A stretch of DNA of 64,000 nt from an uncultured Desulfobacterium sp. (GTDB lineage Bacteria; Desulfobacterota; DSM-4660; Desulfatiglandales; Desulfatiglandaceae), in contig LT984857.1 in assembly GCA_900258555.1 (NCBI GenBank), positions 509,795 through 573,794 of the forward strand, written 5' to 3'. The position numbers were made by a program, and so were the translations under genes. The notes beneath the pieces are model-generated. The model made no database searches. It was not told the DNA's origin and saw only the letters and a program-made list of their open reading frames with translations. Of this stretch, positions 1 to 64,000 are shown piece after piece. How positions within the stretch are numbered: position 1 is the first letter of the stretch; each line of letters opens with the position of its first letter.

Positions 1-1
1 G

Positions 2-178
2 AGAATGGTTAAGTGCAGTGATTATCAGAATTATATTAACCCCTCGTTATTTCCAAGTCTTGTTAAACCTGACACTGTCAAAAGAAAGCTCCGGCGCCAA
101 AGGATTGAACATAAAAAAACAGAAAATGGTCCTGAACAACTGACTTTTGATCACATATTAAGAAAAGGGGCATTTTAA
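2..178 (+). CDS. 3' end or whole of a small unknown ORF at the window edge
   Basis: A frame is open from base 2 to a TAA at 176-178, with an ATG at 5. It encodes about 57 residues and is too short to have been listed among longer reading frames. The product is basic in its middle part (a KRKLRRQR run) and ends in RKGAF. I recognise no family. It may be the C-terminal end of a gene that begins outside the window, because the frame stays open to the edge, or a complete small gene. It points towards the 3' end of the minus-strand transporter cassette. Bases 179-260 after it hold no gene, only a stretch resembling the GTGTGAG repeat arms found later in the window. Confidence 0.35.
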   Translation, partial: RMVKCSDYQNYINPSLFPSLVKPDTVKRKLRRQRIEHKKTENGPEQLTFDHILRKGAF

Positions 179-260
179 AAGAGACTATGTTTCAAAAAAA
201 GCCATGCTGCCGTAAGAGTTACACTTGGCTTTGTGTGAGCTGGCTTTACTTGCTCATTTG

Positions 261-1091
261 TCAGAATTCAATTTTTCCGTTTTTGTAAAGGTAGGCCTCA
301 TTTGGTCTGGTGGGATTTTTGGGGAGGGTCTTTAATATACCTGTTGCTGTGAGCTGTTCAAGGGTTTCCGGCGGGTGACCGAATGACCAAACGTATTGTT
401 CTATTCCTTTCTCCAAAATCAACACTCCATTGAGGGCCTCAATTCTCCGGGCTATTTCCTCCTTTTGAGCTTCATTTTCAGTTCGCTCATACATGGTTTT
501 TAAAAAGGCAATGGAGGTGATGGTCTCCCCCCCACGCTGCGCTAACCTGGCACCGAGAAGTCCCAAGGACTTAGCGGCCTCGTGTCTTTTGGCTATCTCC
601 ATCAGATATCGCGAGGCAGTCAAATTGTCCCTCAAAAAATAGAAGTAATCAAAACCAATAAAAAACCCTGGCTGCCAATCCCAATCGCGATGCGCATTGA
701 ACAGTTCAAGGATCTCGATACCCTTTTTGACATAATCTCCCTTCCACCAGGGCAAATATCCTTGAACAAAATAACATGTCTGAAAAAAATAGGGATCAAG
801 ATTAGCGGATTGACTGAAAAGGGTGGAGACCGTTTTTTGATTGGCCTCTGGCATCTCATCCCTGCCGCCAAGGTAAACGCTTGCCTTGAGCAGTAAGTAA
901 TCAGCCAGAAGAGATGCGAACTCACCACTTGCGATTTTAAGTACCTCGGGGCTTACATTGAGAGCGGATACAATCTGCGTTGGGTCCAGGCGGTCGCGTA
1001 AGGCTTGTACTTTTACAGCGCTTGCCATATAACTGGATATCCCTATGATGAAAAGGACAAAAAAAATGATTGTACTTTTGTTTTTCAGCAT
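261..1091 (-). CDS. membrane-anchored helical (TPR-like) protein of an ABC transporter cassette
   Basis: The 276-residue product has one hydrophobic N-terminal segment (about residues 7-25) without a lipobox cysteine, so it is probably anchored in the inner membrane with the rest in the periplasm. The middle is helical with aromatic-rich repeats of TPR type, but I cannot assign a named family. The last 45 residues (PPETLEQL, then KTLPKNP and a final YLYKNGKIEF) resemble the C-terminal region of some pseudopilin-like proteins. The start overlaps the end of the upstream permease gene by 7 bases, which suggests translational coupling. It is the last gene of a three-gene unit with the ABC permease and ATPase. 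Function unknown; perhaps an accessory protein of that transporter. Confidence 0.75.
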   Translation of the reverse strand: MLKNKSTIIFFVLFIIGISSYMASAVKVQALRDRLDPTQIVSALNVSPEVLKIASGEFASLLADYLLLKASVYLGGRDEMPEANQKTVSTLFSQSANLDPYFFQTCYFVQGYLPWWKGDYVKKGIEILELFNAHRDWDWQPGFFIGFDYFYFLRDNLTASRYLMEIAKRHEAAKSLGLLGARLAQRGGETITSIAFLKTMYERTENEAQKEEIARRIEALNGVLILEKGIEQYVWSFGHPPETLEQLTATGILKTLPKNPTRPNEAYLYKNGKIEF

Positions 1092-1897
1092 AGGTCCTTT
1101 TGTTTAAATATAACTAGTGTCAGCAGGAACATAATAACAATATATGCGCAACCGTAGAGGCCAGTCCATATCAAATAGGCCCCATCGTAAGGAAGTCCAT
1201 AGGCTAGGTTTGCCTTGAGATCAAAGGCAGAAAGATTGGGAAACAGCCATGACATGCCTTTCATAAGGCCAACATACCAAGGGCTAACCTCCATGAACTC
1301 TCCTTTGATAAGAACCTTGACTATAGTCTCCAGACTGTGCCCGATGAAATAGATGCAGAAGGTAAAAAGCATGGCCAGATATATGCTGGACGAAATAACT
1401 GTGAAGAAAAAAGAGACCGAGAGCACTATAAGCAAAGATAAAAAATGAAAACCAATTGTTGTCAACAGGCTAACCCATGAAAAGTTTCTAGGCATTGTTG
1501 CCCCGGGACGAAGCGCACTGCCTATACCGAAAGAAACCATGGCCAAAAAGCCGAGAATTAACATAACTACAAAGAGGAGAAGGGTCATCCCGCCGAATTT
1601 CCCCATTACATACTGCGCTCTGGTAACCGGTCTTCCCACGATCATATAAACTGTCTTGTTGTGTATATCCTGGCTCAACATGCCGATGCCCAGGAAAAAG
1701 ATGATAGAAAGGCCCGCCAGGGAAAGGGCTGCAAAGCCCAGATCAACCATGACCTTTCCCACCTCCAGTGAAAACAAGTTAGTTAAAACAACATTGGATG
1801 CGAACAAGAGCAATGCCAACAGGGTAATCCCGAAAAGTATCCGATTCCTGATTCCTTCCTTAAAAGTGATTTTAGTGATAAGCCAGATAGGGTTCAT
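1085..1897 (-). CDS. ABC-2 type transporter permease
   Basis: This 270-residue integral membrane protein has about six hydrophobic segments. It begins MNPIWLITKITFKEGIRNR, the usual cytoplasmic lead-in of ABC-2 family permeases, and has the conserved stretch GRPVTRAQYVMGKFGG after the second membrane segment. It would form the membrane channel for the ATPase encoded just upstream, with a 6-base gap. Substrates of ABC-2 systems include polysaccharides, lipids, drugs and gliding or pilus-associated cargo; the sequence does not show which applies. Its neighbour across a terminator is the pilin gene, but a shared role is only a guess. The family call is secure, the substrate is not. Confidence 0.88.
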   Translation of the reverse strand: MNPIWLITKITFKEGIRNRILFGITLLALLLFASNVVLTNLFSLEVGKVMVDLGFAALSLAGLSIIFFLGIGMLSQDIHNKTVYMIVGRPVTRAQYVMGKFGGMTLLLFVVMLILGFLAMVSFGIGSALRPGATMPRNFSWVSLLTTIGFHFLSLLIVLSVSFFFTVISSSIYLAMLFTFCIYFIGHSLETIVKVLIKGEFMEVSPWYVGLMKGMSWLFPNLSAFDLKANLAYGLPYDGAYLIWTGLYGCAYIVIMFLLTLVIFKQKDLC

Positions 1898-1903
1898 GGT
1901 ATT

Positions 1904-2638
1904 TTACCTTGTGGACCGGTCTGTTATCTCCTTAACAAATGCCTCTTCAAGTGTGTTGGAATCCTTCTGAAAACCCTGTAAGTCGCCACAGTATAACAGC
2001 TTCCCCTTATGAAGAACACCGATGCGATCACAGAGCATTTCCACATCATTTAATATGTGTGTACTGAAAAATACTGTCTTTCCCGCCTCCTTGAATTCAA
2101 GAATAAGTCTGGATATAAGTCTTCTGCCAAGCGGATCAAGGCCGCTCATTGGCTCATCAAGGATAAGGATTTCCGGGTCATGGATCATGGCCTGGGCAAG
2201 ACCGATCCTCTGCTTCATACCCTTTGAAAATGTCCGTACCGGTCGATAAATAAAGGGAAGGAGCTCAAGTTTTTCAAGGATTATTCCTGCCTGGGTCTTA
2301 ATATCATTTCGTGTCATTCCAGAGGTAAGACCACCGAATTCAAGGAGTTCCCTGGGGGTTAGTTGCTCATAAAAATGGGGATGTTCTGGCATGTAGCCGA
2401 TATTTCTACGGCTGTTGGAGTCAGTTGCCTGGGTACCCTTTATAAGTACCCTGCCTGAATCAGCTCGGATGAAGTCAAGCGCTATGTTTATGGAGGTGCT
2501 TTTTCCAGCGCCGTTCGGGCCTAGAAATCCAAATACTTCCCCCTTTTCAATATCAAGAGTAAGGTTATCGAGGACGGTCTGGCGCTTAAAACCATATCTA
2601 AATGTTTTGCTAATGTGGTCAAAAAGAATTTCAGCCAT
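1904..2638 (-). CDS. ABC transporter ATP-binding protein
   Basis: The 244-residue product is a complete ABC ATPase: Walker A GPNGAGKST (residues 40-48), signature FSKGMKQR, Walker B LILDEP followed by MSGLDP, and the switch histidine in STHIL. It powers the ABC-2 permease encoded 6 bases downstream. I place the start at ATG 2638 (MAEILFDH), not at the ATG 21 bases upstream, because the family begins directly with the first beta strand and a TGGA precedes 2638. It is the first gene of a three-gene unit; the pilin terminator lies about 155 bases upstream, so the unit probably has its own promoter in the AT-rich gap 2639-2792. Confidence 0.93.
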   Translation of the reverse strand: MAEILFDHISKTFRYGFKRQTVLDNLTLDIEKGEVFGFLGPNGAGKSTSINIALDFIRADSGRVLIKGTQATDSNSRRNIGYMPEHPHFYEQLTPRELLEFGGLTSGMTRNDIKTQAGIILEKLELLPFIYRPVRTFSKGMKQRIGLAQAMIHDPEILILDEPMSGLDPLGRRLISRLILEFKEAGKTVFFSTHILNDVEMLCDRIGVLHKGKLLYCGDLQGFQKDSNTLEEAFVKEITDRSTR

Positions 2639-2792
2639 GTCGCATGTCCAGGTATTCAAACGAGAAATGCTATCATAAAGTTATAAGAACTTTCGAGTTA
2701 TTGTTTATGAAAAGATCGTTTGAATTATATTTGGATAGATAGATATTTGATTTCAGAAATGCAAGATGTTTTTCTAATTATCGGTTATGTTG

Positions 2793-2820
2793 AAAAAAAA
2801 CCCGGACCAATGGTCCGGGC
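2793..2820 (-). terminator. rho-independent terminator after the pilin gene
   Basis: Read on the minus strand, an 8-bp perfect GC-rich stem (GGACC core) with a 3-base loop is followed by eight T residues (2800 down to 2793). It lies 35 bases after the pilin stop codon and should separate pilin transcription from the ABC cassette. The plus-strand side has A residues after the stem, so termination is expected only for minus-strand transcripts. Confidence 0.88.
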
Positions 2821-2854
2821 AAAAAAATACGTTTAACAAGTATCACGCAATAAT

Positions 2855-3541
2855 CTATTGAAGCACCATCCAGGACTGGGTAGGCAATCCACCACCATTT
2901 ACCGGGACCCCAGCAGGGGCAAATTCATTCTGGGTCGAACTCATCCGGGGCGTTGTCAGTGTAGCTAAAGCGCCACCAAATGTCAAGCCATTCCAGGTAT
3001 CGTTTTGGACGAAATATATTACATCAGAAACGTTAGACTCTGTACCAAAAGCCCTGTTCCCATTAGCCGCGCGGGTCAAAATCTTGTAAGCAGCGTTGGT
3101 CCCTTGGCCTGCCGCACGAGATGTGGTGCCAATCCTAAGGTTCATTCCATCAGGAACTGTAAGTCCCACACCGCTTGTGACATTACCCGCTGCACTGACT
3201 CTTGTCCCTGTGATATAGGAACCTGTACTGTCTCTTGTTGCGGCAACGATCTGTCCCACTAATCTTTGTCCGGAAGTACTTGCGGCTATTTGACCCGCAG
3301 CACGTGTTAAAGCTTCACCTCTGTCAGAAGCCCCATAGACTGCTATATCTGAATTCAGGGCAGATTCGGCACTGACTGCATTTTTCAGCAGTGCCTCAGC
3401 ACTGGTGTTATTGGCCCGCACACGGTAGGTAGCAAATTGTGGTATGGCAATAGCCGCCAAGATACCAATAATAGCTATAACGATCATCAACTCGATAAGG
3501 GTAAAACCTTTTTCTTTGTTTTTTCTGAGTGCTTGAAGCAT
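2855..3541 (-). CDS. pilA: type IV major pilin (PilA-like)
   Basis: The 228-residue prepilin has a 12-residue leader ending KEKG, then FTLIELMIVIAIIGILA, with the glutamate at mature position 5 needed for assembly. Prepilin peptidase should cut after the glycine and methylate the phenylalanine. The start is ATG 3541, preceded by GGAGG; an in-frame upstream ATG would add 19 implausible residues. The mature protein contains no cysteine, so it lacks the disulfide that closes the D-region in many type IVa pilins, and its C-terminal half is rich in Ser, Thr, Gly and Asn. It has its own sigma-54 promoter and terminator, and a candidate glycosyltransferase gene lies directly upstream. It probably forms the main fibre subunit; a specialised minor pilin is a weaker alternative. 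Confidence 0.93.
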   Translation of the reverse strand: MLQALRKNKEKGFTLIELMIVIAIIGILAAIAIPQFATYRVRANNTSAEALLKNAVSAESALNSDIAVYGASDRGEALTRAAGQIAASTSGQRLVGQIVAATRDSTGSYITGTRVSAAGNVTSGVGLTVPDGMNLRIGTTSRAAGQGTNAAYKILTRAANGNRAFGTESNVSDVIYFVQNDTWNGLTFGGALATLTTPRMSSTQNEFAPAGVPVNGGGLPTQSWMVLQ

Positions 3542-3705
3542 GTTAATTCCTCCGAAATATTTTATTGATTGTATATTATAAGTTAAATTATGACACATTG
3601 TAACTCGGCACTAATTACTTTCTTAATTCGCATCCCCCCTTTCAAATATTCTCATAAGCCTGAATAAATTTTTTAAAGCATTTAGTTTCTGTTCATAATT
3701 TACAT

Positions 3706-3721
3706 TGCAGTAAGTATGCCA
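3706..3721 (-). promoter_or_regulatory. sigma-54 (-24/-12) promoter of the pilin gene
   Basis: On the minus strand the bases read TGGCATACTTACTGCA. The GG and GC dinucleotides are separated by 10 bases, the exact spacing needed by RpoN. Transcription would begin near 3695, giving a leader of about 155 bases before the ATG at 3541. The window encodes PilS and PilR, a sigma-54 activator pair, which fits. The upstream stretch 3722-3928 is AT-rich and has room for PilR sites, but I could not identify a specific operator. Confidence 0.8.
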
Positions 3722-3928
3722 ACAACAAACAATGACCGCGCCTAGTCAACAACATATTGATATCGTAAGATATAATAACATCAAACAAATTGCCATACAC
3801 CCCAGTATGCAGAAATTTTATTTAAAAAATCGGGGGATTTCACCAAGACCCTGTTATTTTCACCGGGAATAGGCTGAAAAAAATATTATGAATACATATT
3901 GCTGACTTCAACCGCGCCTTCCAGTGTA

Positions 3929-6061
3929 TTATATGGGGTTGTGCCCAAACAAATATTGCGCCTTCTCCATTACATATTCGCCCTGGCTCTTGTATGCCTG
4001 TGCCAGATTTAGCATGACCAACTTCTTATATGGTTTTATAACTTCAATATCTTCCTCTTTCGCAGTACCAATGACATAACCTTTGAGATCACCATCTTTT
4101 TCTAGTTGGATAAACTTTTGAATTTCTTTATTAGCCTTGGCTTCTTTGTTTTGTTTGAAATAAATTTCTGAGAGGTAGAGATGCATCTTGGGGTCGCAGG
4201 GTCGAATCTTTACCGCCTTCTCAAGGAATAAAAATGCCTTATCCCATTTACCATCAAGCCTGTATGCATACCCTGCTGCTCCGAGGAGTCCCCCATCATC
4301 CGACCATTGTCTGCCCGCCAAATTGATATATTTTAAGGCTTCTTTTATCTTTCCTTGTTTTAATAAAACCAGGGTCATATTTTTGTAAGGCTGAATTGCG
4401 TTATTGTCGCAACCAATTGCTTCCAAAAAGTTATGCTCGGCTTTTTCCCATTGGCCCATATTGTAGTATAACAAGCCCAAGTTGTTGTATATATCGGCGT
4501 TAGTGGTATAAACCGATGCCGCCTTGTTGTAGTATTCAAGGGCCTTGTCCAAATTTCCTAATCTCTGATAAACAAGACCGATATTGTAATGGGTGGTCGG
4601 GACATCGGTAATGTTACTACTCTTATGACAGGATTGTGCAGTGGAAAATTCTGATAATGCCTTATCATAATCTTTATGGTCAAAATAAAAGACTCCCAGA
4701 TTCAAATGGGGCCGGATAAGATCAGGGGCCTTCTTTATAGCGTCGGCCCACAACGTTCCCTCCGTCTCATAATCAAAGTTGCGCAGGAATGTGCTGTTAC
4801 CAAACCCAACCAACAGCAGGGCCAAAAAGATACAAATCATCCACCGCATCGCTGGCTTTTTGGAATAGTACCGGATGACTTTAACCAACAGTATTGTGAC
4901 CGGCACAAACAAAAGCATGGACGGAACATAATTACGATGTTCAAAACACAGTTCCAACCCAAAAAAAGAGGCCTCAATGAAATGATTCATGAAATAGAAA
5001 AGAATACAATAACAGACGAGCGGCCATTTTCTGGAATATCTGATACACAGCCCCAGGATTGCAAGAATCACAATAATTGCAATGATTGTGGTCGGAGGAT
5101 TAACAAGGCTCTGTGAGACTGTTATGTCATGGGCGATGGACAGCCGCTGTTGAATGGGATAAAATAAAAGAGAAAGATAAAATAAAACAACCCTTGGTTC
5201 AGTGAGCAGATGTTCAACCGGCCCAAACGGCCGTTTGGTTTCATAGACGTTGATAATCCCTTTTGGACTGAGAACGGATGGTCCTCGCATGATCAGCGCC
5301 AGCCCGACCGGGATGATAATAAGAGCGGCAAAAATAAAGAAGTTTCTCTTCAAGTACTCCTTCTTCATCCCCTGTATCAGAAAAAGATCAAAAAACAGAA
5401 GGCTGAAAGGCAGCATGGCTGCATTTTCCTTTGAACCAAAGGCAAAAACGCTGCAGATGACAAACGCTGCATAGTGACTCATCCCGGACAAATTCATGTG
5501 GGAAGTCCTGCCCTTAAGATAAAAATACATCGCCATGATATAGAAAAGGCCCGCCAGACTTGTCATACGCTGCACTATGTAAGTGACAGACTCTGTTTGA
5601 AGAGGATTTACAGCCCAGAAAGCCGCCGATAAAAGGGCGATAAAATAGGCGGTTGACCCGTATTTAGGTTTTAACAACGGCAGATTAAGGGTATGATAGA
5701 CGAAAAGAAAAAGGAAAAGAGCCGCCAGGATATGTATTGCTGTATTTACTACGTGGTAACCAAACACATTGAGTTGGCCAAGATAGTAATTTAACCCAAG
5801 GGTCAGACAGGAAACCGGGCGGTAGATTTTTCCTGATTTGGTCGGAGAGGCATAAAATGTTTGTTTGATACTCTGCCAATCCATTTTATTCAAATGGATA
5901 GCTTTATTATCTACTATGACACCTGCGTCATCAAACTGCCACGAGCAATTAAAGGAATTGGAACAGACGGAAAGAATCAAAATTACTAAGGCAGAGAATG
6001 CAAAAACGTTTCTTCGACAGGCGGATAATTGACTCTCTGATTCAAGATTCCAGATATTCAT
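3929..6061 (-). CDS. polytopic membrane protein with C-terminal TPRs, GT-C glycosyltransferase-like
   Basis: The 710-residue protein has about ten membrane segments in its first 430 residues, followed by a TPR domain (about 440-690) with canonical repeats such as HYNIGLVYQRLGNLDKALEYY. After the first membrane segment an acidic pair (FDDAG, Asp44-Asp45) sits where GT-C enzymes place their catalytic acidic residue. This layout matches bacterial relatives of the TMTC/O-mannosyltransferase type, which use lipid-linked sugars on the outer face of the inner membrane. It lies immediately upstream of the pilin gene on the same strand, so pilin O-glycosylation is a reasonable hypothesis. The family placement is inferred from architecture; the substrate is inferred only from position. 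Confidence 0.72.
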   Translation of the reverse strand: MNIWNLESESQLSACRRNVFAFSALVILILSVCSNSFNCSWQFDDAGVIVDNKAIHLNKMDWQSIKQTFYASPTKSGKIYRPVSCLTLGLNYYLGQLNVFGYHVVNTAIHILAALFLFLFVYHTLNLPLLKPKYGSTAYFIALLSAAFWAVNPLQTESVTYIVQRMTSLAGLFYIMAMYFYLKGRTSHMNLSGMSHYAAFVICSVFAFGSKENAAMLPFSLLFFDLFLIQGMKKEYLKRNFFIFAALIIIPVGLALIMRGPSVLSPKGIINVYETKRPFGPVEHLLTEPRVVLFYLSLLFYPIQQRLSIAHDITVSQSLVNPPTTIIAIIVILAILGLCIRYSRKWPLVCYCILFYFMNHFIEASFFGLELCFEHRNYVPSMLLFVPVTILLVKVIRYYSKKPAMRWMICIFLALLLVGFGNSTFLRNFDYETEGTLWADAIKKAPDLIRPHLNLGVFYFDHKDYDKALSEFSTAQSCHKSSNITDVPTTHYNIGLVYQRLGNLDKALEYYNKAASVYTTNADIYNNLGLLYYNMGQWEKAEHNFLEAIGCDNNAIQPYKNMTLVLLKQGKIKEALKYINLAGRQWSDDGGLLGAAGYAYRLDGKWDKAFLFLEKAVKIRPCDPKMHLYLSEIYFKQNKEAKANKEIQKFIQLEKDGDLKGYVIGTAKEEDIEVIKPYKKLVMLNLAQAYKSQGEYVMEKAQYLFGHNPI

Positions 6062-6242
6062 GTTCTTTTTATCCTATAATTGATGTCCTCAATATATGTT
6101 GTAACCTATAGGCTATTTATTAGAAGCCAAAATTCATGACAATATAGCCAATGAAAGTGCTATTCATGGAAATAAACGCAGATAAGGGAAGCAATATCCT
6201 TGCCAGAGTAATCCAAGTATGATATTTTTATCAATAAATTAT

Positions 6243-6477
6243 TGCTCACACGGACACACAGAGCCATGATGAGTATGATGAAATAAAGAAATCATGATTA
6301 CTCAGAATCCAGGAGTCAGGAGCCAGAATTAAGAATAGAAATGGCGGATGACACCAAAACTCAATGGCTTATTTAATCGGAGTCTGAATCGTTAGGGCAT
6401 CAGCCTATGCACTCACTTTTTATTCTGACTCCTGAGTAGTTATAAACATCTTAGTGATGTTATGGCTCTGTGTGAGA
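6243..6477. repeat. nested palindromic element with GTGTGAG ends
   Basis: The 460-base gap 6062-6522 has no credible gene. It holds outer arms at 6245-6266 (CTCACACGGACACACAGAGC) and 6461-6476 (TATGGCTCTGTGTGAG), which are inverted copies. Inside are a second pair of arms at 6300-6330 and 6421-6437 built on ACTCAGAAT / ATTCTGACTCCTGAGT. The arrangement is that of a small non-autonomous palindromic element. It sits between the pilin region and the start of the toxin-antitoxin-like island. Related arms occur near 8441-8716 and 10552-10632. Confidence 0.6.
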
Positions 6478-6522
6478 ATGAAAACAGAATGATGTCTATC
6501 TTGACTTCAAGGAGGCAATTTT

Positions 6523-7002
6523 ATGTCTGAAGAAAAAAAGGATGAAAGTTTGGCAGAAGAAGGCCTAACCTTGGATAAAAAAACAATTGAAGTACTGGTG
6601 GCCCATATTATCCCGACCTCCAAGTATTTTGAGGCCCGCTTCGATCATATGCAGTACCAGATAGATGCCTTAAATAACAATATCAAGGAATTTAGAACAG
6701 ATGTAGACAGGCGCTTCGAAAATATCAAAACAGATATGAACGACCGTTTCGGGCAGATAGACAGGCGCTTCGAAGATATCAAAACTGATATGAACGACCG
6801 CTTCGGGCAGGTGGAAAGACGGTTCGAACAGGTTGACAAGCGCTTCGAACAGATGATTATGTCCATTGACCGCTTAAGCGAAAAGCTGGATCAAAGAGAT
6901 GAAAGACAAAGGAACTTCACCCTGCGGATGTTTACTATTGCAATATCCATTTCTATTATAGGGGTTCTTGGGGCTTTTTTGAAATCCCTGGGTGTGATCT
7001 GA
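6523..7002 (+). CDS. coiled-coil protein with C-terminal membrane anchor, copy 1
   Basis: The 159-residue protein has an acidic N-terminus, a conserved block (TIEVLVAHIIPTSKYFEARF), a long coiled coil of short repeats (xDRRFEQ type, about residues 45-130) and one C-terminal membrane segment (about 135-155), so it should be tail-anchored with the coil in the cytoplasm. It resembles short DUF1640/Bdr-like coiled-coil proteins, but I assign no function. GGAGG precedes the ATG. Residues 61-96 contain two copies of an 18-residue unit. A 141-residue paralogue at 7987 is nearly identical at both ends and differs by one such unit. The two copies flank the MntA/HepT pair on the same strand, which suggests a functional unit or a duplication-mediated insertion. 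Confidence 0.8.
   Translation: MSEEKKDESLAEEGLTLDKKTIEVLVAHIIPTSKYFEARFDHMQYQIDALNNNIKEFRTDVDRRFENIKTDMNDRFGQIDRRFEDIKTDMNDRFGQVERRFEQVDKRFEQMIMSIDRLSEKLDQRDERQRNFTLRMFTIAISISIIGVLGAFLKSLGVI
6703..6810 (+). repeat. two tandem 54-base units inside the coiled-coil gene
   Basis: Units 6703-6756 and 6757-6810 differ at only a few positions, mostly synonymous or conservative (ENIKT versus EDIKT). Each encodes 18 residues of the coil. The paralogue at 7987 has only one related unit, which accounts exactly for the 18-residue length difference. Confidence 0.85.
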
Positions 7003-7032
7003 TAGTTCTACTTCAGACAAGTTGAACTTAGT

Positions 7033-7053
7033 GCCCTTCGGGCGGATTTTTTT
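7033..7053 (+). terminator. possible weak terminator between coil gene and mntA
   Basis: A 4-bp GCCC/GGGC stem around TTC is followed by GGA and seven T residues. The stem is short, so this may only attenuate transcription into the MntA/HepT genes. It lies upstream of the ATG chosen for mntA, which argues against the earlier TTG start for that gene. Confidence 0.35.
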
Positions 7054-7081
7054 GACAGGATCAACACAAGTTATCAGAAAA

Positions 7082-7492
7082 ATGACATTAACTCAAGTGT
7101 CCGACAAATTTAGCTTGGACATCATATATGCCTTTGGAAGCCGGGCACAGGAGGTTGTCAAATGGGTAAACGAAGAGATCTCCGCGCTCAGAATATCATC
7201 CTTGTCAGATATTGACATTGGTGTCAAACCAAGTGCTGGAAAAATACTTTCTCTTAGAGAAAAAGTTCATCTAAGCATATCTTTTGAAGACTTATTTGCC
7301 GTAAATCGGTTAGATCTGGTCGTCTTACCGGAAGCAGATCCTTTTTTGGCGGCAAATATCATCCGGGGAGAAAGGATATTTTGCAGGGATGAGCACGCGG
7401 CAGATGAGTATGAATTATATATTTTAAGGCGAGCTGGAGACTTGGCCCCCTTGGAGAGAGAAAGGATGTCATTGATTATGGAGACAGATTAA
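7082..7492 (+). CDS. mntA: MntA-like nucleotidyltransferase antitoxin
   Basis: The 136-residue product (from ATG 7082) has the minimal nucleotidyltransferase signature: GS at residues 19-20 (YAFGSRA), the catalytic SDIDIGV (Asp43, Asp45) and a third acidic strand (LDLVVL). In characterised MntA/HepT systems this enzyme adds AMP groups to the HepT toxin near its active site and so neutralises it. The stop overlaps the hepT start (TAATG), a typical coupled arrangement. The reading frame could begin at a TTG 60 bases earlier, but that would include the hairpin at 7033-7053 and has no better ribosome site. The pair lies between two copies of a coiled-coil membrane protein gene. Confidence 0.82.
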   Translation: MTLTQVSDKFSLDIIYAFGSRAQEVVKWVNEEISALRISSLSDIDIGVKPSAGKILSLREKVHLSISFEDLFAVNRLDLVVLPEADPFLAANIIRGERIFCRDEHAADEYELYILRRAGDLAPLERERMSLIMETD

Positions 7493-7950
7493 TGGCGCCG
7501 GGAAGAATATCAGACAGGATTGTTGTTGACCGAATAGATTGGATAAAAAAAATGATTCATGAAATTGGTCAATTGCCGTTTGATAGTTATGCAAGTTTTA
7601 TCGCTGACAAAAGGAACATCTGGGCTGCGGAGTCATGCCTGAGGCGGGCTCTTGAGGCGCTCATGGATCTTGGCAGGCACATCCTGGCCAAGGGCTTTGG
7701 TCGTGGTGTAAGCGAGTACAAGGAAATCGCAGCCGGTTTGGTCGCAGCCGGGATTTTTGGTCCTGACGAAGGAGATAAGCTTAGGACACTGGCGGGCTAT
7801 AGAAATAGGATGGTCCATTTCTATCAGGAAATTTCTGATAAAGAACTCTTCGAGATATGTTCATCTCAGCTTTCAGACATCACTTGTGTTACTGATGCTA
7901 TAAGAGAATGGATTAGTGTTCACCATGATATGATAGACAAGACCCTTTAA
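7492..7950 (+). CDS. hepT: HepT-like HEPN-domain toxin
   Basis: The 152-residue all-helical protein carries the HEPN signature RNRMVHFY (Arg104, His109, Tyr111), the RX4HXY motif of HepT ribonucleases (DUF86). The Tyr is the residue AMPylated by MntA in studied systems. It overlaps mntA by one base, so the two are translated together. HepT proteins act on RNA in the cytoplasm and are used as toxins or in phage defence. The motif is intact, so an active toxin is expected. A strong GGAGGTGATC ribosome site follows for the second coiled-coil gene 36 bases downstream, suggesting that all four genes can be co-transcribed. Confidence 0.88.
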   Translation: MAPGRISDRIVVDRIDWIKKMIHEIGQLPFDSYASFIADKRNIWAAESCLRRALEALMDLGRHILAKGFGRGVSEYKEIAAGLVAAGIFGPDEGDKLRTLAGYRNRMVHFYQEISDKELFEICSSQLSDITCVTDAIREWISVHHDMIDKTL

Positions 7951-7986
7951 TCTTATTGTCGGACCTTTTCATTTGGAGGTGATCTA

Positions 7987-8412
7987 ATGAGTGAAGAAAA
8001 AAAAGATGAAGGCTTGCAGGAAGAAGGCCTGACTCTGGACAAAAAAACGATTGAAGTACTGGTCGCTCATATTATCCCCACCTCCAAGTACTTCGAGGCC
8101 CGGTTCGATCACATGCAGTATCAGATAGATAGCATAAATAGCAATCTCAAGGAATTCAGGAACGATGTTGACAGGCGCTTCCAAGAGCTTAGAGGAGAAA
8201 TGGATGACCGCTTTAAGCAGGTGGACAGACGCTTCGAACAGGTGGACAAGCGCTTCGAACAGATGATTGTGTCCATTGACCGCTTAAGCGAAAAGCTGGA
8301 CCAAAGAGATGAAAGGCAAAGAAACTTCACTTTGCGGTTGTTTACCATTGCCATATCCATTTCGATAATTGGAGTGCTTGGGGCCTTTTTGAAAGCCCTG
8401 GGTATCATTTGA
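7987..8412 (+). CDS. coiled-coil protein with C-terminal membrane anchor, copy 2
   Basis: The 141-residue paralogue of the gene at 6523 shares nearly the same first 45 residues and last 55 residues, including the C-terminal membrane segment ending LGAFLKALGII. The central coil is one 18-residue unit shorter and more diverged (QELRGEMDDRFKQ). Differences between the copies are scattered and often synonymous, indicating an old duplication with both copies kept under selection. It follows hepT by 36 bases with an excellent ribosome site. Possible roles are membrane docking or sensing for the MntA/HepT pair, but nothing in the sequence proves an interaction. Confidence 0.8.
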   Translation: MSEEKKDEGLQEEGLTLDKKTIEVLVAHIIPTSKYFEARFDHMQYQIDSINSNLKEFRNDVDRRFQELRGEMDDRFKQVDRRFEQVDKRFEQMIVSIDRLSEKLDQRDERQRNFTLRLFTIAISISIIGVLGAFLKALGII

Positions 8413-8440
8413 TACATTTTTCGAGTCCCCAAAATACTAA

Positions 8441-8716
8441 TGCGGACGCACATAAAGCCACAAAAAAATGACTAAAAAAAGATTGGAACAATTATTAGGA
8501 AAACATCTTTTGAACCGCTAAGACGCTAAGGACGCCAAGGGGGTATAGTTGGGCTTTTTCTGATCCTGAAAGAAAAACGCAAGATTAGAAAAAAACCATA
8601 AACTTGGTGTTCTTCGCGGTGGTCCAAAAAACATGAATTACATATTGCGGATCCGCACAGATCGAAAAGTTTGGGAATTTATTTGCCACTTTGTGGCCTT
8701 GTGTGAGAATAAATGT
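8441..8716. repeat. composite palindromic element, two inverted repeats nested
   Basis: The outer arms are 8442-8463 (GCGGACGCACATAAAGCCACAA region) and 8691-8716 (TTGTGGCCTTGTGTGAGAAT). Nested inside is a second inverted pair: 8511-8543 (TGAACCGCTAAGACGCTAAG...) and 8601-8627 (AACTTGGTGTTCTTCGCGGT). The inner left half, including CCAAGGGGGTAT and CTTTTTCTGATC, matches the element at 18931-19075. The region 8413-8728 otherwise shows no gene. A reading frame beginning inside the element at 8633 runs into the next gene, but its first 32 codons come from the repeat and are probably not translated. Confidence 0.6.
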
Positions 8717-8728
8717 TCTGTCAAAATT

Positions 8729-8917
8729 ATGTCCCAATTGATGCAAAAAAAATGGCTTGAAATGATCGAGGCCTTTTCGAAGCTTTCGCAGGAGGAAAGG
8801 GCCTTGGAAGCTGAAAAACGCCTGGACGAGACCCTCCAAAGAATGGCTGAAATGTATAAAATTTCACCTGAAGAGGCCTATGAAAAACTTATTAAAAACA
8901 GTCACCGAATGCATTGA
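8729..8917 (+). CDS. small helical protein upstream of a nucleotidyltransferase (antitoxin candidate)
   Basis: The 62-residue product from ATG 8729 is predicted helical and charged (FSKLSQEERALEAEKRLDE), ending MYKISPEEAYEKLIKNSHRMH. An in-frame start 96 bases earlier lies within the palindromic repeat, so I chose the first ATG after the repeat; no strong ribosome site marks it. Its 3' end overlaps the next gene by 38 bases, the arrangement expected of a toxin-antitoxin pair. I do not recognise a named family. By analogy with the DUF6922/AbiEii pair downstream it may be the partner of the nucleotidyltransferase. The gene call rests on the overlap and on coherent amphipathic sequence. Confidence 0.55.
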   Translation: MSQLMQKKWLEMIEAFSKLSQEERALEAEKRLDETLQRMAEMYKISPEEAYEKLIKNSHRMH

Positions 8918-9476
8918 TAAGTTTTCAAAACAATACAACCTCTCCCGACTCGCAGCAATTGTTGGTGGGGAAGCAGTAATTATGCATGGGATTCCGAGGA
9001 CCACCCTTGATATAGATGTCCTCTGCTATTGGCAAACTGATAAAAATGATAAAGACTCTATTGTAAAACTACTGGCCTTTTTTTTGAGAGAAGAACTTGG
9101 TGAGAGCTATGAAGTGAACGATTTTGAGGCATCCAAAGACCCCTTTGATCCTCTAAAACATGACCTCCTTATAATAACGGATACTGAAAGAAGATATAAG
9201 AAGCTTGATATTCTTATTGCAAATTATAAATGGGAGGTCGAAGGATTTGCCTATATGGATTCTCCTGATAAAGGACCTCTGCAAATATATCCTAAACCGT
9301 ATCTTGTCGGGATGAAACTGATGGCAGGCGGTGTTCGGGACGAGGAAGATATTCGAGATCTCTTTTTATTAATGACTGATCTTGAAAAGGTAAAGGCATT
9401 GGACATCGCCCGTTTAATAAGACGCGATAAGAACCTGTCTCGAATTCTATCTGAAGATAGACGTGGCTCTGTGTGA
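8880..9476 (+). CDS. nucleotidyltransferase-superfamily protein (AbiEii/DUF6036-like)
   Basis: The 198-residue protein has a GG near the start of the fold (IVGGEAVIMHG, residues 29-30) followed by TLDIDVL (Asp44, Asp46), the two-part active site of the AbiEii-like nucleotidyltransferase group. A later KLDILIANYKWEVEG stretch should supply the third acidic residue. Such enzymes can act as toxins that modify tRNA ends or as regulators. It overlaps the small gene upstream by 38 bases. Its last four codons and stop (RGSV, TGA) are formed by GTGGCTCTGTGTGA, which matches the arm of the palindromic repeat family, so the natural C-terminus may have been replaced when a repeat inserted. The superfamily call is firm; the function is uncertain. 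Confidence 0.75.
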   Translation: MKNLLKTVTECIDKFSKQYNLSRLAAIVGGEAVIMHGIPRTTLDIDVLCYWQTDKNDKDSIVKLLAFFLREELGESYEVNDFEASKDPFDPLKHDLLIITDTERRYKKLDILIANYKWEVEGFAYMDSPDKGPLQIYPKPYLVGMKLMAGGVRDEEDIRDLFLLMTDLEKVKALDIARLIRRDKNLSRILSEDRRGSV

Positions 9477-9512
9477 AAATAACTATAATGAATAGCACCT
9501 ATTGAAAAAAGC

Positions 9513-9809
9513 ATGGCAATTACCACGGACAATTCTAATAGCTTTTGTCTGTTTTGGGATGTTGACAGATCAAAGTTAGATATCAATGTACATAAGACCT
9601 TTATTATTGAACGAGTCCTGAAATACGGGATTATAGAAGATGTGCTCTGGCTGCTAAAGACTTATTCGGAGGATGATTTAATAAAGACAATCAAATCATC
9701 CAAAAACATTGACCGAAAAACGGCCAACTACTGGGCGTTACATCTAGGCATTAAGAAAGAAGACGTGATATGTTTGAACAGGCCCTTGATACACGAACAA
9801 TTTTATTGA
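9513..9809 (+). CDS. DUF6922-like antitoxin protein
   Basis: The 98-residue protein has the pattern of the DUF6922-like family: FWDVD near residue 14, a His-x-x-FIIERVLKYG block, then EDVLWLLKTY and a C-terminal helix region with DRKTANYWALHLGI. Proteins of this type are commonly encoded directly before AbiEii/AbiGii-type nucleotidyltransferases and are taken to be their antitoxins. Here it overlaps the next gene by 40 bases, which supports the pairing. The ribosome site before ATG 9513 is weak. Assignment comes from recalled family pattern and context; no structural role is visible beyond a probable helical fold. Confidence 0.75.
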   Translation: MAITTDNSNSFCLFWDVDRSKLDINVHKTFIIERVLKYGIIEDVLWLLKTYSEDDLIKTIKSSKNIDRKTANYWALHLGIKKEDVICLNRPLIHEQFY

Positions 9810-10414
9810 TCAAGACGCTGGCTCAGCACGGGACTTTTTTTGAGAATTTTTATCTTGCCGGAGGAACGGCTCTTTCTTTACATCTTGGCCACAGAAGGAG
9901 CGAAGACATTGATCTTTTTGCAGAAAAACAATTCTCTATTAATTATTATTCGGATATTATAAGTTCCATTGGAGGCCGGATTTTAATTGCTGAGCAGGGC
10001 ACAATTCACTGCATATTAGACGAGGTAAAACTATCTCTTTTTTACTATCCTTATCCTTTGCTAAACCCTGTAACAGAGTTCTTCAATATAAAAATTGCCT
10101 CAATTGCAGACATTGCATGCATGAAGGCTGTCGCCATATCACAACGAGCCGAAAAAAAGGACTTTTTTGATCTGATTGAAATCTTGAAAATATTATCCCC
10201 CGCTGAGGTAAAAAATATACTTTATGATAAATTTGGTCAGAATAAAATAAATCTTTATCACATAGTTAAATCTTTTTTCTATTTCTCGGACGTTGAAGAC
10301 AGCCCTGATCCCATAAGTCTAACTGGAATTACGTGGGAAAAGGTAAAGGACTATCTTATTTCACGTGAGAAAGAGATATCGTCGATTTTTCTTACCGGCA
10401 CAAATTGTGCATAG
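9770..10414 (+). CDS. AbiEii/AbiGii-family nucleotidyltransferase toxin
   Basis: The 214-residue product has the hallmark FYLAGGTALSLHLGHR followed by SEDIDLF (GG at 31-32, Asp46 and Asp48), the active-site signature of AbiEii/AbiGii nucleotidyltransferases, and a downstream KKDFFDLIEI motif typical of the family. Characterised members are toxins of type IV-like toxin-antitoxin or abortive infection systems that transfer nucleotides to tRNA. It is translated from within the 3' end of the DUF6922-like gene. It is the third nucleotidyltransferase module in 3 kb on the same strand. The 259-base gap after it holds a palindromic repeat and no credible gene. Confidence 0.88.
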   Translation: MFEQALDTRTILLIKTLAQHGTFFENFYLAGGTALSLHLGHRRSEDIDLFAEKQFSINYYSDIISSIGGRILIAEQGTIHCILDEVKLSLFYYPYPLLNPVTEFFNIKIASIADIACMKAVAISQRAEKKDFFDLIEILKILSPAEVKNILYDKFGQNKINLYHIVKSFFYFSDVEDSPDPISLTGITWEKVKDYLISREKEISSIFLTGTNCA

Positions 10415-10551
10415 TTAATAGAATTCCCTTATGAAAAAATAGAAGATGAACTTGTACTTGGCATTTTCAAAAACAAGCTTAAAAATTTTGATTTTTTCTA
10501 AAAAGCTGTCTTGGAATATATCGGCAAAGGACATTAAAAGTTGATTTATTT

Positions 10552-10632
10552 ATCACACAAAGTCACAAAGAGCACAAAGGAAAACAAAACCGAACAACTA
10601 TTTTTCTTCGTGGCTTCGTGTCGCTGTGTGAG
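10552..10632. repeat. palindromic repeat with CACACAAAG / GTGTGAG arms
   Basis: Arms 10552-10580 (TCACACAAAGTCACAAAGAG region) and 10604-10632 (TTCTTCGTGGCTTCGTGTCG region) are imperfect inverted copies around a 23-base loop. It lies 41 bases before the GT2 glycosyltransferase gene and closes the accessory island. The arms resemble those at 6243-6477 and 8441-8716. Confidence 0.65.
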
Positions 10633-10673
10633 TCAAGTCTTTTGATTTCCGGCTTGTCCGGGTAAGGTGGTTT

Positions 10674-11621
10674 ATGTATCTTGAAAAGACAATTGCTGTG
10701 GTAGTTCCAGCCTATAATGAAGAGAAGTTGATTGCTAGGGCACTTGAATCTATTCCGGATTTGGTTGACAAGATAATAGTCGTCAATGATGCAAGCCGTG
10801 ACAATACCGGTAATATTGTAAGGGATGAAGCAAAAAAGAATAGCAAAATATATTTAATTGAGCATGAAGTCAATCAAGGTGTCGGGGGAGCTATTGTTAC
10901 TGGTTATAAGACGGCAAGAGATATGAATATCGATGTAACCGTTGTCATGGCGGGTGACGCCCAGATGGACCCTAAAGATTTTATTCCTGTGATTGAGCCT
11001 ATTGCAACCGGCACCGCCGATTACACAAAGGGGAACCGCCTATTCCACGGCGATGCATGGCAGATGATTCCCCATTATCGGTACTTGGGCAACTCCTTCC
11101 TTTCTCTGATGACCAAGATCGCCTCGGGTTATTGGCATATTGCCGATTCCCAGTCAGGGTATACTGCAATATCTCTGCTTGCACTAAAGAAACTAAATCT
11201 TGATAAGATATACAAACGATATGGAATGCCTAATGATATCCTTATCATGCTGAATGAATTGAATTTTAGGGTTCGGGATGTACATATCAGGCCAGTTTAT
11301 AATATAGGTGAAAAATCAGGCATTAGGCTGATGAAAGTAATACCAAAAATAAGCTTGATACTCTTTAAAGGCTTTTGGCACAGACTATTATACAAATATG
11401 TTATTAAGGACTTTCATCCTCTCATCTTCTTTTATCTACTTTCCATTTTTCTTCTTGGAGCCAGTGTTCTGCTTTCGATTCGTTTATTCTATTTCTGGAT
11501 AATATTAGGCCATGTCCCCGCTATAACGGCAATGGCTCTTGTTTTTTCCGTAATAAGTGGGTTACAGACTCTATTTTTCGGGATGTGGTTCGATATGGAG
11601 TATAATAAGGATTTACGATGA
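10674..11621 (+). CDS. family 2 glycosyltransferase with C-terminal membrane segments
   Basis: The 315-residue protein begins with the GT-A fold signature VVVPAYNEEKLI, then IIVVNDASRDNTG and a metal-binding AGDAQMDP, as in dolichol-phosphate mannosyltransferase-like GT2 enzymes. After the catalytic domain (about 1-235) two membrane segments follow (about 248-270 and 280-303). Such proteins usually transfer a sugar from a nucleotide donor to a polyprenyl phosphate at the inner face of the membrane. That product could feed a GT-C enzyme such as the one at 3929-6061, but no direct link is visible. Start ATG 10674 follows a GGTGG. It is convergent with the flippase-like gene. Confidence 0.88.
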   Translation: MYLEKTIAVVVPAYNEEKLIARALESIPDLVDKIIVVNDASRDNTGNIVRDEAKKNSKIYLIEHEVNQGVGGAIVTGYKTARDMNIDVTVVMAGDAQMDPKDFIPVIEPIATGTADYTKGNRLFHGDAWQMIPHYRYLGNSFLSLMTKIASGYWHIADSQSGYTAISLLALKKLNLDKIYKRYGMPNDILIMLNELNFRVRDVHIRPVYNIGEKSGIRLMKVIPKISLILFKGFWHRLLYKYVIKDFHPLIFFYLLSIFLLGASVLLSIRLFYFWIILGHVPAITAMALVFSVISGLQTLFFGMWFDMEYNKDLR

Positions 11622-11709
11622 GAGTTGGATTTTACATCCCAACCAATAATCTAAAATAGATCTTTGAAGGTGTTCATTCCAGCTTATTATAGTTTTGAAT
11701 TCGGACCAA

Positions 11710-12609
11710 TCATTCCTTCATAGTGATCCGTTTCCCAGTTAGTAGTGCCATAACCCCTAGAGCAAGCACGTAAACAATTAAGACGGCATGAGAAGCTAAC
11801 GCAAAATTCATTCCTTCTGAAGTGGGGATTCCAAGTAACGCCAACCCTGCGATCCATCCGCCTTCATGGTTTCCAGCATTTGCAAAGCCCTGAACAGGAA
11901 TTAGTTGTAATGGCAGCTGAATGGTTATAAGAAACCAAATATCTCCTATCCCAATATTAAGGTTAATTGCTCTAGCTGTGCAGAAGTAACAAGATGCCAC
12001 CGCCATCCATATCCCCAAACTGACAACAATCTCTAATGCGCCAAAAGAAGCGACATTTTCAAAAATTTTCATCGCTTTTAATCTACTTAATCTGGCGAGG
12101 CAATCTAATGATTGCAGCCACTTTGTCATCAGTGGAAACAAACTCATACCAAGCGCAATCAAAAACCATATGAGCCTAACAAGCGGAGAAATCAAAACTG
12201 GAGTAAGAAGGCTCATACAAAGCATCCACAGCCCTAAAGTGAAAAAATCCAAAAACCGAACTTTAAGCAAGATTTGTCCCCCCTCAGTTAATCCAATATT
12301 TGCAACGGACTTTAAAATCACTGGGAGGGTTAGATCGCCGGATCGGAAAGGCAAAAAGTAGGTTGCGACACCATGCAAGCAAGCAGAATGAATCGCACTA
12401 GGCCATATTTTAAGGCGTTGCCTGGAAACAATATTAATCCTCAAGGCACGGAGTGAATAATTAATAAGGTATATACCGAGGCCAGCAACTGCCCATTTCC
12501 ATCGTATGTTATGTAAATAGCTCCAAAGCTGCTGCCCTTTTAGAACTGCGCATCCAAAAACAACCACAAAAAGAAATATAGACAAAATCTGATATATTCT
12601 TTTTTGCAA
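11710..12609 (-). CDS. flippase-like membrane protein (LPG synthase TM region family)
   Basis: The 299-residue protein has about eight membrane segments and the conserved features of the UPF0104/lysylphosphatidylglycerol synthase membrane-domain family: NYSLRALR near residue 50, YFLPFRSGDL near 83, and QGFANAGNHEGGW near 240. Family members are thought to move lipid-linked substrates or act with glycan and lipid pathways. The catalytic domain found in MprF is absent, as usual for the stand-alone type. It lies among glycan genes, on the strand opposite to the GT2 gene. Role in surface polysaccharide or lipid export is inferred from context. Confidence 0.8.
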   Translation of the reverse strand: MQKRIYQILSIFLFVVVFGCAVLKGQQLWSYLHNIRWKWAVAGLGIYLINYSLRALRINIVSRQRLKIWPSAIHSACLHGVATYFLPFRSGDLTLPVILKSVANIGLTEGGQILLKVRFLDFFTLGLWMLCMSLLTPVLISPLVRLIWFLIALGMSLFPLMTKWLQSLDCLARLSRLKAMKIFENVASFGALEIVVSLGIWMAVASCYFCTARAINLNIGIGDIWFLITIQLPLQLIPVQGFANAGNHEGGWIAGLALLGIPTSEGMNFALASHAVLIVYVLALGVMALLTGKRITMKE

Positions 12610-12740
12610 CAGTGAAGCCTTAACTTAGAATATCAAAAGGTAGGCAGACAAACACACCGCCTATTCCTTTTTGCTAAAAGTATAGGGAAAGGGCAATATG
12701 CACCCATTAGTTAGCTCCCTTGTTTGGCGAAAGCCTTATT

Positions 12741-13307
12741 CTATAATTTTGAATATGCTCTTCCAAGATATGGGCCTTTTTCGCGAATAACTTGACAAGG
12801 ATTTCCTGCAGCTACAACATTTGAAGGGATATCACGTGTTACCACAGAATTCGCTCCTATAACTACATTATCGCCTATAGTTATCCCTGGCATTACAACT
12901 GAATTCATTGCCATCCACACATTGTTTCCAATGGTTATGGGCTTATCCTTTGTATAGGAATCATAATCCTCTAGGTTGTGATTTGAACTTATTAATCCTA
13001 CGCCGGGTCCTATTCGAAAGTTGTGCCCAACAGTTATTCCGTTTCGAGCTTGAATATAGCAACAAGCATTCATTCCTGGTGCGCTTCTGTTTCCAACCTT
13101 GATGTTTTTATGGTAAAGAATCCTTGACGTAAAATGCACAGGCCAAGGCACAGACCCATTAATTCTAAGTATTTTTTGAGGCACAAAAAAATACAGCAAA
13201 TAAAACAAAGGTATCCCTTTCGCTTTCGGGTAAAACCATCGTAACCAGAATAGGCAAAAAGCAAATTTCTCAATTAGGGCGCTGACTTTTCTTACATCTT
13301 GATACAT
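12741..13307 (-). CDS. left-handed beta-helix acyltransferase (hexapeptide repeat)
   Basis: The 188-residue product has an N-terminal helical part and then hexapeptide repeats (NGITVGHNFRIG, PITIGNNVWM, ITIGDNVVIGANSVV), ending with DIPSNVVAAGNPCQVIREK, as in the NodL/LacA/CysE-like O-acetyltransferases. The sequence SSNHNLEDYDSY carries the likely catalytic histidine. These trimeric cytoplasmic enzymes transfer acetyl groups from acetyl-CoA to sugars. It lies within the glycan gene group but is separated from the sulfotransferase operon by 155 bases (13308-13462) in which I see no gene. Substrate probably a surface glycan unit. Confidence 0.87.
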   Translation of the reverse strand: MYQDVRKVSALIEKFAFCLFWLRWFYPKAKGIPLFYLLYFFVPQKILRINGSVPWPVHFTSRILYHKNIKVGNRSAPGMNACCYIQARNGITVGHNFRIGPGVGLISSNHNLEDYDSYTKDKPITIGNNVWMAMNSVVMPGITIGDNVVIGANSVVTRDIPSNVVAAGNPCQVIREKGPYLGRAYSKL

Positions 13308-13462
13308 TTGAAGTTCCTTACGTCGAAATAGCGATAAACATCAAAAGGCTATGTTTCAACGAGGTCAGACTGCCGTAAAAAACGAATGACGGGGTGTCGT
13401 GTTTTTCAGTTAAACCGCCATCTTAAGCCATTTTTTAAATCGCCGTCCGCACCTTGTCTCCA

Positions 13463-14224
13463 TTATAAGTATTTGATTTGATTTAGCAAAGGCAGGCAAT
13501 GCCTATTCATGATTCTGTTGCAGGTGTTATCCCATAAATAAGCTTTATCTCCTTTCGTTTTATTTATTTTTGTGCTTAGCATATCTCTTGATATCGGTTT
13601 TCTAAGAGCCACATCCAACCATCCTACTAATCGTGACATAACTTCAAATCCCGTATCAGGGTGAAATACTTGTTCGAATCTCAAGAAAAATGTATTTTCT
13701 TTGCCTTTAATAGCCTTGATAATAGAAGAGTTTTTCTTTGCCCATATTTTACCATAAAAATCAACACGTTGATAATAATTATTTCTAAGACCTCTTACTT
13801 GGTCCAGATATGATGTAGGTTGCCAGAAAGGCACCAATGAATTGGCAACAGTACTTTGCCATCGCTGTTTCTCCCACTTTATGTGTGAGATGATAAATGA
13901 CTTAGGATCCCTAATAATGAAGACAAATTTTGCATTAGGAAAAAAGTCAGCGATGATATTTATTAAATTATAATAATATGGATTGCATTCAATATATCTT
14001 AAACTGTGTTTATGTATATCATGGAATTTTAGTACCTTCCATAAGGTTTTCATCGTACCCTTTGAAAGCAGGTTTCGCGAGTACATATTCCCCAATATAT
14101 TTAATGTCCGTGTAAATTTTGTTGTATGATAGGAAGCAACATCAATACCATAAGTAGAAAAGAATCTAGAAAAATATTTTGTCCCTGTGCGACCGGTCGA
14201 CACAAGAAATATTGGGCTCTTCAT
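13463..14224 (-). CDS. sulfotransferase
   Basis: The 253-residue protein begins FLVSTGRTGTKYFSRFF, where TGRTGTKY is the P-loop-like PAPS 5'-phosphosulfate site, and has FIIRDPKSFIISH near residue 100, the 3'-phosphate site with Arg and Ser. It would transfer sulfate from PAPS to a hydroxyl of a glycan or other small acceptor. Its ATG overlaps the stop of the methyltransferase gene (ATGA), and that gene overlaps the deacetylase gene in the same way, so the three form one translationally coupled operon. The codons are noticeably AT-rich compared with the metabolic genes downstream, which suggests horizontal acquisition. Sulfated surface glycan is the simplest role. Confidence 0.88.
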   Translation of the reverse strand: MKSPIFLVSTGRTGTKYFSRFFSTYGIDVASYHTTKFTRTLNILGNMYSRNLLSKGTMKTLWKVLKFHDIHKHSLRYIECNPYYYNLINIIADFFPNAKFVFIIRDPKSFIISHIKWEKQRWQSTVANSLVPFWQPTSYLDQVRGLRNNYYQRVDFYGKIWAKKNSSIIKAIKGKENTFFLRFEQVFHPDTGFEVMSRLVGWLDVALRKPISRDMLSTKINKTKGDKAYLWDNTCNRIMNRHCLPLLNQIKYL

Positions 14225-14733
14225 AATCTTGTATATATATATAGGTTATTCATTCCCATCATAAAATGAGATCTCCTGGTGAAAATTAGATCTGCATCTC
14301 GAATAAAAGCCTGCAACTGTTTATATGAAAAACCTGGATACTTTGCCCATGATTCTCGAAACACATGCCATAACATGCCAATTAGTGGGTTGAGTAAGGT
14401 CAGGATCAATGTTCCCCCAGGCTTAAGCACGCGTGCGCTTTCAAGGATGACCTTCTGTGGCCGGTCAAAGTAATTTAGGGACGCAACTATAGTAACTGAA
14501 TTAAAAGAGCTTTCTTTAAATGGTAATTTTTCAAAATTCTTTACAAGAACGTCCACGCTTCCATAATTTACAACGTCAATACCAAATCCTCCTCCAACAA
14601 TTTCTGATAGTATGTTGTCACCGCATGCAATATCGAGAAAAGGTTGCCTTATCTCCTTCGCTACCTTATTATTACGCCATCCTGCAAGCCAGAATCCAAT
14701 AATATCCTGTGCACTTTTGGGTACTTGTGTCAT
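14221..14733 (-). CDS. class I SAM-dependent methyltransferase
   Basis: The product of about 170 residues has motif I FLDIACGDN, an acidic residue in GIDVV for ribose binding, and the post-motif pattern ARVLKPGGTLILT of UbiE/COQ5-like methyltransferases. I start it at ATG 14733, which overlaps the stop of the upstream deacetylase gene by the ATGA arrangement; a GTG 15 bases earlier is less convincing. Its stop in turn overlaps the sulfotransferase start. It probably methylates a glycan or a sugar-nucleotide intermediate made by this operon; the acceptor cannot be told from sequence. Confidence 0.85.
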   Translation of the reverse strand: MTQVPKSAQDIIGFWLAGWRNNKVAKEIRQPFLDIACGDNILSEIVGGGFGIDVVNYGSVDVLVKNFEKLPFKESSFNSVTIVASLNYFDRPQKVILESARVLKPGGTLILTLLNPLIGMLWHVFRESWAKYPGFSYKQLQAFIRDADLIFTRRSHFMMGMNNLYIYTRL

Positions 14734-15515
14734 CTGTCTCGCCCCCACAACATGAGCATGTATTTAGCGGAATTAACTATATGATCTGTAAAATAATTTA
14801 AATAGTAATCAGATATATGATCAGACCATCTTTCTGGATGTATCTGAAAAACTAATCTCGGATCTGCGCTAACTGCAAGATAATTATAAAGTTCATCGCC
14901 ATTTTTAAAATCCAGATTAAGTCTGGTTGCTACGTGATCTCTTATATTAGATTTAGAAGAAAACCAGTTGCGCCCTGTATCATTAATGTAGACAATGTCA
15001 CTATAATCAATATCTAGATAGATTTCACCAAGTATGCCTAGTTCATTTATAAGCAAGGCATGGTTTTTTGGCTCTCGCCAGATATCACGATTGTCAAAAG
15101 GACTCAACGGTGCACCATGCATTGAAATTGTTCTTATCGGAACTACTTCCCTGAATTTGTTGAGATTATGCATGAAACCCTTTAACGCAAGGAACATGTC
15201 TCCATTATAATCTGACAAAGATTCGTAATGGTATCCAATTTCATGCCCCATGCTTTCAATTTCTCTAATAACCGGAACATTAAAAACATTTGGTTTGGCA
15301 CGAAAATAGTATGTCGCTCTAATGCCGAGCTCTGCTTCAACTTCGGCCATTTTAAGTGAATTATTTGGTTTTCGGTCAACATCATGCCTAATAAGACAAA
15401 AAGAGTCTGGTTTTGAATCAGAAAATAAAAATTCGTCAAACCTTAGGATAGTTGAGAAGGAGGATCTGATCGCGTGTAGATAACGTCTATATGACCTTAG
15501 AGTAAAATCCTTCAT
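14730..15515 (-). CDS. polysaccharide deacetylase-like protein
   Basis: The 261-residue protein contains LIRHDVDRKP near residue 42 (the aspartate pair and metal environment of NodB motif 1) and HEIGYHYE near residue 91 (motif 2 with two histidines), followed by SMHGAPLSP. This is the variant NodB-homology fold found in glycan clusters, where it may remove N-acetyl groups. No signal peptide is visible, so action on a cytoplasmic precursor is likely. It is the first gene of the coupled deacetylase-methyltransferase-sulfotransferase operon. The 210-base AT-rich gap 15516-15725 upstream presumably holds the operon promoter, which I could not pinpoint. Confidence 0.82.
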   Translation of the reverse strand: MKDFTLRSYRRYLHAIRSSFSTILRFDEFLFSDSKPDSFCLIRHDVDRKPNNSLKMAEVEAELGIRATYYFRAKPNVFNVPVIREIESMGHEIGYHYESLSDYNGDMFLALKGFMHNLNKFREVVPIRTISMHGAPLSPFDNRDIWREPKNHALLINELGILGEIYLDIDYSDIVYINDTGRNWFSSKSNIRDHVATRLNLDFKNGDELYNYLAVSADPRLVFQIHPERWSDHISDYYLNYFTDHIVNSAKYMLMLWGRDR

Positions 15516-15725
15516 CTTAGTTGAATGGATATTCCAGCAAATTCAGTTAAAAAGATAGCGTTAACAGCTTATAATGTTTAAAATTTTTTCTGATAACAGA
15601 AAAAATAATACTCTGACGGCCAAAAAGTATAAAATGATACCTGTTACTGTATTTATAATCCTCAGACTTTAATATTTTCACAAGTAGCCTACGCAAGTTT
15701 AAAGTATTAAAGCAACATTGGCCAG

Positions 15726-17087
15726 TTAAACACCAAGTTTCTCAATTCTATAACGGAGTGAATCTAGGCTTACGTTTAAAATCTTGGCTGCTCCAGATTT
15801 TGAGCCCTGGGACAATCCCAATGCTTTTTCTATAAGATTTTTTTCGAACTTATCCATTTCTTTATTCAGGTTGATTCCTCCTTCGATCAAGGCACCATCA
15901 AAGAAAGAATAGCAGTCATATTCGCCTTGCGATAGACTAAAGTTTTCAGGAAGCACAATATTGGACATCCCTAATGCAACGCTCTTCTCAATGATATTTT
16001 CCAATTCCCTAACATTTCCTGGGAATGCATAATCCATAAGGAGTTCCATGGAATAAGTTGATATTGTTTTGGTTTCCTTTCCAAATTTTTCAGAGTACTT
16101 ACGGAGAAAAAAATCTGTCAGGAGGGGTATGTCCTCTTTTCTCTTTCTTAAAGGCGGCATTTCTATTGCGACAACATTTAGACGATAAAAAAGGTCTTCT
16201 CTAAAGCTCGCGTCTTTTACTTTCTTTGCCAAATCCTGATTTGTTGCAGCAATAATTCTAACATCCACTTTGACATCATCAGAGCCTCCAACCCTCCTAA
16301 ATGTCTTTTCCTGAATAGCCCGCAAGAGTTTGACTTGAAGGATTGTTGGTAATTCGCCAATTTCATCAAGAAAAATTGTCCCACCATTGGCAATTTCGAA
16401 AAGCCCTGGCTTGTCTGAGTATGCCCCGGTAAATGACCCTTTCATATAGCCGAACAACTCACTTTCTAAAAGATTCTCTGGTATCCCACCGCAATTTATT
16501 GTAACAAATGGTTTGCCTTTTCTGGGGCTGTTTTCATGAATAGCGCGTGCCACAAGTTCTTTGCCCGTTCCGCTTTCACCAAGAATAAGAACATTAACAA
16601 TTGTTTCAGCGACCTTGTTTATAAGGGAATAGACCTTGAGCATTTCTCTGCTTTTTCCAATTATGTTCCCAAACCTGTCAGCATCTTGGACGCTCTTTAA
16701 GAACTTTGCATCGTCTTCTTTGGAACCCCTTTTGTCCAAGGCATTCTGAACTATCTTTTTCAGATCTTCGATATCGAAGTTTTTCTCAATATAATCGTAT
16801 GCCCCCTCCTTCATTGCTGTGACCGCAGTTCCGCCTGAAGCATAAGCGGTAATTACAATGACCATGGTTTCAGGAGATATCTCCTTAACTCCTTTTAAAA
16901 AATCTATCCCATCAACTTTTGGCATCTTGAGATCGGTTATAGCAAGATCAAACTTGTGTTTATTACAAAGCCCAAGGGCCTGCTTACCATCGCATGCACA
17001 CTTGACTGAGTGACCTTCCTGAATCAACATGATTTCAAGAAATTCCCTCATGCCTTGGTCATCGTCAACAACTAGAATGCTAGCCAT
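15726..17087 (-). CDS. pilR: sigma-54 activating response regulator PilR
   Basis: The 453-residue protein has an N-terminal receiver (acidic DDD at 8-10, phosphoacceptor Asp52 in AITDLKMP), an AAA+ domain with Walker A GESGTGKE (170-177), a sigma-54 contact loop reading GSFTGA (217-222) and Walker B GGTIFLDE (235-242), then a Fis-type helix-turn-helix at the end. The GSFTGA form in place of GAFTGA is a mild variant. It lies 109 bases after pilS in the same direction. The pilin gene, 12 kb away, has a sigma-54 promoter, so PilR probably activates it when phosphorylated by PilS. Another NtrC-family target is possible, but pilus genes surround it. Confidence 0.88.
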   Translation of the reverse strand: MASILVVDDDQGMREFLEIMLIQEGHSVKCACDGKQALGLCNKHKFDLAITDLKMPKVDGIDFLKGVKEISPETMVIVITAYASGGTAVTAMKEGAYDYIEKNFDIEDLKKIVQNALDKRGSKEDDAKFLKSVQDADRFGNIIGKSREMLKVYSLINKVAETIVNVLILGESGTGKELVARAIHENSPRKGKPFVTINCGGIPENLLESELFGYMKGSFTGAYSDKPGLFEIANGGTIFLDEIGELPTILQVKLLRAIQEKTFRRVGGSDDVKVDVRIIAATNQDLAKKVKDASFREDLFYRLNVVAIEMPPLRKRKEDIPLLTDFFLRKYSEKFGKETKTISTYSMELLMDYAFPGNVRELENIIEKSVALGMSNIVLPENFSLSQGEYDCYSFFDGALIEGGINLNKEMDKFEKNLIEKALGLSQGSKSGAAKILNVSLDSLRYRIEKLGV

Positions 17088-17196
17088 TTATTTAATCCTC
17101 TAATGACCCAACAAGTATTATGGGAGGGCGTCTATTGGACTGCACATCATGGTTCTTGCTTTTTGGTAATTTATCTGTCCATTATCAATATATTAT

Positions 17197-18855
17197 TCAA
17201 CCTATAGGTAATATAACTTTGCAAATGGTGCCCTTACCAGCTCCGCTTTCTATTTTAATCTCGCCTCTGTGGCTTCCGGCTATCCTGTTAGCAATTGCAA
17301 GACCAAGGCCAGTTCCCCTTTCTTTTGTTGTAAAAAAAGGAGTAAAAATCTTATTGGCGGTATCTTTTTCTATACCGCAGCCAGTGTCGCTAATCAATAC
17401 TTCAAGATGCTTCTTCTTACTAGTGGTAGATGTCTTAGTCGCTAATTTCAAAGTTCCACCCCCGGGCATCGCCTGAATGGCATTTAAAATCAGATTCCAA
17501 ATCATCTGCTTGACTTCGGTCCTGTTTCCAAACACAGTTGAATCGTCACACAATTCGCGCTCCATTCTTATATTGTCATGCCAGGATGGATCATACTTGA
17601 TAGATTCAATGACATCACTAATAATATTAGTTATATCCAATTTCTCTCGGTCACCAGGGTTTGGCCTTGCGAGCAAAAGAAAGTTGCTTATCAGCTTTTC
17701 AAGCTGGTCCCTGCCTCTTAATATAATCTGCATAAGCCTTGCATCGGTTTCATCAAGGTCCAAATTTCTCTTAAGCAATTGTATCGAACCGCTTAATGCT
17801 GTAAGGGGATTTCTTATTTCATGGGCAAGCCCCGCGGCCATTTCACCAATAAGGGCGAGATTTTTGCTTTTTTCAATCTCTTTTTCCATCAGTTTTGTGG
17901 CAGTTAGATCCTGAAAAATCACCACGCTTCCGATCATGTTATCACTGGCATCATTTAAAGGTGAAACAGAAAAACCCAGGTGAATATCTTTTCTTTCCTT
18001 CCCATCAACTACTATTTCAGCTCTAGGAATCGCTTCACCTCCCTCTTTCTGTCTTTCAATATTTTCAAGAGCCTCATAAAATCCGGGAAATATTGATTCA
18101 ATCCAATTTCCTTCAATATCGGTGAATAAAAACCCCGTGATTTCTTCTGCCGCTCTGTTAAAGGATTTTATCTTACCTGCATGATCAATAGTCACAATGC
18201 CAGCATTCACATTTTCGATGATACTTTTATACAGGAAATCGAGTTGGTCAAATTCACTTTCTTTTTCAGTTAAGAGTGACCTCGATTTTTTTTCCTTTTC
18301 GGCAATGAAGCTAACAAGGACAGCGACAATAAAATAGGATACAATGTGAATGAAAAGTCTTGACAAGACATATGCTGCGTCAAAAGTGTAATCTGTCAAT
18401 GCCCCATATAAAGGAAGAACACCGTAGTACTGGAAGTCGAGTAAGAGACCGTAAAAAACACTGCTGGCTGATGCCGCAAAAAGCCCCCCCCTTTTTGCAA
18501 GAAAAAGGGAAGCATATATAATAACCAGATTGTATAAGGCAGAGTATACACTGGTGATTCCTCCAGTTACGTATACGAGCAAGGTAATCAGTAATATGTC
18601 ACAAAGGGCCTGTATATATACATTGATTTTAATTACCTTTACAGCCTTTAAGATCAAGATATATAATAATGATAATAAGTAGGTGACAATAATAACCGCA
18701 AATACTACTGGAACTCCTGCTGAAGGCGATATTTTTCCTTTGATCTGGATAACTGCAGCTATACCTAGAAGGACCGTGACAACGACTACCCGCAAAAGCA
18801 TCAATCTTCGAAGACCTCGGGCGTTGTTGCTTTGCTGTAATTCTGTTTCCGTCAT
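17197..18855 (-). CDS. pilS: membrane sensor histidine kinase PilS
   Basis: The 552-residue protein has six membrane segments in the first 185 residues with very short loops, as in PilS, then a PAS domain (about 205-325), an H box with GLAHEIRNP (His345) and a complete ATPase domain: N box NLILNAIQAM, G1 DTGCGI, G2 GTGLGLAI. It would sense a membrane signal, in Pseudomonas pilin abundance in the inner membrane, and phosphorylate PilR. The ATG at 18855 is preceded by a GAGAGG. Upstream is a palindromic repeat at 18931-19075 within an otherwise gene-free 330 bases. Confidence 0.88.
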   Translation of the reverse strand: MTETELQQSNNARGLRRLMLLRVVVVTVLLGIAAVIQIKGKISPSAGVPVVFAVIIVTYLLSLLYILILKAVKVIKINVYIQALCDILLITLLVYVTGGITSVYSALYNLVIIYASLFLAKRGGLFAASASSVFYGLLLDFQYYGVLPLYGALTDYTFDAAYVLSRLFIHIVSYFIVAVLVSFIAEKEKKSRSLLTEKESEFDQLDFLYKSIIENVNAGIVTIDHAGKIKSFNRAAEEITGFLFTDIEGNWIESIFPGFYEALENIERQKEGGEAIPRAEIVVDGKERKDIHLGFSVSPLNDASDNMIGSVVIFQDLTATKLMEKEIEKSKNLALIGEMAAGLAHEIRNPLTALSGSIQLLKRNLDLDETDARLMQIILRGRDQLEKLISNFLLLARPNPGDREKLDITNIISDVIESIKYDPSWHDNIRMERELCDDSTVFGNRTEVKQMIWNLILNAIQAMPGGGTLKLATKTSTTSKKKHLEVLISDTGCGIEKDTANKIFTPFFTTKERGTGLGLAIANRIAGSHRGEIKIESGAGKGTICKVILPIG

Positions 18856-18930
18856 TAAAACCTCTCAAAGCATGAGGGCTGTATTAGTTTTCAACCTGTC
18901 CGGCTAGATAATATTTCTGGAAAACCTTAT

Positions 18931-19075
18931 TTTGAATTGCCAAGACGCTAAGCACGCCAAGGGGGTATTGTTGGCTTTTCTGATCATTAAAAATACGTAG
19001 AATCAGAAAGGCCCCAGGCCCTGACGGTCCAATACTACTGACTAAACTTGGTGTCTCTGGCGTCTCGGCGGTTCA
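18931..19075. repeat. palindromic repeat, AAGACGCTAAG family
   Basis: Arms 18931-18966 (TTGAATTGCCAAGACGCTAA region) and 19044-19075 (AACTTGGTGTCTCTGGCGTC region) are imperfect inverted copies. The left half with CCAAGGGGGTAT and the TTTTCTGATC that follows matches the inner element at 8511-8627. It lies in the gene-free 18856-19185 between pilS and nadB. Confidence 0.65.
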
Positions 19076-19185
19076 ATACAGGTTGATATTTTCTTGTCCG
19101 AAACATCTAGATGCCAAATTTCAATGTAATTCCGTGTAAATCAGTGATGAACTATTCGGTAAGTATGACTTTTTCGTTTAAAGCT

Positions 19186-20793
19186 TTACACAATAGTATC
19201 CCTGCGCCCGTATTCGTCGTCTTTAGAATCATAGTCCAAATTATAATGAAGACCCCGGCTCTCTTTTCTCAAAAGAGCACAATTAATAATAAGATCGGCA
19301 ACAAGGGCGATGTTCCTTAATTCAAGAAGATCTCTGGTCACCAGAAAGTTCCAGTAATACTCTTTTATCTCATCCTGGATAAGTTCCACCCTTCGCTTAG
19401 CCCTTTCAAGTCGCTTATTTGTTCGGACAATTCCCACATAGTTCCACATAAAGCGCCTGATCTCATCCCAGTTGTGTGAAACCACAACAATTTCCTCGCT
19501 GTCAGTGGCGCTGCCCGGATCCCACTCCGGGACCCTGGGAAAAGACTCACGTCGTTTTTCCTCAATCCTTTTTGCTGATCGTTCAGCGGCACGTCTTGCG
19601 AATACAAGGGCCTCTAAAAGAGAGTTACTGGCTAGACGATTGGCACCGTGTAATCCAGTGCAGGCTACCTCACCAATTGCGTAAAGATTATCCAGATTGG
19701 TACGGCCATTTTCATCGGTAATAAGCCCCCCACACATGTAGTGTGCAGCAGGGACAACAGGGATCGGCTCTTTGGTGATGTCAATCTGAAACTTGAGACA
19801 GCTTTCGTAAATATTTGGAAATCTATCTATTACAAAATCCGGCGGCCTGTGGCTGATATCCAGGTAAACGCATTCGTCACCGCTTTTCTTTAATTCCATG
19901 TCAATGGATCTGGCCACCACATCTCTAAAAGCGAGGTCCTTTAATGGGTGATAGTTTTCCATAAAGCGGCGGCCTCTTTTGTCCAGCAGAACACCCCCCT
20001 CGCCTCTGACCGCCTCGGAAATCAGGAAATTCTTTGCCTCATGGTGATAAAGGCACGTAGGGTGAAACTGCACAAATTCCATATTCGCCACCCTTGCACC
20101 CGCTCGATAACCGACCGCGACTCCGTCCCCAGTGGCTATATCCGGATTGCTTGTATAAAGGTATACCTTGCCTGCTCCTCCGGTTGATAATACCGTCACC
20201 CTTGCCATAAGGGTTATTACCTGACCTTTATCAACACCAAGAACATAGGCGCCCCAGCAGGTCTCTTTACTCTCACTGACAATTATCCCACGCTTTATCA
20301 TTTTGGACTTGGTTATAAGATCAATGGCCATGTGATTTTCATAAATCTGGATATTCTTGTTTGCCTGGGCGCGTTCCAGTAAGATACGCTCGACCTCCCT
20401 GCCTGTAAGATCTTTGGTATGGACAATTCGCCTGCTGGAATGTCCCCCTTCCCGGCCCAGGTCGAGAACAGTCTTATCCTCTGCCTGACGGGTAAACTGG
20501 ACACCCATGGCAATCAGATCCCTGATCCTTGCGGGACCATCTTCTACGACCATTCTGACAATCCGTTCATTGCATAGGCCATCGCCTGATTCCAGAGTAT
20601 CTTTTATGTGCGATTCAAAGCTGTCTTCGGGGTCAAAAACAGATGCAATTCCGCCCTGTGCATAATTAGTGGCCCCTTCGGCCATCTCCTTCTTGGTTAC
20701 TATTACCACAGAACCTGATTTTGCAGCTTCCAAAGCAAAACTCAACCCTGCAATTCCAGTCCCAATAACCAGATAGTCTGTCTGGATTTCCAT
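19186..20793 (-). CDS. nadB: L-aspartate oxidase
   Basis: The 535-residue flavoprotein has the FAD-binding N-terminus YLVIGTGIAGLSFALEAAK, the ATNYAQGGIASV motif, the HSSRRIVHTKDLTG stretch with the active-site residues, and the C-terminal helical domain of the succinate dehydrogenase/fumarate reductase/aspartate oxidase family. NadB oxidises L-aspartate to iminoaspartate for NAD synthesis; under anaerobic conditions fumarate can serve as the electron acceptor. Residues around HEAKNFLISEAVRGEGG fit NadB better than SdhA. No nadA or nadC lies nearby. It stands between the pilSR pair and a divergent HAD gene. Confidence 0.93.
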   Translation of the reverse strand: MEIQTDYLVIGTGIAGLSFALEAAKSGSVVIVTKKEMAEGATNYAQGGIASVFDPEDSFESHIKDTLESGDGLCNERIVRMVVEDGPARIRDLIAMGVQFTRQAEDKTVLDLGREGGHSSRRIVHTKDLTGREVERILLERAQANKNIQIYENHMAIDLITKSKMIKRGIIVSESKETCWGAYVLGVDKGQVITLMARVTVLSTGGAGKVYLYTSNPDIATGDGVAVGYRAGARVANMEFVQFHPTCLYHHEAKNFLISEAVRGEGGVLLDKRGRRFMENYHPLKDLAFRDVVARSIDMELKKSGDECVYLDISHRPPDFVIDRFPNIYESCLKFQIDITKEPIPVVPAAHYMCGGLITDENGRTNLDNLYAIGEVACTGLHGANRLASNSLLEALVFARRAAERSAKRIEEKRRESFPRVPEWDPGSATDSEEIVVVSHNWDEIRRFMWNYVGIVRTNKRLERAKRRVELIQDEIKEYYWNFLVTRDLLELRNIALVADLIINCALLRKESRGLHYNLDYDSKDDEYGRRDTIV

Positions 20794-21025
20794 TACTTCT
20801 ATCCCCTTCCAAATTTCAAATTAATACGAAAATATTGACAAGAAGCCTGTGTTCAAGATACGGATTAATAGTATAAACCGAAGCGCAAAAAATCCCTATA
20901 TTCAGAGGCGCCTTAAACCGATAACCTGTTGATGCTATGTTTCATATTCAAATTAAAAATTTATAATTAATAATTAAAAATTGTGCCCGAATGACAAAGT
21001 CGTTCTGGTACTAGATACTATATTT

Positions 21026-21721
21026 TTGAACTTGAATCCAACTAAAAGAATCTCTGTTGTCATATTTGATTGTGACGGGGTAATGTTCGACTCCCGTCAG
21101 GCAAACATCAATTATTACAATCATGTCCTTTCTTATTTCGGTCTTCCGTCAATGACAAGGGAAGAGGCTGATTTTGTCCATATGCACACTGCAGATCAGT
21201 CCATAGAGCATATATTCCGGGGGACGTCATATGCTGAAAAGGCCCAGTCTTATAGAATGAAAATTGATTACGCGCCGTTTATTAAGGATATGGTTATGGA
21301 GCCGGGTCTAAAAGAGCTCCTGGCCTTATTGAAGCCTCAATATGGACTTGCGGTTGCTACCAACAGGGGCGATACGATAGCAGAAGTGCTTCGGTCAAAC
21401 GGAATTTCTGACTTTTTTGACATTGTAATATCTTCACTTGATGTGCAAAAACCTAAGCCTGACCCGGAATCAATTTACAAAATCCTTGATTTTTATAAGA
21501 TCTCATCAAGGCAGGCCCTTTACGTGGGGGACTCTCTCATTGACTGTGAGACCGCCAAAGCGGCTGGAGTGGCCTTTGTTTCTTACAAAAATGAATCGCT
21601 CGACACACCATGGAAGGTTGAAGAAATGATAGAGATCGTGGGAGTAATTAGGGCCTTATCTAACCCGCAGTCCCCTGAATCCAATATGCAGAGTAAACTC
21701 CACTCCAAACCCGGTTATTAA
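21026..21721 (+). CDS. HAD-superfamily phosphatase (phosphoglycolate phosphatase-like)
   Basis: All four HAD motifs are present: FDCDGVMFDS (I), VATNRGD (II), KPKPDPE (III lysine) and YVGDSLIDCETAKAAG (IV). The alpha-helical cap follows motif I, as in Gph/PGMB-type enzymes that dephosphorylate small metabolites. The start is uncertain: the frame is open from 20981 and no ATG precedes motif I, so a TTG or other rare codon must be used. I give TTG 21026, about 14 codons before motif I, as a guess. The 3' end overlaps the secretin gene on the other strand by four bases. Bases 20794-20980 before it are AT-rich and show no gene. Confidence 0.8.
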   Translation: MNLNPTKRISVVIFDCDGVMFDSRQANINYYNHVLSYFGLPSMTREEADFVHMHTADQSIEHIFRGTSYAEKAQSYRMKIDYAPFIKDMVMEPGLKELLALLKPQYGLAVATNRGDTIAEVLRSNGISDFFDIVISSLDVQKPKPDPESIYKILDFYKISSRQALYVGDSLIDCETAKAAGVAFVSYKNESLDTPWKVEEMIEIVGVIRALSNPQSPESNMQSKLHSKPGY

Positions 21722-23277
21722 AGTTTGGACACTGATATATTATTCTTAAGAATTTTGGGCTTCAGCAGAATTACCAGTTCTGTGCTCGTATTGTCTATAA
21801 ATTCGTAACTGAAAAATTTACCAAGGTAAGGGATGTCTCCCAAAATAGGCAGCTTCTTAGTTGTGGTACTGTCAGATTTATCAATCAGACCGCCTATGAC
21901 TAAAAATTGACTGTCTTTAACTTTGGCATAGGTAGACATCTGTCTCACTGCCGTTGTTGCCAATTGAACGCTACCGGCGGTTTCACTGACAGTGTATGTT
22001 TCAAAATCACCGATCAGCCTGGCGACGGTGGGAAATATATAGAGCATGACTTCTTCATCATTAATAATATTTACCTTAACCGCCATTGACAGGCCCTCAC
22101 TGATATCAGAGGTGGTTATAGTAGTAGTTGACAAACTGGATTCTGCGCTTTGGCTAGTTTCCACCTTAGATACATATTCCTTGTTTTTGGTAACATTCAG
22201 CAGGGCACTGCGGCCGTTTAGAATGTGTACTTTGGGATTTGATATGATTCTTATGTCCCCATAGGTCTCAAAGGCATGCACAGCAAGATCCCAAGAAGTA
22301 TCATCAAGGGTTATGCTATCAAGAAACCTGTCCCAGCCGGTATCTTTACTCCATACCTGGCCGCTTGGTGTTAAATTGGCGTTAATGCCAAGGCCCTCCC
22401 CCCCAAAAACGTCTTCCCAGTCAATACCGGTTTGATGTTCTTTTGATAATGAGACCTCGATGATTTTAGCCTCAACAACAACCTGCCTCGAAGCTTCAAG
22501 CTCCAGTTTTTCCAGATATTCTTTGACCTCGTTCTGAACCCTCCTCGGTGCCCTTATTGTAATAATACCAAGATTTTTGTCTATACTTGGGCCGGGACAT
22601 CCGTCACACTTTATTATCTCTTTTAATATCTTTTCTAAATCATCCCAAAAATTAATCTTGGCATCTCCTTTGAGGGTGGCTGTGGCCTGCATGCCTGTAG
22701 AGTCCGCGCTTTCCTGCCCTAACATATCCCCCCCAAGGGAGGTTTTAAATTCATCACCGAAATTGGGCATGGCAAGTTGATATCTGTTTGTCTCCTTATA
22801 CTTAACAACGATGGTATCATCTTTTATTTCATAAAAATAATCCAGTTGCCTCAGGATATTATCCAGGGCATCATAAAAATTGTCCGCCGCCATTATATAG
22901 CAGTCAACGGGTCTTTGCTGATCCACATCGTCTGCCCAGCTTACTGAAAAACCCTTGTGGTCTGCCATGGCCTTGATAACCTCTCCGAGACTTACCTTGC
23001 CATCTTTGGTGACAAAATCGGCCCCCACAGGGAGATAGGGCCTGCCCTCTTTCATTTCAATATCAACGGGCCTCACCATGTAACCCTTTCCGTCCTCCCG
23101 GACAGAAGAACTTTCTGCGGGCAAATCATCCTCTACAACCGGTTGAGAGGGATTATTTGACTTATTGCTCTCAAGAGTCGGTTGGGGTTCCTGCCCAGCC
23201 AGTTGCCGGTGGGCACCACAGCCCGCCAGCGAAACCAAGAACATCAAAGACCATACTGTGCAGCTTATTCTGTTCAT
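21718..23277 (-). CDS. pilus outer membrane secretin, lipoprotein form (PilQ/MshL-like)
   Basis: The 519-residue protein starts at ATG 23277 (GGGAG upstream) with a lipoprotein signal ending SLAGC. It has an STN-like N-terminal domain (about 110-180), a secretin N domain, and the C-terminal secretin barrel (about 330-510) with VVEAKIIEVSLSKEHQTGIDW and a final LVILLKPKI. It forms the outer membrane ring through which the pilus passes. It lacks AMIN domains, which are found in the separate gene 13 bases upstream. This split and the lipobox resemble MshL rather than classical PilQ. It is the last gene of the pilM-led operon. Confidence 0.88.
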   Translation of the reverse strand: MNRISCTVWSLMFLVSLAGCGAHRQLAGQEPQPTLESNKSNNPSQPVVEDDLPAESSSVREDGKGYMVRPVDIEMKEGRPYLPVGADFVTKDGKVSLGEVIKAMADHKGFSVSWADDVDQQRPVDCYIMAADNFYDALDNILRQLDYFYEIKDDTIVVKYKETNRYQLAMPNFGDEFKTSLGGDMLGQESADSTGMQATATLKGDAKINFWDDLEKILKEIIKCDGCPGPSIDKNLGIITIRAPRRVQNEVKEYLEKLELEASRQVVVEAKIIEVSLSKEHQTGIDWEDVFGGEGLGINANLTPSGQVWSKDTGWDRFLDSITLDDTSWDLAVHAFETYGDIRIISNPKVHILNGRSALLNVTKNKEYVSKVETSQSAESSLSTTTITTSDISEGLSMAVKVNIINDEEVMLYIFPTVARLIGDFETYTVSETAGSVQLATTAVRQMSTYAKVKDSQFLVIGGLIDKSDSTTTKKLPILGDIPYLGKFFSYEFIDNTSTELVILLKPKILKNNISVSKL

Positions 23278-23290
23278 GCTATTGCTCTCC

Positions 23291-24733
23291 CTAATTGCAA
23301 AGGATTTGAATCTTTTCCTGAACAAGTCCCTGGGCATTTTTATCCATATCAAACCCGCATTTTTGAATCTCTCTATACTTTGAGCAGGCCTTAGCTGTCC
23401 TGCCCTGCTCTTCATAAAGACCAGCCATTGCAATACTGACCTCAACAGATGGTCCAAAAATCCGTTCATGCCTTTGATATATTGTCAAGGCATCAGCATA
23501 TTCCTTTTGGCTTTTCAGGAACTGGGCATAATTAAAAAATGCTTCGGGGATCTCTGGCTTGCCTGTAATCGCAAGTTCAAACAATTGCCTTGCCTCTATG
23601 GTTTTATCCATTTGGGCTGCGGATAGTGCTGCAAAAAGAGCGGCCTCTGAGTTGTTTGGATTCAGATTGAGTGCCTGCCCAGCAAAATAGTAGCTCTTTG
23701 CATAACCGCCCAGACAGTAATGGAGATATGCTGTCTTCATGATCAGATCAGAATTATCTTTCCATAAGTTATATGCCGTTTCATAAATCCCAAGGGCCTC
23801 TTCCTTTTTGCCAAGGGCCTCAAGATTATGGGCCTCAATAATAAGATTTTGAGCCTTCTGACGATCTTCCTTCTCCTTCTTTAATATTCTCGCGGGCTGC
23901 AGGATCTCCTCTGAAAATGTCTTGACGACCAGTTCTCCCTTCTCTTCAGCTGATTTCGCCGGCTTAGGCTTTATTATATATGTACCGAGTCTTTCTTCCT
24001 TTACAAGTCCTTTCAGATCAAGGATAAGATCCATTGCCGAATCCCACGGCACTTCTTTCAAAGCCAGGGTGAGCTCACCCTTGACCTGATCATCAATAAT
24101 CAGATTCTTGCCGCTCAATTCGGCAAAGAGTCGGAAGACATTTTGTAGATCAGTTTTATAGAAATCCAGGGTTATTTTTTCGCCTGTGTATTTATCAAGG
24201 GTATTCGCTTCCCTGTCCTTGTCCTTTGTTGCTTCTTGTTTCTTTTCCGGCCACCCAAAAATTTCATTTAAGTTCTTTTGATGAAGCGCCAGGGATGAGC
24301 CACTATTGGAATAATCCGATTTGGACCCACCTTTCGAACGGGCAGCAGCCTCCTCCGGCATCCAGCATTTTACAACAATCTTCCCATCCTTTTCATGTAT
24401 AGTGCAGTGAAAGAGCTTGGCAGTGTTGGCAGATTCCAATATGACACGAACATCTTTTGCCTGACTGACGGTCTTGATCCCAGAGATAATAGGGCCTTCA
24501 ACCTGTATTGAGTCGGAAATGCCTTCTTTTAGTGTAGCGCCTTCGAAGACAATAACAAACCGAGCAGGAGAAAGTAGGCTGACCCCCTGATAGGTGTCAA
24601 AAGCCCCTTCTATTAGGATCTCTATTTCTTCTTTAGTCTGTTTCCCTATCTTAATATCTGTCAATTCACCGGCAGATAAATGTAAGGGCAATCCAAGCAA
24701 CAAAATCAGACACATAATAACTGTCTTGGCCAT
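23291..24733 (-). CDS. AMIN/STN domain protein with C-terminal TPRs (PilQ N-terminal-half analogue)
   Basis: The 480-residue product begins at ATG 24733 after AAGGAG and has a signal peptide (MAKTVIMCLILLLGLPLHL). An AMIN-type domain (about 24-125) would bind peptidoglycan or septal structures; an STN/secretin-N-like domain follows (ITLDFYKTDLQNVFRLFAE, about 190-265), then four or more TPR-like repeats (about 300-470). This is what the N-terminal half of PilQ normally supplies, here fused to TPRs and separated from the secretin barrel. It could guide secretin assembly as a pilotin-like protein or periplasmic adaptor. The domain calls are from sequence; the division of PilQ is inference. Confidence 0.75.
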   Translation of the reverse strand: MAKTVIMCLILLLGLPLHLSAGELTDIKIGKQTKEEIEILIEGAFDTYQGVSLLSPARFVIVFEGATLKEGISDSIQVEGPIISGIKTVSQAKDVRVILESANTAKLFHCTIHEKDGKIVVKCWMPEEAAARSKGGSKSDYSNSGSSLALHQKNLNEIFGWPEKKQEATKDKDREANTLDKYTGEKITLDFYKTDLQNVFRLFAELSGKNLIIDDQVKGELTLALKEVPWDSAMDLILDLKGLVKEERLGTYIIKPKPAKSAEEKGELVVKTFSEEILQPARILKKEKEDRQKAQNLIIEAHNLEALGKKEEALGIYETAYNLWKDNSDLIMKTAYLHYCLGGYAKSYYFAGQALNLNPNNSEAALFAALSAAQMDKTIEARQLFELAITGKPEIPEAFFNYAQFLKSQKEYADALTIYQRHERIFGPSVEVSIAMAGLYEEQGRTAKACSKYREIQKCGFDMDKNAQGLVQEKIQILCN

Positions 24734-24822
24734 TCGTTTCTCCTTTTTCTCCTTGACTTTGGGCAAAGGAAAAAACCTAAATTTCATATCGTTCACCTGA
24801 AACCCGACAGAGGCCCCTGGGG

Positions 24823-25965
24823 CTATTTATTCATTGTCTTCTTAAATATTCTTTCAGACCTGCTCGTGGCTTCACTTGCCTTTCTGGCCGCTTCCTCTGC
24901 CTTCTCTGCCGCTTCTTTTGCTTCTCTGGCGGCCCTTTCCGCCTGTGCTGCAGCGTCATCAGACACGACACCCTCACCCGCATGTTGGAGCTTTTTTGCT
25001 GATGTAGCAAGTCTGCCCGAGGCCTCGGCGCTTGCAAAATCAGATACGAGGCTGTTTACAGCCTGCTCTATTGACTTTTTGATAAGCTGATTTCCATCAG
25101 GGTCAGCAAAAGCTGTGCGTGGTATAGAGCATGTCTCCGCCCTATTATGCCACAAGACCTTGCCTGTCCTGGCATCCTGCACCAATAATCTTATCTGCAC
25201 AGTAGCGCCCGGCACTTGACCCTCTTTTTCACCAATAAGGCCGGTTATAAACGCGCCTCCTCCATAGAACCAATCCCTTATCTGGTCATAGGCCTCCATT
25301 TCATCCTTATCAACATCAATATATTCGTAGGTCTCTGTCTCCGCTACCCCTAGGCCAGTCCTGAGAGTTGATTTTAGCGCAAAGGGAATAAGGCCGGTTC
25401 TAATGGGATTAAAGCTATCCTGCTGGTCAGTCCGGAACTCTATAATTCTCCCCCTGATTACGTAGCTAGCCTCAAAGGCGTTCCCGAGGTCTTGCAAGGC
25501 TTGCCTATCCATTGCAACAGGTTTATTTTCCAATTTTCCATCAGAATCATTACTAACTATTTCCTGATAAATTGCCTCGCTGATTTCCTCTTTCATTTCA
25601 TCTGACCATGCGCCCCTTAGCTCATCATCAAGGGCAGACGTGTTAGACGCCGCGGAGCGGCCTGCAAATTCCATAATTACACCCTTGTCTACCAGGTGTT
25701 GGACAACATCTTCCTGCACAGCAGAAATATACCCTGCTTGATAAAGTGCATCCTGTAATGCCTCAAGCACAAGGATGTTTCTCCGGCAGTGGTCATAGAA
25801 AGAAGACTCAGGCGTATAGTCAGCAAAAGGAACAATCACAACCCTTGTGAATTGACTGCTGGCCGGAACCACCGGTTTGATCGTCTCCTTGACTGTTTGA
25901 CCACAGGAGACACACAAGACGAGGAAACAGATTCCAATTAGACCCATGCTTAGTTTACGCTTCAT
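24823..25965 (-). CDS. CsgG/GNA1162-like lipoprotein in the pilus operon
   Basis: The 380-residue protein has a lipoprotein signal with VLCVSC lipobox from ATG 25965. The body resembles the CsgG/LpoB-type periplasmic lipoproteins: FTRVVIVPFADYTP, a YVIRGRIIEF strand, and QIRLLVQDARTGKVLWHN. The last 60 residues form an Ala/Glu/Lys-rich helix. It lies between pilP and the AMIN/TPR gene on the same strand. Such lipoproteins often help outer membrane complexes assemble, so it may be a pilotin or stabiliser for the split secretin. I do not know a standard pil gene matching it. Confidence 0.65.
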   Translation of the reverse strand: MKRKLSMGLIGICFLVLCVSCGQTVKETIKPVVPASSQFTRVVIVPFADYTPESSFYDHCRRNILVLEALQDALYQAGYISAVQEDVVQHLVDKGVIMEFAGRSAASNTSALDDELRGAWSDEMKEEISEAIYQEIVSNDSDGKLENKPVAMDRQALQDLGNAFEASYVIRGRIIEFRTDQQDSFNPIRTGLIPFALKSTLRTGLGVAETETYEYIDVDKDEMEAYDQIRDWFYGGGAFITGLIGEKEGQVPGATVQIRLLVQDARTGKVLWHNRAETCSIPRTAFADPDGNQLIKKSIEQAVNSLVSDFASAEASGRLATSAKKLQHAGEGVVSDDAAAQAERAAREAKEAAEKAEEAARKASEATSRSERIFKKTMNK

Positions 25966-26015
25966 TTGTTTTTTCTCCTGTAATGACCGATTTTTTGCTA
26001 CAGACCCTAACACAA

Positions 26016-26666
26016 TTATAAGGTTGTAACAGGCATTTCCATCTCAACCGATCTGTAAACAATATTCCTGTTTCGATCGCGATATGGAACTTTGATGATG
26101 ACCTTTCTAACAGTTTCAACACCAAAGGCCGTTTTTTTCTCCTCACATATAATTTCATCCACAAAACCACTGTTTGTCCCGATTTTGGTGCCCTTTTCAA
26201 GAAAGTAACCCTTTCCTGTTGGATCTGTCACCATTGCCCATACCTTGATTTCTCCCCTGACAACCGCTGTCAAAATCAATTTTGATATCTCGATCTTTTC
26301 AAGCTCTGTTTCGGGATCCTTATTTGATTCTATCTCCTCAGCGCCCTCCAGTTCTGTACCTCCCCCAGACAGGCTCCTTGCACCGGTTCCTTTTCCGGAC
26401 TTGGAAATAAAGGATTCAAAAGGATCTGTCTTGCCAATAGGATTATAGACATAGCGACCATCATTCTCTGTCTTTGGCTCCTCTTTTGCTTCGCCTTTAT
26501 CCTCAGCCGCTTTAGTCTCACCTTTGAGCTCTTTTTCGGGTCCAGGCCCTTTGTTCACTACATCAGACGTTGCAAATGAGGGTTGGGCAATAAACAAGAT
26601 CATACTGGCCAGGATGAACGCCTGAAACATCCCGAAAAAATTTCCTGTCTTTCTTCTTGCATCCAC
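26016..26666 (-). CDS. pilP: pilus assembly protein PilP
   Basis: The 216-residue product has an N-terminal signal or anchor segment (about 12-32), a Glu/Lys-rich linker, then YNPIGKTDPFESFI, the motif of PilP, and a C-terminal beta domain with LTAVVRGEIKVWAMV and KVPYRDRNRN. PilP links the PilN-PilO inner membrane complex to the secretin. Typical PilP is a lipoprotein, but no lipobox cysteine is visible here, so it would be anchored or released differently. The end lies 50 bases before the CsgG-like lipoprotein and the start 4 bases after pilO. Confidence 0.86.
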   Translation of the reverse strand: MDARRKTGNFFGMFQAFILASMILFIAQPSFATSDVVNKGPGPEKELKGETKAAEDKGEAKEEPKTENDGRYVYNPIGKTDPFESFISKSGKGTGARSLSGGGTELEGAEEIESNKDPETELEKIEISKLILTAVVRGEIKVWAMVTDPTGKGYFLEKGTKIGTNSGFVDEIICEEKKTAFGVETVRKVIIKVPYRDRNRNIVYRSVEMEMPVTTL

Positions 26667-26670
26667 CGAT

Positions 26671-27234
26671 CTATTCCTTAAATTTATACGTCATGGCCCG
26701 ACAGCTAACATTCAAGGTGGTTTCACCTCCGGATGGAGCCATCGTGACATTTTCAATTGTTACAATCCTCTTCATCTTCCCGACCCTGTCAAAGAACAGA
26801 AGCACATCATGATATTTGCCTTTGACCTGGATAGATATAGGGATTTCTGTGTACATTTTCTGAGATTGCCCGGTGCTTGGGCTAAATGAGTTAAACTCCA
26901 GATTGGATGTGGCACCCAATTCCGTAATATTTCTTAAAAGGGTGGGGATCTCTTCTGTCTTGGGTAGGAGTGTCAAGGCCTCCTTATACTGAGCCTCCAC
27001 CTGGGCGACATCTTCTTTAAATTTTGGCAGGTCCTTGGTTTTCTGTTTTGCTTCTATTATCTTGCTGCTAATACTTGCGTTCTGATTTTCGATCGCCGCA
27101 ATTTCCTTGCATTTTGGAGAATAGACTAGCCAATAAAAGAGTCCTCCCAGCAATAGAAGCGTCCCAACAAAGATCAGGACCCTGTAAATCATTTTTATTT
27201 TTTCGATTTTTTCTATGATCTCAGTCGTGTCCAT
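26671..27234 (-). CDS. pilO: pilus assembly protein PilO
   Basis: The 187-residue protein has one N-terminal membrane segment (about 17-38), a coiled coil (about 42-90) and a C-terminal ferredoxin-like domain with the typical LLRNITELGATSNLEFNSF and VKGKYHDVLLFFDRVGKMKR. PilO pairs with PilN in the periplasm. Gene order and spacing (59 bases after pilN, 4 before pilP) are the standard pil arrangement. Confidence 0.92.
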   Translation of the reverse strand: MDTTEIIEKIEKIKMIYRVLIFVGTLLLLGGLFYWLVYSPKCKEIAAIENQNASISSKIIEAKQKTKDLPKFKEDVAQVEAQYKEALTLLPKTEEIPTLLRNITELGATSNLEFNSFSPSTGQSQKMYTEIPISIQVKGKYHDVLLFFDRVGKMKRIVTIENVTMAPSGGETTLNVSCRAMTYKFKE

Positions 27235-27293
27235 CCCTTTTTATTACCTATGCTAACTTGGAGTTAAGATCCATGTTCGCTCTGTTTCCTTCG

Positions 27294-27872
27294 CTATTTA
27301 ACATTGGCTTTTTGGGCCGTTGCCGCATCAACAGGTTGTTTTAAACAAGTCAGGTTGAAATTGGAGATCTTTTGGGCCTCCACCTCAGTTATATTAGTGG
27401 CTCCAAGGGTAACAGTTCCTATTGTGTTGGTGTTTTCGAGGTTTGTCATAAAAAGGGCTACAGTATCATAATCCTTGGCTATGCCTGCCATAGTCACTTT
27501 GTCTCCTGTTTCACCGAGGCTCTTAAGGGATAATTTACCCTTTGGGACCGCCATGGCGATTTCATCAAACAGTTGAACAGGGCCGGATCTCTTTGCCTCA
27601 AGCCCCTGGATCACATCCAATTTGCTTTTCAAATCATCCCTTTTCTTCTTTAACTCATCCATCTGTTTGAGCATGTCGGAGTAGGAAGCAAGCTCCTTTT
27701 GAAGTTCAGCGTTTTTGTTTTTGACTTCGCTCAACTTGCTGTTAAGACTTATGAAGGATGCACCAAGGCATAATATGAGGAGGACAACAGACAGCACATA
27801 TACGCTTATCTGAATCCTTACGTTTTCTCGCTTTCTTGCAGCCCTAAAAGGTAGGAGATTTATTCTTATCAT
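27294..27872 (-). CDS. pilN: pilus assembly protein PilN
   Basis: The 192-residue protein starts MIRINLLPFRAARKRE; the INLLP motif is the cytoplasmic peptide that binds PilM. A membrane segment (about 22-45), a coiled coil (about 48-90) and a C-terminal domain follow. Together with PilO it forms the inner membrane alignment complex. Its ATG overlaps the pilM stop (ATGA). Confidence 0.93.
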   Translation of the reverse strand: MIRINLLPFRAARKRENVRIQISVYVLSVVLLILCLGASFISLNSKLSEVKNKNAELQKELASYSDMLKQMDELKKKRDDLKSKLDVIQGLEAKRSGPVQLFDEIAMAVPKGKLSLKSLGETGDKVTMAGIAKDYDTVALFMTNLENTNTIGTVTLGATNITEVEAQKISNFNLTCLKQPVDAATAQKANVK

Positions 27873-28948
27873 TTGTCACCAATTCCTCTCAAGGCCAGCC
27901 CCACCGCCACTGCAGCCTGGGGGGCCATATACTCCAGGTACTTGGCATCAAAATGTTTTTCATCTATAAAAAATTTTGAAAAAGGGCTGATTTCAATTAC
28001 TGGTATCCGGGTTTCAGATTCCAGGGTCTTACGGAAACCAGGCGTCTTACATGATCCGCCCGCAAGAATGATTTTTTCTACAGGATCTTCCGGAAATGCA
28101 CTGGACAAAAAATCCAGAGCCCGAGTTATCTCCCGAACCCAGTCAGAAATAACAGACTTTAAGATGTCATCGAGATTCTTTGCCTGGTCCTTTTGTAATT
28201 CTTCACTGCCCAACTTAATCTTTTCAGCCTGCTCGTAATCCACCTTGAATTCTGACATGATCGCTTCATTAATCTGAACGCCCCCATAAGAAGAATCCCT
28301 GGTAAACAAGGATACGCCTTTTTTGATGGCGTTTATGCCCAATTCCTCTGCCCCTACATTTACAAGGGCGACACAGGCACGGGATGAGTCCTCATCAGTG
28401 CTTACCTCAAAGGCATTTTGAAGCGCAAAGGCGTCCACATCCATGACCCCAGGGTTAAGGCCGGAGCGTTCGATGACATTTACATATTCATTAATGATAT
28501 CCTTCTTTGCCGCTACCAGCATAACCTCCATCCTGTCGGCATCTTCACCTTCTGAAGACTTGCCCGAAGAAGGAAGGATATCAAAATCCAGATTGACCTC
28601 GTTGATATCAAATGGGATGTATTGTTCCGCCTCTTCCTGGATGTTTTTTTCAAGTTCCGCCTCTTCCTTATAACCCATCATGATTTTTTTGATAATTACG
28701 GAGAAACCGGATATGGATGCCGCAACGTTCGTATTTTTTATCTTTAAGTTTCTTACCAACTGCTTTATTGCAGAACAAACAGCATCTTTGTCCTTAATAG
28801 AGCCTTCAACTATCACCTGATGTGGGAGCCCGATCATGCCGAAGTTTTTCAGGGCCATCCCCTTCTTGCTGTGATCTATCTCCACCATCTTGATGGCGTG
28901 TGATCCTATATCAAGTCCGATCAACTGATTTTTTTTGGAAACAGGCAT
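27869..28948 (-). CDS. pilM: pilus assembly ATPase-like protein PilM
   Basis: The 359-residue protein is actin/FtsA-like: GLDIGSHAIKMVEI at the N-terminus, INEYVNVIERSGLNPGVMDVD in the middle, and the second nucleotide loop KIILAGGSCKTPGFRK. PilM binds the PilN peptide on the cytoplasmic face and connects the alignment complex to the pilus motors. The operon continues with pilN by ATGA overlap. A small XRE regulator gene precedes it by 9 bases. Confidence 0.94.
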   Translation of the reverse strand: MPVSKKNQLIGLDIGSHAIKMVEIDHSKKGMALKNFGMIGLPHQVIVEGSIKDKDAVCSAIKQLVRNLKIKNTNVAASISGFSVIIKKIMMGYKEEAELEKNIQEEAEQYIPFDINEVNLDFDILPSSGKSSEGEDADRMEVMLVAAKKDIINEYVNVIERSGLNPGVMDVDAFALQNAFEVSTDEDSSRACVALVNVGAEELGINAIKKGVSLFTRDSSYGGVQINEAIMSEFKVDYEQAEKIKLGSEELQKDQAKNLDDILKSVISDWVREITRALDFLSSAFPEDPVEKIILAGGSCKTPGFRKTLESETRIPVIEISPFSKFFIDEKHFDAKYLEYMAPQAAVAVGLALRGIGDK

Positions 28949-28957
28949 AGCTTTAAT

Positions 28958-29158
28958 CTACTCTTCAGGAAAAACCTTGTGTTTGTCGGAGAGGCGATAT
29001 CCCAATGCTAGGATGATCTTCCTTTTGGTTTCAAGCCGGCAACTTTTCCCCTTTTCAATCCTGTCTATGGTTAGGGCGGAAACCCTGGCCTTTCTGGCAA
29101 GTTCGGCCTTGCTCATTAATAATTGTTCTCTTATCCGTCTGAGTTCGCTTTGACCCAC
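28958..29158 (-). CDS. small XRE-family DNA-binding protein
   Basis: The 66-residue protein is a single helix-turn-helix of Cro/C1 type: LRRIREQLLMSKAELARKA, then VSALTIDRIEKGKSCR and LETKRKIILALGY. It consists of little beyond the DNA-binding fold. It lies 9 bases before pilM, so it should be the first gene of the pilus assembly operon and may control it by binding its own promoter region (29159-29300). Such a short HTH gene heads pilMNOPQ units in some Desulfobacterota; no operator can be shown here. Confidence 0.82.
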   Translation of the reverse strand: MGQSELRRIREQLLMSKAELARKARVSALTIDRIEKGKSCRLETKRKIILALGYRLSDKHKVFPEE

Positions 29159-29510
29159 AGCGCACCCCTGAGTCTCATCACAAGGACATGTTTTTTAGAA
29201 TTGTATGATATTTGTGATAAGAAAATATAATTCATTATCTTTGTCAAGCTTTTTTATTAATTAAAACTAATTTTATATAATTTATATATCAAAGAACATA
29301 ACTTAATGACCTTTGAATATAAATTAAGGCTCCGAATTCATCAGTTGAACTTATTTTTCGTACCCTTTTCCGTCTATCTTGCCCTTGTTACCAAGGCATA
29401 TGGACGATTATTCCATTTATTTTGAAGCCAAATAAAATTATAAAAAAAATCTTTACAAACGTTAGGGTGAAAGATTACATTCCAAAAACTCATTATCTTG
29501 GGGGTCAAAT
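29159..29510. other. gene-free AT-rich divergent promoter region
   Basis: The region lies between the XRE gene (minus) and lepB (plus). It is very AT-rich, with long T and A runs (29210-29300). I see no gene. A TTGACA on the minus strand near 29250 lacks a good -10 partner, so I do not name a promoter. Both the pilus operon and lepB must be transcribed from here. Confidence 0.6.
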
Positions 29511-30128
29511 TTGAAAACAGCAATACCCACAAATAAGATAAAGAAGAAAAGCGCCCTCCGTGAATATGTAGAAGCGGCGGCAATCGCAATTATACTGGCT
29601 CTCTTTATCCGCACCTTTATTATTCAAGCCTTCAAAATCCCCTCAGGGTCTATGATACCAACCTTGTTGGTCGGAGATCATATCCTTGTCAATAAGTTCG
29701 TATATGGGGTCAAAATCCCATTTATCAACAAAACCATAATCCCTGTCAGTTCGCCCAAGCGTGAGGATGTCATCGTGTTCATCTACCCTGTGGACAAGAG
29801 CAAGGATTTCATCAAACGGGTTATCGGTCTTCCTGGCGAAACACTTGAGATGATTGATACAAAAATATTCATTGACGGAAAACCTTATGATGACAAATAT
29901 GGCGTTTATAGTGAACCGGATGAACAAAGACGACTGATTCCGGGCAAATCCAATTTTGGGCCTCTAAAAGTGCCGGATGGTCATCTTTTTGTCATGGGCG
30001 ACAACAGGGACAATAGTCATGACAGTAGATTCTGGGGATTTGTCCCTCTTCCGTCGGTTAAAGGAAAGGCACTTATAATTTACTGGTCATGGCCAAACCT
30101 TAACCGATTTCTGCATGTCATCCACTGA
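29511..30128 (+). CDS. lepB: signal peptidase I
   Basis: The 205-residue protein has one N-terminal membrane segment (about 22-40) and the catalytic pair: IPSGSMIPTL with Ser47 and FIKRVIGLPGE with Lys102, followed by the conserved MGDNRDNSHDSRFWG. It removes signal peptides on the outer face of the inner membrane. The length is typical for enzymes with a single membrane segment. The start is TTG 29511, preceded by GGGGG six bases before it. Confidence 0.94.
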   Translation: MKTAIPTNKIKKKSALREYVEAAAIAIILALFIRTFIIQAFKIPSGSMIPTLLVGDHILVNKFVYGVKIPFINKTIIPVSSPKREDVIVFIYPVDKSKDFIKRVIGLPGETLEMIDTKIFIDGKPYDDKYGVYSEPDEQRRLIPGKSNFGPLKVPDGHLFVMGDNRDNSHDSRFWGFVPLPSVKGKALIIYWSWPNLNRFLHVIH

Positions 30129-30394
30129 TTCATCAATGCAGTTAATTTTCAAAGATCCGGTCCAATCTACAAGGCATCTTTAATTATGAGCCCTAACTTT
30201 GTTGATCTTTGGCAGATTCAAAAGCAACTTTCATGCCATTTGCTGACAATGGCCACCCAATATACCGATTTTCCTTACTTGCGCCGGGTGTGTTGGATCA
30301 AGGGCTGTAAAGAGACCGCTTTTTCTTTATGATCATATGCCTACCACAACATTGCCTTACCACTTATTCTGTATATTTTATTTGACAGTGTTCA

Positions 30395-30700
30395 ACTAAA
30401 CCACCCTCGACTATAAGTCGAGGGGTTTTATGAGGGGTCGATTTCAAATCGACTATCATCAGGAATCGGCTCCCCTTCTTGCTTTTGAAAATATTGCTGG
30501 ATCATTTCGTCCGTGCAAAACATCACGAGTCCGTATCGCCACCGCACCAGCCATTCCGCGCTTCAGATATTTGTGAAGCCAGATTTGGTGGACTTTGAGG
30601 TCTGTTTTGGTATGGGCACCCAGTTGATAACGTCGCATAGCGACATGTATTAACTTTTCTTCGCCTAAAGGCGAGGGATTTCAACCATCCCTGAAAGGGA
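30395..30700. mobile_element. decayed IS200/IS605-family element with both hairpin ends
   Basis: On the minus strand the left end has the hairpins TCGCC-TAAA-GGCGA (30661-30674) and GGGAT/ATCCC next to it. The right end has CCCTCGAC/GTCGAGGG (30404-30424), the stem typical of IS200 right ends. Between them is a tnpA remnant with a central deletion and a frameshift. The rest of 30129-30959 holds no gene except the PFOR promoter at 30824-30852. As the HUH histidines are lost, any movement would require a transposase supplied elsewhere. Confidence 0.75.
30428..30638 (-). pseudogene. IS200-type transposase TnpA remnant
   Basis: The minus-strand frame from ATG 30638 encodes an IS200 TnpA N-terminus (MRRYQLGAHTKTDLKVHQIW, then KYLKRGMAGAVAIRTRDVL). 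Near 30515 the frame shifts by one and continues as the family C-terminus (DEMIQQYFQKQEGEPIPDDS, then RFEID) to a TAA at 30430-30428. The central 60-70 residues, including the HUH metal-binding motif, are missing; the tyrosine in QQYF, in the position of the catalytic tyrosine, remains. Full-length TnpA is about 140 residues, so roughly half is left. Confidence 0.8.
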
Positions 30701-30823
30701 CATTAAAAATCCGTTCCAATCGAGTTTTGCCTTTCTTTGCACCTACCAATACACACTAAACAAAGCCTTTAACCATAGCTCGAAATATATATTTAAACAG
30801 TATGAGACTGTTGCTGCAAAAGC

Positions 30824-30852
30824 TTGACACGCTTAATTCAGAGGTCTAAATT
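30824..30852 (+). promoter_or_regulatory. probable sigma-70 promoter of the PFOR gene
   Basis: A perfect TTGACA (30824-30829) is followed after 17 bases by TAAATT (30847-30852). Transcription would begin near 30859 and leave a leader of about 100 bases before the ATG at 30960. Confidence 0.5.
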
Positions 30853-30881
30853 CGAAAAACTTGTTGTGTTGTGTATATTGA

Positions 30882-34481
<3,600 letters not shown>

Positions 34482-34511
34482 AAAACATGTAACAGAGTGT
34501 GTTCTGATCAG

Positions 34512-34540
34512 AAAAGGGTGGGGTTCCCCACCCTTTTTTT
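34512..34540 (+). terminator. rho-independent terminator between PFOR and surE
   Basis: A stem AAAGGGTGGGG / CCCCACCCTTT with a two-base core and seven T residues follows the PFOR stop by about 30 bases. The A run on its left means it can also stop minus-strand transcripts coming from surE, whose stop is at 34547. Confidence 0.88.
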
Positions 34541-34546
34541 ATGGAA

Positions 34547-35314
34547 TTACAAAATAATGGAAGGATAGGTGCAGATCTTTAGCCTTTTAAGCTCCTCATC
34601 ACAGGTCAGGTCATAGCGAACAGGGGTAATGGTTATCTTGTTTTCTTTCAATAGAACCGCGTCGGTATCGGGGTTCACATCCTCCATTGGAGACTCCCCC
34701 GACAGCCAGTAGTAGGTGTTCCCCCTGGGGTCATTTCTGCGATCAAAGAATTCCTTGAATCTGGCTGTCCCCTGCCTTGTAATTGACACCCCCGTAATCT
34801 CCTCCGGCGGCACTGCCGGGATATTGACATTGAGCGCAGTGCCCTTTCTCAAATCGTTCTCGATTATGAACCGGATGATCTGTTTGGAGAACATGGCTGC
34901 AAACCTGAAGTCAGGGTCTTTTCTTGTGTTCAATGAAATTGCAGCAGACTTAAACCCCAAAAAAGCGGCCTCAGTTGCGGCAGAGACTGTGCCGGAGTAA
35001 AGGATATTGACGCCGACATTGGCCCCGCGGTTAATACCGGAAAGAATGATATCAGGAGGCATTTCAAGCAATTCCTGTACAGCGATCTTTACACAGTCGG
35101 CAGGCGTACCGTTAACCGCATAGCCAAAAAAAGACCCGTTTCTCTTTATTCTCTGGACCCTGAGCGGCATGGTCAAGGTGATCGCGTGCCCCACAGCGCT
35201 CATTTCTGATTCCGGTGCAACTACTTCAAGATCGAAGTCGTCCTTTAGCGCCTCGTACAATGCATAAATGCCCGGCGCATAAATTCCGTCATCATTGGTC
35301 AAGAGAATTCTCAT
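34547..35314 (-). CDS. surE: 5'-nucleotidase SurE
   Basis: The 255-residue product begins MRILLTNDDGIYAPGI, the SurE metal site, and has the conserved LSGINRGANVG with Asn at the active site. SurE removes phosphate from nucleoside monophosphates and related compounds in the cytoplasm. I use ATG 35314; the longer frame to 35395 adds 27 residues not seen in the family. It converges with PFOR on a shared terminator and diverges from fumA by about 100 bases. Confidence 0.94.
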   Translation of the reverse strand: MRILLTNDDGIYAPGIYALYEALKDDFDLEVVAPESEMSAVGHAITLTMPLRVQRIKRNGSFFGYAVNGTPADCVKIAVQELLEMPPDIILSGINRGANVGVNILYSGTVSAATEAAFLGFKSAAISLNTRKDPDFRFAAMFSKQIIRFIIENDLRKGTALNVNIPAVPPEEITGVSITRQGTARFKEFFDRRNDPRGNTYYWLSGESPMEDVNPDTDAVLLKENKITITPVRYDLTCDEELKRLKICTYPSIIL

Positions 35315-35413
35315 TGGTAAAAACCATGAAGAGTGCAGCTTTCCATTGCTTATCAGTCCAACCTTCTGTATAGTTAGCGACCAAAAATTAGTCAATTATT
35401 ATTGGAGGGTTTT

Positions 35414-36253
35414 ATGCGCGAGATTTCAACCCAGGCTATTATTGATGCGGTCAAAGAGGCATCAATCAGCGCCAATTATGAACTGGGCGAAGATGTGGTC
35501 CGGGCATTTGAAGAAGGCATTGAAAAAGAAGAATCCCCGGTCGGAAAAGATATCCTGAATCAGTTGATCGAAAATTCCCTTATAGCGAGAAACCAGAGGA
35601 TTCCAATGTGTCAAGATACAGGCCTTGGCGTCATTTTTGTCGAAATTGGCCAAGAGGTCTCTATTGTGGGTGGCGACTTTAGGTCTGCGCTTGAAGAAGG
35701 CATTAGGCAGGGGTACAAGGATGGCTTTTTACGCAAGTCCGTGTGTCATCCCTTTACAAGAAAGAATACCGGAGACAATACCCCGATTATTATCCATTTT
35801 GATATAGTCCCTGGCGACAAACTCAAGATATGGGTCGTCCCAAAGGGCGGTGGAAGCGAAAACATGAGCCAGTTGTTCATGCTGCCTCCTTCTGCCGGAT
35901 GGCCCGGTATAAGGCAGAGGGTTGTCCAGACCGTCGCCCAGGCAGGCCCGAACCCCTGCCCGCCCACTATAATTGGTGTGGGTATTGGCGGCAATTTTGA
36001 GCAATCCGCAATATTGGCTAAAAAGGCCTTGCTGCGTCCATTGGGCTCCCCGAATCCGGATCCTGAATTGGGCAAGATGGAAGAGGAACTGCTGACAGAG
36101 ATAAACAATACCGGTATAGGCCCGCAGGGACTCGGCGGTCGAATCACATCCCTGGCGGTTCATATTCGTATGATGCCGTGTCACATTGCAAGTCTTCCAG
36201 TGGCCGTCAACATCAACTGCCATGCAAGCCGCCATTTAGAGCTGGTTTTATAA
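35414..36253 (+). CDS. class I fumarate hydratase, alpha subunit
   Basis: The 279-residue subunit corresponds to the N-terminal part of the oxygen-sensitive [4Fe-4S] fumarase. Candidate cluster cysteines are in IPMCQDTG and the SVCHPF stretch, with a third cysteine further on. The start is ATG 35414 with GGAGG seven bases before. With the beta subunit encoded 13 bases downstream it hydrates fumarate to malate. The two-subunit form is usual in anaerobes and archaea. L-tartrate dehydratase is homologous and cannot be fully excluded, but a role in central metabolism is more likely. Confidence 0.9.
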   Translation: MREISTQAIIDAVKEASISANYELGEDVVRAFEEGIEKEESPVGKDILNQLIENSLIARNQRIPMCQDTGLGVIFVEIGQEVSIVGGDFRSALEEGIRQGYKDGFLRKSVCHPFTRKNTGDNTPIIIHFDIVPGDKLKIWVVPKGGGSENMSQLFMLPPSAGWPGIRQRVVQTVAQAGPNPCPPTIIGVGIGGNFEQSAILAKKALLRPLGSPNPDPELGKMEEELLTEINNTGIGPQGLGGRITSLAVHIRMMPCHIASLPVAVNINCHASRHLELVL

Positions 36254-36266
36254 TTAGGAGGACCTA

Positions 36267-36824
36267 ATGAATCAGGTGATCAATTTAAAGACCCCCCTGA
36301 CCGACAAAGATGTGGAACCCTTGAGGGCCGGGGACAGGGTTACTATAACTGGAATCGTCTACACCGCAAGAGATGCCGCCCACCGAAGACTGATAGATCT
36401 GGTCGAGGCAGGAAAAGAGCTCCCATTTAAGGTGGAGGGTCAGGTAATATACTATGTGGGGCCGTCGCCGGCGCCTCCCGGAAGGGTAATAGGGGCAGCA
36501 GGACCAACTACCAGTTACAGAATGGACCCTTATGCCCCCAGGCTGATGGAATTGGGGCTGAAGGGAATGATAGGAAAGGGCAAACGCTCCGATGAGGTAA
36601 AAGAGGCCATAAAAAAATATAGGGCCGTTTACATGGCAGCAATTGGTGGGGCAGGTGCTTTGATGTCCAGGGCTATTAAGAGCGCCAGAATCATTGCATA
36701 TGAAGACTTAGGCCCAGAGGCAATCAGAGAACTGGAGGTAGAAAACCTTCCCGCGATAGTGGTAAATGACACTGTTGGAAACGACCTTTACATTGAGGGA
36801 ACTGAAAAATATAAGAAAAAGTAG
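36267..36824 (+). CDS. class I fumarate hydratase, beta subunit
   Basis: The 185-residue subunit corresponds to the C-terminal domain of class I fumarase: LRAGDRVTITGIVYTARDAAH at the N-terminus, GPSPAPPGRVIGAAGPTTS, and AIGGAGALMS, which take part in substrate binding. AGGAGG precedes the ATG. It works only with the alpha subunit encoded directly upstream. Confidence 0.92.
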   Translation: MNQVINLKTPLTDKDVEPLRAGDRVTITGIVYTARDAAHRRLIDLVEAGKELPFKVEGQVIYYVGPSPAPPGRVIGAAGPTTSYRMDPYAPRLMELGLKGMIGKGKRSDEVKEAIKKYRAVYMAAIGGAGALMSRAIKSARIIAYEDLGPEAIRELEVENLPAIVVNDTVGNDLYIEGTEKYKKK

Positions 36825-36863
36825 GCGTTAAAAATTCTGTAGAGATAGAAAGGCTGACACATA

Positions 36864-37244
36864 GTGATTGAATTGGATTTCGATAAAGGCGGCGGACTCC
36901 TGCCGGCCATTGTGCAGGATTGGCGATCTGGAAAGATCCTGATGCTTGCCTACATTAGCAGGGCCTCTTGGGAGGAAACCCTTAAAACAGGCGAGGCCCA
37001 CTATTTCAGCCGCTCACGCAAGGAGATCTGGCATAAGGGGGGGACAAGCGGCAATGTACAGAAAATCAAAGAGATATATTCAGACTGCGACAACGACACA
37101 GTGCTCTTTATGGTGGAGCAGGTAGGAGGGGCTGCCTGCCACACAGGCTATGAGACCTGCTTTCATAAAAAGGTGGACCGCAACGGCAATGAAATCATTG
37201 TGGGAGAAAAAATATTCGATCCGGAAAAGGTGTACGGAAAATGA
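36864..37244 (+). CDS. hisI: phosphoribosyl-AMP cyclohydrolase
   Basis: The 126-residue enzyme has the family motifs [14 protein letters not shown] and [10 protein letters not shown], including the zinc cysteines. It opens the purine ring of phosphoribosyl-AMP in histidine synthesis. The start is GTG 36864. The HisE pyrophosphohydrolase domain is not fused. The stop overlaps the hisG start (ATGA). Confidence 0.94.
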
Positions 37245-38113
37245 AGACACTAAAATTCGGTATCCCAAAGGGGAGCCTTCAGAAGGCCACCATTAACCTG
37301 TTTGAAAAATCAGGGTGGAAGATAAACGTCAATGACCGGAGTTACTTTCCGGATATTAACGACAGCGAAATCGAATGCGCCATTTGCAGGGCACAGGAGA
37401 TGTCGCGCTATGTTGAAAACGGCACCCTTGATGCAGGCCTTACCGGAAAGGACTGGATAGAGGAGAATCAATCCGATGTGGTTGTTGTGGACAACCTGGT
37501 CTACTCCAAGGTCGGCCAGACCCCTGCCCGCTGGGTTCTGGCAGTGCCAGCAGGGTCTGATATTGTTAATCTTGAGGATCTTGAGGGAAAAAAGATCGCC
37601 ACTGAACTTGTCAATTTCACCAAGCGTTATTTTAAAGAGAGAAACATCCGCTTGGATGTTGAGTTCTCCTGGGGCGCAACCGAGGCAAAGGTGGTCTCCG
37701 GGCTTGCGGATGCAATAGTGGAGGTCACGGAGACCGGCAGCACGATCAAGGCCCACGGGCTAAAGATCATCCATGAACTGATGCAGACAAACACCCAGTT
37801 GATCGCCAACAAGGCTTCATACAAGGACCAATGGAAAAGAACCAAGATAGAACAGGTCGTTCTGCTCTTAAAAGGCGCCTTAAGGGCGGAAAACATGGTG
37901 GGTCTAAAGATGAATGTACCCAAAGAAAAGATGGAGGGGGTCACAAGTATCCTGCCCAGTCTGAATGCCCCAACGGTTTCCAGTCTCTACAAATCCGAAT
38001 GGGTCTCTGTGGAGACCGTCGTTGATGCAAGGGTCGTACGGGACCTGATACCACAACTGATCTTTGCAGGCGCAGAAGGCATCATAGAATATCCCCTGAA
38101 CAAGGTTATTTAA
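37241..38113 (+). CDS. hisG: ATP phosphoribosyltransferase, long form
   Basis: The 290-residue protein has the periplasmic-binding-like catalytic fold: [12 protein letters not shown] at the N-terminus, [10 protein letters not shown] and the PRPP loop [21 protein letters not shown]-terminal regulatory domain follows (about 215-290), which marks the long, histidine-inhibited form that needs no HisZ. It catalyses the first step of histidine synthesis. It is coupled to hisI by overlap. Confidence 0.94.
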
Positions 38114-38195
38114 AGGACTTATCAAAATGGTGTAATCTATTTTGGTATAAAATCTTGAACCCTAAACTTGTAAAGCTTGATCCTAAAAAGTTATC

Positions 38196-38771
38196 ATGGA
38201 TGTGCAATTCCTGGTAAGCGCCTTTGGCGAGACCCAGTATCCGCCTTCTGACAGGCCTGAAGTCGCCTTCGCAGGCAGGTCAAATGTAGGGAAGTCATCC
38301 CTCCTAAACGTTATTGTCAACCGCAAAGGTCTTGCAAAAACAAGCGCCACTCCCGGAAGGACTCAGTCAATAAACTATTTCAGGGTTGGAAGTTCCCTTT
38401 ACCTTGTAGATCTTCCAGGATACGGGTTTGCCCGCGTTCCCCTCAAGGTCAAACAGTCCTGGCAGTTGATGGTGGAGACATATCTGAAAAACAGATCCAA
38501 TCTCAAGGCTGTTGTGGTGATAATGGACATAAGAAGAGAGCCGACCGCAGGGGACATTGACCTCCTGATGTGGCTTAAGCATTACGAAATTGCGGCAATA
38601 CAGGTATTGACAAAGGCTGACAAGCTTTCCAGACAGCAGGCAGCAAAACAGGCAACCCTGATTAAAGGCGTTTTAAAAGGGATTTGCCCCACAGAGCCTA
38701 TTGTCTTTTCTGCAAAAACTAGGCAGGGCCGAGATGAGGTCTGGGAGAGGATAAATGCGGTTTGTAAATAA
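38196..38771 (+). CDS. engB: ribosome biogenesis GTPase EngB/YsxC
   Basis: The 191-residue GTPase has G1 GRSNVGKSS, G3 DLPGYG, G4 TKAD and G5 SAK, in the order and spacing of the EngB family. It helps large ribosomal subunit assembly. It stands 82 bases after hisG and converges with the molybdopterin oxidoreductase gene, leaving only 24 bases between the stops. Confidence 0.94.
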   Translation: MDVQFLVSAFGETQYPPSDRPEVAFAGRSNVGKSSLLNVIVNRKGLAKTSATPGRTQSINYFRVGSSLYLVDLPGYGFARVPLKVKQSWQLMVETYLKNRSNLKAVVVIMDIRREPTAGDIDLLMWLKHYEIAAIQVLTKADKLSRQQAAKQATLIKGVLKGICPTEPIVFSAKTRQGRDEVWERINAVCK

Positions 38772-38795
38772 CTGCTCAAACAAGGCAGATGGAAA

Positions 38796-41003
38796 CTATC
38801 CCACACAGCCCAAACTCGCGTCCTGAACAGCAATGCCCTTACGCTGCCGTTTCTTCTTTCTGATCTGACACAGGAGCGACTTATAGACCGGAAAGCCTGA
38901 GATCTCATCGAACTGTTCAAAGTCGGTCAGCAGATTGGCATTGCCCTCCTGCCACTGCTCCGTTCCCAAAGGTCCTCCGCCGCCCACTGCTGCATAGACA
39001 AAACCTGCCATTATATTATCCGTGACATAGGCCTGCATATTGACTGACCCCCTTACTGTTTTGATGATGACTGTGTCCCCTGTTTTAATGTCGCGCTCTT
39101 CTGCATCGTTTGGATTGATCTCAACAAGGGGGGCAGGGTATTTTTCAATGAATCTTGGGATTGCACGCAGGCATGATTTCATGTCCGGCTTGAACGGGCC
39201 GGTGCCTAAAATCAGGGGAAAACGTTTATGTAGTTCTGGATTGCTTAACGGGGTTTCATCACACTCTTGATATATTGGGATACCACTATAGCCGTATTTT
39301 TCCAGGATCTTAGATTTGATCTCGAATTTTCCCGTAGGAGTGTCAAACCCGGGCCTTCCGTCTTTCCTGAGTAGCCCGGTCTCCCATTTTCGGTATTCCA
39401 TCCTGACGCCTGGTTTTCGTATCACGTGTTTGTCTGCCTTGATCAAATCATCCCCTGAAAACCCGGATTCACTCAAAATATACTCAAGAAGCTCCTGCTG
39501 ACTCTGGGGGTACAAGTGCCCATAACCAAGACGCTTTGCCAACCCTGCCAGGATAGAATAACCGGGTCTGGCCTCCCCCACAGGCTCTATCATCCGTTCC
39601 CTTACTCTCAATGATGAGCCGTAATAGCAATAGGATTCCTGTTCAAAGGCGGTTGTCGCAGGCAATACAATGTCTGCGTAGGCTGCATCTTGTGTCAGTT
39701 GCAGATCCATAGACACAAGAAAATCCAATTCTTTCAGGGCATTTTTCCAAAGCTGGGGGTTCGGCCATGATGTCAAAAGCGATGCCCCCAAGACCAGCAA
39801 TGCCCGGATCTTGTATGGCTCAGCCTCAATAATGGCCTTGGGCAGAAGATGCGCATGGGGCTCTCCCCCACAAAAATGGGAATAGACAGGAAATTTCTCC
39901 ATGGCAATGGATTTTTCAAGACCTGGTGTTTCGATCTGGCGGTGTGTGGCCAGGGGCAACATGTTTTCTCTTCGTAAAAAACAGCGGCCGCCCTTTACAT
40001 CCAGTTGCCCGGCAAGCGCCCATAGGACCATTACGGCCCTGATATTCTGGACTCCGCTCTTTGTATATTCAAGGCCTGTATACATCACATATGATGCCCC
40101 TTGCGCGTCAACAATAGTTTCAGCCAAACCCTCTATGCGCTTTTGGGCAATACCTGTTATCCTGGACACATGATCAGGGGTGAATTTCTTGACATAGTCA
40201 GCAAACTCTTCAAACCCTACAGTCCAATCGCGGACAAATTCCGCATCGTAGATTTCATCTCGTATGAGAATGTGTGAAAGGCCCAAGGCAAGGGCACCGT
40301 CAGATCCAGGCCTAATAGGTAGCCATTGACTTCCTTCAAGCCCCGAGGCCTTTATCTTCCTGGGGTCTATTACAATAATCTCAGCCCCTTCCGCTGCTGC
40401 TTTCTTTATCCGCTCAAACATCTCTGGGGGTGTAGAGTTCGCGGGGTCTGTACCCCAGACCAGTATCAGATCAGAATTATCCACATCGGAAAACATGTCA
40501 ATGTGCAGACACCCCATTGTCAGCTTCGGGGCCAAAACGCCAAGGGAAGTGTAGCATGGGGCACCGACACCAAAGGTATTGGGCGAGCCAAACGGGAACA
40601 GGATACTTGAAGAAAGATAGATTTCAGCGCCTTTAAGTTTGTAGATGTCCTTGAAAGACCTTTCATATGAACCGGTCCCTGCATAAAAGGCGACTGATTC
40701 CGGTCCGTGCATCTCCTTTAGTTCATAAAGTTTCTTTACAATAATATCGTAGGCCTCACCCCATGATATCCTCTCAAAGTCATGCGTACCCTTTCGGCCG
40801 ACCCTTTTCAGCGGATACTTCAGTCTGCTTTCCGAATAGACAATTTCTTTAGCACTGCCTGCGATCGGGCACAACACCCTACCCATGGGCGCATCAGGGT
40901 CAGGTTCCAAATGGTCAATCCTGTCCTCGCCATCAAAATGGACGACCACGCCGCAACCAGGGCTGTGAAAACATAACCCGCATATGCCGAATCTTTCTTT
41001 CAA
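38796..41003 (-). CDS. molybdopterin-dependent oxidoreductase
   Basis: The 735-residue protein starts with a [4Fe-4S] motif (Cys8, Cys11, Cys17 and the Cys in MGRVLC) and continues with the bis-MGD fold: WGTDPANS, PANSTPPEM, VIDPRKIKASGLEGSQWLPI and the C-terminal barrel domain with VEINPNDAEERDIKTGD. No Tat signal is present, so it works in the cytoplasm. The catalytic metal ligand could not be assigned; the site after the cluster reads AFYAGTGSYERS. It falls in the broad formate dehydrogenase/thiosulfate reductase/acetylene hydratase-like group; the substrate is unknown. It lies 26 bases after a methyltransferase gene and probably forms an operon with it. Confidence 0.85.
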   Translation of the reverse strand: MKERFGICGLCFHSPGCGVVVHFDGEDRIDHLEPDPDAPMGRVLCPIAGSAKEIVYSESRLKYPLKRVGRKGTHDFERISWGEAYDIIVKKLYELKEMHGPESVAFYAGTGSYERSFKDIYKLKGAEIYLSSSILFPFGSPNTFGVGAPCYTSLGVLAPKLTMGCLHIDMFSDVDNSDLILVWGTDPANSTPPEMFERIKKAAAEGAEIIVIDPRKIKASGLEGSQWLPIRPGSDGALALGLSHILIRDEIYDAEFVRDWTVGFEEFADYVKKFTPDHVSRITGIAQKRIEGLAETIVDAQGASYVMYTGLEYTKSGVQNIRAVMVLWALAGQLDVKGGRCFLRRENMLPLATHRQIETPGLEKSIAMEKFPVYSHFCGGEPHAHLLPKAIIEAEPYKIRALLVLGASLLTSWPNPQLWKNALKELDFLVSMDLQLTQDAAYADIVLPATTAFEQESYCYYGSSLRVRERMIEPVGEARPGYSILAGLAKRLGYGHLYPQSQQELLEYILSESGFSGDDLIKADKHVIRKPGVRMEYRKWETGLLRKDGRPGFDTPTGKFEIKSKILEKYGYSGIPIYQECDETPLSNPELHKRFPLILGTGPFKPDMKSCLRAIPRFIEKYPAPLVEINPNDAEERDIKTGDTVIIKTVRGSVNMQAYVTDNIMAGFVYAAVGGGGPLGTEQWQEGNANLLTDFEQFDEISGFPVYKSLLCQIRKKKRQRKGIAVQDASLGCVG

Positions 41004-41029
41004 CCTAGAGGACTCTCCCTTAAATTTCG

Positions 41030-41977
41030 TTACCTTCTTATACCAACAAGAAACTGCGACCTAATATGCTCCCACAGATTTTCTGTCTTCCTTATCTTCC
41101 ATGACACATCACCCTTGATGGTGATTTCAAGGGGTGGGTCAAAAACCCCGTCTTCTCCGGAAAATATGCGGCCCATACAATCAGTGCCCCGGCCTTTGTA
41201 TTTTCCGGCATTATTCCCCCCTATCCATAGGTCAGGGGATAATACTGTTTCATCCCAGGAAAAGGGGTCAGAGAACACGAACATTGCATCTTTTTTATCC
41301 AACACACGATTAACTTCGGTCAGATGAAGGATTGGGTTTGATATCTTTTCAAGGATATTGATAGAGGATACAGTAGAAAAGAGACTCTTCGGAAACGGCA
41401 GTGCCAAGGCATCGGCAACAATAAAATCAGTCCGGTCATGGTTCCAGTTGCTGCTCGATTCAAACGAATGTCCCTTGGTGATAAGTCCCTCTATGATCAG
41501 ATCAAGACTCAGTCTTTTTTGAGTTAATAATGTCCGAGCGTTTTTAATAAAGGAAAGGGACGTATCAACCCCGATTACGCGTGTATGCGCCTTGCTCAGT
41601 TCAAAAGCCAATCTCCCCACGGCGCACCCGATGTCCAGAGCCAAACCGTTTGATCCTTTAAAGAGTGAACTCCACTGTTGATAAGCATCAGCTGCATCCG
41701 GGTCAGGGAAAAGATCACAATAATGGCTCCACAGATATGCTGACAACATGGAACGGGAATTATACCCCGACGGCTCATTTAATACCTTTCTTGACCGTTC
41801 AGGCAAAATGACCGCCACCCCCATGCGGACAGGAAAGGATTTTTCACAACCTGGACAAGTAAGATCACCGTCCGTAACGTCATCGTCCAGCTCATCGCTA
41901 ATGGCCAAATCCAATGGGATTTCCCGGGGCAGACATTCCGGACATACAAGGTATTCTTTCAGCCATTTCTTCATCAA
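41030..41977 (-). CDS. SAM-dependent methyltransferase with N-terminal zinc-binding domain
   Basis: The 315-residue protein starts with a Trm112/zinc-ribbon-like part with CPEC near residue 12 and CPGC near residue 42, followed by a class I methyltransferase fold with motif I LALDIGCAVGR and a VIGVDTS strand. Family members with this N-terminal domain act on varied small molecules. It is upstream of the molybdopterin oxidoreductase gene by 26 bases, so the two may serve the same pathway, but nothing in the sequence shows which. Start at the first of two methionines. Confidence 0.82.
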   Translation of the reverse strand: MMKKWLKEYLVCPECLPREIPLDLAISDELDDDVTDGDLTCPGCEKSFPVRMGVAVILPERSRKVLNEPSGYNSRSMLSAYLWSHYCDLFPDPDAADAYQQWSSLFKGSNGLALDIGCAVGRLAFELSKAHTRVIGVDTSLSFIKNARTLLTQKRLSLDLIIEGLITKGHSFESSSNWNHDRTDFIVADALALPFPKSLFSTVSSINILEKISNPILHLTEVNRVLDKKDAMFVFSDPFSWDETVLSPDLWIGGNNAGKYKGRGTDCMGRIFSGEDGVFDPPLEITIKGDVSWKIRKTENLWEHIRSQFLVGIRR

Positions 41978-42026
41978 TGAAACCTAAGAGGCAGTGCCAT
42001 CAGATCAAAAGATTTTGGCCTGAACC

Positions 42027-42446
42027 TTAAAGCTCTGATGTGCAGTTCGGGCACCGTGTGGCCTTAATTGGAATAGCGGTAAAACACTTCGGGCATTCCT
42101 TTGTCGCTGGTTCGACAACAGGTTCTTCTTCTTTCCTCTTAAGCCGGTTGATTTGTTTGATCACAATAAAGATGGAGAACGCAACAATGATGAAATCCAA
42201 AACAGTGTTGATAAATACCCCATATCTGAGCGTTACTGCCTCGGCCTCAGCGGTTTTCGCCTTGAGCGTAATCGCCAGATTCGAAAAATCAACATTACCC
42301 AGCAAAAGACCGATCGGCGGCATGATCACGTCATTTACAAATGAACTGACAATTTTGCCAAACGCCCCGCCAATAATAATGCCAACAGCCATATCAATTA
42401 CATTACCACGTACGGCAAATTCTTTGAATTCTTTGAACATTCCCAT
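42027..42446 (-). CDS. mscL: large-conductance mechanosensitive channel with C-terminal zinc ribbon
   Basis: The 139-residue protein begins [20 protein letters not shown], with [19 protein letters not shown] as the first pore-lining segment and a second membrane segment (about 75-97). These are the MscL hallmarks. The C-terminus adds CPKC and CPNC motifs after the usual cytoplasmic helix, a zinc-ribbon-like tail instead of a plain charged end. The channel opens on osmotic downshock to release solutes. AGGAGGAT precedes the ATG. Upstream the 640-base gap 42447-43089 holds hairpins described separately. Confidence 0.93.
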
Positions 42447-42673
42447 AGTTATCCTCCTTTTGTTATAATGTTGTTGTTTAGGGTTTTAATTCGATACAGC
42501 ATTAATTATTTTAACAAAAAAGGAATTCTCTCAGATAACATCCTTCCCAATCCCGACAGGCCCTAGTCCACGAAAAGTCTAATAAAAAACAGTACAATAT
42601 CTACCTCGTTTCGCTGACAACAATCTCAAGAATTGAGGAAATGTCAATTGCGCATATTCCTCAGATAAGGTGG

Positions 42674-42755
42674 GGGGCCTGTCAGATGACAGGCCCCTTT
42701 GATAGAAAGGATGCTTGGTTTCGGTCATCACGTTAGGCGATAATTGACCGAAACC
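42674..42755. other. two perfect hairpins in an intergenic region
   Basis: Hairpin one (42674-42697) pairs GGGGCCTGTCA with TGACAGGCCCC around two bases. Hairpin two pairs GGTTTCGGTCA (42717-42727) with TGACCGAAACC (42745-42755) around a 17-base loop. They lie 20 bases apart. Neither is followed by a convincing T run on either strand. They may be part of an RNA element or a protein site; I recognise no known family. Confidence 0.55.
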
Positions 42756-42849
42756 GCTGGTGGAATAAAATATATGACAATATATGGTTTTTGTCAATAA
42801 AAAATACAGGATATATGGATTTGTGGCACAATCCTGAAGGGATCTTTTA

Positions 42850-43027
42850 GGCCTTTTGGCCTGCAATGAATTACTTAAAGGCCTGAGAGCGGAACCAGGT
42901 GCGACATCTTAAAATGCGTCAGCTAAAGGCCGTTAGCCGGTAGGTAACGTTTTTTTACATCCAACTTCCCTCTTGAAATCAAATCCTTTCTGCATTAGAT
43001 TGAGTACCAATTAAAATCTGAACTCTG
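42850..43027 (+). promoter_or_regulatory. hairpin-rich leader upstream of the DUF2760/Hsp70 operon
   Basis: The stretch contains AGGCC-TTTT-GGCCT (42850-42863) and a CGTTA...TAACG stem followed by seven T residues (42931-42956). It is followed by a full terminator hairpin at 43028-43053, 37 bases before the GTG of the DUF2760 gene. Together this resembles a regulated leader or a small RNA with its own terminator. I compared it by eye with c-di-GMP-I and glycine riboswitch cores and do not see them. The exact promoter is unknown. Confidence 0.4.
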
Positions 43028-43053
43028 CCTCCAAAGTTGGAGGTTTTGTTTTT
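43028..43053 (+). terminator. terminator or attenuator hairpin before the chaperone operon
   Basis: CCTCCA and TGGAGG pair around AAGT and are followed by TTTTGTTTTT. Its position just 37 bases before the start codon, in the same direction, makes an attenuator plausible; otherwise it ends an upstream short transcript. Confidence 0.7.
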
Positions 43054-43089
43054 AAAGGGATATGGTTGAACCCCCTAGGAGACAAGATA

Positions 43090-43824
43090 GTGGAAAAAAA
43101 GATCTCTAATCAACTCTTATTATGGACGGTTGTGTGGTTTGCTGTCCTAGGTATAATAATAGCCTTTCTGGGTCACATGGAGATGGCCCATCATCAGGGT
43201 ATAATTGCAAAATACTTTGCCTCATCATCAGAGCAGCCTGGAAGCGCGAGCAACAAAGAATATATTTACTGGGTAACGCTGACCGTTCTCCTGGCTGTCA
43301 TAGGGCTGTTACAGTTTTTGACCATGGCCCGGACGCTCAAGAGGACAATTGCTGAGGCTGCGGTAAAGGCCCGGCCCGGTAAAAAGCAAAGGCCCGCCGC
43401 TGTTCAGCCGACCGGGCAGGACAAAATGATAAGCGCTATGGAGGAACAGGCCAGGTCTCTCCACCTGTTGAGTCTCCTGCAGCGCGAAGGCCGGCTGGTG
43501 GATTTTCTCCAGGAGGATCTCAGGCCCTATGATGACTCACAGATAGGTGCAGCAGTAAGGAGCATACAGGAAAGTTGCCAGAAGGCCCTTAACGAATTTA
43601 TTACCCTCAATGCAGTGATGGAGCAGGAAGAGGGCGAAGAGGTGACTATACCGCCCGGGTTTGATGTAAACGCGGTCAGGCTTACCGGAAATGTTACGGG
43701 CTCTCCCCCTTTTAAAGGCATATTGCAGCACCGCGGATGGCGGGTTTCCAAATTCTCCATGCCGTCTCTGTCCGCCAAACAAGACCCTAATATCATTGCC
43801 CCCGCCGAGGTGGAAATAGGCTGA
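43090..43824 (+). CDS. DUF2760 membrane protein of an Hsp70 operon
   Basis: The protein of about 245 residues has two membrane segments near its N-terminus (about 9-33 and 57-80), a basic linker, and the C-terminal DUF2760 domain (about 120-244) with LLQREGRLVDFLQEDL, YDDSQIGAAVR and LQHRGWRV. The start is taken as GTG 43090, with AGGAG nine bases upstream; a TTG at 43066 would place the ribosome site inside the gene. It leads an operon with two Hsp70-like genes. The function is unknown; it could attach the chaperones to the inner membrane. Family name recalled from characteristic motifs. Confidence 0.82.
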   Translation: MEKKISNQLLLWTVVWFAVLGIIIAFLGHMEMAHHQGIIAKYFASSSEQPGSASNKEYIYWVTLTVLLAVIGLLQFLTMARTLKRTIAEAAVKARPGKKQRPAAVQPTGQDKMISAMEEQARSLHLLSLLQREGRLVDFLQEDLRPYDDSQIGAAVRSIQESCQKALNEFITLNAVMEQEEGEEVTIPPGFDVNAVRLTGNVTGSPPFKGILQHRGWRVSKFSMPSLSAKQDPNIIAPAEVEIG

Positions 43825-43836
43825 AGGTGTTTTTAG

Positions 43837-45651
43837 ATGTCGGAGCCAAGATATATCATAGGTATTGACCTGGGAACGACCAACAGTGTAGTCGCATTTA
43901 CTGAGGCTGTCAGCGATGAAGAAAAAGGGCAGGAGATACGGATATTCATGATCCCCCAACTGGTCGGGCCAGGCTCTGTTGCGGAGCGTGAGACCCTGCC
44001 TTCGAGCGTCCTGCTGCCCGGCCCCCACGATGTTCCCGATGGCGGGCTTGTTGTGCCCTGGAACAGGGATCAGACACTGGCGGTCGGCGAATTCGCCCGA
44101 GACCGCGGGGCCGAAATACCGCACCGCCTGATCTCTTCCAGCAAGTCATGGCTCTGTCACACCGGTGTTGACAGGAAAAGCCCCATACTGCCCTGGGAAG
44201 GGGAGAAGGACGGAAAAAGGCTTTCCCCTGTGGAGGCATCCGCCGCCATCTTGAGGCACATAAAAGAGTCGTGGAACCATGCAATGGCCCGCGAACACGA
44301 AGATTTCCTCCTGGAAAGACAGGATATCGTCCTGACCGTGCCCGCATCCTTTGATGTAGTGGCGAGAAACCTTACGGTAGAAGCGGCAAATATGGCCGGG
44401 CTTTCTGATATTACCCTGCTTGAGGAGCCACAGGCCGCCTTTTATGCATGGATAGAAGGCTCACAGGGTAAGTGGCGCAAGAAGATATCTGTGGGGGATG
44501 TGGTCCTGGTGGTGGATGTGGGAGGCGGCACAAGCGACTTCAGCCTCATCAGGGTCATGGAAGATAAGGGGGATTTAAGCCTTGAGCGGATTGCGGTGGG
44601 CGAGCACGTCCTTGTGGGCGGGGACAATATGGACCTGACACTTGCCTATACCATTGCAAGGAGGATGGCCTCAAAGGGTCAGAAGCTAAGCGCCTATCAG
44701 ATGCGGGGACTTTGCCACGGCTGCCGGGCGGCAAAGGAGCAACTGTTTGCAAATTCTGAAATGGTTTCCTATCCCATTGCGATTTTGGGCAGAGGCAGCA
44801 GCCTGATCGGGGGTGCAATAAAGACAGAGCTGACACACCAGGAGGTGGAAGAGGTCCTGACCAACGGGTTTTTTCCCAAATGCAATCTCGACTCCCAGCC
44901 ACAGGCGGAGCGCAGATCCGGCATGCGTGAACTGGGCCTGGTTTACAGCTCAGATCCGTCGATCACAAGGCACCTGGCAAGATTCCTCTATCAGCAGAAG
45001 GTTGCTGATAATAGCCGCACCTTCCCGACCGCCGTGATCTTTAACGGTGGCGTGATGAAGGCAAGGGGGCTCAGAAAAAGGGTCCTGGATGTCCTGTCCT
45101 TGTGGATGGACAACCAAGATCAAAACAGCCCCAGGGAGATAGAAGGCCAAAGTCTTGATCTTGCCGTGGCAAGGGGTGCAGCCTATTACGGCCTTGCCCG
45201 CAGGGGTAAGGGGATACGCATCAGGGGAGGTCTTTCCAGGACATACTACATCGGCATTGAGGCGGCGCTGCCTGCGGTACCAGGCATGCCCGCGCCTGTT
45301 AAGGCCCTGTGTGTGGCCCCTTTCGGGATGGAGGAAGGCACGGAGGCTACCTTGCCGGAAAAGGAATTCGGGCTGGTGGTAGGGGAGCCGGTCAAGTTTG
45401 ATTTCCTGGGCTCACATATAAGGAGACACGACACCATAGGCGCTGTTATCGAAGACTGGGAAGGAGAGATAGAGGAGGTGACCACGCTTGAGACCAACAT
45501 CGAAGGTGAGGCCGGGGCCGTAATCCCTGTAACTCTTCGCATCAACGCCACTGAGGTGGGCGCACTTGAAATCTGGTGCGATTCCACCACAGACGACAGG
45601 AAATTCAAACTGGAATTCAATGTCCGGGAGAGAAACCTTGGAAGCCCCTGA
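43837..45651 (+). CDS. Hsp70-family protein A
   Basis: The 604-residue protein has the Hsp70 ATPase signatures GIDLGTTNSVVAF (phosphate 1), VVDVGGGTSDFSLI (phosphate 2) and VIFNGGVMKARGLR (adenosine). It contains insertions absent from DnaK, for example the KSWLCHTGVDRKSPILPW region near residue 105. After the ATPase domain only a short beta-rich part follows and there is no helical lid like that of DnaK. It lies 12 bases after the DUF2760 gene and overlaps the next Hsp70 gene by about 30 bases. No dnaJ or grpE is nearby. It is a divergent chaperone-like ATPase of unknown client. Confidence 0.88.
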   Translation: MSEPRYIIGIDLGTTNSVVAFTEAVSDEEKGQEIRIFMIPQLVGPGSVAERETLPSSVLLPGPHDVPDGGLVVPWNRDQTLAVGEFARDRGAEIPHRLISSSKSWLCHTGVDRKSPILPWEGEKDGKRLSPVEASAAILRHIKESWNHAMAREHEDFLLERQDIVLTVPASFDVVARNLTVEAANMAGLSDITLLEEPQAAFYAWIEGSQGKWRKKISVGDVVLVVDVGGGTSDFSLIRVMEDKGDLSLERIAVGEHVLVGGDNMDLTLAYTIARRMASKGQKLSAYQMRGLCHGCRAAKEQLFANSEMVSYPIAILGRGSSLIGGAIKTELTHQEVEEVLTNGFFPKCNLDSQPQAERRSGMRELGLVYSSDPSITRHLARFLYQQKVADNSRTFPTAVIFNGGVMKARGLRKRVLDVLSLWMDNQDQNSPREIEGQSLDLAVARGAAYYGLARRGKGIRIRGGLSRTYYIGIEAALPAVPGMPAPVKALCVAPFGMEEGTEATLPEKEFGLVVGEPVKFDFLGSHIRRHDTIGAVIEDWEGEIEEVTTLETNIEGEAGAVIPVTLRINATEVGALEIWCDSTTDDRKFKLEFNVRERNLGSP

Positions 45652-48415
45652 AAAATGTTACATTATTGGGATTGACCTTGGCACCACCAATTCCGCTGTC
45701 TCCTATGTTGACCTCTCAACCACCAGAAAACAAATCAAGCTGTTCCGTGTCCCTCAGTTGTCAGGGCCAGGGGAGATATCAGAACTCCGGATCCTGCCGT
45801 CTTTTTTCTACATCCCAGGCGAGCATGAGATAGACAGGTCATCTGTCACCGTAAGCTGGTCTTCGGAAAAAAAGGGCTTTACAGGCGCATTCGCACGGGA
45901 TCAGGGATCGAAGGTCCCTGACAGGCTGGTGTCATCGGCAAAGAGCTGGCTGTGTCATGCAAAGGTGGATCGCAGGGCCGCCATCCTGCCCTGGTCTGCG
46001 GCGGAGGATGTAAGCCGCATCTCTCCTGTAGAGGCGACAGCAGCCTATCTGACCTTTATCAAAGATGCCTGGAACCACACCAGGAAAGACGATGAGGATC
46101 AGTATGCCGAAAGGCAGCATATAATCATCACTGTGCCGGCATCATTTGACGAGGCGGCAAGGGATCTGACGGTTGAGGCGGCGGGGTTAGCAGGGATAAA
46201 AAATATCACCCTGCTTGAAGAGCCCCTGGCCGCCTTTTACAGTTGGCTGATCAGGAATGACAAAGAGTGGAGCCGGCATATCCGGCCCGGGCAATTGATC
46301 CTGGTCTGTGATGTAGGCGGAGGCACTACGGACTTTACCCTGATCACCCTGCGGGACAAGGAGGGAAGCCCTGTGTTTGATCGCATAGCCGTGGGCGATC
46401 ACCTGATTTTGGGCGGAGACAACATGGACCTTGCCCTTGCCCGGCATGTTGAGACGAGACTGAAGGAGGGGGGCAAAAGCGGGGCGATAAACATACGGCG
46501 CTGGCAGGCCCTGTGCAGCCAGTGCAGGCAGGCCAAGGAGGAGATCCTAAGCGGTGTGGCGGAATCAAGGCCGATTACCCTCGTGGGGGAAGGTAGGAAG
46601 CTTATTTCAGGCACAATGTCAGCCACGCTTTCAAGAAAAGAGATAGAAGATATCATCCTTGATGGATTTTTTCCCCTTGTCGCCAGGGATGAGGACCTGA
46701 GCGAAAAAAAGAGGCTTGGTATTACCGAGTTCGGTCTCCCTTATGCCCAGGACCCTGCAATTACCAGGCACATGGTCCGGTTTCTTGAGCGACACAGGCA
46801 GGATGTCAAACAGATATTAAACATAGACAATGTTCAGCCGGACCTGATCCTGTTTAACGGCGCAGCACTTAAGCCATTGGTTATTCAGGAAAAGATCCGG
46901 GCAGCTATACGCCACTGGTTCAATGAAGTGGATGAGGCCCTTCCCCGGGTAATGGTAAACCCGGAGCCCGACCTGGCGGTTGCCCTGGGTGCATCCTATT
47001 ATGGACTGGTAAAACAGGGCCTTGGCATACGTGTGGGGAGCGGGAGTGCCAGGGCATACTTTCTGGGGGTGGGGCATACAAAAGATCCATCGGCGTCTCA
47101 GCCGGAAAAGGCCATATGTCTGGTGGAAAGAGGCACTGAGGAGGGAAAAAATATCGAGCTCGCAGGCCGCGAGTTTCATGTACTCGCCAATCAGCCGGTC
47201 AGCTTCAGTTTATTCAGCTCCAGCTTCAGGCCCCTGGACCGGGTTGGAGATCTGATTGACATTGATGATACGCTTACCCCCCTGCCACAGATCCAGACCG
47301 TGATCCAGTATGGAAAAAAGGCCAGGGAGACCAAGCTTCCTGTAAAAATCGAGGCAAACTATACAGAGATCGGAACCCTGGCCCTTTGGTGCTGCTCCAC
47401 AATCAGCGATCACCGCTGGAGGTTGCAGTTCCAATTGCGGGAAATCGAAAGATCTCAGGCGGTATCTGATCAGCAGGTCCTGGAGCAATCGCTGGTGGAT
47501 AAGGCGCTTTATGAGATTAACCAGGCCTTCTCCGCAAATGCGGACAGCGGTCTTGAGCAGTTGATAAGGAAGGTATCTGAGGTTGTTGGTCTTCAAAAGG
47601 AAATGTGGCCCCTCAATTTTATCCGGCCTGTGGCAGATCAACTGATCAGGTTGATGGATGCAAGGAAGATCAGCAGCGAACACGAAGGACGGTGGTATAA
47701 TCTCACAGGGTTTTGTCTGAGGCCGGGTGTTGGAGATGCTGGGGATGAGAATAGGCTTAAGGTCCTATGGAGGATCTTTGACCAGGGGCCGATCCACAAC
47801 AAAAATCCGCAGGTCCGTTCCGAATGGTGGGTCTTGTGGCGCAGGGTCGCGGCAGGTCTCTCCGCAAAACAACAGCGTTACATGTCCCAGAAGATTTCAA
47901 CCTTACTCAGGCCGAAAAAGGGCGGGGAAAAGATCCAAATAGCCCCCCAGGAGCATATGGAGATCTGGATGGCCGTTGCCAATCTGGAGCTGATTTCCGC
48001 CGAAGACAGGGCCAACTGGGGAAAATTCCTCCTGGATCAGTTAAGCCCCAAAAAAAGCAGGCCCCAATACTGGTGGGCCATATCAAGGCTTGGCGCCAGG
48101 GAACCCCTCTATGGGCCGATAGACAGGGTAATCCCCGCCGCAGAGGCCGGCTCTTGGATAAAGTCAATCCAGGGAAAAAACTGGCGGAATCCAAGACCTG
48201 TGGGTTCTGCATTATCGCAGATTGCAAGACTTACAGGAGACAGAAAGCGGGATCTCGACCCTGATGTCCTCAAACAGGCAATAGAATGGCTTAGCCAATA
48301 TGACTGGTCAGGGGCATGCATGCGGATCTTACAGGAGGTCGTACCAGTAGCCGGACAGGAAGAAAGTGCACTGTTTGGTGAATCTGTCCCCCCTGGAATC
48401 GTGCTGCATGTATAG
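45620..48415 (+). CDS. Hsp70-family protein B with long C-terminal extension (DUF3731-like)
   Basis: The product of about 931 residues has GIDLGTTNSAVSYV, VCDVGGGTTDFTLI and the same KSWLCHAKVDRRAAILPW insertion as its neighbour, so the two are paralogues. After the ATPase and beta domain (to about 620) comes a helical extension of about 300 residues with WPLNFIRPVADQLIRLM and PQYWWAISRLGAREPLYGP, which fits DUF3731, a domain described attached to Hsp70. The start is uncertain: ATG 45620 lies inside the upstream gene, and a TTG at 45638 has a GGGAGAG before it. Translation is coupled to Hsp70 A. The two may work as a pair. Confidence 0.85.
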   Translation: MSGRETLEAPEKCYIIGIDLGTTNSAVSYVDLSTTRKQIKLFRVPQLSGPGEISELRILPSFFYIPGEHEIDRSSVTVSWSSEKKGFTGAFARDQGSKVPDRLVSSAKSWLCHAKVDRRAAILPWSAAEDVSRISPVEATAAYLTFIKDAWNHTRKDDEDQYAERQHIIITVPASFDEAARDLTVEAAGLAGIKNITLLEEPLAAFYSWLIRNDKEWSRHIRPGQLILVCDVGGGTTDFTLITLRDKEGSPVFDRIAVGDHLILGGDNMDLALARHVETRLKEGGKSGAINIRRWQALCSQCRQAKEEILSGVAESRPITLVGEGRKLISGTMSATLSRKEIEDIILDGFFPLVARDEDLSEKKRLGITEFGLPYAQDPAITRHMVRFLERHRQDVKQILNIDNVQPDLILFNGAALKPLVIQEKIRAAIRHWFNEVDEALPRVMVNPEPDLAVALGASYYGLVKQGLGIRVGSGSARAYFLGVGHTKDPSASQPEKAICLVERGTEEGKNIELAGREFHVLANQPVSFSLFSSSFRPLDRVGDLIDIDDTLTPLPQIQTVIQYGKKARETKLPVKIEANYTEIGTLALWCCSTISDHRWRLQFQLREIERSQAVSDQQVLEQSLVDKALYEINQAFSANADSGLEQLIRKVSEVVGLQKEMWPLNFIRPVADQLIRLMDARKISSEHEGRWYNLTGFCLRPGVGDAGDENRLKVLWRIFDQGPIHNKNPQVRSEWWVLWRRVAAGLSAKQQRYMSQKISTLLRPKKGGEKIQIAPQEHMEIWMAVANLELISAEDRANWGKFLLDQLSPKKSRPQYWWAISRLGAREPLYGPIDRVIPAAEAGSWIKSIQGKNWRNPRPVGSALSQIARLTGDRKRDLDPDVLKQAIEWLSQYDWSGACMRILQEVVPVAGQEESALFGESVPPGIVLHV

Positions 48416-48667
48416 AAATTAGATAGCCATAAAAACCTTCTGTGGGAAATGCCTTTTCTCTTTTGCGCCGGGCTGAAGTGTTTCTACTTGACCGAAATGT
48501 ACCAGGGTCTTTATATTTAGGTTAAAGCAATAAAGTAAAATAAGAGGCTACATTATCTTAATTCAGCCTTGGCAGGGGCAAATCCATTTCGCCTTTGTGA
48601 GGCGGTACCACTGTCCAATATCTTCTCCTTTCTTTTAGATTTCGTGGACAAACCTTCTAAAGGAAAA

Positions 48668-48712
48668 ACATCTATTTTTTTCGAGAAGTTAAAATAGAGG
48701 TGTATTTTTTTT
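48668..48712 (+). terminator. AT-rich terminator hairpin upstream of the kinase gene
   Basis: ATCTATTTT (48670-48678) pairs with AAAATAGA (48691-48698), followed by GGTGTA and eight T residues. It may end the Hsp70 transcript or attenuate the kinase gene that begins 22 bases further on. The rest of the gene-free stretch 48416-48733 shows nothing else I can name. Confidence 0.5.
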
Positions 48713-48733
48713 AAAGGGGGCATGGGGGTCTAA

Positions 48734-50239
48734 GTGGGCGAAGATCTGATCTATAATGAATTGAGACAAAGGATCAAGACATTAGAAAAAGAAGTCTCTG
48801 AGCTTAATCATAGCAAAAAGTTGCTCCAAGAAAGCGAAACAACCTACCGGATGCTGCTGGATAATTCCAGTGTTCCCATTACTTATTTCAATCTTGCGGG
48901 CAATACCCTCTTTCTGAATAGGGTCTGCGCCGCCAACTTGGGAGGAGTTCCTCATGATTTTATCGGGAGGTCAATATATGAGATCCTTCCCGTTTCTGCT
49001 GAAATAATCAGAAAAAGGATATCCAAGGTTGTTGAAACTGGAACAGGCAGTGAATATGAAGATTTCGTAAAACTCGCTTCCGGCGATTACTGGTTTATTT
49101 CAGATTTTCTGCCGGTTAGGAATGAAAATGGTGACATATTTGCAATCCAGGTAGTTTCCCGAGATATCACAGAGAGCAAAAAGATTGAAAAACAGGCAAC
49201 AATTTTCCAGAAATTTGTCGAGGCCTCGGAACAGGGACTTGGCATGGCGGATTTGAATGGTGATCTTACTTATGCCAATCCCACCCTCTGCAGCTGGTTC
49301 GGGGAAGCAACACCTGCAGATGCCATTGGGAAGAACGTTATAAACTATTATACTAAAGAGGACCGGCAAAAGTTGGAAAATGAATGTATACCCACGGTCA
49401 TTAGAGAAGGGCACTGGGTTGGGGAACTGGATATTGTCTCCATTCAAGGAAAGGTAACCCAAACCATTCATAGCGTGTTTCTGATCCGTGATAAGGCAGG
49501 AAAACCGATTTGCCTGGCTAATGTACTTACAGATATCACGGGACATAAACGTCTTGAAAAGGTTCTTATGCATAGGGAAAAACTGAAAACTCTGGGTGTA
49601 ATAGCTGCCGAGGTCGCCCACGAGATCAGAAACCCCCTTGTCTCCATAGGCGGTTTTGCCCAACGCCTTAAACAAAAGTTTCCGGATTCACAAGAATGCG
49701 ATATCATCCTAAAAGAATCCCAACGGCTTGAAAAAATATTGTCTAGGATAAAGAATTATCTTGAACCCATTGATTTCCACTCTCAGGAATGTTCTGTAAA
49801 TACGATTATTACCGAATGCTTGAATCTGCTTTCTCCGGAGACGGAACAGAGACAGGTGCAGTGTATACTGGAGTTGACCCCAAATCTTCCCGCTGCCTAT
49901 GCAGACCCGGAAATCATGGTTCAAATAGTAATCAATCTAATTCTGAGTGCATTCGAGACAATGGACAAAGGAGGGACTCTGGACATCAAGACATTCGCGG
50001 TTGACAAGGAAATCTGCATCGAGTTCAGAAACCAGGCACCGGATTTGATAGTAAAAAATCCTGAGGTCCTTTTTATGCCTTTTGCAGAAGGAGGCCGGAG
50101 TATAGGTCTGCCTCTTTGTTACCGGTGGATCAAAGATATGGGTGGTCTTTTGTCTTTCACACAAGGGGAAAATTTTATTGTCTTTAAGGTTGCCTTACCT
50201 GAGGCCCCTTCAGTAGAACTTAAGGGACAGGCATCTTAG
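48734..50239 (+). CDS. PAS-domain sensor histidine kinase with degenerate ATPase domain
   Basis: The 501-residue soluble protein has an N-terminal coiled coil (about 5-35), two PAS domains (about 36-150 and 155-275), an intact H box VAHEIRNPLVS (His296) and a C-terminal HATPase-like domain. The ATP site looks impaired: the N box reads INLILSAFE with Ser in place of the magnesium-binding Asn, and the G1 motif DxGxG is replaced by RNQAPDL. The G2 loop reads GRSIGLPLC. It may therefore be phosphorylated by another kinase or act as a sensor without activity. No response regulator is encoded nearby. The start is GTG 48734. Confidence 0.82.
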   Translation: MGEDLIYNELRQRIKTLEKEVSELNHSKKLLQESETTYRMLLDNSSVPITYFNLAGNTLFLNRVCAANLGGVPHDFIGRSIYEILPVSAEIIRKRISKVVETGTGSEYEDFVKLASGDYWFISDFLPVRNENGDIFAIQVVSRDITESKKIEKQATIFQKFVEASEQGLGMADLNGDLTYANPTLCSWFGEATPADAIGKNVINYYTKEDRQKLENECIPTVIREGHWVGELDIVSIQGKVTQTIHSVFLIRDKAGKPICLANVLTDITGHKRLEKVLMHREKLKTLGVIAAEVAHEIRNPLVSIGGFAQRLKQKFPDSQECDIILKESQRLEKILSRIKNYLEPIDFHSQECSVNTIITECLNLLSPETEQRQVQCILELTPNLPAAYADPEIMVQIVINLILSAFETMDKGGTLDIKTFAVDKEICIEFRNQAPDLIVKNPEVLFMPFAEGGRSIGLPLCYRWIKDMGGLLSFTQGENFIVFKVALPEAPSVELKGQAS

Positions 50240-50330
50240 GTGCTGTTTTACCTATCTTTCTTTTTTCCCGTTTCCTGTCTATAAGTTATTGATGAATAAT
50301 CTTTAAAAAGGTCGGCAAGGGGGATAGAAG

Positions 50331-50768
50331 ATGGACAATACACAACTAATTTCGGCCCTTCAGACAGTGATCTCTCCGGTTGTCCTTATCTCAGGTGTGG
50401 GAATGCTGGTGTTGTCTATGACAAATCGCTTTAGTCACACCACTGACCGGGCGCGCTTCCTTGCCAATGAGCGGCGCAAACTGGACGGACTTGCCAGGGA
50501 ACGCGCAGAGTCTCAGATTCGAATCCTTCACAGCCGACTGCGCGTGCTCCTGCTTGGCATTGCATTAGCGTTGGGGAGCGTTTTGCTTACAGCCCTGCTG
50601 ATCATAACATTATTCGCAAACTATCTTTTTGCCACTACATTTCGAATACTTATAGTAGTTTTTTTCGCGATGAGCCTGTTAAGCTTGGTTTCGTCGTTGA
50701 TCCTGTTTATCCGCGACATGAGCCTCTCATTGACAGCCCTGCAAGAAGACTTACACGATGTCCTCTGA
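50331..50768 (+). CDS. DUF2721 membrane protein
   Basis: The 145-residue protein has three hydrophobic segments (about 11-33, 72-97 and 104-128) and the DUF2721 pattern: ISPVVLISGVGMLVLSMTNR, then a cytoplasmic loop with RARFLANERRK. The function of the family is not known. A good AAGGGGGA precedes the ATG. The 246-base gap 50769-51014 that follows holds no gene. Confidence 0.85.
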   Translation: MDNTQLISALQTVISPVVLISGVGMLVLSMTNRFSHTTDRARFLANERRKLDGLARERAESQIRILHSRLRVLLLGIALALGSVLLTALLIITLFANYLFATTFRILIVVFFAMSLLSLVSSLILFIRDMSLSLTALQEDLHDVL

Positions 50769-51014
50769 CGTTAAGCACAGGGGACACCCATTTTAACTCA
50801 TAGAGACACCTTCCGGCCTGTTTCGGAAATGAATGGAATTTCGAACCTGACCAGGCCTTTTCATCCCTGGCTATAGTTATTACGGGGCCATTCGATCGTC
50901 TGCAATTTTCCTGCTGATAAGGAATTGTCTTAGCTAATCTTTTCGGAGAAAAACATTCAGACAATTTTATGAACCCCGTAATCAGGTTTCTTCATCCAAA
51001 GGCTTTTATGACAT

Positions 51015-52046
51015 TTAATCAGAAATCGGATTAAATTGAACTCTCCTGTTCTTTGCCCTGCCTTCTTCTGTATCATTGCTGGCAACAGGATCTGAAAAAC
51101 CAAACCCTTTGGCGCAAAGCCGCTCTTTTTCAATGCCTTTGCTGACCAGGTAATCCATCACTTCCATGGCCCTTTTTTCAGAAAGTTTCTGATTATATTT
51201 CTGAGAACCTATATTGTCTGTATGACCTTGAATCTCCACCTTCATGGTGGGCTTGCTTTTAAGATATTCCACCCCTTCATTGAGACACGGATAGTATTGG
51301 GGCTTGATATCCCATTTGTCAAAATCAAAATTGAGATACTTGCATACCCAGCAGCCCACTTCATTTACTGTCACCCCTTTTGGCGTGTTGGGGCATCTAT
51401 CCCGGCTATCAGGAACACCGTCACCGTCGCTGTCTTTGGGCGGTTCAACAACTTTAGGCTTAGGAGGCGGTTCGACCACTTCAGGCGCTTTAACAGGCGC
51501 TTTTTCTCCGCCGATGTAAAATATAATACCCGCGGTAGCAAGAAGATTGCTCTGTGTCTCATCAAAAGAAATAACATGGCGGACATCTGCCCTTAACGCC
51601 ACGTTTTCCGTTAAGAAATATTTCAGACCGCCGCCGTAGTTGACCGCAAAGTCCTGATCACTGTTCCATTCATCCCTGGGATCAAAAATTATTCCCCCGG
51701 CACCTGCCGCAAGATATGGGACAAGTCTTTCTGAAGGCATAAAATGATACAGGGCATCAATATGATAAATATATGTGTCCACACCAAGATCAAAGCCGTC
51801 GTCTTCAAACGTTGTGTCCACATAATTGAACACGCCTTCAATCCCCCAGTGTTCATCAATTTGATAGCCCAACCCAACCCCAACGGCGAGTTCATCGTCA
51901 AGATCCTGATTCCCCTCAAAAAAATATCCACCAACTAAAGGGCTTATGGTAAATGCGCCGGGTCTGATCTCGGCTGAAACTGCCTGCGACATAAACAGAA
52001 CAAAAACCATTAAACAACCAGATAGGAATGCTTTAATTGATCTCAT
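51015..52046 (-). CDS. OmpA-family porin with thrombospondin type-3-like linker
   Basis: The 343-residue outer membrane protein has a signal peptide (MRSIKAFLSGCLMVFVLFM) from ATG 52046, preceded by AAGGAGG, an 8-stranded beta-barrel domain (about 25-185), a proline-rich linker, a calcium-type DSDGDGVPDSRDRCPNTPKG repeat, and the OmpA C-terminal peptidoglycan-binding domain (about 230-340) with EIQGHTDNIGS and NRRV. It links the outer membrane to the cell wall. The 432-base gap upstream (52047-52478) is AT-rich, contains several AGGAGG-like stretches but no credible gene. Confidence 0.92.
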   Translation of the reverse strand: MRSIKAFLSGCLMVFVLFMSQAVSAEIRPGAFTISPLVGGYFFEGNQDLDDELAVGVGLGYQIDEHWGIEGVFNYVDTTFEDDGFDLGVDTYIYHIDALYHFMPSERLVPYLAAGAGGIIFDPRDEWNSDQDFAVNYGGGLKYFLTENVALRADVRHVISFDETQSNLLATAGIIFYIGGEKAPVKAPEVVEPPPKPKVVEPPKDSDGDGVPDSRDRCPNTPKGVTVNEVGCWVCKYLNFDFDKWDIKPQYYPCLNEGVEYLKSKPTMKVEIQGHTDNIGSQKYNQKLSEKRAMEVMDYLVSKGIEKERLCAKGFGFSDPVASNDTEEGRAKNRRVQFNPISD

Positions 52047-52478
52047 TTCTTTTCCTCCTTTTAACATAGTTAAATTCAATAGCTGGTCGGTATGCCTTTT
52101 AATCCCTCCTTAACAACAAACCATTATCTCTTATAAAATAAATAATGTCACCTCACGTTTCTTTCGTTTATCGCTCCTCCTTTCTAAATTGTTAACATAA
52201 CGAATACATTGCAGAATTACAAAATAATGCGCCAAATCCTTCTCCTGAAGGAACGGGTATTTCTTCCATCCTTCAAAGGAGATAAAAAATTGCCTTTTGA
52301 TCTTTTATGTGCTTTTTAGTCTTATCCGGAAATGAATAATAATAAAACCAGTTCCATTAGTCAATATGTAGCAACTTTTTTATTCATTTTTGATTTTTCA
52401 TAAAAAAATGTAATCAACGAGGTAAACGGACACAACCACACGTCTTTAATGGAAAAAGGCTTCTAAATATAGGGCTAA

Positions 52479-53135
52479 TTACTGCGCGTTTTCGGGCCTT
52501 GGTTTGATCTCTATCTCAACTCTCCTGTTCTTTTGTCTGTTTTGAGGGGTATCATTTGGCGCTACAGGCATGGTCTTGCCAAATCCTATTGCGGTGATCC
52601 TTGCGGCAGATACCCCCTGGGCTATCAGGAAATTCTGGACCATTTTGGCCCTTCTTTCTGAAAGTTCCTGATTATATGCCTCTGAACCGCTGCTGTCCGT
52701 GTGCCCCTTGACCAGGATATCCGAATCAGGATAGCGGACCATTACATCTGCCGTTTGACTTAGGGTTTCTTTGGCCTCAGATTTTAGAATAGCAGAGTTT
52801 TCGTCAAAAAGGACGGAATCAGACATAGTGACCACAAGCCTGTCCTCCTTTTTTTCAACATGAGTATCCGGTATTTGTTCCAGTTCCTTGGCCTGCTGAT
52901 CAAGCTTGTATCCGATAGCGCCACCTATAATTGCGCCTGTAACCCCTCCTATTAGAGCGCCGGCCCCCCTGTGACCGGACTGATGACCTATTACAGCCCC
53001 GGCGATAGCTCCTCCTGCCGCACCGATGGCAGCCCCTTTGCCGGTCTTTGTCTTTGCAGCCTCCTTGGTCTGGGCGCAGCCAAAAATTAAGATAACAATA
53101 AATAGAAAAAATAGAGTCTTTTTTGGTCTCTTCAT
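52479..53135 (-). CDS. OmpA-family lipoprotein with glycine zipper (Pal/YiaD-like)
   Basis: The 218-residue lipoprotein has a signal ending LIFGC (lipobox), a glycine-zipper segment (AAIGAAGGAIAGAVIG, GALIGGVTGAIIGGAIG, about 35-75), and a C-terminal OmpA domain with VKGHTDSSGS and NRRVEI. The zipper probably inserts in or oligomerises at the outer membrane; the OmpA domain binds peptidoglycan. It stands alone, on the same strand as the OmpA porin. Confidence 0.9.
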   Translation of the reverse strand: MKRPKKTLFFLFIVILIFGCAQTKEAAKTKTGKGAAIGAAGGAIAGAVIGHQSGHRGAGALIGGVTGAIIGGAIGYKLDQQAKELEQIPDTHVEKKEDRLVVTMSDSVLFDENSAILKSEAKETLSQTADVMVRYPDSDILVKGHTDSSGSEAYNQELSERRAKMVQNFLIAQGVSAARITAIGFGKTMPVAPNDTPQNRQKNRRVEIEIKPRPENAQ

Positions 53136-53225
53136 ATTAACACCTCTTGACTATACGAAAATTTGTAACATTTAAGGTACCTGAAAAAAGGCGTTTCGGG
53201 CTGTGGGGGGGCCTGTTTAATAAGG

Positions 53226-54563
53226 TTATGTAAGCAGGACTAATTTCTTAACGCCTTTAGACACTGCCCGTCCCAACAGCAAATTGTTTTCAACCCCTTC
53301 CATGCGTACAGGGATAAACCAGTTTGACTTCTCCGTCAACGGAAAAAGCACCGGCAGATAATTGTCGCTCGTCCCTCTAATTATTCCTTCTTTTTCTGAG
53401 TGCCATCTTTCAGCAAGCACAGGAAAATCCTTGTTAAGACATCTTTGAAAAAACGCCATTTTCTTCTTTTGCCCAAGATCACGCAGTTCAGCTGCCCGCT
53501 TCTTTATAGACTGGGGGTCAACCCTTTCTCCCAACAAAAATGCGGCAGTACCAGGCCTTGGTGAAAATGGAAATACATGGAGATATGATATCGGCAGATC
53601 GTCTATTAGTGCACATGTATTTCCGTGTGACGAAATATCCTCTCCGGGAAACCCCGCCATAATGTCAATTCCAATAGCTGCAAGGGGAGCCTTGTCGTGG
53701 ACCATCCTGATGGTCTGCGCAAATTGTCTTGTTGTATAATGCCTGTTCATCCTTTTGAGTATCCGGTCATCTCCACTTTGAAGAGGGATGTGAAGATGCT
53801 TGCACAGAAAGCCCTCTGATGCCATCATCTCAAGGAGCCCTTCGTTGATCTCATTTATTTCAAGGGAGCTCAGCCTTATGCGCAAAGGGAGTCTTTCGTT
53901 TCTTACTGTCACTAGAAGACGGCCCAGATCCGTGCCGTTTTTTAGATCTACACCATACATGCCCAGGTGTATACCAGTCAGCACCACCTCTCTGTAGCCT
54001 TGGCCTGCAAGCCTTTCAAGCATGTTCAACACATCTTCCCGGGGAAGGCTCCTGTACGGCCCCCTTGCAAGCGGCACGATACAATAACTGCAGTAGCACT
54101 GGCACCCATCCTGGATCTTTAAAAAGGCTCGGGCCCGGTCAGGAAATCGCCTTATCGGAAGAAACTCAAATTTCGCATTTTTTTTGAAATCCTTTGATAT
54201 TATAACCCCTTGTCCCGGCCTTAAGCCTTGCAGGACCAGTTCGGTAATTTTGGCCTTATCAGTGTTACCGACAATAAGACTTATGCCATCAATGCCCAAT
54301 AGTTCTTCGGGGTAGACCTGCGCGTAACAGCCGGTGGCGATAACAACGGCATCCGGCTTTTCCCTGATCGCCTTTCGGATCTCCTGCCTTGACTGATGCG
54401 ATGCAGTCCGGGTGACAATGCAGGTGTTGATAATGTGTATATCAGCGCCTTCCCCCTCACTCGCCCTTATGAGGCCGGCGTGTTCAAGCGATTCAGAAAG
54501 ATAGGCGGATTCATACTGGTTTACCTTACACCCGAGTGTGATGATCTTAAATGATTTTGGCAT
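53226..54563 (-). CDS. mtaB: tRNA t6A37 methylthiotransferase MtaB
   Basis: The 445-residue protein begins FKIITLGCKVNQYES, has the three N-terminal cluster cysteines (in GCKVN, NTCIV and ATGCYAQV) and the radical SAM CYCSYC motif (CQCYCSYCIVPLARG), followed by a TRAM-like end. This is the MtaB/YqeV type rather than MiaB, as shown by the GCKVN start. It adds a methylthio group to t6A at position 37 of tRNA. It lies two bases after mnmA on the same strand, so two anticodon-loop modification genes form one unit. Confidence 0.93.
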   Translation of the reverse strand: MPKSFKIITLGCKVNQYESAYLSESLEHAGLIRASEGEGADIHIINTCIVTRTASHQSRQEIRKAIREKPDAVVIATGCYAQVYPEELLGIDGISLIVGNTDKAKITELVLQGLRPGQGVIISKDFKKNAKFEFLPIRRFPDRARAFLKIQDGCQCYCSYCIVPLARGPYRSLPREDVLNMLERLAGQGYREVVLTGIHLGMYGVDLKNGTDLGRLLVTVRNERLPLRIRLSSLEINEINEGLLEMMASEGFLCKHLHIPLQSGDDRILKRMNRHYTTRQFAQTIRMVHDKAPLAAIGIDIMAGFPGEDISSHGNTCALIDDLPISYLHVFPFSPRPGTAAFLLGERVDPQSIKKRAAELRDLGQKKKMAFFQRCLNKDFPVLAERWHSEKEGIIRGTSDNYLPVLFPLTEKSNWFIPVRMEGVENNLLLGRAVSKGVKKLVLLT

Positions 54564-54564
54564 G

Positions 54565-55656
54565 TCAAAAAGAGTTGTTAACCTCCCTTTCTATTATACC
54601 ACCGCCGATTACCCTTTCCCCATCGTAGCAGCACAGGGACTGACCGGCAGTAACCGCCAGTTGGGGTGTATCAAAGGTAACCATAACTCTGTCAGGAGAA
54701 AGGACCGTAAGGACCCCTGGGGCCGCCCTGTGACGGTAGCGGACCTGGGCCTGGACAGGAAACTCCCTTTGGGCAGGCATGCCTTCCACCCAATTAAAAT
54801 TATGGGCGAATACAACCTTTGAGCTGATATCCTCTTTCCTTCCCACTACGACCTGGTTGGTCTCGCGCCTGAGCTCCTTTACGTAATAAGGTCTGGTAGA
54901 AGAGATATTAAGGCCGTGTCTCTGACCAATGGTGTAGCCGTATATCCCGGTATGCCTCCCTAGGACCTTTCCCATGGCGTTGATTATATCTCCAGGCCTT
55001 TTTATATCAGGTCCCAGTTTTTCCTCCACAAGGGTGCGATAATTACCCGTGGGAAGAAAACATATGTCCTGACTTTCAGGGATCGCCTCAACAGGAAGGC
55101 CAATGTCGCGCGCCCTGATTGAAACCTCTGCCTTGTTCATATCCGCCAGAGGAAAGACCGCCCTTGACAGGTAAGTCTGGTTAAGCCTGTGCAGGAAGTA
55201 GGACTGGTCCTTTGTGATATCCTTTCCCCTGTATAACCCTGTCACACCAGAGGCCTGCCGTCTTATCAGTCTTGCATAATGCCCTGTGGCCAGATAGTGG
55301 ATGCCGTGCTCTTTCGCAAACCAGAGGAGGCGCTCAAATTTGATCGTCGGGTTGCATATCACACAGGGATTAGGGGTGAGTCCCTGCACATAGGACATGC
55401 AAAAGGGCTCAATGATCTGGGTATTGAATGCCTCCAGCAAATCAACAAACTCAAGGGGGATATTCAGATGGGCTGAAAATTTTTTGACTGCCCCTTTTCT
55501 TGCATAAATTATTTCTTCAGGGGCTGGAAGCACAAAATGGAGGCCGTAGACCTGCCATCCTGTTGACTTCAAGAGAAATGCAGAAAAGGAGCTGTCAACG
55601 CCTCCGCTGAGCGCTATTACAACGCTGGACGGTTGTTCGACGGAAGATAAAACCAT
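54565..55656 (-). CDS. mnmA: tRNA 2-thiouridylase MnmA
   Basis: The product of 363 residues has the PP-loop ALSGGVDSS, the CVIC catalytic cysteine after TPNP, and ESQDICFL with the second cysteine; FYLHRLNQ-type contacts follow in YFLHRLNQ. It places sulfur at position 2 of U34 in Lys, Glu and Gln tRNAs. The start is taken at ATG 55656; a TTG five codons earlier is possible and neither has a clear ribosome site. mtaB follows directly. Confidence 0.94.
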   Translation of the reverse strand: MVLSSVEQPSSVVIALSGGVDSSFSAFLLKSTGWQVYGLHFVLPAPEEIIYARKGAVKKFSAHLNIPLEFVDLLEAFNTQIIEPFCMSYVQGLTPNPCVICNPTIKFERLLWFAKEHGIHYLATGHYARLIRRQASGVTGLYRGKDITKDQSYFLHRLNQTYLSRAVFPLADMNKAEVSIRARDIGLPVEAIPESQDICFLPTGNYRTLVEEKLGPDIKRPGDIINAMGKVLGRHTGIYGYTIGQRHGLNISSTRPYYVKELRRETNQVVVGRKEDISSKVVFAHNFNWVEGMPAQREFPVQAQVRYRHRAAPGVLTVLSPDRVMVTFDTPQLAVTAGQSLCCYDGERVIGGGIIEREVNNSF

Positions 55657-55724
55657 GACAGACTTAATCAAGCATCACAGGAAAGAAGAAAACGGCGGGT
55701 TAAGAACCCGTATTTTCATGCTGA

Positions 55725-56150
55725 TCAGGACAGCAGGGTCTTGTCAAATGTTACGCTCATGGCCCGCGCCATACAGGCAGACACACACAATTCACATGCA
55801 ACACACCTGTCCTTGTCAAACAGCACCTCCATCTCGGGTCTCTTTATGTGCAAGGCGCCGGTGGGACAGACCGCTGTACAGGCCCCGCACTGAAAGCACT
55901 TTTCATCATCCCGCCTGATATCCTGTCCTATGCTCTCTACCTTTACCCCAAGGTCTTTCAGATACCTCACGCCCTTTTGAAATGCGCTCTTCTCACCGCT
56001 CAGCTCCAACACCATGAAGCCTTCTTTTCTGGGATAGATGGTTGCCTTGAGGATACTGAAAGAAAGGTCGAAATTTCTGACCAGGTTGACGGTTATGGGT
56101 TCATCAACTATCTCTTCAGGGAATCTTAGGGCAAGGATTTTGGAATACAT
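55725..56150 (-). CDS. NIL-domain ferredoxin
   Basis: The 141-residue protein has a NIL domain (about 3-75), the ACT-like fold seen at the end of MetN, followed by two [4Fe-4S] motifs: CFQCGACTAVCP and CVACELCVSACM. The start is ATG 56150 with AAGGA at a good distance. NIL-ferredoxins have been connected with sulfide-dependent homocysteine synthesis in anaerobes, together with DUF39 and COG2122 proteins, neither of which is seen here. It lies 25 bases after an aminotransferase gene on the same strand. Electron carrier in sulfur amino acid synthesis is the best guess. Confidence 0.82.
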   Translation of the reverse strand: MYSKILALRFPEEIVDEPITVNLVRNFDLSFSILKATIYPRKEGFMVLELSGEKSAFQKGVRYLKDLGVKVESIGQDIRRDDEKCFQCGACTAVCPTGALHIKRPEMEVLFDKDRCVACELCVSACMARAMSVTFDKTLLS

Positions 56151-56174
56151 GGGTAATGTCCTTAATAACAAAAG

Positions 56175-57356
56175 TTAGCTATATTTTTTAATGGCCCTTT
56201 CAAAGCCGGGCAGTGCACCTTCTACCACATAGTCTGATACGCAATAGGCTATCCTGAAATGGCCCGGACCCCCAAAGCCGCTGCCGGGGACGGTCAGGAT
56301 GTTTTCCTCCTTAAGGGCCATTACAAATTCCACATCATTCTCAACAGGGGTCCTGGGAAAGAGGTAAAATGCCCCTCCCGGCCTCTCAAATTCATAGCCG
56401 AAGGATGCAAGTGCACTGCAAAGAATATCCCTTTTTTTCTGATATAAGGATATGTCAATTCTCTCCTCCAAAAGGAGAGCAACGGCCCTTTGCATAAGTG
56501 CCGGGGCGTTGACATAACCCAGTATACGGTTTGACAGCACCATGCCCGCCATGATCATCTTCTTGTCTGACATATCAGGGGATGCGGCAGCATAGCCTAT
56601 CCTCTCTCCAGGCAGGGACAGATCCTTGGAAAAAGATGTTACCACAAAACTCTCATTATATATATCAAAAATGCCGGGGACGAGAATGCCGTCATAGGTG
56701 ATCTTACGGTACGGTTCATCTGAAACAAGATATATGGGTCTACCGAGCTTACTGCTATAATGTATGAGAGCTTCCGCCAGCAGACGCAGTTCTTCCTCAT
56801 TATATACCCTGCCTGTCGGATTATTGGGTGAATTAATCAGGACCGCCTTGGTCTTGTCGGTGAAAGCCGCCTCGATTGAACTGATATCCAGGGAAAAATC
56901 TGTCTTTGTAGGGACAATACAGGGTCTTCCCTGATGATTATCCAGATAAAAATTGTATTCCACAAAATAGGGACATGGTATGATCACCTCGTCGCCCGGG
57001 TCGAGAATGGTTTTAAAGACAACATTTAGTCCGCCTCCAGCCCCAACGGTCATAATAATGTCATCAGCAGAAAAGGCCGGCCTGTTGAATTTGTTTAAAT
57101 AATCAGCCACAGCCTGTCTGGTTTCAACAAAGCCTGCGTTTGACATATAGGCATGAAGACCCTCGCGAGGGTCGTTAGCCAGTTCTTTGAGCGTCTGTTT
57201 GAACTTAATGGGAGGCTCAAGGATGGGGTTACCAAGGCTGAAGTCAAAGACGTTTTCCACCCCGAATTTCGCCTTTCTCTCCTCACCCTCCTCGAACATC
57301 CTCCTTATCCAAGAGGCGCTTTCAAGGGATCCCCGGATCTTCTGGGAGACAGCCAA
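56175..57356 (-). CDS. PLP-dependent aminotransferase, class I/II
   Basis: The 393-residue enzyme has the fold-type I pattern: SLGNPILEPP, VGAGGGLNVVFKTI, SPNNPTGRVY and the PLP lysine in VTSFSKDLSLPGERIGY. The start is best at TTG 57356, as GGAGAG lies six bases before it; an ATG at 57425 would add 23 residues unlike the family. It belongs to the AspC-like group, but the amino acid cannot be named. It is directly upstream of the NIL ferredoxin, so a role in aspartate- or methionine-family metabolism is possible. Confidence 0.87.
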   Translation of the reverse strand: MAVSQKIRGSLESASWIRRMFEEGEERKAKFGVENVFDFSLGNPILEPPIKFKQTLKELANDPREGLHAYMSNAGFVETRQAVADYLNKFNRPAFSADDIIMTVGAGGGLNVVFKTILDPGDEVIIPCPYFVEYNFYLDNHQGRPCIVPTKTDFSLDISSIEAAFTDKTKAVLINSPNNPTGRVYNEEELRLLAEALIHYSSKLGRPIYLVSDEPYRKITYDGILVPGIFDIYNESFVVTSFSKDLSLPGERIGYAAASPDMSDKKMIMAGMVLSNRILGYVNAPALMQRAVALLLEERIDISLYQKKRDILCSALASFGYEFERPGGAFYLFPRTPVENDVEFVMALKEENILTVPGSGFGGPGHFRIAYCVSDYVVEGALPGFERAIKKYS

Positions 57357-57607
57357 TATCTTCTCTCCGCAAATGATATTAGTCTTGTGGCCAAGACAGA
57401 AGGGAACCCCCTGCTTTTGCCGCAATAGTTTGGCCTAACCATATCCTTTTGTCAGGGCTTGTCAATAAAAAAGCCCTTTTGAATAATCTTGACAGGTGTG
57501 TTGTGTTTCTCTAAGTTATTGCAGGTATCAATAAGTAATAGCTAAATAAAATTCCTAAACAATCAATAGGGCAACCTCACGCCTGAATCATTCCGGGAGA
57601 TACTACA

Positions 57608-58783
57608 ATGGGAAAAAAGAGCAGTAACAGAAAAGTCATTGCAATCCTTACCGGCGGCGGAGATGTGCCGGGGCTGAATGCCTGCATCAAGACCCTGGTC
57701 AATCGGGCGTCGAGCGAAGGAATTGATGTAATCGGCATCAAGAGGGGCTGGGAGGGGATCTTGGAATATAACCCCGCCGACCCCAAATCCTATGATAAGT
57801 GTCTGTTGAACCTCAAACCCTCTGATGTACGCACCATTGACAGGTCTGGGGGCACGTACCTCCATTCCTCAAGGACAAATCCCAGCTCAGTCAAGCTGAA
57901 AAAGGCCCCGGAATTTCTGAAAAAACAATACAAGAAAAAAGAAGAGAAAAAGGACTTTACCGACCATGTGATAAAAAACCTTGAACACCTTGAGATCAAC
58001 GCCATTATTCCCATAGGCGGAGACGATACCCTAAGCTTCGGTGAGAGATTGCACAGGGAGGGCTTCCCGGTGATAGCGATCCCCAAGACCATGGATAATG
58101 ATGTCTTTGGCACAGATTACTGTATTGGTTTTTCAACCGCCGTCACCAAGAGCGTCAGGTGCATACATGATCTAAGGACTTGCACCGGTTCGCATGAACG
58201 AATCGCGATTATCGAATTGTTCGGCCGTTACTGCGGTGAGACATCCCTGATTGCCGCCTACCTTGCCGGAGTTGACCGGGCGATCATCTCAGAGGTCCCA
58301 TTTGATCCAAAAAGACTTGCGGGGCTGATCATGAAGGATAAGGCCGCCAACCCGAAAAATTACGCAATGATCACTATCTCCGAGGGGGCAAAGATGATCG
58401 GAGGCGATATTATCCTTTCAGGTGAGGCAGACGCATATGGCCACCGTAAACTGGGAGGCATTGGAGAGGAGACAGGATTGGTGTTAAAGGAGCTTACAGG
58501 TGAAGACGTCCTGAATCAAAGCCTGTCCTACCTGATGCGAAGCGGCAAACCCGACTCCCTGGACCTCATGGTCGCATTCAATTACGCAAATATGGCCATT
58601 GATCTTTTCATAAAAGATACTTTCGGACGCCTGGTTGCCTTGAACCGGGGGATATACACTGATATCCCGCTGAGCACCATTTCAAGCGGTCAGAAGAGGG
58701 TGGACGTCAGGGAACTCTATGACACTGCCGAATACCGGCCAAAGGTGATGCATGTCGGCGGAAAACCGATGTTCCTGTATTGA
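57608..58783 (+). CDS. phosphofructokinase, pyrophosphate-dependent type predicted
   Basis: The 391-residue protein is a PFK with [17 protein letters not shown] at the N-terminus, GGDDTLSFG (137-145) and PKTMDND (159-165), then [13 protein letters not shown]. In ATP-dependent enzymes these sites read GGDGS and PGTIDND; Asp140 and Lys160 are the residues that mark pyrophosphate use. It therefore probably makes reversible fructose 6-phosphate phosphorylation from PPi in glycolysis or gluconeogenesis. It is encoded alone, divergent from the aminotransferase gene. The family is certain; PPi use is predicted from two residues. Confidence 0.9.
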
Positions 58784-58818
58784 TCCGATCTCCATTATTA
58801 ATAATGAGTTGATGACAT

Positions 58819-60447
58819 TTAATCAACAGATATGACAACCGCACCATCCTGAGTCGTTATGAAAGCCAACCTCCCCCAGACCTTAAGAAATAGATCTGCC
58901 TTAAAACGGGGGAGGGGTTTAAGACCATTTTTGGCCGCTGCATAAAGCACCTTTTCCTTGAATATACATCTTAAGATTTCAGCACCTATTTTATCCCTTG
59001 TTCCTCGCAATGATGCAGCATCCAGCGCCTCCCTGAACGTGAACCTATCCTTTTCCGTAATAATCCCCTTTATAAAGTTGATGATCCTTGCCGTGATAAA
59101 CAGGCTGTAGATATCGTCCCGGTGAAAATTACCGGTCTCTATGGCCATTGCGGTAGAGCGCGATTTAAAGATATCTGACTCCGTCATGGGGGGGAATTCA
59201 TTCGCCATGGGGCATCCAGGGGTCAGGTAAAAAATTGACACGCCAATAAGCACAGGAAGTGCCGCCATAATGGACATGGTGGAGATCATGTCTTCCAGGG
59301 TTTCGTAAGGCAGACCCACGATCTGGTAAGAGACTATTTTAAGGCCAAGAGCATGGGCGTGTTTCACCACCTCCATGTATTTCTCAATGGTATGGGGTCT
59401 GTTGACCTTTAGGAGACTTTTCGAATTTGCCGTGACAAGAGAGATGTTAAGATGGGTAAAACCAGCCTTTTTCATCAGCCCCAAAAGTTCTGTGTCGAGG
59501 CTGAGGTAAGAGATACCGTTCATGGCTACAAGCCGCAGATCCCCTTTGGGAAACTCCACAATGAGTTGGCTTAGCAGAGACTTAAAGTTTTCCCGGTTAA
59601 AGGTGAGGTTGTCGTCTTCAAAATCAAAGACGCGGTAGCCTTCATCATATCTCTTTCTTATCTCAGTCAGGATATTTCCCAGCGGTCTTCCCCTGAATTT
59701 TTCTCCAAAGGTGAGATGCACAGAGCAGAAAGAACACCTGTGCGGACAACCCCTCGATGTGGTCAGAAAACAAATGGGCCTTTTTTCAAAAAGGTAGCGC
59801 TCTGTTGGCAGATCTGATAAATCGGCGAGCGGAATGTCATTAAGGTCATATGGCTCTCCCATAGGGTTTAATACCGGTTCTCCGTTTTGCTTAAAACCCA
59901 GGTTCGGCACCTCTTGCAATGGAGCGTTTGATTGAAGAGCCCTTAAAAATTCCACAAGCGGCCTTTCTCCTTCGCCTCGGATTATATAGTCAACATTGGG
60001 GTCTTTTAGCATAGTTAAGGGAGAGGCGGAAACATGGCTGCCACCCATGATGACCGGGACGTCAATATCTTTTTTTATCTCCCTTGCGCAGCTAAGCGCC
60101 TCACGATAATAGGGCGAAAAAAGGGAGGATATTCCTACAATGTCCGGCCTTAATGCTGCAACATCTTTTCCTATCTCCTCAAAGGCCGCACCAAAGTGGT
60201 AGTACTGGTGAAACATGGAAAATGGGCTTTGGTCCGGATGGAGGTAGTAAGGTTTTAGATAATTGAGCTCATCCGGATAAGGGATGGTGTTTCTTCCATG
60301 CCCTTGGTGATAATCCTTTACAAGGACCTCTACTTGCGGGAGGTGCTTTTTTACCGCGGCCTTGAGCATACAAAGCCCAAGGGGCTGGAGCCTGATATCA
60401 GTATCATAAAAATCCTCTACAGGCGGCTGGATGAGCAACAGTCTCAT
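58819..60447 (-). CDS. cobalamin-binding radical SAM protein
   Basis: The 542-residue protein has an N-terminal B12-binding-type Rossmann domain (about 1-150; DIVGISSLFSPYYREAL and VIMGGSHVS) and a radical SAM domain with SRGCPHRCSFCS binding the [4Fe-4S] cluster. The cobalamin histidine motif DxHxxG is not canonical (DYHQGHG near residue 44). Enzymes of this class methylate or rearrange non-activated carbons. The substrate is not apparent. The divergent partner is the Slp-like gene, and the intervening space holds a 270-base palindromic element. Confidence 0.85.
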   Translation of the reverse strand: MRLLLIQPPVEDFYDTDIRLQPLGLCMLKAAVKKHLPQVEVLVKDYHQGHGRNTIPYPDELNYLKPYYLHPDQSPFSMFHQYYHFGAAFEEIGKDVAALRPDIVGISSLFSPYYREALSCAREIKKDIDVPVIMGGSHVSASPLTMLKDPNVDYIIRGEGERPLVEFLRALQSNAPLQEVPNLGFKQNGEPVLNPMGEPYDLNDIPLADLSDLPTERYLFEKRPICFLTTSRGCPHRCSFCSVHLTFGEKFRGRPLGNILTEIRKRYDEGYRVFDFEDDNLTFNRENFKSLLSQLIVEFPKGDLRLVAMNGISYLSLDTELLGLMKKAGFTHLNISLVTANSKSLLKVNRPHTIEKYMEVVKHAHALGLKIVSYQIVGLPYETLEDMISTMSIMAALPVLIGVSIFYLTPGCPMANEFPPMTESDIFKSRSTAMAIETGNFHRDDIYSLFITARIINFIKGIITEKDRFTFREALDAASLRGTRDKIGAEILRCIFKEKVLYAAAKNGLKPLPRFKADLFLKVWGRLAFITTQDGAVVISVD

Positions 60448-60486
60448 GTGATCGTAAATGCCTTTAGTTTCTATTGCTGAATTCCG

Positions 60487-60756
60487 GTGACTTTTTAAAA
60501 AGTCCTTATAGCCGCTGGCGGAGAAGGGCTTTTTTCATGTTTGCATCACCATGACAAAAGTTGAGAATCGCACACACTCATGATTTCAATCAACGTATAG
60601 GCGGAAAGGACTGTATATGCGCGGCCCGCAACCAGATTGAACCTGCTAAGGACGAGTTGCGTATACAGCCGCCGTATGTTCGTAGTGACTCTCAAATATG
60701 CAAACATGAAAAAAGCCCTTATCCGCCAGTGGCTACCAGGACTTTTAAAAAGTTAC
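60487..60756. repeat. 270-base palindromic element with about 60-base arms
   Basis: Left arm 60487-60546 and right arm 60698-60756 are inverted copies with few mismatches, both including AAGGGCTTTTTTCATG / CATGAAAAAAGCCCTT. The space between them also folds on itself (GTATAGGCGG near 60595 with CCGCCGTATG near 60670). It has no coding capacity. Its look is that of a miniature inverted-repeat element. It separates two divergent genes, so it sits in or next to their promoters. Confidence 0.8.
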
Positions 60757-60838
60757 CAGAAAATTGAATAGCACGATAGCATGATTATCTTCAACAGGAG
60801 TTTCAAAGATATTATCTCGGCAATAGGGGGTAAATGCT

Positions 60839-61372
60839 ATGAGAAAATTTATTGCATCCATTGTTGCAATTTTTGCACTGGGAATCATGTCTTCGGGTTG
60901 CATGAGGGCAATTTCAAAGGAGTTGCGTGCACAGGTGCAGGAAAGGATAGACCTTGCCCAGGTGCGGGAGAACCCGTCGGATTTTATGGGTAAAATGGTT
61001 ATATGGGGAGGCGTAATTGTTGAGGCGAAAAACCTGAAAGAGGGCACACTGATAGAGATCGTACAAAAGCCCATAAGCGTGGAGGAGAGGCCCAGGAATG
61101 TGGATCAATCAGCAGGACGTTTTTTGGCCCTTTATAAGGGATATCTTGACGCGGCGATTTATTCCGCGGGGAGGGATGTCACGGTGGCAGGTAGATTAAA
61201 GGAAATGAAAACCAAGCCACTTGGAGAGATCGAATATTCCTACCCTGTGATTTCTGCTGAAGAGGTATACCTCTGGCCCCCAAAGACAGAGAAAAAGTAC
61301 CCGGAATACCCATTCTGGATTTATCCCGGCTACTATCATTACCCCCATCGGATGGATCCGTGGTACTGGTGA
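60839..61372 (+). CDS. Slp-family outer membrane lipoprotein
   Basis: The 177-residue lipoprotein has a signal ending MSSGC (lipobox at Cys21) and the Slp pattern: NPSDFMGKMVIWGGVIVEAKN, GRFLALYKGYLDAAIYSAGRDVTVAG and a tyrosine/tryptophan-rich end YPGYYHYPHRMDPWYW. Slp proteins of E. coli are induced by starvation or stationary phase. The role here is unknown. GGGGG precedes the ATG. Confidence 0.88.
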   Translation: MRKFIASIVAIFALGIMSSGCMRAISKELRAQVQERIDLAQVRENPSDFMGKMVIWGGVIVEAKNLKEGTLIEIVQKPISVEERPRNVDQSAGRFLALYKGYLDAAIYSAGRDVTVAGRLKEMKTKPLGEIEYSYPVISAEEVYLWPPKTEKKYPEYPFWIYPGYYHYPHRMDPWYW

Positions 61373-61407
61373 TGGACAAATAGCATCCTCTTAAGTTTTA
61401 TGGAATC

Positions 61408-63093
61408 TCACGCCCTTGTCAACTGCCGGTACCTTATGCGGTGAGGCTGGGCTGCAGCATCTCCCAGCCTTGATTTTTTATCAGCCTCGTAGGCAGTGTA
61501 ATTGCCGTCAAACCAGTAGGCCTTGCTCTCCCCTTCAAAGGCCAATATATGAGTGGCTACCCTGTCCAGGAACCAGCGGTCGTGGCTGATCACTACAGCA
61601 CAGCCCCCGAAGCTTTCCAAGGCCTCTTCCAGTGCCCTCAGGGTATTTACATCCAGGTCATTGGTGGGCTCATCAAGCAAGAGGACATTTGCCCCTTCCT
61701 TCAGCATGCGGGCAAGATGGACGCGGTTTCTCTCACCGCCTGAGAGCATCCCCACCTTTTTTTGCTGATCAGGGCCCAAAAAATTAAACCTTGCAACATA
61801 TGCCCTGGAATTTACCTGGCGGTTCCCCAGTTCAATGGTATCCTGACCTTCGGATATCACCTCCCATATGGTCTTATCCGGGTTAAGGGCATCGCGGCTC
61901 TGATCCACATAGGCAAGCTTTACGGTCTCTCCTATCTTGAATGTCCCGGAGGTGGGTGCATCCTGCCCTGTGATCATCTTAAACAGGGTGGTCTTTCCCG
62001 CGCCATTGGGGCCTATTATCCCGACAATGGCGCCGGGCGGTATGGAAAAGGAAAGGTCTTCCAAAAGGAGCCTATCGCCATAGGCCTTACTCACCGCCTT
62101 TGCCTCTATAACCACATCTCCCAGCCTGGGACCGGGCGGGATAAAGATTTCAAGGTCTTTTTCACTTTTCTCGTATTCCTGGCTGACCAGCGCATCATAT
62201 GCGTTTATTCGTGCCTTTGCCTTGGCATGCCTCCCTTTGGGCGACATCCTTATCCACTCAAGCTCCCTCTGAAGGGTCTTCTGCCTCTTGCTCTCGCTTT
62301 TCTCCTCGTTTTTCAACCTCGTCTGCTTCTGCTCCAGCCATGAAGAATAGTTGCCCTTCCAGGGGATCCCCTCACCGCGGTCAAGCTCCAGTATCCAGCC
62401 CGCCACATTGTCCAGAAAATAGCGGTCGTGGGTTACGGCAATCACAGTGCCCGCATAGCGCTGTAGATGCTGCTCAAGCCATGCGACAGACTCTGCATCA
62501 AGGTGATTGGTAGGCTCGTCAAGAAGCAGGATGTCCGGTTTTTTAAGGAGTAGTCTGCACAGGGCAACACGTCTTCTCTCTCCGCCTGAAAGTACATTTA
62601 CCGGGGTCTCGCCCGGCGGACAGCGCAGGGCGTCCATGGCCATTTCGAGCTGAGAGTCGAGGTCCCATGCGCCAACAGCGTCAATCTTTTCCTGGACCGC
62701 CGCCTGCTGCTCGATGAGTTTATTCATCTCGTCATCGTCCATGGGTTCAGCGAACTTTTCGCTTATGCGGTTATATTCGTTTATCAGGTTGACTGTATCC
62801 TGAACCCCCTCCTCCACGACCTCTTTTACCGTCTTGGCGTTATCCAGCACCGGCTCCTGCTCCAGAAAGCCGACGGTGTAGCCGGCAGAAAGGAGGGCTT
62901 GACCATTGAATTCCCTGTCCAAGCCTGCAAAGATCCTCAACAGTGAGCTCTTTCCCGAACCGTTAAGGCCCAGGACCCCTATCTTTGCCCCATAAAAAAA
63001 GGATATGGAGATATCCTTGAGCACGGGTTTTTTGTCATAATATTTGCTCACCCGGATCATGGAATAAATGACCTTGTTAGGATCTTGAGTCAT
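61408..63093 (-). CDS. ettA: energy-dependent translational throttle EttA (ABC-F)
   Basis: The 561-residue protein has two ABC domains with Walker [10 protein letters not shown] and GPNGAGKTT, signatures [10 protein letters not shown] and [10 protein letters not shown], Walker B DEPTNHLD and DEPTNDLD, the arm insertion near residue 95 and the PtIM linker ([20 protein letters not shown]). The [11 protein letters not shown] motif is typical. It binds the E site of the ribosome and regulates initiation by the ATP/ADP ratio. It lies 18 bases after the YifB gene on the same strand. Confidence 0.95.
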
Positions 63094-63111
63094 TGTGATT
63101 TGTATCCTCCT

Positions 63112-64000
63112 TCATTTCGCTAACTTCCTGTCCAGCGTCCTGTATTGAATTGCCTCACCCACATGGGAGGCCTTGATATCCTGGGAACCCTCAAGATCAG
63201 CAATGGTCCTTGCAATCTTTAATATCCGCGCATGGGCCCTGGCGCTCAGGCCGAATCTGGTCATGGCTGCCTCAAGCAAATCACCTGACGCATCGTCAAT
63301 CTTACAGAACTGTTTAATCTGACGGCTGGTCATACCTGCGTTGGTGTGGGTCTTACTCCGTAAAAACCTCCTGGCCTGAAGCTCCCTTGCAGCCATCACC
63401 CTGTTAAGTATCTCCTCTGATGATACGCCGTCCTCAGGCTGAGACAGATCCCTGTACGGAACCGACGGGACATCCAGGTGTATGTCAATCCTGTCCATCA
63501 GGGGCCCTGATATCTTTGACCGGTAACGCTGTATCTGCAAGAATGTGCAGATGCACTCCCGCTTTGGGTCCCCCAGGAAGCCGCAAGGGCACGGGTTCAT
63601 GGCCGCTACCAGCATAAAGCGTGCAGGATATGTGACAGTGGAGCTTGCCCGCGAGATGGTCACTGCCCCATCCTCCATGGGCTGTCGTAAGACCTCAAGT
63701 ACGTTCTTCCTGAACTCAGGCAATTCATCCAGAAACAGGACACCGTTATGGGCAACACTCACCTCTCCGGGCTTAGGATTCTGTCCGCCGCCGATCAATC
63801 CTGCATCCGATATGGTGTGGTGAGGGGACCTGAAAGGGCGGACTGTCACAAGCCCCTGACCCTTGGGCATAAGTCCCATTACACTATAGACCTTTGATGT
63901 CTCAAGGGACTCTTCAAAGCTCAAGGCCGGTAAAATTGTGGGGATTCGCCTTGCAAGCATTGTCTTGCCGGAGCCTGGCGGTCCTATCATGATTACGTTA
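63112..64000 (-). CDS. YifB/ComM-family AAA ATPase, 3' part (truncated by the window edge)
   Basis: The visible part of about 296 residues covers the AAA+ domain from the Walker A ([18 protein letters not shown]) to the stop, with [11 protein letters not shown] (Walker B), [14 protein letters not shown] (sensor/zinc region), [11 protein letters not shown] and the C-terminal helical domain. The frame is open past base 64000, so the N-terminal Lon-like domain lies outside. The family includes ComM, a helicase for branch migration in natural transformation. Co-location with ettA is common. The presence of a pilus in the window makes a link to transformation possible but unproven. Confidence 0.92.

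Follow-up and report, generated by a model that had tools for sequence, protein, structure and literature searches.

A widespread bacterial operon of a DUF2760 protein and two Hsp70-like ATPases predicted to work without a J-protein

The window, which is the whole 64,000-nt stretch of DNA analysed, contained three genes on the same strand (43090-48415, +) that formed a tight operon according to their open reading frames and Pfam assignments. The first gene (D) encodes a DUF2760 protein, and the second (S) and third (L) encode Hsp70-like ATPases. The features of the locus were as follows, with SBD-beta for the beta-sandwich substrate-binding domain, NBD for the nucleotide-binding domain, and TM for transmembrane.

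43027..43054 (+): terminator-like hairpin and T run, directly upstream of the operon start and downstream of a weak sigma70-like site (42973-43001)
43090..43824 (+): D, DUF2760 protein, 244 aa; GTG start with AGGAGA 7 nt upstream; Pfam PF10816, E 8.9e-52
43114..43170 (+): TM helix 1 of D (LLLWTVVWFAVLGIIIAFL), hydropathy 2.71 over 19 residues
43273..43329 (+): TM helix 2 of D (VTLTVLLAVIGLLQFLTMA), hydropathy 2.22
43447..43815 (+): DUF2760 domain of D (Pfam residues 120-242), two main helices and then a beta domain ending ...HRGW...IAPAEVEI; AF2 mostly pLDDT >90
43837..45651 (+): S, Hsp70-like ATPase, 604 aa, NBD and SBD-beta without lid; PF00012 70 bits; S clade support 100
44143..44160 (+): KSWLCH in S, catalytic-lysine segment (DnaK K70) by alignment
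45638..48415 (+): L, Hsp70-like ATPase with DUF3731, 925 aa; TTG start; PF00012 74 bits; PF12531 275 bits, E 1e-81
45941..45958 (+): KSWLCH in L, catalytic-lysine segment by alignment
47030..47440 (+): SBD-beta-like domain of L (approximate bounds), from AF2 and alignment to DnaK/BiP up to residue ~601
47672..48406 (+): DUF3731 of L, an all-helical C-terminal array replacing the Hsp70 lid and ending FGESxPxGI; PF12531 residues 679-923, AF2 helices 617-913

The gap between D and S was 12 nt and the start of L overlapped the stop of S by 14 nt, which fits a translationally coupled operon. An alternative TTG start of D at 43066 would give a protein of 252 aa. An earlier note made from the sequence alone had placed a membrane DUF2760 protein and two Hsp70-family proteins in one operon with tightly coupled translation, and the Pfam assignments, two hydrophobic N-terminal helices in D, and the gene spacing bore this out. 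The gene upstream of the operon hairpin ran divergently, and the hairpin with its T run was predicted as a possible leader or attenuator. The count of terminator-like sites was not above that of shuffled sequences, and the operon leader folded slightly better than its shuffles (z -1.7). No sigma-32-type heat-shock promoter (CTTGAA-N-CCCCAT) was found anywhere in the window, and a riboswitch search upstream of the operon returned two sub-threshold chance matches only. By eye, an MscL-like channel protein with a zinc-ribbon-like C-terminal tail (CPKC...CPNC) was encoded divergently from the operon at 42027-42446 (-), and a PAS-type sensor histidine kinase lay downstream at 48734-50239 (+). A broad sensor/response-regulator cluster was also seen near 19 related loci, for which the general abundance of such genes is the probable cause.

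In the usual description, a J-protein and an exchange factor drive the Hsp70 cycle. We found that S and L were both above the PF00012 cut-off and thus possess the Hsp70 NBD, and that D8, T11, K70, E171, D194, T199, and D201 (DnaK numbering) were kept wherever aligned in all S and L proteins. The KSWLCH motif, previously taken for an unusual insertion, aligned instead to the DnaK K70 segment VKRLIGR, with its lysine being the catalytic lysine in every S and L aligned. Their NBD did contain an extra stretch, 27-30 residues upstream of KSWLCH. The AF2 model of L (mean pLDDT 84) superposed on DnaK over residues 6-604 (Z 37) and on the NBD and SBD-beta of DnaK/BiP with Z 33-37. Its best Foldseek matches were ATP-bound DnaK, and its fold matches were filled by Hsp70s. 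For S, sequence alignment pointed to the SBD-beta. The SBD-alpha lid was absent, in that S ended after SBD-beta and L carried DUF3731 at the lid position, in agreement with the short C-terminus of one Hsp70 and the helical DUF3731-like extension of the other described before. Against the main NCBIfam DnaK and HscA models, S and L reached ~70-96 bits versus cut-offs >600, and were thus below equivalog level. HscA, HscC, and YegD of E. coli are likewise side-branch Hsp70s, with dedicated roles, but S and L matched these families in the NBD only and far under their cut-offs (HscA 92-96 bits versus 708). HscA and HscC are independent of GrpE (PMC4753570).

The residues that serve J-proteins in DnaK were a different matter. 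Compared to DnaK, N170E, Y145S, and N147D were present in 111 of 111 S/L proteins, T173 was changed to Q or L, R167 was mostly changed to T, V, or I, and in all 111 small or charged residues (I-R-G-G or V-G-S-G) stood in place of the hydrophobic linker VLLLD. In the literature, DnaJ binding or stimulation has been assigned to most of these replaced DnaK positions (PMC4022485). As read from the alignments, S and L have lost the J-protein docking site and the hydrophobic linker, and the module would therefore work without a J-protein, a J-less function that we infer from these residues. Consistently, no J-domain or GrpE gene was detected in or beside the operon or within ~6 kb of 75 related loci by a J-domain motif of moderate sensitivity (21 of 48 control dnaK loci found) and a GrpE HMM, and a J-protein gene lay ~1.3 kb outside the window on its right side, some 17 kb off. 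The absence of a J-protein and GrpE from the operon had been pointed out before; it holds for GrpE by family models, yet D itself may play the part of GrpE, judging from a weak similarity in predicted fold. Elsewhere, the same genome encoded a GrpE of its own as well as two DnaK and six J-domain matches, and canonical GrpE was present in 26 of 26 carrier genomes checked. The module comes in addition to DnaK/DnaJ/GrpE and does not replace it. In several carriers, another locus of the genome encoded an additional, divergent member of the GrpE family at 52-64 bits (L232-L235; G425:C39, G333:C21, G371:C1:1479138, and G161:C1:1365596).

The lost or replaced lid and the linker altered in all members could also mean that S and L are not chaperones but Hsp70-fold ATPase switches that serve the assembly or regulation of one particular membrane complex, and the patchy spread of the genes (13% and 7% of genomes) suits such a dedicated task. 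However, the SBD-beta fold was retained in the L model and superposed on DnaK/BiP, and no fixed neighbour gene was found as a possible target. We therefore regard such switches as improbable. Among the neighbourhoods compared, no conserved neighbour gene suggested a client across phyla.

D and L were nearly always found together. DUF3731 (PF12531) and DUF2760 (PF10816) were each present in 53 of 395 genomes of the Desulfobacterota (Thermodesulfobacteriota in the naming of NCBI); 50 genomes contained D and L together and 6 contained one alone (Fisher p 6e-56, in a test that counts genomes as independent although they are related). The carriers spanned ~23 families by our own table count of the 395-genome set. 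In three of the 6 one-only genomes (G352, G390, and G275) the expected partner was off a contig end, and two were only 62-67% complete. Similarly, in 279 genomes of a second phylum (that of a Caballeronia genome, presumably Pseudomonadota), 20 contained DUF3731, 21 DUF2760, 20 both, and 1 one only. Moreover, all 13 genomes chosen by Hsp70 match alone carried exactly one DUF2760, and these included Kuenenia, Lentisphaerae, Riflebacteria, Spartobacteria, Terriglobia, Cloacimonadota, and Vibrio. In the single-contig genomes G161, G204, and G269, D and L were 250-560 kb apart, and hitch-hiking within an operon is therefore no explanation for the pairing in these three. The D-S-L order was kept in several phyla, and the operon is conserved across many phyla, far beyond chance. 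Joint conservation of DUF2760 and the Hsp70 genes, proposed earlier as a check on their association, was thus strongly borne out.

S, on the other hand, was optional. D and L without S were found in 8 genomes of five families (G331, G134, G155, G204, G248, G364, G269, and G228), and at an Acidobacteriota locus (L131) L directly followed D. Since S is dispensable, D and L constitute the core and S is accessory, which leaves the S/L heterodimer suggested in the earlier note unsupported as the core of the machine. In the tree, all 54 S sequences formed one clade (support 100) apart from L, and the sole break in the L clade was that the DnaK outgroup attached to an L sequence on a long branch, a placement flagged as doubtful by the tree program. 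The separation of the S clade from L indicates that the two are old paralogues and not the product of a recent duplication. L resembles Hsp110/Grp170 (Sse1) in being an Hsp70-like protein with an extended helical C-terminus that is paired with another Hsp70, and Sse1 was among its fold matches. It differs in that its possible partner S is dispensable and its helical part is DUF3731; the absence of S from 8 genomes with D and L speaks against exchange for S as the main role of L.

In the AF2 model of D, two main helices led into a beta domain of seven strands, and the DUF2760 domain was mostly at pLDDT >90. While the DUF2760 domain was conserved up to its C-terminal APAEVE tail, the N-terminus differed: by a simple hydropathy rule, with some start codons uncertain, 31 of 60 D rows had two TM helices, 14 had one, and 15 had none, two of the latter being fragments of one broken Cupriavidus locus. 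In the TM-less D of Betaproteobacteria, Acidobacteria, and some Verrucomicrobia, the N-terminal segment was amphipathic by eye. The earlier idea of a membrane-linked Hsp70-type machine therefore stands as to its Hsp70 nature, its joint conservation, the two TM helices here, and the one or two in most D, whereas the membrane anchor is not universal, since 15 of 60 D rows were without a TM-strength segment.

When the D model was compared to the PDB by Foldseek, GrpE took ranks 1-3, but weakly (E 0.06-0.07). A second aligner placed human mitochondrial, Geobacillus, and E. coli GrpE on residues 135-244 of D with Z 4.3-4.9 at 6 A rmsd, below a trustworthy level, and the long TM helices of D may attract the long-helix GrpE in a fold search. 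In GrpE, a helical stalk is joined to a beta-domain, and the latter enters the cleft of the NBD (PMC4753570). As in GrpE (PF01025), helices come first in D and a beta domain makes up the C-terminus, with the motifs G-aromatic and A-x-V-x-[IV] close to the end. D differs in having TM anchors where GrpE has a long free stalk, in a loop ~10 residues longer before the last strand, and in showing no significant sequence similarity: Pfam GrpE gave no match at E 10 to any of 24 D members, and profile-profile comparison by hhalign was not significant (P 0.12-0.17), its score being equalled by 17 of 150 column shuffles. The best profile alignment, itself not significant, was collinear with the structural alignment (FD, G-aromatic, PA-x-V). 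An apparent homology of D to GrpE by HMM scoring (p 5e-15) was rejected, because a reversed-profile control gave nearly equal enrichment; the enrichment is thus compositional and was dropped as evidence. D therefore bears a weak resemblance to GrpE in predicted shape, without proof of kinship, and we do not class it as a GrpE.

Two roles of D were weighed on this evidence. D might be only an anchor or adaptor at the membrane with a fold of its own and no exchange activity, with exchange occurring spontaneously or through S or DUF3731, which would then resemble Hsp110 or armadillo-type factors. The one or two TM helices in most D and the lack of a significant sequence link to GrpE agree with this, as do the HEAT-repeat proteins that follow S in some split operons, given that armadillo-type exchange factors exist in eukaryotes (PMC4753570). 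However, the DUF2760 domain was conserved while the anchor changed or vanished, which argues that the domain is more than a tether; GrpE headed an unbiased fold search, albeit with weak E values (0.06-0.07); and S is dispensable, which speaks against exchange by S. We consider a mere anchor rather unlikely. That D works like GrpE is the single best mechanism, and we hold it at just short of even odds.

Our preferred reading, to which we assign a probability of about 0.5, is a J-independent Hsp70 module with D and L as its core and D as a tethered, GrpE-like exchange cofactor. The module would be a self-contained Hsp70-type chaperone, additional to DnaK/DnaJ/GrpE and in no need of a J-protein. 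L would bind and hydrolyse ATP and hold clients by its SBD-beta, with DUF3731 in place of the normal lid, and S would be an optional second ATPase without lid. The C-terminal domain of D, whose predicted shape recalls the end of the stalk and the beta-wing in GrpE, would engage the NBD and promote nucleotide exchange, and its N-terminus would usually tie the machine to the inner membrane. ATPase and chaperone activity, binding of D to L (and S), exchange by D, and membrane clients are what we infer here. Such a module would share with DnaK/DnaJ/GrpE the Hsp70 ATPase fold, every catalytic residue tested, the NBD and SBD-beta, and possibly a GrpE-like partner in D. It would differ in the absence of a J-protein near the operon, the replaced J-docking residues and hydrophobic linker, the lid that is absent (S) or exchanged for DUF3731 (L), and a partner that is usually membrane-tethered.

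The operon is apparently a widespread bacterial chaperone operon undescribed in the open-access literature searched, where no mention of DUF2760 or DUF3731 was found; in the parts of two bacterial Hsp70 surveys consulted, the class was not identified. This Hsp70 class was present in ~7-13% of the species sampled in two phyla and also occurs in several others. It keeps the ATPase residues without the J-docking surface, and is co-inherited with one partner, D. GrpE is described in reviews as the only known type of Hsp70 exchange factor in bacteria (PMC4753570). An exchange or activator role of D would make it a new co-chaperone, located at the membrane in most cases. More specifically, DUF2760 may be a second, membrane-tethered bacterial exchange factor that serves wholly J-independent Hsp70s and is either convergent with GrpE or far diverged from it, and we put this forward tentatively as somewhat less than an even bet. 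If true, bacteria would have two types of exchange factor and a J-independent Hsp70 cycle, two DUFs (DUF2760 and DUF3731) would gain a testable role, and the module would serve as a natural experiment on the parts of the Hsp70 cycle that can be done without.

Some copies of the genes were found on mobile elements or beside defence genes. A complete D-S-L operon (L191, 9381-14790) was carried by pCC829_3, a conjugative plasmid from Bradyrhizobium barranii, where trbI and a topoisomerase gene flanked it, and D-S was next to defence-annotated genes on a Thiodictyon plasmid. These copies, together with a weak PADLOC match of the Hsp70 part to the candidate PDC-M61B, would suit a mobile accessory or defence module instead of housekeeping chaperones. 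The genes were nevertheless single-copy per genome, co-inherited in most genomes, and surrounded by ordinary neighbours, and the PADLOC match spanned the generic ATPase core only, so we hold a mobile or defence role to be very improbable. In phages, only generic DnaK/HscA matches were found. A Cupriavidus sp. UYMMa02A copy (L137, 5404-10895) had all three genes broken up into several frames, owing either to decay or to a poor assembly.

Where the operon was split, other genes accompanied S and L. With L not adjacent, a HEAT-repeat protein of ~290 aa followed or overlapped the 3' end of S (L083, L107, L109, and L125), with HEAT_2 matches of E 1e-14 to 1e-20 in L083, L107, and L109, the three of these four loci run against Pfam. 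DUF3731 had no profile similarity to the HEAT proteins beside S (P 0.62). Armadillo-type helical repeats are one eukaryotic exchange-factor scaffold (PMC4753570), and a helical partner of S is thus suggestive, but no more. Where L was unlinked from D and S (L082, L106, and L108), a DUF3592 protein of ~155 aa followed or overlapped L, as assigned by Pfam at L082 and L108.
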